Below are positions 1 to 12,483 of a stretch of 12,483 nt of DNA, piece by piece (positions within the stretch are counted from its first letter, which is position 1; every line of letters starts with the position of its first letter). The notes beneath the pieces are model-generated. The model was not told where the DNA came from. It ran no database searches and saw only the letters and a list, made by a program, of their open reading frames with translations. Source of the DNA: an archaeon (GTDB taxonomy: Archaea > Aenigmatarchaeota > Aenigmatarchaeia > GW2011-AR5 > GCA-2688965); assembly GCA_002688965.1 (NCBI GenBank), contig NZEE01000119.1, forward strand, positions 1 through 12,483. The letters are read 5' to 3'. The position numbers and the translations under genes were made by a program.

Positions 1-138
1 GCTTCCTGATATGATGAGAGGCTGGCAACAGAGAACCAAAACTGATGAAGACCCATGTCATATTGCCGGTTCAATCAGGCCTATTAGAAAAAAGCTAACT
101 AGCGTCTGTCACTAGTTCGACTCCCGCCGGGTCCACCA
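1..138 (+). ncRNA. 3' end of a tmRNA-like (tRNA-like) RNA, 5' part outside the window
   Basis: Bases 116-138 read TTCGACTCCCGCC then GGGTCCACCA, the T-loop, acceptor strand and encoded CCA typical of tmRNA 3' ends. The expected 5' acceptor partner GGACCCG is absent within a tRNA length upstream, so this is not a complete tRNA. Upstream bases fold: CCTGAT (5-10) pairs with ATCAGG (74-79), GGCAA (24-28) with TTGCC (63-67), and AACC (34-37) with GGTT (68-71). The last two cross as a pseudoknot, and tmRNAs carry several. One oddity is that the T-stem is not formed, because ACTAG (111-115) does not match CCCGC (123-127). Instead AACTAG (97-102) pairs with CTAGTT (112-117). A functional tmRNA needs a T-stem, so a degenerate copy or an attachment site derived from an ssrA 3' end is a real alternative. 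Confidence 0.45.
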
Positions 139-153
139 TTTTAAGGAGAAAAT

Positions 154-312
154 ATGGAATTTTTAGCATCCAAAAACTTTAGCTTGATATGCGCAATTTT
201 AAATGGTGTCTTTGCGTTTAGCGCATTTAGCAGTGGAAACTGGGGATTTGGCCTGCTCTGTTCAGTGTTTTGCTGTTATTGTGCAAGCAATTATTTAAAA
301 TCTGGCAAATAA
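154..312 (+). CDS. small hydrophobic membrane protein (52 aa), function unknown
   Basis: ATG at 154 follows a clear AAGGAG (143-148) at good spacing, and the frame is open for 52 codons to TAA. The protein has two hydrophobic stretches (about residues 10-25 and 31-48) separated by a short Ser-Gly-Asn-Trp turn, so it probably forms a membrane hairpin. It is rich in Phe and has five Cys, including a CC pair near residues 40-41. It ends in a short basic tail (Lys-Ser-Gly-Lys). Small proteins of this type are common in marine phages, but I know of no assigned function. It starts 15 bases after the tRNA-like 3' end, so it is the first gene of the accessory block. Inner-membrane location is inferred from hydrophobicity alone. 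Confidence 0.8.
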   Translation: MEFLASKNFSLICAILNGVFAFSAFSSGNWGFGLLCSVFCCYCASNYLKSGK

Positions 313-422
313 AACTTCCGCCAAATCCATAATTTTTTTTAAACATATGCATTAATTAGAATAGAATGTGTATAAGGATAAGGATATCACAACTTGTTAC
401 ATCTTTGCCCTATAGGAAAAAA

Positions 423-614
423 ATGAATAATAATATACCAGTTACACTCAATGAGATGATTAATCTTTTAGAGTCTGTTAGAAATGACTACGACAAGTTT
501 TACGATAATGGCAATGCTTCAGCAGGAACTAGAGTTAGAAAAGCAATGCAAGAAGTAAAAGCCACAGCACAAGAAGTACGCTTACACGTTCAAGAAACTA
601 AAAATAACAAGTAA
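423..614 (+). CDS. histone H1-like Hc1-type nucleoid protein (63 aa)
   Basis: The C-terminal half carries the pattern ASAGTRVRKAMQEVK followed by AQEVR. This matches the Hc1 family (chlamydial histone H1-like DNA-binding proteins and relatives in bacteria and phages), where a G-T-R-x-R-K-A segment starts a helical stretch. The N-terminal half has a Leu/Met-rich helix with acidic residues (about residues 5-20). The frame is open from ATG 366, but I choose ATG 423: AGGA at 414-417 gives a proper ribosome site, the 366 start has none, and the extra 19 residues do not resemble the family. The expected role is binding nucleic acid, perhaps compacting phage or host DNA; this is inferred from family membership. 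A repeated RNA hairpin begins seven bases after the stop. Confidence 0.75.
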   Translation: MNNNIPVTLNEMINLLESVRNDYDKFYDNGNASAGTRVRKAMQEVKATAQEVRLHVQETKNNK

Positions 615-621
615 GCAAAAG

Positions 622-660
622 CCGCAGGGAGGCACGGGCTCATAGTGAGATAGGTGCCTC
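622..660 (+). ncRNA. intergenic RNA hairpin element, copy 1 of 3
   Basis: CCGCAGG (622-628) is followed by a 7-bp stem, GAGGCAC (629-635) with GTGCCTC (654-660). Relative to copies 2 and 3, this copy has A634-T655 where they have C-G, so both sides changed together. The 18-base loop holds its own small hairpin, CTCA (639-642) with TGAG (646-649). No U-tract follows, so it is not a classical terminator. It lies 7 bases after one stop codon and 32 bases before the next start. Confidence 0.7.
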
Positions 661-692
661 ACCCATTACACACACACACAAAGGAGAATGAA

Positions 693-905
693 ATGGGAGA
701 TAATAAAAGCGGGTACCAGCTCCGCACAGACTTGCTGGGAATGGCTACGGGAATTGTAGTTGACAGGACTAATCGTCTTGAGAATAATGAACACTTTCTA
801 GCTGAAAATGATAAATCATATCATAGAAAGCCGATTACACCTTATACTTCTGAGGATGTTATTGCTGAGGCTGAGAAGCTTTATGCATTCGTTCAAAAAA
901 AGTAG
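693..905 (+). CDS. small phage protein of unknown function (70 aa)
   Basis: ATG 693 has a strong AAGGAG (681-686) six bases upstream. An in-frame ATG at 654 would run through the conserved intergenic hairpin and has no ribosome site, so I reject it. The protein begins MGDNKSGYQLRTDLLGMA and ends with EDVIAEAEKLYAFVQKK. This layout, a G-Y-x-[LI]-R-x-[DE]-L-L helix and then a C-terminal E-x-[LI]-Y-x-F-V helix, resembles small hypothetical proteins I recall from T4-like marine phages. No catalytic motif, signal peptide or membrane segment is visible. It is probably an all-helical cytosolic protein. It sits between the Hc1-like and cold-shock genes, with a copy of the repeated hairpin on each side, which suggests shared regulation. 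Confidence 0.8.
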   Translation: MGDNKSGYQLRTDLLGMATGIVVDRTNRLENNEHFLAENDKSYHRKPITPYTSEDVIAEAEKLYAFVQKK

Positions 906-917
906 AAGGTAATTTAT

Positions 918-948
918 CCGCAGGGAGGCCCGGGATTATAGGGGCCTC
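918..948 (+). ncRNA. intergenic RNA hairpin element, copy 2 of 3
   Basis: CCGCAGG (918-924) precedes the stem GAGGCCC (925-931) with GGGCCTC (942-948), a perfect 7-bp GC-rich pairing with the 10-base loop GGGATTATAG. Bases 918-944 are identical to copy 3. It lies 12 bases after the stop of the upstream gene and 31 bases before the csp start. AT-rich sequence follows it, but no run of T. Confidence 0.75.
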
Positions 949-979
949 AATTTATAATAACAACAAGAAAAAGAAAATA

Positions 980-1180
980 ATGAATAAAGGTAAAGTTAAG
1001 TTTTTTAATACAAGCAAAGGTTTTGGGTTTATTACTCAAGATAACGGGGAAGATCTTTTCTTTCACGTCTCTGAGCTTCGAATCGGGTCTGCCAATGAAG
1101 GTGACAAGGTTGAGTTTGAGATTAGTGAAGGTAAAAAAGGACCATGCGCTGTAAATATTAGAGAATCACTTAGCACATAA
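980..1180 (+). CDS. cold-shock domain protein (CspA family, 66 aa)
   Basis: This is a full-length single cold-shock domain of normal family size. RNP1 reads KGFGFI (about residues 14-19) and RNP2 reads DLFFHVS (about 26-32), preceded by the usual GKVKFFN start. The aromatic residues that stack on bases are present (F9, F16, F18, F27, F28). The family binds single-stranded RNA or DNA without strict sequence preference and melts RNA structure, acting as an RNA chaperone or antiterminator. The ribosome site is only a purine-rich run (AAGAAAAAGAAAA) without a clear GGAG. RNA hairpin copies lie on both sides, and a structure-melting protein encoded between repeated hairpins is suggestive, though a functional link is only inference. 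Confidence 0.95.
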   Translation: MNKGKVKFFNTSKGFGFITQDNGEDLFFHVSELRIGSANEGDKVEFEISEGKKGPCAVNIRESLST

Positions 1181-1188
1181 AGTGTGAG

Positions 1189-1219
1189 CCGCAGGGAGGC
1201 CCGGGATTATAGGGGTCTT
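1189..1219 (+). ncRNA. intergenic RNA hairpin element, copy 3 of 3
   Basis: CCGCAGG (1189-1195) precedes GAGGCCC (1196-1202), which pairs with GGGTCTT (1213-1219) around the loop GGGATTATAG. Two Watson-Crick pairs of copy 2 have become G-U wobbles here (G1199-T1216, G1196-T1219), so the RNA stem is kept although the DNA inverted repeat is not. That points to function as RNA. A further AAAGT (1179-1183) to ACTTT (1220-1224) pairing could extend the base. Confidence 0.7.
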
Positions 1220-1273
1220 ACTTTCTAATGGAAGTTTACATATAAGTTGATTAATGCTTTAATATTTATATAT

Positions 1274-1290
1274 GAAGAGGATTTATCATC
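1274..1290 (+). promoter_or_regulatory. ribosome site that points to an AUC start codon
   Basis: GAAGAGGA (1274-1281) is a strong ribosome site. Six bases later, where a start codon is expected, stands ATC (1288-1290) followed by GCA TAT CGT. No ATG, GTG or TTG lies in this frame between the in-frame TGA (1273-1275) and GTG 1357. This decides the start of the Cys-rich gene that follows. Confidence 0.45.
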
Positions 1291-1563
1291 GCATATCGTC
1301 GCTCAGGCACAGGTGAGAGAAAACGGTATCCATGTCCGGAATGTTCTGCTGATATCGTGTGGTCACTTATGAATGGAAGAGCGGGATCTAAAAGCAGTGT
1401 TGTCTGTTCAAATAATTTGATCTCTTCTAGAATTGATTGTAAGCCTAGATTAGAAAAGTTTTGTACATGGTCCGGATTCGTTATCAGACAAAAAGACGGA
1501 TCTGTTAGACTTTTTAACTCTGACGGTATTTCTTTTCTTAGATGTCGTAATACTTTAACATAG
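1288..1563 (+). CDS. small Cys-rich, probably zinc-binding protein with a non-canonical AUC start
   Basis: The frame from 1288 encodes 91 residues with a basic N-terminus, then C16-P-E-C19, C40, C51, C59 and C86. CPEC plus later cysteines looks like a zinc ribbon, most likely C16/C19 with C40 and C51 or C59; the pairing is a guess. I do not recognise the family. Segments such as GRAGSKSSVVCSN and RQKDGSVRLF look like genuine protein. Starting at GTG 1357 would delete CPEC and has no ribosome site. ATG 1272 is in another frame and stops after 14 codons. The gene therefore either starts at AUC, as rare AUU starts do in bacteria, or has lost its ATG by a single change or a sequence error. A nucleic-acid-binding role is likely but unproven. 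Confidence 0.6.
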   Translation: MAYRRSGTGERKRYPCPECSADIVWSLMNGRAGSKSSVVCSNNLISSRIDCKPRLEKFCTWSGFVIRQKDGSVRLFNSDGISFLRCRNTLT

Positions 1564-1588
1564 AGTTAGTTTAAAGTAGAATAGCAGA

Positions 1589-1987
1589 ATGATTATTCTA
1601 CTGTTTTTACTTTTAATTATAGGCTGTGAAGCAAAACCCTCAATAGTGAATGATGATACAGTTGATCATAAAAATACTTCACTTAGCGAAAATACAATAT
1701 CCCGGATAGGTGATATTGATACAATTACACATGAGTGCTTCAAGGCAATGATACCTATAAATTTAAATGTATCTCTGTCAACAATAGCAGAAGGTAAAGA
1801 AAGCGAAACAGTAGAGAGAAAGTCAATTCAATTACAATCTAGGGAAGACGAGTATACATTTTGCGTAGGATGTGATGATGATAGTGAAAATAGCAACATT
1901 CAACCAGAACAGATAGATGTTGAGATAGATATTGACCCAACTACGGGTGAAATTGATTTGACTATAAAAGATTTTAAACTTGAATAG
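1589..1987 (+). CDS. putative lipoprotein (132 aa), function unknown
   Basis: The N-terminus is a run of Ile, Leu and Phe ending in I-I-G-C13, a lipobox that would make Cys13 the lipidated residue after signal peptidase II cleavage. The leader has no Lys or Arg before its hydrophobic core, which is unusual. An in-frame stop at 1577-1579 rules out a longer start. The mature part is strongly acidic, with Asp/Glu-rich repeats near the C-terminus, and has Cys in HECFK and in CVGC. I recognise no domain. It lies eight bases upstream of a glycosyltransferase gene and probably shares its transcript. Some phages make lipoproteins that block superinfection (T5 Llp is an example). That role is possible here but rests only on size and location. 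Confidence 0.65.
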   Translation: MIILLFLLLIIGCEAKPSIVNDDTVDHKNTSLSENTISRIGDIDTITHECFKAMIPINLNVSLSTIAEGKESETVERKSIQLQSREDEYTFCVGCDDDSENSNIQPEQIDVEIDIDPTTGEIDLTIKDFKLE

Positions 1988-1995
1988 AGGGCATT

Positions 1996-3135
1996 ATGGC
2001 CATCTCAGACTTAGAAGTTCAAGAGCTTGAAACTGCAATAGAAACAATATTCAGCGGATATAGATTTTTTGACTTTAGGATAATTCCAGAACTATTGCCA
2101 AGCAGACAAAGTGATGAAAATTCATTTGAATGGAGTTTTAACTGGAAGTGCAGGGTCGGAAGAGACGGGGAAAAAACTCTCAGTGAGTCCGACCTATCAG
2201 CAGATCAGTCGAAAGTAATAGACGATCTTTCTTCTCAAATAGGCTGGAGATTTATTCAACAGGTAAAACAATTTCAACCAGTACCGTGGGAAGGTTGCTC
2301 ATTTAATTTAACGTCTTACTCAGGTCACAAATCGTGGAAATATGTTTCTTGCCATCCGACTCACCGTGAGACAAGCTTCTCTCCTACAATTTCTAATAAA
2401 TCACACAGAAGGGTTGTGGGTATTTTACAAGTAAAAAATTCTGATTTATTCATATCAACTGTAATTGAAAATACATTAGATATGCTAGACTGGTTAGTAA
2501 TTTTAGATAACAACTCTACAGATAATACACTAAAAATTGTAAAGCAGCTAAGTTCAAAAAATGACAATATCATCACCAAAGAGATATTAACTGTAAACTC
2601 AGGAGGTAGATTTCTTCACTCTCTGTGCGGAACAGATACAGTTGTTGTAAAGATTGATGCAGATGAAGTCTGGTGTCCTTATTATTCAAAAAATCTACGA
2701 AATGAGCTTGTAACACAAGATTTTAATCAATATTGTTGCCTCAAAATTCATGATGGATGGTTTCATGTAGACGGAATTGATATTAATAATGAAGTATGCT
2801 CTGGAAAATATGAAGATATGAAGCTTTACTATTTTGGAAATATTTTAGCATGGTGTCAACCTACAGAAAGACTTCATGGAATACCTAGAACTTTGAGAGA
2901 CGGCGTAGAGCAAGATTCTAATAGACAATTAGAAACTTCCACACCCACGGGAAGACCTGCAATTTTACATTTTCCATTTTTATGTCTCAGTAGTAATGGT
3001 AAAGATGACTTTAGGCCAGGGATAGAAAAAAATAAGCAGCGATATATAGAAAAAAATAAAAAGAACCTGGTCGTAGTTGGAATGAATGATTTCAATATAA
3101 GCGAGTGTCTTTCGATAGTTTTGCATGACAAATAG
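1996..3135 (+). CDS. two-domain glycosyltransferase (GT-A fold, GT2-like), 379 aa
   Basis: Residues about 138-345 look like a GT-A glycosyltransferase of the Glyco_tranf_2_4 type. They contain VGILQVKNSD (141-150), a strand plus turn ILDNNSTDNT (169-178) as in nucleotide-sugar binding, the metal-binding motif D221-A-D-E in VVVKIDADEVW, and a late ILHFPF segment. Such enzymes move a sugar from a nucleotide sugar to an acceptor; the substrate cannot be told here. Residues 1-137 form a separate domain I do not recognise, rich in Trp, Asp and Ser with no membrane segment. ATG 1996 follows AGAGG (1985-1989), which overlaps the upstream stop. Coupling to a lipoprotein gene hints at surface modification. 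Unlike the second glycosyltransferase at 6688, it has no capsid-targeting leader, so it probably acts in the infected cell. Confidence 0.75.
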   Translation: MAISDLEVQELETAIETIFSGYRFFDFRIIPELLPSRQSDENSFEWSFNWKCRVGRDGEKTLSESDLSADQSKVIDDLSSQIGWRFIQQVKQFQPVPWEGCSFNLTSYSGHKSWKYVSCHPTHRETSFSPTISNKSHRRVVGILQVKNSDLFISTVIENTLDMLDWLVILDNNSTDNTLKIVKQLSSKNDNIITKEILTVNSGGRFLHSLCGTDTVVVKIDADEVWCPYYSKNLRNELVTQDFNQYCCLKIHDGWFHVDGIDINNEVCSGKYEDMKLYYFGNILAWCQPTERLHGIPRTLRDGVEQDSNRQLETSTPTGRPAILHFPFLCLSSNGKDDFRPGIEKNKQRYIEKNKKNLVVVGMNDFNISECLSIVLHDK

Positions 3136-3141
3136 AAAGAT

Positions 3142-3174
3142 AAAGATAGAATATATGATTTATAATATCTTTTT
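3142..3174 (+). terminator. possible AT-rich intrinsic terminator after the glycosyltransferase gene
   Basis: AAAGATA (3142-3148) pairs with TATCTTT (3166-3172), and inner TATA (3152-3155) pairs with TATA (3161-3164). T's follow to 3174. It lies between a stop at 3135 and a TAAATA box at 3180, which is where a transcript boundary is expected. The stem is nearly all A-T, so it would be weak. Confidence 0.35.
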
Positions 3175-3179
3175 AGAGA

Positions 3180-3186
3180 CTAAATA
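3180..3186 (+). promoter_or_regulatory. late-promoter-like box CTAAATA for the stator/fibre operon
   Basis: CTAAATA resembles the T4 late promoter core TATAAATA. It lies 12 bases before ATG 3199, and AATATTTATATAC fills the gap with no Shine-Dalgarno sequence. If transcription starts about six bases after the box, the leader would be only a few bases long. It would drive the tight four-gene run to 6583. Confidence 0.5.
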
Positions 3187-3198
3187 ATATTTATATAC

Positions 3199-4323
3199 AT
3201 GTCTGAGATGAAATTATTAATGGAAGGATGGAGACTGTTTCTTAAAGAGACTAGAAGCCAGGCATTCATAGATGAGTTTATGCCTCTTTTGAAGCAGTGG
3301 AATGAGCTTCAAGATGAGTACGGGTACATTCAGACGGGTCGTCACGATCCAGAAGGTAATCCATATGATCCCCCAGGAGAGGGGCAAGATATAGATACGA
3401 GTGAGCTACCTTCATATACTACGTCTAAATTTTATAAACATCATCTTAGAGGCGGTCCCGGTCCAAGAAGAGCACATTTTGCACAGTCAGATAGAGAGGT
3501 TGCAATTGAAAGAAAGCTTTTGCAACTTTTTCAAAAGTATGCAGATCAATCATTCTTTCAAAATCAAGTTACGCTTGTTCATAATTTAAACTATAATGCT
3601 GCAGCTTCAAATATGTTTGGTAACACTCTTGGTTTAGAATTTCCCAAACCTTCAGAAACAAGAGAGGGATATCTCTCAGGTGAGGGAACAAGACATAGAG
3701 ATGTGATGTCATGTCATGGATTTACTGATAATAGACTTAATAGTGCAGGATATGGGATGATATTAAAGGGCCACGTTGTTTTTGCGTCAAGATCAGACTT
3801 GGCATCGCAAACATTGCGTACAGCGCATCAGGATGTAAAAAAAGCATATAAACATTCAGGAATTCCAAAGAGAACTGGACCGGGAAGAGTTCAAGGAAAC
3901 GAAAGGACGCAAGCACTGAGACAGAAAATTCATCAAAGAAAAAGAGAAAGAGCTATTGCAGCTGGTGAAACACCTGCACCAGAGCTAGCCCAGGAAGATC
4001 TTAATAATATGATTAATCAAGTTATTCTTGGTCCAGATGATATTGAGTACAGCATGATAGAAGAAGTTTTAGTTGACAACTGGGTAATCGACGGATGGTA
4101 CTGTCACTTTAATGGAGGAAGACCCTGGCCTGAACATTTTTGGGAAAAAGCATATAAAATAGGAATTCAAAAACCCATATATTCTGTAGGAATGAGCGGG
4201 GAAGTATTAGGAGAGGTAAATCTTGAAGATTACTTTGGAGAAGGCACAGAAGAAGAAAAATCTGAAGATGAAAGACAATATCAGAGAGATGACTTGCGTC
4301 ATGCTCTTGGAACTATGGAGTGA
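3199..4323 (+). CDS. capsid-targeted internal protein, possibly ADP-ribosyltransferase-like (374 aa)
   Basis: The N-terminus MKLLMEGWRLFLKE (from Met4) resembles the T4 capsid-targeting leader (MKTYQEFIAE). It ends in L-K-E17, the L/I-x-E pattern cut by T4-type prohead protease, so the protein is probably packed in the head and injected. The body (about 90-330) shows CH173-G, then GYGMILKGHVVFA (184-196) and E288-E289-V-L-V-D-N. The order His-Gly, K-G-x-x-F-A, Glu-x-[VL]-V-D recalls PARP-like ADP-ribosyltransferases, and T4 Alt is a head-packaged enzyme of that general activity. However, the PARP tyrosine position appears to be Val, so the match is weak and the function stays open. Residues 205-270 are basic (KRTGPGR, RKRERA); the tail is acidic. 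First gene of an operon; the fibre-like gene follows after six bases. Confidence 0.5.
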   Translation: MSEMKLLMEGWRLFLKETRSQAFIDEFMPLLKQWNELQDEYGYIQTGRHDPEGNPYDPPGEGQDIDTSELPSYTTSKFYKHHLRGGPGPRRAHFAQSDREVAIERKLLQLFQKYADQSFFQNQVTLVHNLNYNAAASNMFGNTLGLEFPKPSETREGYLSGEGTRHRDVMSCHGFTDNRLNSAGYGMILKGHVVFASRSDLASQTLRTAHQDVKKAYKHSGIPKRTGPGRVQGNERTQALRQKIHQRKRERAIAAGETPAPELAQEDLNNMINQVILGPDDIEYSMIEEVLVDNWVIDGWYCHFNGGRPWPEHFWEKAYKIGIQKPIYSVGMSGEVLGEVNLEDYFGEGTEEEKSEDERQYQRDDLRHALGTME

Positions 4324-4329
4324 TAATAA

Positions 4330-5145
4330 ATGGCTAGAAAAACTACAATAACAGGCGATGGTGTAAGAGATGATTCAATAACCGGAGACGATGTTGATGA
4401 AAGTACACTGATACTTGACACACTAAGAGATGCTGACGGTGATACAAAAATTCAAGTAGAAGAGTCTGCTGACGGAGATAAAATCAGATTTGATACTGCT
4501 GGGGGCGAACGCATGATCATTACTGAACATGGTCTAGTAGGAATAGGAACAGATGACCCAGACAATACCTTGCACATATTCAGTACTGGACATACCCACT
4601 TAAAGATTCAAAGCGAAGATGGAAGCTATGCCGCTGTAAAAATGAAGTCTGGCACAGGCGGTTCGACGTATGTATGGACACCAGCAGATACCTCAGACAT
4701 ACGCCTTTATGCTGGCGGAGCGGATCGTGTGCATGTAGACAACAACGGAAACGTTGGTTTTGGAACTACAACACCGGCATCCACGCTTTCAGTTGATGGA
4801 AGCATATCTGCAGGAGTGACACTCATAAATACTGGCAATGATCCTGGGACAACCTATTCTGTCGTAGATACAGATTATGTAATTTTAGTTAATACACGAC
4901 CTACACCGCAAGGAGGGATCGACAGCTCTTTAACAATTACTTTACCGCTGGCAGCTTCTTATCCTGGAAGAATTATCGTAGTTAAAGATTCTGGTGGCTA
5001 TTCTAACATAAACAATATAACAATCTCTAGAGCTGGTAGTGATACTATCGAAGGAGTAAACACTACACTTGTACTTAATAATATTGCACAGTTTACTAGA
5101 TTAATCTCTAATGGTGTATCTAACTGGTGTGAGATAGGAAGTTAA
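4330..5145 (+). CDS. tail-fibre-like structural protein (271 aa)
   Basis: Two copies of a fibre motif are visible: LVGIGTDDPDNTLHI (69-83) and NVGFGTTTPASTLSV (141-155). The G-[IF]-G-T-x-x-P-x-x-T-L-x-[IV] pattern is common in phage fibre and tail proteins, often before a knob or chaperone domain. The N-terminus has T-G-D-[GD]-V repeats that may attach to the virion. Residues about 175-271 form a beta-rich end (DTDYVILVNT, LPLAASYPGRIIVVKD, FTRLISNGVSNW), likely the distal receptor-facing domain. It has no intramolecular chaperone. The protein should trimerise on the virion surface; this is inferred from the motif family. GGAG (4316-4319) overlaps the end of the upstream gene. The next gene starts two bases after its stop, so fibre and stator-like genes share one message. 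Confidence 0.75.
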   Translation: MARKTTITGDGVRDDSITGDDVDESTLILDTLRDADGDTKIQVEESADGDKIRFDTAGGERMIITEHGLVGIGTDDPDNTLHIFSTGHTHLKIQSEDGSYAAVKMKSGTGGSTYVWTPADTSDIRLYAGGADRVHVDNNGNVGFGTTTPASTLSVDGSISAGVTLINTGNDPGTTYSVVDTDYVILVNTRPTPQGGIDSSLTITLPLAASYPGRIIVVKDSGGYSNINNITISRAGSDTIEGVNTTLVLNNIAQFTRLISNGVSNWCEIGS

Positions 5146-5147
5146 CA

Positions 5148-5849
5148 GTGGATTCTGGTAGATTTAAATCACCGTGGATATCAATTTCAGATATGATGAC
5201 TGGGTTGATGATGATATTCTTGTTCATAAGTGTCAGCTATTCATATCAAATAAATGAAAAGTCAAAAGACGTCACTGAAAAGCAAGAAAATATAGCAGAT
5301 ATAGTTCAGGAGTGGAAAGATTATAAAAAAGTTATTGCAAATGACTTGCATAAAGAATTTGATAAAGATCTAGCAAGGTGGGATGCATCAATAGACGATG
5401 ATAATTTATCATTTAGATTTGAATCTCCTGAGGTTTTATTTAAAGCAGGAAAGTCGCAGGTTACACCATTGTTTGATGAGATACTTTCAGACTTTTGGCC
5501 TAGATATGTGTCTGTTCTGAATAGACATGACAGCTACATCAGAGAGATAAAAATAGAAGGACATACTTCTAGTGAGTGGTCATCTAATGTTACTCGACAG
5601 GAGTCATACTTTTTAAATATGCAACTTTCTCAAGATAGATCTAGAAATGTTTTACGAGTTTGCTATTCAAATACCGCTGAGATTTTCAAAGAATGGATAA
5701 TATCGTCAACTACTGCCAACGGTTTTTCATTTTCAAGATTAATATATAGTGAAGAAGGGGCAGAAGATATAGATAAAAGTAGAAGAGTAGAGTTTACTAT
5801 AATGGTAGACTCGGAAACAAAAATTAATGAGATATCGGATAAATTATGA
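5148..5849 (+). CDS. ZorB/MotB-like stator subunit: TM helix plus OmpA-like domain (233 aa)
   Basis: Residues 10-31 read PWISISDMMTGLMMIFLFIS onward: a single membrane helix with D15 at its cytoplasmic start, the position and context of the proton-carrying Asp of MotB, ZorB and ExbD/TolR proteins. A short linker and helix (35-75) lead to an OmpA-like peptidoglycan-binding domain (about 85-222). Its motifs are IEGHTSS (136-142), LSQDRSRNV (160-168), NGFS (191-194) and DKSRRVEF (209-216), including the Arg that contacts peptidoglycan in this family. The length fits ZorB. It would plug and anchor a proton channel formed with the next gene's product, in the inner membrane and periplasm. GTG 5148 follows TAGGAAG (5136-5142). 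Its stop overlaps the next start (ATGA). Family assignment is firm; ZorB rather than MotB is a judgement from size and partner. Confidence 0.85.
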   Translation: MDSGRFKSPWISISDMMTGLMMIFLFISVSYSYQINEKSKDVTEKQENIADIVQEWKDYKKVIANDLHKEFDKDLARWDASIDDDNLSFRFESPEVLFKAGKSQVTPLFDEILSDFWPRYVSVLNRHDSYIREIKIEGHTSSEWSSNVTRQESYFLNMQLSQDRSRNVLRVCYSNTAEIFKEWIISSTTANGFSFSRLIYSEEGAEDIDKSRRVEFTIMVDSETKINEISDKL

Positions 5850-6583
5850 TAATATTTGAATATTTTGAGATGCTTTCGCTTTTGCCAATAGTATTCTTAA
5901 TTCCGCTTTTAGTGTCCTATGTTACGCAAAAAAAATTTGGCAATGTCGATCCCAGGAAGCTAGCATACGGCTCGACATCACTTGGTGTTTTTCTTACGTT
6001 TGTTGGAATTTGGCACGGGCTGATAGGGTTTGATGTATTAAATACCGAAGAGTCTATTCCTATTCTTCTTGAAGGTCTTAAGGTTGCATTCGGATCTTCA
6101 ATATGCGGTCTAGGATCATCTCTATTTATTAATCTGTTTTTTGTAAGTTCAAAAGAACCTGATGAGAGATCACTAGATAATATTGAAGATCTTTTGGTTG
6201 ATTTGAATACAAGTTTTGAAAATTTTTCCATAAATCTTGCTGAAGCAAATATTGATGCTTTAAATACATCTATAGAAAATATGGTTGCAAGCTTGGAAAT
6301 GGGAATAAACACAGAGACACACGAGACCATTGCAAAGTTTAAAGACTCCATTGATATGCTTCAGGCCTGGCAGAAAAAATATGTCAAAGAGATAGAAGTT
6401 GTAACTGAAGCAATGGATAAGAATGCAATAGTGACAAGGGAAACATCGTTGCAACTAGATAAAGCAAATACTGTTTTGAAAGAACTTAAGCCTGTTACTG
6501 AAACTATTGCAGCAAGTATAGGATGGGTTCAGACAGCACTTCCATCATTTAGACCAAGAATAGATAAGTCTGAAAAAAAGTAA
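5846..6583 (+). CDS. ZorA/MotA-like proton-channel subunit with shortened helical tail (245 aa)
   Basis: Three hydrophobic segments are seen (about 8-27, 41-62, 82-101). Segment two has LGVFLTFVGIWHGLIGFD (46-63). The third is preceded by GLKVAFGSSICGLGSS (77-92). This pair of small-residue-rich helices with a G-x-F-x-T-F-x-G and a G-L-K-x-A-F-x-[ST]-S-x-x-G-L motif is the signature of the MotA/TolQ/ExbB channel family and most resembles ZorA of Zorya defence systems. Residues 103-245 are predicted helical (many Leu/Ile heptads), much shorter than the long tail of canonical ZorA. With the preceding protein it should form a proton-driven stator. The gene order B-then-A is the reverse of Zorya operons. 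Start overlaps the upstream stop by four bases, giving translational coupling. No zorC, zorD or zorE follows. Confidence 0.8.
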   Translation: MIIFEYFEMLSLLPIVFLIPLLVSYVTQKKFGNVDPRKLAYGSTSLGVFLTFVGIWHGLIGFDVLNTEESIPILLEGLKVAFGSSICGLGSSLFINLFFVSSKEPDERSLDNIEDLLVDLNTSFENFSINLAEANIDALNTSIENMVASLEMGINTETHETIAKFKDSIDMLQAWQKKYVKEIEVVTEAMDKNAIVTRETSLQLDKANTVLKELKPVTETIAASIGWVQTALPSFRPRIDKSEKK

Positions 6584-6671
6584 TTTAGCAGGTATCCGCT
6601 TAAGTTTTCGTGTTTATATTAATGATATGTGGCCCAAAGAGGTCATAAATGTATTAAATAATTGAGATGTT

Positions 6672-6682
6672 CTAAATATTTA
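6672..6682 (+). promoter_or_regulatory. late-promoter-like box CTAAATA within a palindrome
   Basis: CTAAATA (6672-6678) sits in the palindrome TAAATATTTA (6673-6682), nine bases before ATG 6688. There is no Shine-Dalgarno sequence before the start. A second, weaker TTAAATA lies at 6654-6660. The 104-base gap between genes (6584-6687) otherwise shows nothing clear. Confidence 0.5.
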
Positions 6683-6687
6683 ATATT

Positions 6688-7608
6688 ATGAGTTCAAGAT
6701 TACTAGTAGAATCATGGAGATCTTTTCTTAGTGAAGGAAGAGAGGAAGATACTATACCAAAAATAGGTGTAGTTACAACAACCAAAAATCCATCCAACCT
6801 TAATGAATGGCTTTCATATCATAAGAATGCAGGTGTAGATAAAATACTTTTATTTTTTGATGATATTGACAATGATATTGGCAATGTTAGAATTTCACAC
6901 ATGCATGAAGGTATTCACACATTTAAAAGCAATAAAAGTGTAAAAGGTACCCACTATAATAGACAGATAGCAAATTGTCAAAGAGGAATAAATATTTTAA
7001 CAGAAATGGGATGCAAGTGGGTATTTCACATAGATGATGATGAACTAATATATTCAAAATCGAAAGAGAAGATCGGCGAGTCAATCACACGCGAACTCAT
7101 AGCTTCAGATACACACGCTATTAGACTTCAAAATTATGAAAACTTACGAATGAATCGTGAATATAAAAACTATAATTACTTTAAAGATGAAAATGTGTTT
7201 GTAGAGAGAGGATTATATGCTTATGGTGGTATTGAAGTAGGTGGGGGAAAAACAGCAATGAATACTGATTATTCTCACTTTTTATATCCTGACGGGGTAC
7301 ATTTTTTTAAACACATGACTGAGTCTATCAATAACCACATATCAAAAGATTTGATTATCCTTCACTACCCACACAACGTTTATGAGAGATTTATTGATAA
7401 GTGTTCTACACGAGGAAATACAACATGTCCCTGGGGAGTATATAAAAAAATATATGAAATGGTTAGAGATGGCAAACCAGACAAGGAATTAAAGGAAACT
7501 TACAGAAAAAATATAATTTATAACAGTGATAGGATTCAAGAATTATCAAAATTAGGTAGAGAAATATTTAAATTTGAAATGGAAGATCAGCTTTTTATCA
7601 ATTCTTGA
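6688..7608 (+). CDS. capsid-targeted glycosyltransferase-like protein (GT92/Glyco_tranf_2_4, 306 aa)
   Basis: The leader LLVESWRSFLSE (5-16) followed by Gly17 matches the leader at 3199 in the pattern LL-x-E-x-W-R-x-F-L-x-E. It ends in L-S-E/G, an expected prohead-protease cut site. The body is a GT-A glycosyltransferase: IGVVTTTKN (26-34), NEWLSYHKNAGVDKILLF (39-56), the metal-binding D-D-D-E at 116-119 in WVFHIDDDELIY, and late ILHYPHNVYERF. These are the landmarks of GT92-type enzymes. The protein would therefore be packaged in the phage head and delivered with the DNA, a place where glycosyltransferases are not usually expected. Its sugar and acceptor are unknown. It is transcribed alone from its own TAAATA box. 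If the leader is not a targeting signal, it is an ordinary cytosolic enzyme. Confidence 0.7.
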   Translation: MSSRLLVESWRSFLSEGREEDTIPKIGVVTTTKNPSNLNEWLSYHKNAGVDKILLFFDDIDNDIGNVRISHMHEGIHTFKSNKSVKGTHYNRQIANCQRGINILTEMGCKWVFHIDDDELIYSKSKEKIGESITRELIASDTHAIRLQNYENLRMNREYKNYNYFKDENVFVERGLYAYGGIEVGGGKTAMNTDYSHFLYPDGVHFFKHMTESINNHISKDLIILHYPHNVYERFIDKCSTRGNTTCPWGVYKKIYEMVRDGKPDKELKETYRKNIIYNSDRIQELSKLGREIFKFEMEDQLFINS

Positions 7609-7627
7609 TATTTCATTTGATGCATAG

Positions 7628-7634
7628 TTAAATA
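7628..7634 (+). promoter_or_regulatory. late-promoter-like box TTAAATA
   Basis: TTAAATA lies only four bases before ATG 7639, again with no Shine-Dalgarno sequence. If it is a T4-type late promoter, transcription would begin at or next to the start codon, giving a leaderless message. Confidence 0.4.
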
Positions 7635-7638
7635 TACT

Positions 7639-8049
7639 ATGTCACGTACCAACAAATTTAAGATGGGAGATTTGGTTCTTATAGCTGGATCAAAAGAGAC
7701 AGGATCTGGAATTTTTCAAACAGGCCAGTGTATAGGAAGGGTTGAGTGTTGTGGGTTATTTGACTCTTTTATAAAAATTTCACCCACAGATAAAATGATA
7801 AAAATATCAAACAAAAGATGCAATGTTATAGATGAAACTATTGAATGTATTTCAGAATCTGTTAGAAATCCAAAAATTGGAGATCTAGTTTTGTCTTATT
7901 ATGAAAAATTTAGAGAAGTTGAGCAGAGAATTGGAGTTTTAATGGAAATAATAGATGTACCTGGAAAAACCAAAATGTCTAAGATTCTTGTTGAAACTGA
8001 AGATGTATTAGTTCCATTTTCTGCTCTAATTACACTTGAGGAAAAATAA
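7639..8049 (+). CDS. tandem SH3-like barrel protein of unknown function (136 aa)
   Basis: The sequence appears to be an internal duplication. KMGDLVLIAG (8-17) and KIGDLVLSYY (about 79-88) begin two similar halves. Each continues with an I-G-[RV] strand (IGRVECCG; IGVLMEIID) and ends in a strand-rich stretch. The pattern K-x-G-D-L-V-L, then a turn, then G-x-[VL] suggests small SH3-like or KOW-like beta barrels, which often bind RNA or proteins. I do not recognise a named family. The first half has an adjacent Cys pair (VECCG) and three more Cys, while the second half has none. It precedes two SD-led genes (8077, 8324) that may lie on the same transcript, so it could be a virion or late regulatory protein. 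Confidence 0.7.
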   Translation: MSRTNKFKMGDLVLIAGSKETGSGIFQTGQCIGRVECCGLFDSFIKISPTDKMIKISNKRCNVIDETIECISESVRNPKIGDLVLSYYEKFREVEQRIGVLMEIIDVPGKTKMSKILVETEDVLVPFSALITLEEK

Positions 8050-8076
8050 AGAGTTTAATTATTCAAAAGGAGAAAA

Positions 8077-8280
8077 ATGAATATTAAAAATATTACAAGA
8101 GATAGATTTTCAGCTAAGAAGAAAATCGTATCTGTAATTCACGTAAGAGATGACTACGACGATATTACTGATGAAATAGAAAGATCTTTAATGGTTTTAA
8201 AGGAAGAGATGGATCTTCCCACAGAAGAGGTTGAAACAGCTATTCTTTCTAGGAGAATGTCTAGAGATAATATTAGATGA
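8077..8280 (+). CDS. small charged protein of unknown function (67 aa)
   Basis: ATG 8077 follows a strong AAAAGGAG (8066-8073) with a short A-rich spacer. The protein is highly charged. It has a basic start (TRDRFSAKKK, 7-16), a short hydrophobic strand (IVSVIHV), and then an acidic helix-rich part (DDYDDITDEIERSLMVLKEEMD) ending in RRMSRDNIR. No membrane segment, signal or catalytic motif is visible. It lies 27 bases after the SH3-like gene and 43 bases before the FtsZ-like gene, so it may be a partner or regulator of that GTPase; this is inference from position only. Confidence 0.7.
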   Translation: MNIKNITRDRFSAKKKIVSVIHVRDDYDDITDEIERSLMVLKEEMDLPTEEVETAILSRRMSRDNIR

Positions 8281-8323
8281 TTATACAGTTGCGTAATATT
8301 TACAATTATAGCAAGGAGTCACT

Positions 8324-9469
8324 GTGACTACAAAAGATGAAAAAAAGATAGAAAGTTCACAAAATGCTGATGTTTCTGAGAAAACAGGCAAAGAAAAGGA
8401 CGATATTTATAATGATTTCACGTACACTGATCAATTTGCTGATGAGGACTTTGGGTTTCTGGGAAGCTACGATGAGCCAGAAATTAAAGATGAAATGCTT
8501 TTGCCAGAGAACACAGTAAAATCTGCTATCAGCTGTGGATTTTTAGGTATTGGTGGCGGCGGCGGAAAAATTGCAAAAGCATTTTTAGATATAGGGTTTA
8601 ATAAAACAGTTCTTATAAATACGACACACAAGGATCAACCAGCCTCTCTTGACAAGAGACACTTTCTTTTACTTGAGGGCGCTGACGGTGTTGGAAAAGA
8701 TGTTGAGCTAGGAAAAAAAATTCTATCAGACAATAGTACTGCCGTAGAAGATTGTCTTTCAACTAGATTTGGAAAAGTTGACTGGGTTTTCGTGATAGTC
8801 GGCGGCGGCGGCGGAACAGGATCAGCAGCAGGAATACTTCACGATCCAATTGAGAGGTATATGAAGTCTGTAGGATCTTCGGGAAGAGTAGTATATATTG
8901 TAAGTAAACCCACTGCCAAGGAACTTTTAAATTCAACAATTGAGTCAAATTATGAATCTATACTAGAGGATGTTTCCGAATATCCCCATCTAATAATAGA
9001 CAATGAAAGACAGGTTCAACTACTAAGAGGGAGAGTTGGAATGCTTAACATGTATCCTGTTGCAAATACAACATTTGCAAAGTTACTTAGTCAAGTACTA
9101 AGCCTTGCAAGTCAACCTTCACCAATTCAGACTTTTGATACAAAAGATCTAGAACGATGTTTGAGAAAAGATGGGAGAATTTTTATTGGAAGTACAGTTG
9201 TTAAAAATCCCAATAATAGGGATCTAGGAACTATAGTCTTTCAAGGGTCAATGAAAGGTTCGCCGTGCCCTTCACCTACGCCTGGATCAAAAAATGGTGT
9301 CCTTTTACTTATAGTGACATCTGAAATGGCGTCTAACCCAGATGTAAGTAAAAGCCTAGAATCGGCAATGTCATACGTTGGGGGAAGAACAGAGACTCTA
9401 TTTAGCGGTGTTTATATTAATGAGAAAATTCCTGGACTGATAGGAATTACGCTATTTAGTGGAATGTAA
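8324..9469 (+). CDS. FtsZ/tubulin-superfamily GTPase (381 aa)
   Basis: Tubulin/FtsZ landmarks appear in order: T1 loop GFLGIGGGGGKIAKAF (72-87), INTTHKDQ (98-105), EGADGVGKD (118-126), and the GTP-binding signature GGGGGTGSAAG (160-170, FtsZ GGGTGTG). A T7/synergy-loop-like FDTKDLERCL (271-280) has Asp residues placed to activate GTP hydrolysis across a polymer contact. The C-terminal domain ends LFSGVYINEKIPGLIGITLFSGM, like the last FtsZ strands. Residues 1-65 are an extra acidic extension, and the protein stops at the fold's last strand, so the FtsZ tail that binds FtsA/ZipA is missing. It should polymerise with GTP. Phage relatives (PhuZ, TubZ) position DNA or a phage nucleus; interference with host division is the alternative. 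Starts at GTG after AAGGAG (8312-8317). Confidence 0.85.
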   Translation: MTTKDEKKIESSQNADVSEKTGKEKDDIYNDFTYTDQFADEDFGFLGSYDEPEIKDEMLLPENTVKSAISCGFLGIGGGGGKIAKAFLDIGFNKTVLINTTHKDQPASLDKRHFLLLEGADGVGKDVELGKKILSDNSTAVEDCLSTRFGKVDWVFVIVGGGGGTGSAAGILHDPIERYMKSVGSSGRVVYIVSKPTAKELLNSTIESNYESILEDVSEYPHLIIDNERQVQLLRGRVGMLNMYPVANTTFAKLLSQVLSLASQPSPIQTFDTKDLERCLRKDGRIFIGSTVVKNPNNRDLGTIVFQGSMKGSPCPSPTPGSKNGVLLLIVTSEMASNPDVSKSLESAMSYVGGRTETLFSGVYINEKIPGLIGITLFSGM

Positions 9470-9473
9470 TAAT

Positions 9474-9698
9474 TTAAAAAGTAATATATGGTTTTATTTT
9501 GGCTAAAATCTTTTTCTCAATTTGGCAAACTCTCATTCTAGTAATTCCAAATATATCTCCAATCTCCTGTAGCGTCATCGGCCCTGCTTGTGCACCTATA
9601 AGTGTGCAATTTTTCATATTCTCTGACTCAATCCATAATCTGCAAGATCTTTTTTCACAACATTCATTTTTACTTTTACATAGCTCATAACATTTCAT
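9474..9698 (-). CDS. Cys-rich sigma-70 region 4-like DNA-binding protein (74 aa)
   Basis: The C-terminal half, GPMTLQEIGDIFGITRMRVC then QIEKKILAKI, is a sigma region 4.2 helix-turn-helix: T-L-x-E-[IV]-G-x-x-x-G-[IV]-T-R-x-R-[IV]-x-Q-I-E, the part that reads the -35 box. Regions 2 and 3 are absent. The N-terminal 32 residues carry six cysteines (C3, C7, C13, C14, C19, C31), probably a metal site. It may bind host RNA polymerase or DNA and redirect transcription; T4-type phages use small sigma-like proteins for late genes. The minus-strand start has AAGGTG at suitable spacing (about 9704-9709). It is the only minus-strand gene seen, stopping 4 bases from the end of the FtsZ-like gene and divergent from phoH. 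Confidence 0.8.
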   Translation of the reverse strand: MKCYELCKSKNECCEKRSCRLWIESENMKNCTLIGAQAGPMTLQEIGDIFGITRMRVCQIEKKILAKIKPYITF

Positions 9699-9711
9699 AG
9701 GTACACCTTAT

Positions 9712-9723
9712 GATAAACTTATC
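9712..9723. promoter_or_regulatory. inverted repeat in the divergent sigma-like/phoH gap, possible operator
   Basis: GATAA and TTATC flank AC, a perfect 12-base inverted repeat in the 55-base gap between two divergent genes. It is placed to affect both promoters. It is AT-rich and short, so chance is possible. No clear -35/-10 pair is visible on either side. Confidence 0.25.
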
Positions 9724-9753
9724 TAATAATAAATTACAAACTGGAGATTTACA

Positions 9754-11046
9754 ATGAGATCACGAAAGACATTCATTTTAGACACATCTGTCCTTTTATA
9801 TGACAAGATTGCAATACATTCCTTCCCAGACTCAGACGTGATTATTCCGCTTGTCGTTCTGGATGAGCTAGATAGATTTAAAGAAAAGTTCGGAGTAGTA
9901 GGTGAGGCAGCAAGATATGTTAATAGATACCTTGATGAACTTAGATCACAAGGTAAGATACACAAGGGTATAGAAATTGAAAATGGTCAAACAATAACTG
10001 TGGAAGTAAATCACAATGGTAATGTTCCAGAAGGTTTAAGCCCAGATCATGCAGACAATAGAATCATAGGTCTTGCTGTTTGCTTTTCCAAGGAGAGAAA
10101 AGAAAAAGTTACTGTTATTACAAAAGACATAAATTTTCGAGTAAAGTGTGATGCTCTTGGAATTGCTGCTGAGGACTATTATAAGGATAGAATAGTAGGA
10201 TCACAGTCTCAGATTTATACAGGTGCAGCATCTATTGATGTAAACAAGGCAGAAGTTGATGAGTTTTTTACAAACGGATCACTTAATCCTCATGAAGACG
10301 TTTGTGAGGAATTATTTGAAAATCAATTTGTAGTTGCAAAATGTCCCGAAGGAAATTCATTTCTTGCAAGGTATTCTGGAAATAAAATAGTAACATTGGG
10401 TGCTACGTCATGGCATGGCGTTGATATTAAGCCAAGAAATAAAGAGCAAAAATTTGCAACAGAGCTTCTCCTAAGAGATGATATACCTCTCGTCACTCTT
10501 ACAGGCATAGCAGGATCAGGCAAGACTTATCTTACACTAATGGCAGCATTGTCTGGATTAAATGAAAAGAAATATGATAGAATAGTAATTACAAGGACAA
10601 TGCAACCAGTTGGAAAAGATATAGGCTTTCTACCTGGTGACATTAGAGATAAAATGGATCCCTGGACAGCGCCAATTGTTGACAACTTCAGAGCTGCATT
10701 CAAGGATACATCATATTTTGACATGATGGTTGAAAAGGGTCAAATTGAGATTATACCTCTATCGTTTATAAGAGGTAGAACGTTCAATAGAACATTTCTT
10801 ATCGTTGATGAATCTCAAAACTCAACAATTCATGAACTTAAAACAGTTATAACTAGAGTAGGTGATGAATCAAAAATTGCTTTACTAGGTGACATAGAGC
10901 AGATAGACACACCCTATATTGACTCTTTGTCTAATGGCCTGACTGTTATAGTTGAAAAATTTAAAAAATTCAAAATATCAGGGCATGTTACCCTAACAAA
11001 AGGTGAAAGATCAAAATTGGCAACGCTTGCTTCTCGTGTGATTTAA
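9754..11046 (+). CDS. phoH: PhoH-like protein: PIN domain plus PhoH ATPase (430 aa)
   Basis: The N-terminal PIN nuclease domain begins TFILDTSVLLYD with D10. It also carries D37-E38 in VVLDELDRFK, D98 and D101 in SPDHADNR, and D125 in TKDINFR, the acidic set expected for metal-dependent RNA cleavage. The C-terminal PhoH ATPase has Walker A GIAGSGKT (251-258), VITRTMQPVGKDIGFLPGD (about 278-296), Walker B FLIVDESQN (348-356) and LLGDIEQID (377-385). Length and order match PhoH2, a PIN-helicase type described as an RNA helicase and nuclease. PhoH genes are common in marine phages, and phosphate control is often presumed, but no Pho box is visible here. GGAG (9743-9746) precedes the start. Nothing appears truncated. 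Confidence 0.95.
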   Translation: MRSRKTFILDTSVLLYDKIAIHSFPDSDVIIPLVVLDELDRFKEKFGVVGEAARYVNRYLDELRSQGKIHKGIEIENGQTITVEVNHNGNVPEGLSPDHADNRIIGLAVCFSKERKEKVTVITKDINFRVKCDALGIAAEDYYKDRIVGSQSQIYTGAASIDVNKAEVDEFFTNGSLNPHEDVCEELFENQFVVAKCPEGNSFLARYSGNKIVTLGATSWHGVDIKPRNKEQKFATELLLRDDIPLVTLTGIAGSGKTYLTLMAALSGLNEKKYDRIVITRTMQPVGKDIGFLPGDIRDKMDPWTAPIVDNFRAAFKDTSYFDMMVEKGQIEIIPLSFIRGRTFNRTFLIVDESQNSTIHELKTVITRVGDESKIALLGDIEQIDTPYIDSLSNGLTVIVEKFKKFKISGHVTLTKGERSKLATLASRVI

Positions 11047-11087
11047 TCTCATTTAGCTTAATAGTTATACCTAGAACTGGTGTAATC

Positions 11088-11426
11088 ATGGCTAAGGCAA
11101 CTTTTAAGAAGAAAGACAAGCAGCGATTTAGAAAAGTATATCCGTATATTAGAAAAAAACCAGTGTGGGAACTATGCTCAGACAAAGAAGTTGAAATAGA
11201 GGTGGGGTCAATAGTATTTAGCGGAACGGATACCGGAACATATACATTTTCAACTTCCTTTGTAAGCGTTCCCGTTATTACATCCATAGCTGTTGATTCA
11301 TCTTCAACAGGAACTGCTGATGTAAACGTATACGTAAGCAGTGTTACAACAACTGAGGTTGTTTTGAAAACATCGGCTACGTTTACGGGAACTGTGGATT
11401 TTCATGCTATAAGGATTGGTTCATAA
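11088..11426 (+). CDS. beta-rich structural protein with a H-type-lectin-like domain (112 aa)
   Basis: Residues 1-26 are strongly basic (KKKDKQRFRKVYPYIRKK) and then give way to a Thr/Ser/Val-rich beta region. The run TYTFSTSFVSVPVITSIAVD, then VNVYVSSVTTTEVVL and TGTVDFHAIRI, fits the pattern of small phage-associated H-type-lectin-like sandwiches (F-x-x-P-x-V-x-x-x, V-x-x-x-x-x-V-x-x-x-x-x-x-V). A sugar- or virion-binding role is possible. The next gene encodes a similar domain, and a large fibre follows, so this is probably a tail or fibre accessory protein. The ribosome site is poor and the domain call rests on a loose pattern. TAATG links it to the next gene. Confidence 0.6.
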   Translation: MAKATFKKKDKQRFRKVYPYIRKKPVWELCSDKEVEIEVGSIVFSGTDTGTYTFSTSFVSVPVITSIAVDSSSTGTADVNVYVSSVTTTEVVLKTSATFTGTVDFHAIRIGS

Positions 11427-11656
11427 TGTCATTATTTTTTGATTGGGTAATTGAGACACAAAATATTCAGTTTACAATGCAGGATGAAAAAACTGTTACG
11501 TTTACTGGTCTTACCAAGTTGCCCAAAGTTGTGGTCACACCACATGATAATGACGTTAATATATTTATTAAGGATTTAACAATGGCAGGCTGCACCCTTG
11601 TTTCAAGTACTGCAATTACTGGAAACGTGGATGTTACTGCAATTGTTAAAATGTAA
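11426..11656 (+). CDS. small beta-rich protein, paralogue-like of the preceding gene (76 aa)
   Basis: It starts on the last base of the upstream stop (TAATG), so it is translationally coupled. After a short N-terminus (MSLFFDWVIETQNI), residues 24-76 repeat the neighbour's plan: VTFTGLTKLPKVVVTPHD, then VNIFIKDLTMAGCTLVSS, then TGNVDVTAIVKM. These align by eye with the neighbour's FVSVPVITSIAVDSS, VNVYVSSVTTTEVVLK and TGTVDFHAIRI. The gene lacks the basic N-terminal segment of its neighbour and looks like a reduced copy of the same beta-sandwich. It is probably a virion or fibre-associated protein. No enzymatic motif is present. Confidence 0.6.
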   Translation: MSLFFDWVIETQNIQFTMQDEKTVTFTGLTKLPKVVVTPHDNDVNIFIKDLTMAGCTLVSSTAITGNVDVTAIVKM

Positions 11657-11679
11657 AAGCTAGTTAGAGAGATTTATAA

Positions 11680-12483
11680 ATGGGAAAAGATTTTAGATCA
11701 GATAGATTAAGAGCAGGAAGGTTAATCGGAAGTGGGTCCGCTGGACAGCCTGGAATAATAATACTTAGTGCGTCTGCTGCATCTACAACCTATACTGGCG
11801 GATATAGGGATACCAATATTTTGTCAAAAGTTGGCACAGACGTATTCATGTTTGTGTCTGGAACAAAGGATGGACGTGTCTCTACAGACCCAAGTCTTCA
11901 CAGCGGAAGCGTTGTATTGTTTGGCGGCGACGTTGTGGTATCTGGAACCTTTTATGCAGACAAGATGATTGTCGAGGTTGAAGAGGCTGTAACAGGTAGT
12001 CTCTCTGTATCGGGATCACTATTTGTCTCAAGAAGTGCTGTTGTAGGACAGGGTCTGACTATTAATTCTAAGCTCTCCAACCATAATTCTGATTTTATAG
12101 CATTTGGTAAAAGTCTCTCGCACACAATGATTGCGACCCATATTGACAAAAATACAGTTACAATATTGTCAGGTGGCGCGATAACTAGCCCGAACCCTAT
12201 GTCTTCTCTAGACACAAATTTCTTCGTGTCCGGTACAGTTGATTCAGCGGGAACTGCTGTAAAGGGAACAAGTGTATTTGGAGGAGATCTATATGTTTCA
12301 GGAAATCTATCTGTAGCCGGTACATTCAACAAACTGCTTCTCTACAAAGAAAATGCGACTTCTCCATTCTTATCGCCTCTTTCTACTGGTAATGACTCAA
12401 TAGCTATGGGATCATACAGCACAGCATCGGGTGATTACTCTGTTGTAGGAGGCGGATACGGAAATGTAGCTGACGATCAGTAC
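11680..12483 (+). CDS. long tail fibre with YadA-head-like repeats, 3' end outside the window
   Basis: The frame runs from ATG 11680 open to the last base (268 codons read). It contains repeated V-S-G-[TNS] strands: MFVSGTKDG, VVVSGTFYA, SVSGSLFVS, FFVSGTVDS, LYVSGNLSVAGTF. These are typical of beta-structured phage fibres. From about residue 235 the text changes to SIAMGSYSTASGDYSVVGGG, the S-x-A-x-G repeat of trimeric autotransporter (YadA/Hep_Hag) heads, which is also found in phage fibres. It should form an elongated trimer on the virion and bind the host surface. The start is preceded by GAGAG with loose spacing. It follows the two small beta-rich genes and probably shares their transcript. 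How long it is, and whether it ends in a chaperone domain, cannot be seen. Confidence 0.75.
   Translation, partial: MGKDFRSDRLRAGRLIGSGSAGQPGIIILSASAASTTYTGGYRDTNILSKVGTDVFMFVSGTKDGRVSTDPSLHSGSVVLFGGDVVVSGTFYADKMIVEVEEAVTGSLSVSGSLFVSRSAVVGQGLTINSKLSNHNSDFIAFGKSLSHTMIATHIDKNTVTILSGGAITSPNPMSSLDTNFFVSGTVDSAGTAVKGTSVFGGDLYVSGNLSVAGTFNKLLLYKENATSPFLSPLSTGNDSIAMGSYSTASGDYSVVGGGYGNVADDQY

Follow-up and report, generated by a model that had tools for sequence, protein, structure and literature searches.

A phage-borne, short-rod version of a Zorya-type motor with a conserved rod tip of its own

Bacteria are known to use ion-driven stators of 5:2 stoichiometry in motility, in defence and for envelope energy, and the locus described here raises the question of what such a pair does in a phage. 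The window (the whole stretch of DNA analysed, 12,483 nucleotides) belongs to a contig that is phage-like, and the neighbours of the pair in it include a PhoH-like gene, tail-fibre-like genes and an FtsZ/tubulin-like gene. Two coupled open reading frames recognised at 5148..6583 in the initial annotation are both present, on the plus strand: a ZorB-like gene (5148..5849, 233 aa, GTG start), whose product consists of a membrane helix carrying D15, a linker and a peptidoglycan-binding OmpA-like domain (with H139, S141 and R212), and a ZorA-like gene (5846..6583, 245 aa, ATG start), whose product has predicted membrane helices at residues 9-27, 36-61 and 67-99 followed by a short cytoplasmic rod. 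The 2-base spacing given there between the tail-fibre-like gene directly upstream (4330..5145, plus strand) and the ZorB-like gene is correct; the 4 bases given for the junction of the ZorB-like and ZorA-like genes are an overlap and not a gap. The gene at 3199-4323 stops 6 bases ahead of the fibre gene. A single late-type promoter had been proposed for this series of genes and finds no support, as TATAAATA occurs in 4 copies compared with 1.5 expected, at least 4 copies arise in 11 of 200 shuffles, and the copy just ahead of 3199 lies on the minus strand.

The pair recurs in six IMG/VR contigs, of 12, 25, 69, 143, 180 and 281 kb. Those of 143, 180 and 281 kb are identical across the pair (1432/1432 bases) and are counted once, so that the distinct phage-type contigs, the window included, number five. 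The same three (3/6 related contigs) have a T4-type terminase, which is related at 37-40% identity to those of, among others, Flavobacterium and Microcystis phages. Contigs of up to 302 kb occur in the list of ZorA relatives, and contigs of 289,811, 290,957 and 274,171 bases appear in both the ZorA and ZorB lists, as expected for a pair. Since a search for integrase gave no match in nine contigs (with a control that was positive in 14/14 genomes), the phages carrying the pair are probably lytic. Coupling to a fibre gene, which had been read as part of the arrangement, is confined to the window (1/5 distinct contigs); the other four have different genes before the pair, encoding HSP20 (L001), DUF6356 (L005), PEPCK (L009) and a 77-aa protein that is weakly DUF3006-like, below cut-off (L006). 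After the pair comes a glycosyltransferase gene in the window, one for a 67-aa-type protein in L001 and L005, and a thymidine kinase gene in L006 and L009. These varied neighbours look accessory; no direct neighbour is conserved across the five distinct contigs, and no effector or partner was found. A small protein whose conserved core reads TDEIE...PTEE...SRR (8077-8280 in the window, L005 10752-10961 and L001 8955-9239) is a possible candidate partner; in L001 and L005 its gene follows zorA immediately, and in the window it lies farther downstream. The phage contigs were also seen to encode an ATP-type PEP carboxykinase (L009 7686-9158), a full-length DnaK/HSP70 (L006 3985-5874), and both SpoVR and PrkA kinase (L005 368-3659).

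Several further features were observed in the window. The genes at 3199-4323 and 6688-7608 encode unrelated proteins, one of them a glycosyltransferase, that have in common an N-terminal leader LLxExWRxFLxE, which we take to be reminiscent of a capsid-targeting sequence; the pattern, which was written after both had been viewed, occurs in 2/105 open reading frames and in no shuffled ones. A G+C-rich repeat of 41 bases is present in three copies (622-662, 918-958 and 1189-1229, 63-100% identical to the reference copy), each after a small gene, and may be a terminator or processing signal that these genes have in common. At 108-139 a reading frame runs, at its end, into a stretch that by eye resembles the 3' end of a tRNA or tmRNA, where ARAGORN and Rfam report no RNA; that frame has a relative, also recognised by eye, at L005 6701-7084. 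A small protein encoded on the minus strand at 9474-9698 has a C-terminal sigma-70 region 4 (Pfam 1e-10), and by eye also occurs before PhoH in L001 and L005.

Comparison with known families shows that the nearest relative of both proteins is Zorya type II, so that the original assignment to Zorya rather than to flagellar or Tol-type stators holds by sequence, and Zorya-type homology is as good as certain. The outcomes named at the outset as contrary to it, best matches to flagellar MotAB or plain TolQ/OmpA and a bacterial contig with zorE nearby, did not come up in the searches made. For the ZorB-like protein, described at the outset as MotB/ZorB-like with an OmpA-like domain, the PADLOC ZorB2 profile gives E 1.5e-78 and Pfam OmpA 2.4e-8, while the NCBIfam ZorB2 equivalog gives 183.9 bits, relative to a cut-off of 400. 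Among solved structures, searched with a profile from relatives, the top match is 8VVI_A (E 2.8e-55), and the predicted structure matches 8VVI_B with E 2e-17 and TM 0.70. The aspartate singled out in its membrane helix, D15, corresponds in the alignment to D21, which is the ion aspartate in ZorB of S. kujiense (PMC11890865). Residues were counted in 119 of the best 120 among 2824 ZorB relatives: D15 is present in 103/103 of those covering the position (16 fall short of it), H139 and S141 in 119/119 and R212 in 118/118. In ZorB II, residues D24, H141, S143 and R215 (numbers mapped via the 235-aa Enterobacter ZorB2 of locus L050) are required for defence, and the last three also for wall binding (PMC11890865). 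E. coli ZorB2 R230 is also required for wall binding (PMC11890865); its equivalent is not conserved in phage ZorB-like proteins and is an arginine in just 35/80 bacterial ZorB2.

The ZorA-like protein matches the PADLOC ZorA2 profile with E 2.4e-21, the best stretch being the membrane part, which bears out its earlier description as a MotA/ZorA-like channel. It scores 39.2 bits with the NCBIfam ZorA2 equivalog (cut-off 700), and a Pfam search gave no family passing its cut-off. With a profile from relatives the top solved structure is again from 8VVI (8VVI_F, E 1.1e-18), the match extending over the head and rod base. The structure model is of low confidence (mean pLDDT 58, most of the rod below 55) and shows three helices in the membrane and two in the rod (109-153 and 156-231); its membrane part is about equally similar to ZorA, ExbB, TolQ and PomA, and the fold alone does not separate these families. 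Among 119 short protein clusters listed as ZorA relatives (11 of which, below 225 aa, are probably fragments), T51 is present in 111/112, S84 in 113/115, W175 in 115/117 and Q176 in 117/117. Because the ion-path and wall-binding residues of the two proteins are nearly invariant, the pair is probably a working ion-driven motor, and a ZorAB/MotAB-like way of working is well supported by these residues together with homology; judged from these alignments, ion conduction and attachment to the wall both seem to have been under selection, a pattern that is silent on what the motor is for.

The short tail remarked on in the window proves to be a trait of the whole clade: the rod has a median length of 146.5 residues in 112 phage sequences, compared with 431 in 66 bacterial sequences (those longer than 340 aa). 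What remains of it has two parts. The base module of the phage rod (about residues 112-186; 6179..6403, plus strand) has its homologue in the first module of the bacterial ZorA2 rod, and this module is about equally conserved in the phage and bacterial groups (0.48 vs 0.52 identity at a head identity of 0.5-0.6). The rod then ends in a phage-specific conserved tip (about residues 187-236; 6404..6553, plus strand). Bacterial ZorA2 likewise ends in a conserved tip motif (the tip being defined in the present analysis), and bacterial tip profiles trained on one half of the sequences and tested on the other (39/39 and 33/38) match 72/77 held-out bacterial or AB-order proteins and 0/112 phage proteins. 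The phage rod tip is strongly conserved as well, and its profile matches 0/77 bacterial or AB-order proteins. This difference makes the signalling target of ZorA directly testable, and a conserved phage pair with another rod tip provides a natural test of the tip's job in Zorya. In bacterial Zorya, loss of the ZorA tail abolishes defence (PMC11890865).

The reversed gene order is also a trait of the clade, B preceding A in 5/5 distinct phage-type contigs. Among the best 80 of at least 458 genome loci, A precedes B in 72 of the 73 in which A was found (7/80 are without A), as it does in 14/14 other viral-contig loci. The sole B-first genome locus among those 80 lies in a Thiovulum MAG (L037 1512-2869); it has a short A (213 aa) and no ZorE within 3 kb, falls on the bacterial side of the tree, and may be a second, independent short-rod arrangement. 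ZorE, the nickase of Zorya type II, was found in 72/80 genome loci (the same best 80 of at least 458) and 12/14 AB-order viral loci, counts that are partly circular because the ZorE profile was grown on the same loci, and in 0/12 phage-type loci (the window and 11 loci from the six contigs). A whole-contig search agrees with the reported lack of zorE, with 0/6 related contigs positive (contigs that are possibly incomplete) and a positive bacterial control; for ZorC (PF15611) the result was also 0/6 contigs, the control likewise being positive nowhere. In trees the phage sequences lie on one side of a branch, with SH-aLRT support of 99 (105 sequences), 100/99 (56 sequences) and 100/100 (58 sequences). 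The phage clade in the 100/100 tree has 15 members; with the midpoint rooting used, which places the root outside the clade, the phage-type pairs would form a single clade with one origin.

A shortened rod and an effector that was not found are what would be expected of a captured Zorya fragment that has no function and is being lost. This interpretation is disfavoured, and indeed scarcely credible, as the functional residues are nearly invariant, both genes are open in five distinct contigs, and the rod base is conserved about as it is in bacteria. The combination of an invariant ion aspartate with a different, conserved tip leads us to lean to a working motor with a partner of its own.

How regularly the pair occurs was evaluated with the aid of the FtsZ/tubulin-like GTPase gene of the window (8324-9469, 381 aa), whose product has a glycine-rich GTP-binding loop; among solved proteins, bacterial FtsZ comes closest to it in sequence, the PhuZ profile giving just 4e-4. 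This gene is found at 61-62% identity in 4/6 related contigs, the other two being the 12- and 25-kb records. It has 136 relatives in IMG/VR, of which 80 were kept (54-68% identical, on contigs of up to 293 kb), and none in INPHARED, and it looks like a marker of a large uncultured phage group. The pair was searched for in the 31 of these 80 contigs that are at least 52 kb long; it is present in 3/31, all three known carriers beforehand, and neither gene was matched in the other 28 (including contigs of 293, 284, 267, 242 and 202 kb), some of which are near-copies of one another and all of which are possibly fragments. Because contigs as long as the 281-kb carrier are without a match, the pair looks like an accessory module and the large phage group looks patchy for it.

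This distribution bears on two further interpretations. The rod might turn or anchor a filament of the FtsZ/tubulin-like protein encoded nearby, and the window does have both genes, as do 4/6 related contigs (the two exceptions being the short ones); yet 28/28 further contigs with the FtsZ-like gene gave no match to the pair, and in the 281-kb contig about 27 kb separate the two, so that a cytoskeletal partner is very improbable. Alternatively, the motor might drain or draw on the proton gradient, be it for uptake, for the assembly of virions or to set the time of lysis. Such a membrane-energy device is consistent with the intact ion path and wall anchor, but we consider it improbable: the pair looks accessory, and by eye and domain search no lysis genes were seen beside it in the contigs read. 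The role in assembly or release suggested earlier likewise fits poorly with a pair that is unmatched in 28 further FtsZ-like contigs, because a more regular presence would be expected for assembly or lysis.

In the mechanism that we propose, the pair would form a Zorya II-like stator that is driven by ions and sits in the inner membrane; a ZorA pentamer round a ZorB dimer is expected for it. An infecting phage would insert the motor into the host inner membrane, where ZorB would hold peptidoglycan, ion flow would rotate ZorA with its short rod, and the phage-specific tip would relay this rotation to a partner other than ZorE. By analogy with what is thought for bacterial ZorAB, the motor would sense disturbance of the envelope. 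We tentatively place its role in conflict with other phages, most likely the exclusion of superinfecting phages by way of a new partner. Exclusion would explain why the ion aspartate is invariant and why there is a new tip; it is weakened by the missing partner, by the fact that the ZorA tail is essential in bacterial Zorya, and by the lack of conservation at R230. The main rival is an anti-Zorya poison, in which short phage subunits would either join host ZorA/ZorB in mixed complexes or compete with them for sites on the wall. The resulting motors would be unable to reach ZorE, and host Zorya II would fail. The parts needed for assembly are kept (membrane helices, rod base and wall domain), the long rod and ZorE, both needed for defence, are gone, phage and bacterial proteins share 58% identity in the ZorB membrane helix, compared with 66% among bacterial ones, and a patchy presence suits counter-defence genes. 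A poison could, however, do without ion flow and without a new tip, whereas D15 is invariant among the relatives counted and the tip is strongly conserved; the pairs form a single clade and not the repeated captures that would follow host ZorAB; and the phage ZorA head is only 40% identical to bacterial heads, which are themselves 49% identical to one another. On balance we regard poisoning as somewhat unlikely. With the exclusion of superinfecting phages as the preferred role, the broader account would be that lytic large phages turned a bacterial alarm motor into a machine of their own, with a short rod, a new tip, ZorE dropped and an unlinked partner, by which rivals are detected and excluded; taken as a whole this is a possible but doubtful history. 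Viruses do seem to have adopted the bacterial alarm motor, and the pair bears on how ZorAB behaves without ZorE and on whether a phage uses a defence motor for itself or against its host.

Among known systems, flagellar MotA-MotB/PomAB is not the best match: the ZorB-like protein scores 22-28 bits with NCBIfam MotB models compared with 184 bits with ZorB2, and NCBIfam lists no MotA model for the ZorA-like protein. Unlike ExbB-ExbD and TolQ-TolR, the phage ZorB-like protein carries an OmpA-like wall domain, and neither Pfam nor NCBIfam lists an ExbB/TolQ or ExbD/TolR family for either protein. Zorya type I (8QYD from E. coli, 8VVN from Shewanella) has the same stator architecture, but its sequence match is weaker (ZorB-like protein 4.4e-9 to 8VVN_B, ZorA-like protein 2.8e-4 to 8QYH_A) and its ZorA chains, at 696-729 aa, are much longer than the phage ZorA. 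Zorya type II (8VVI from Sulfuricurvum kujiense, and E. coli ATCC 8739) is matched over the full length of ZorB and over the head and rod base of ZorA, and shares the ion aspartate, the channel hydroxyl residues (Ser/Thr), the wall-binding H/S/R and the three ZorA membrane helices. The phage pair differs from it in its B-A order (type II having zorA-zorB-zorE), a rod of about one third the length, a different tip, a ZorE that was not found, and its confinement to a single, phage-borne clade. Because it departs from type II in rod length, tip, ZorE and gene order, this relative of Zorya II should not be filed as Zorya; the phage-borne short-rod pair is a new version of the known Zorya-type motor, not a Zorya system.
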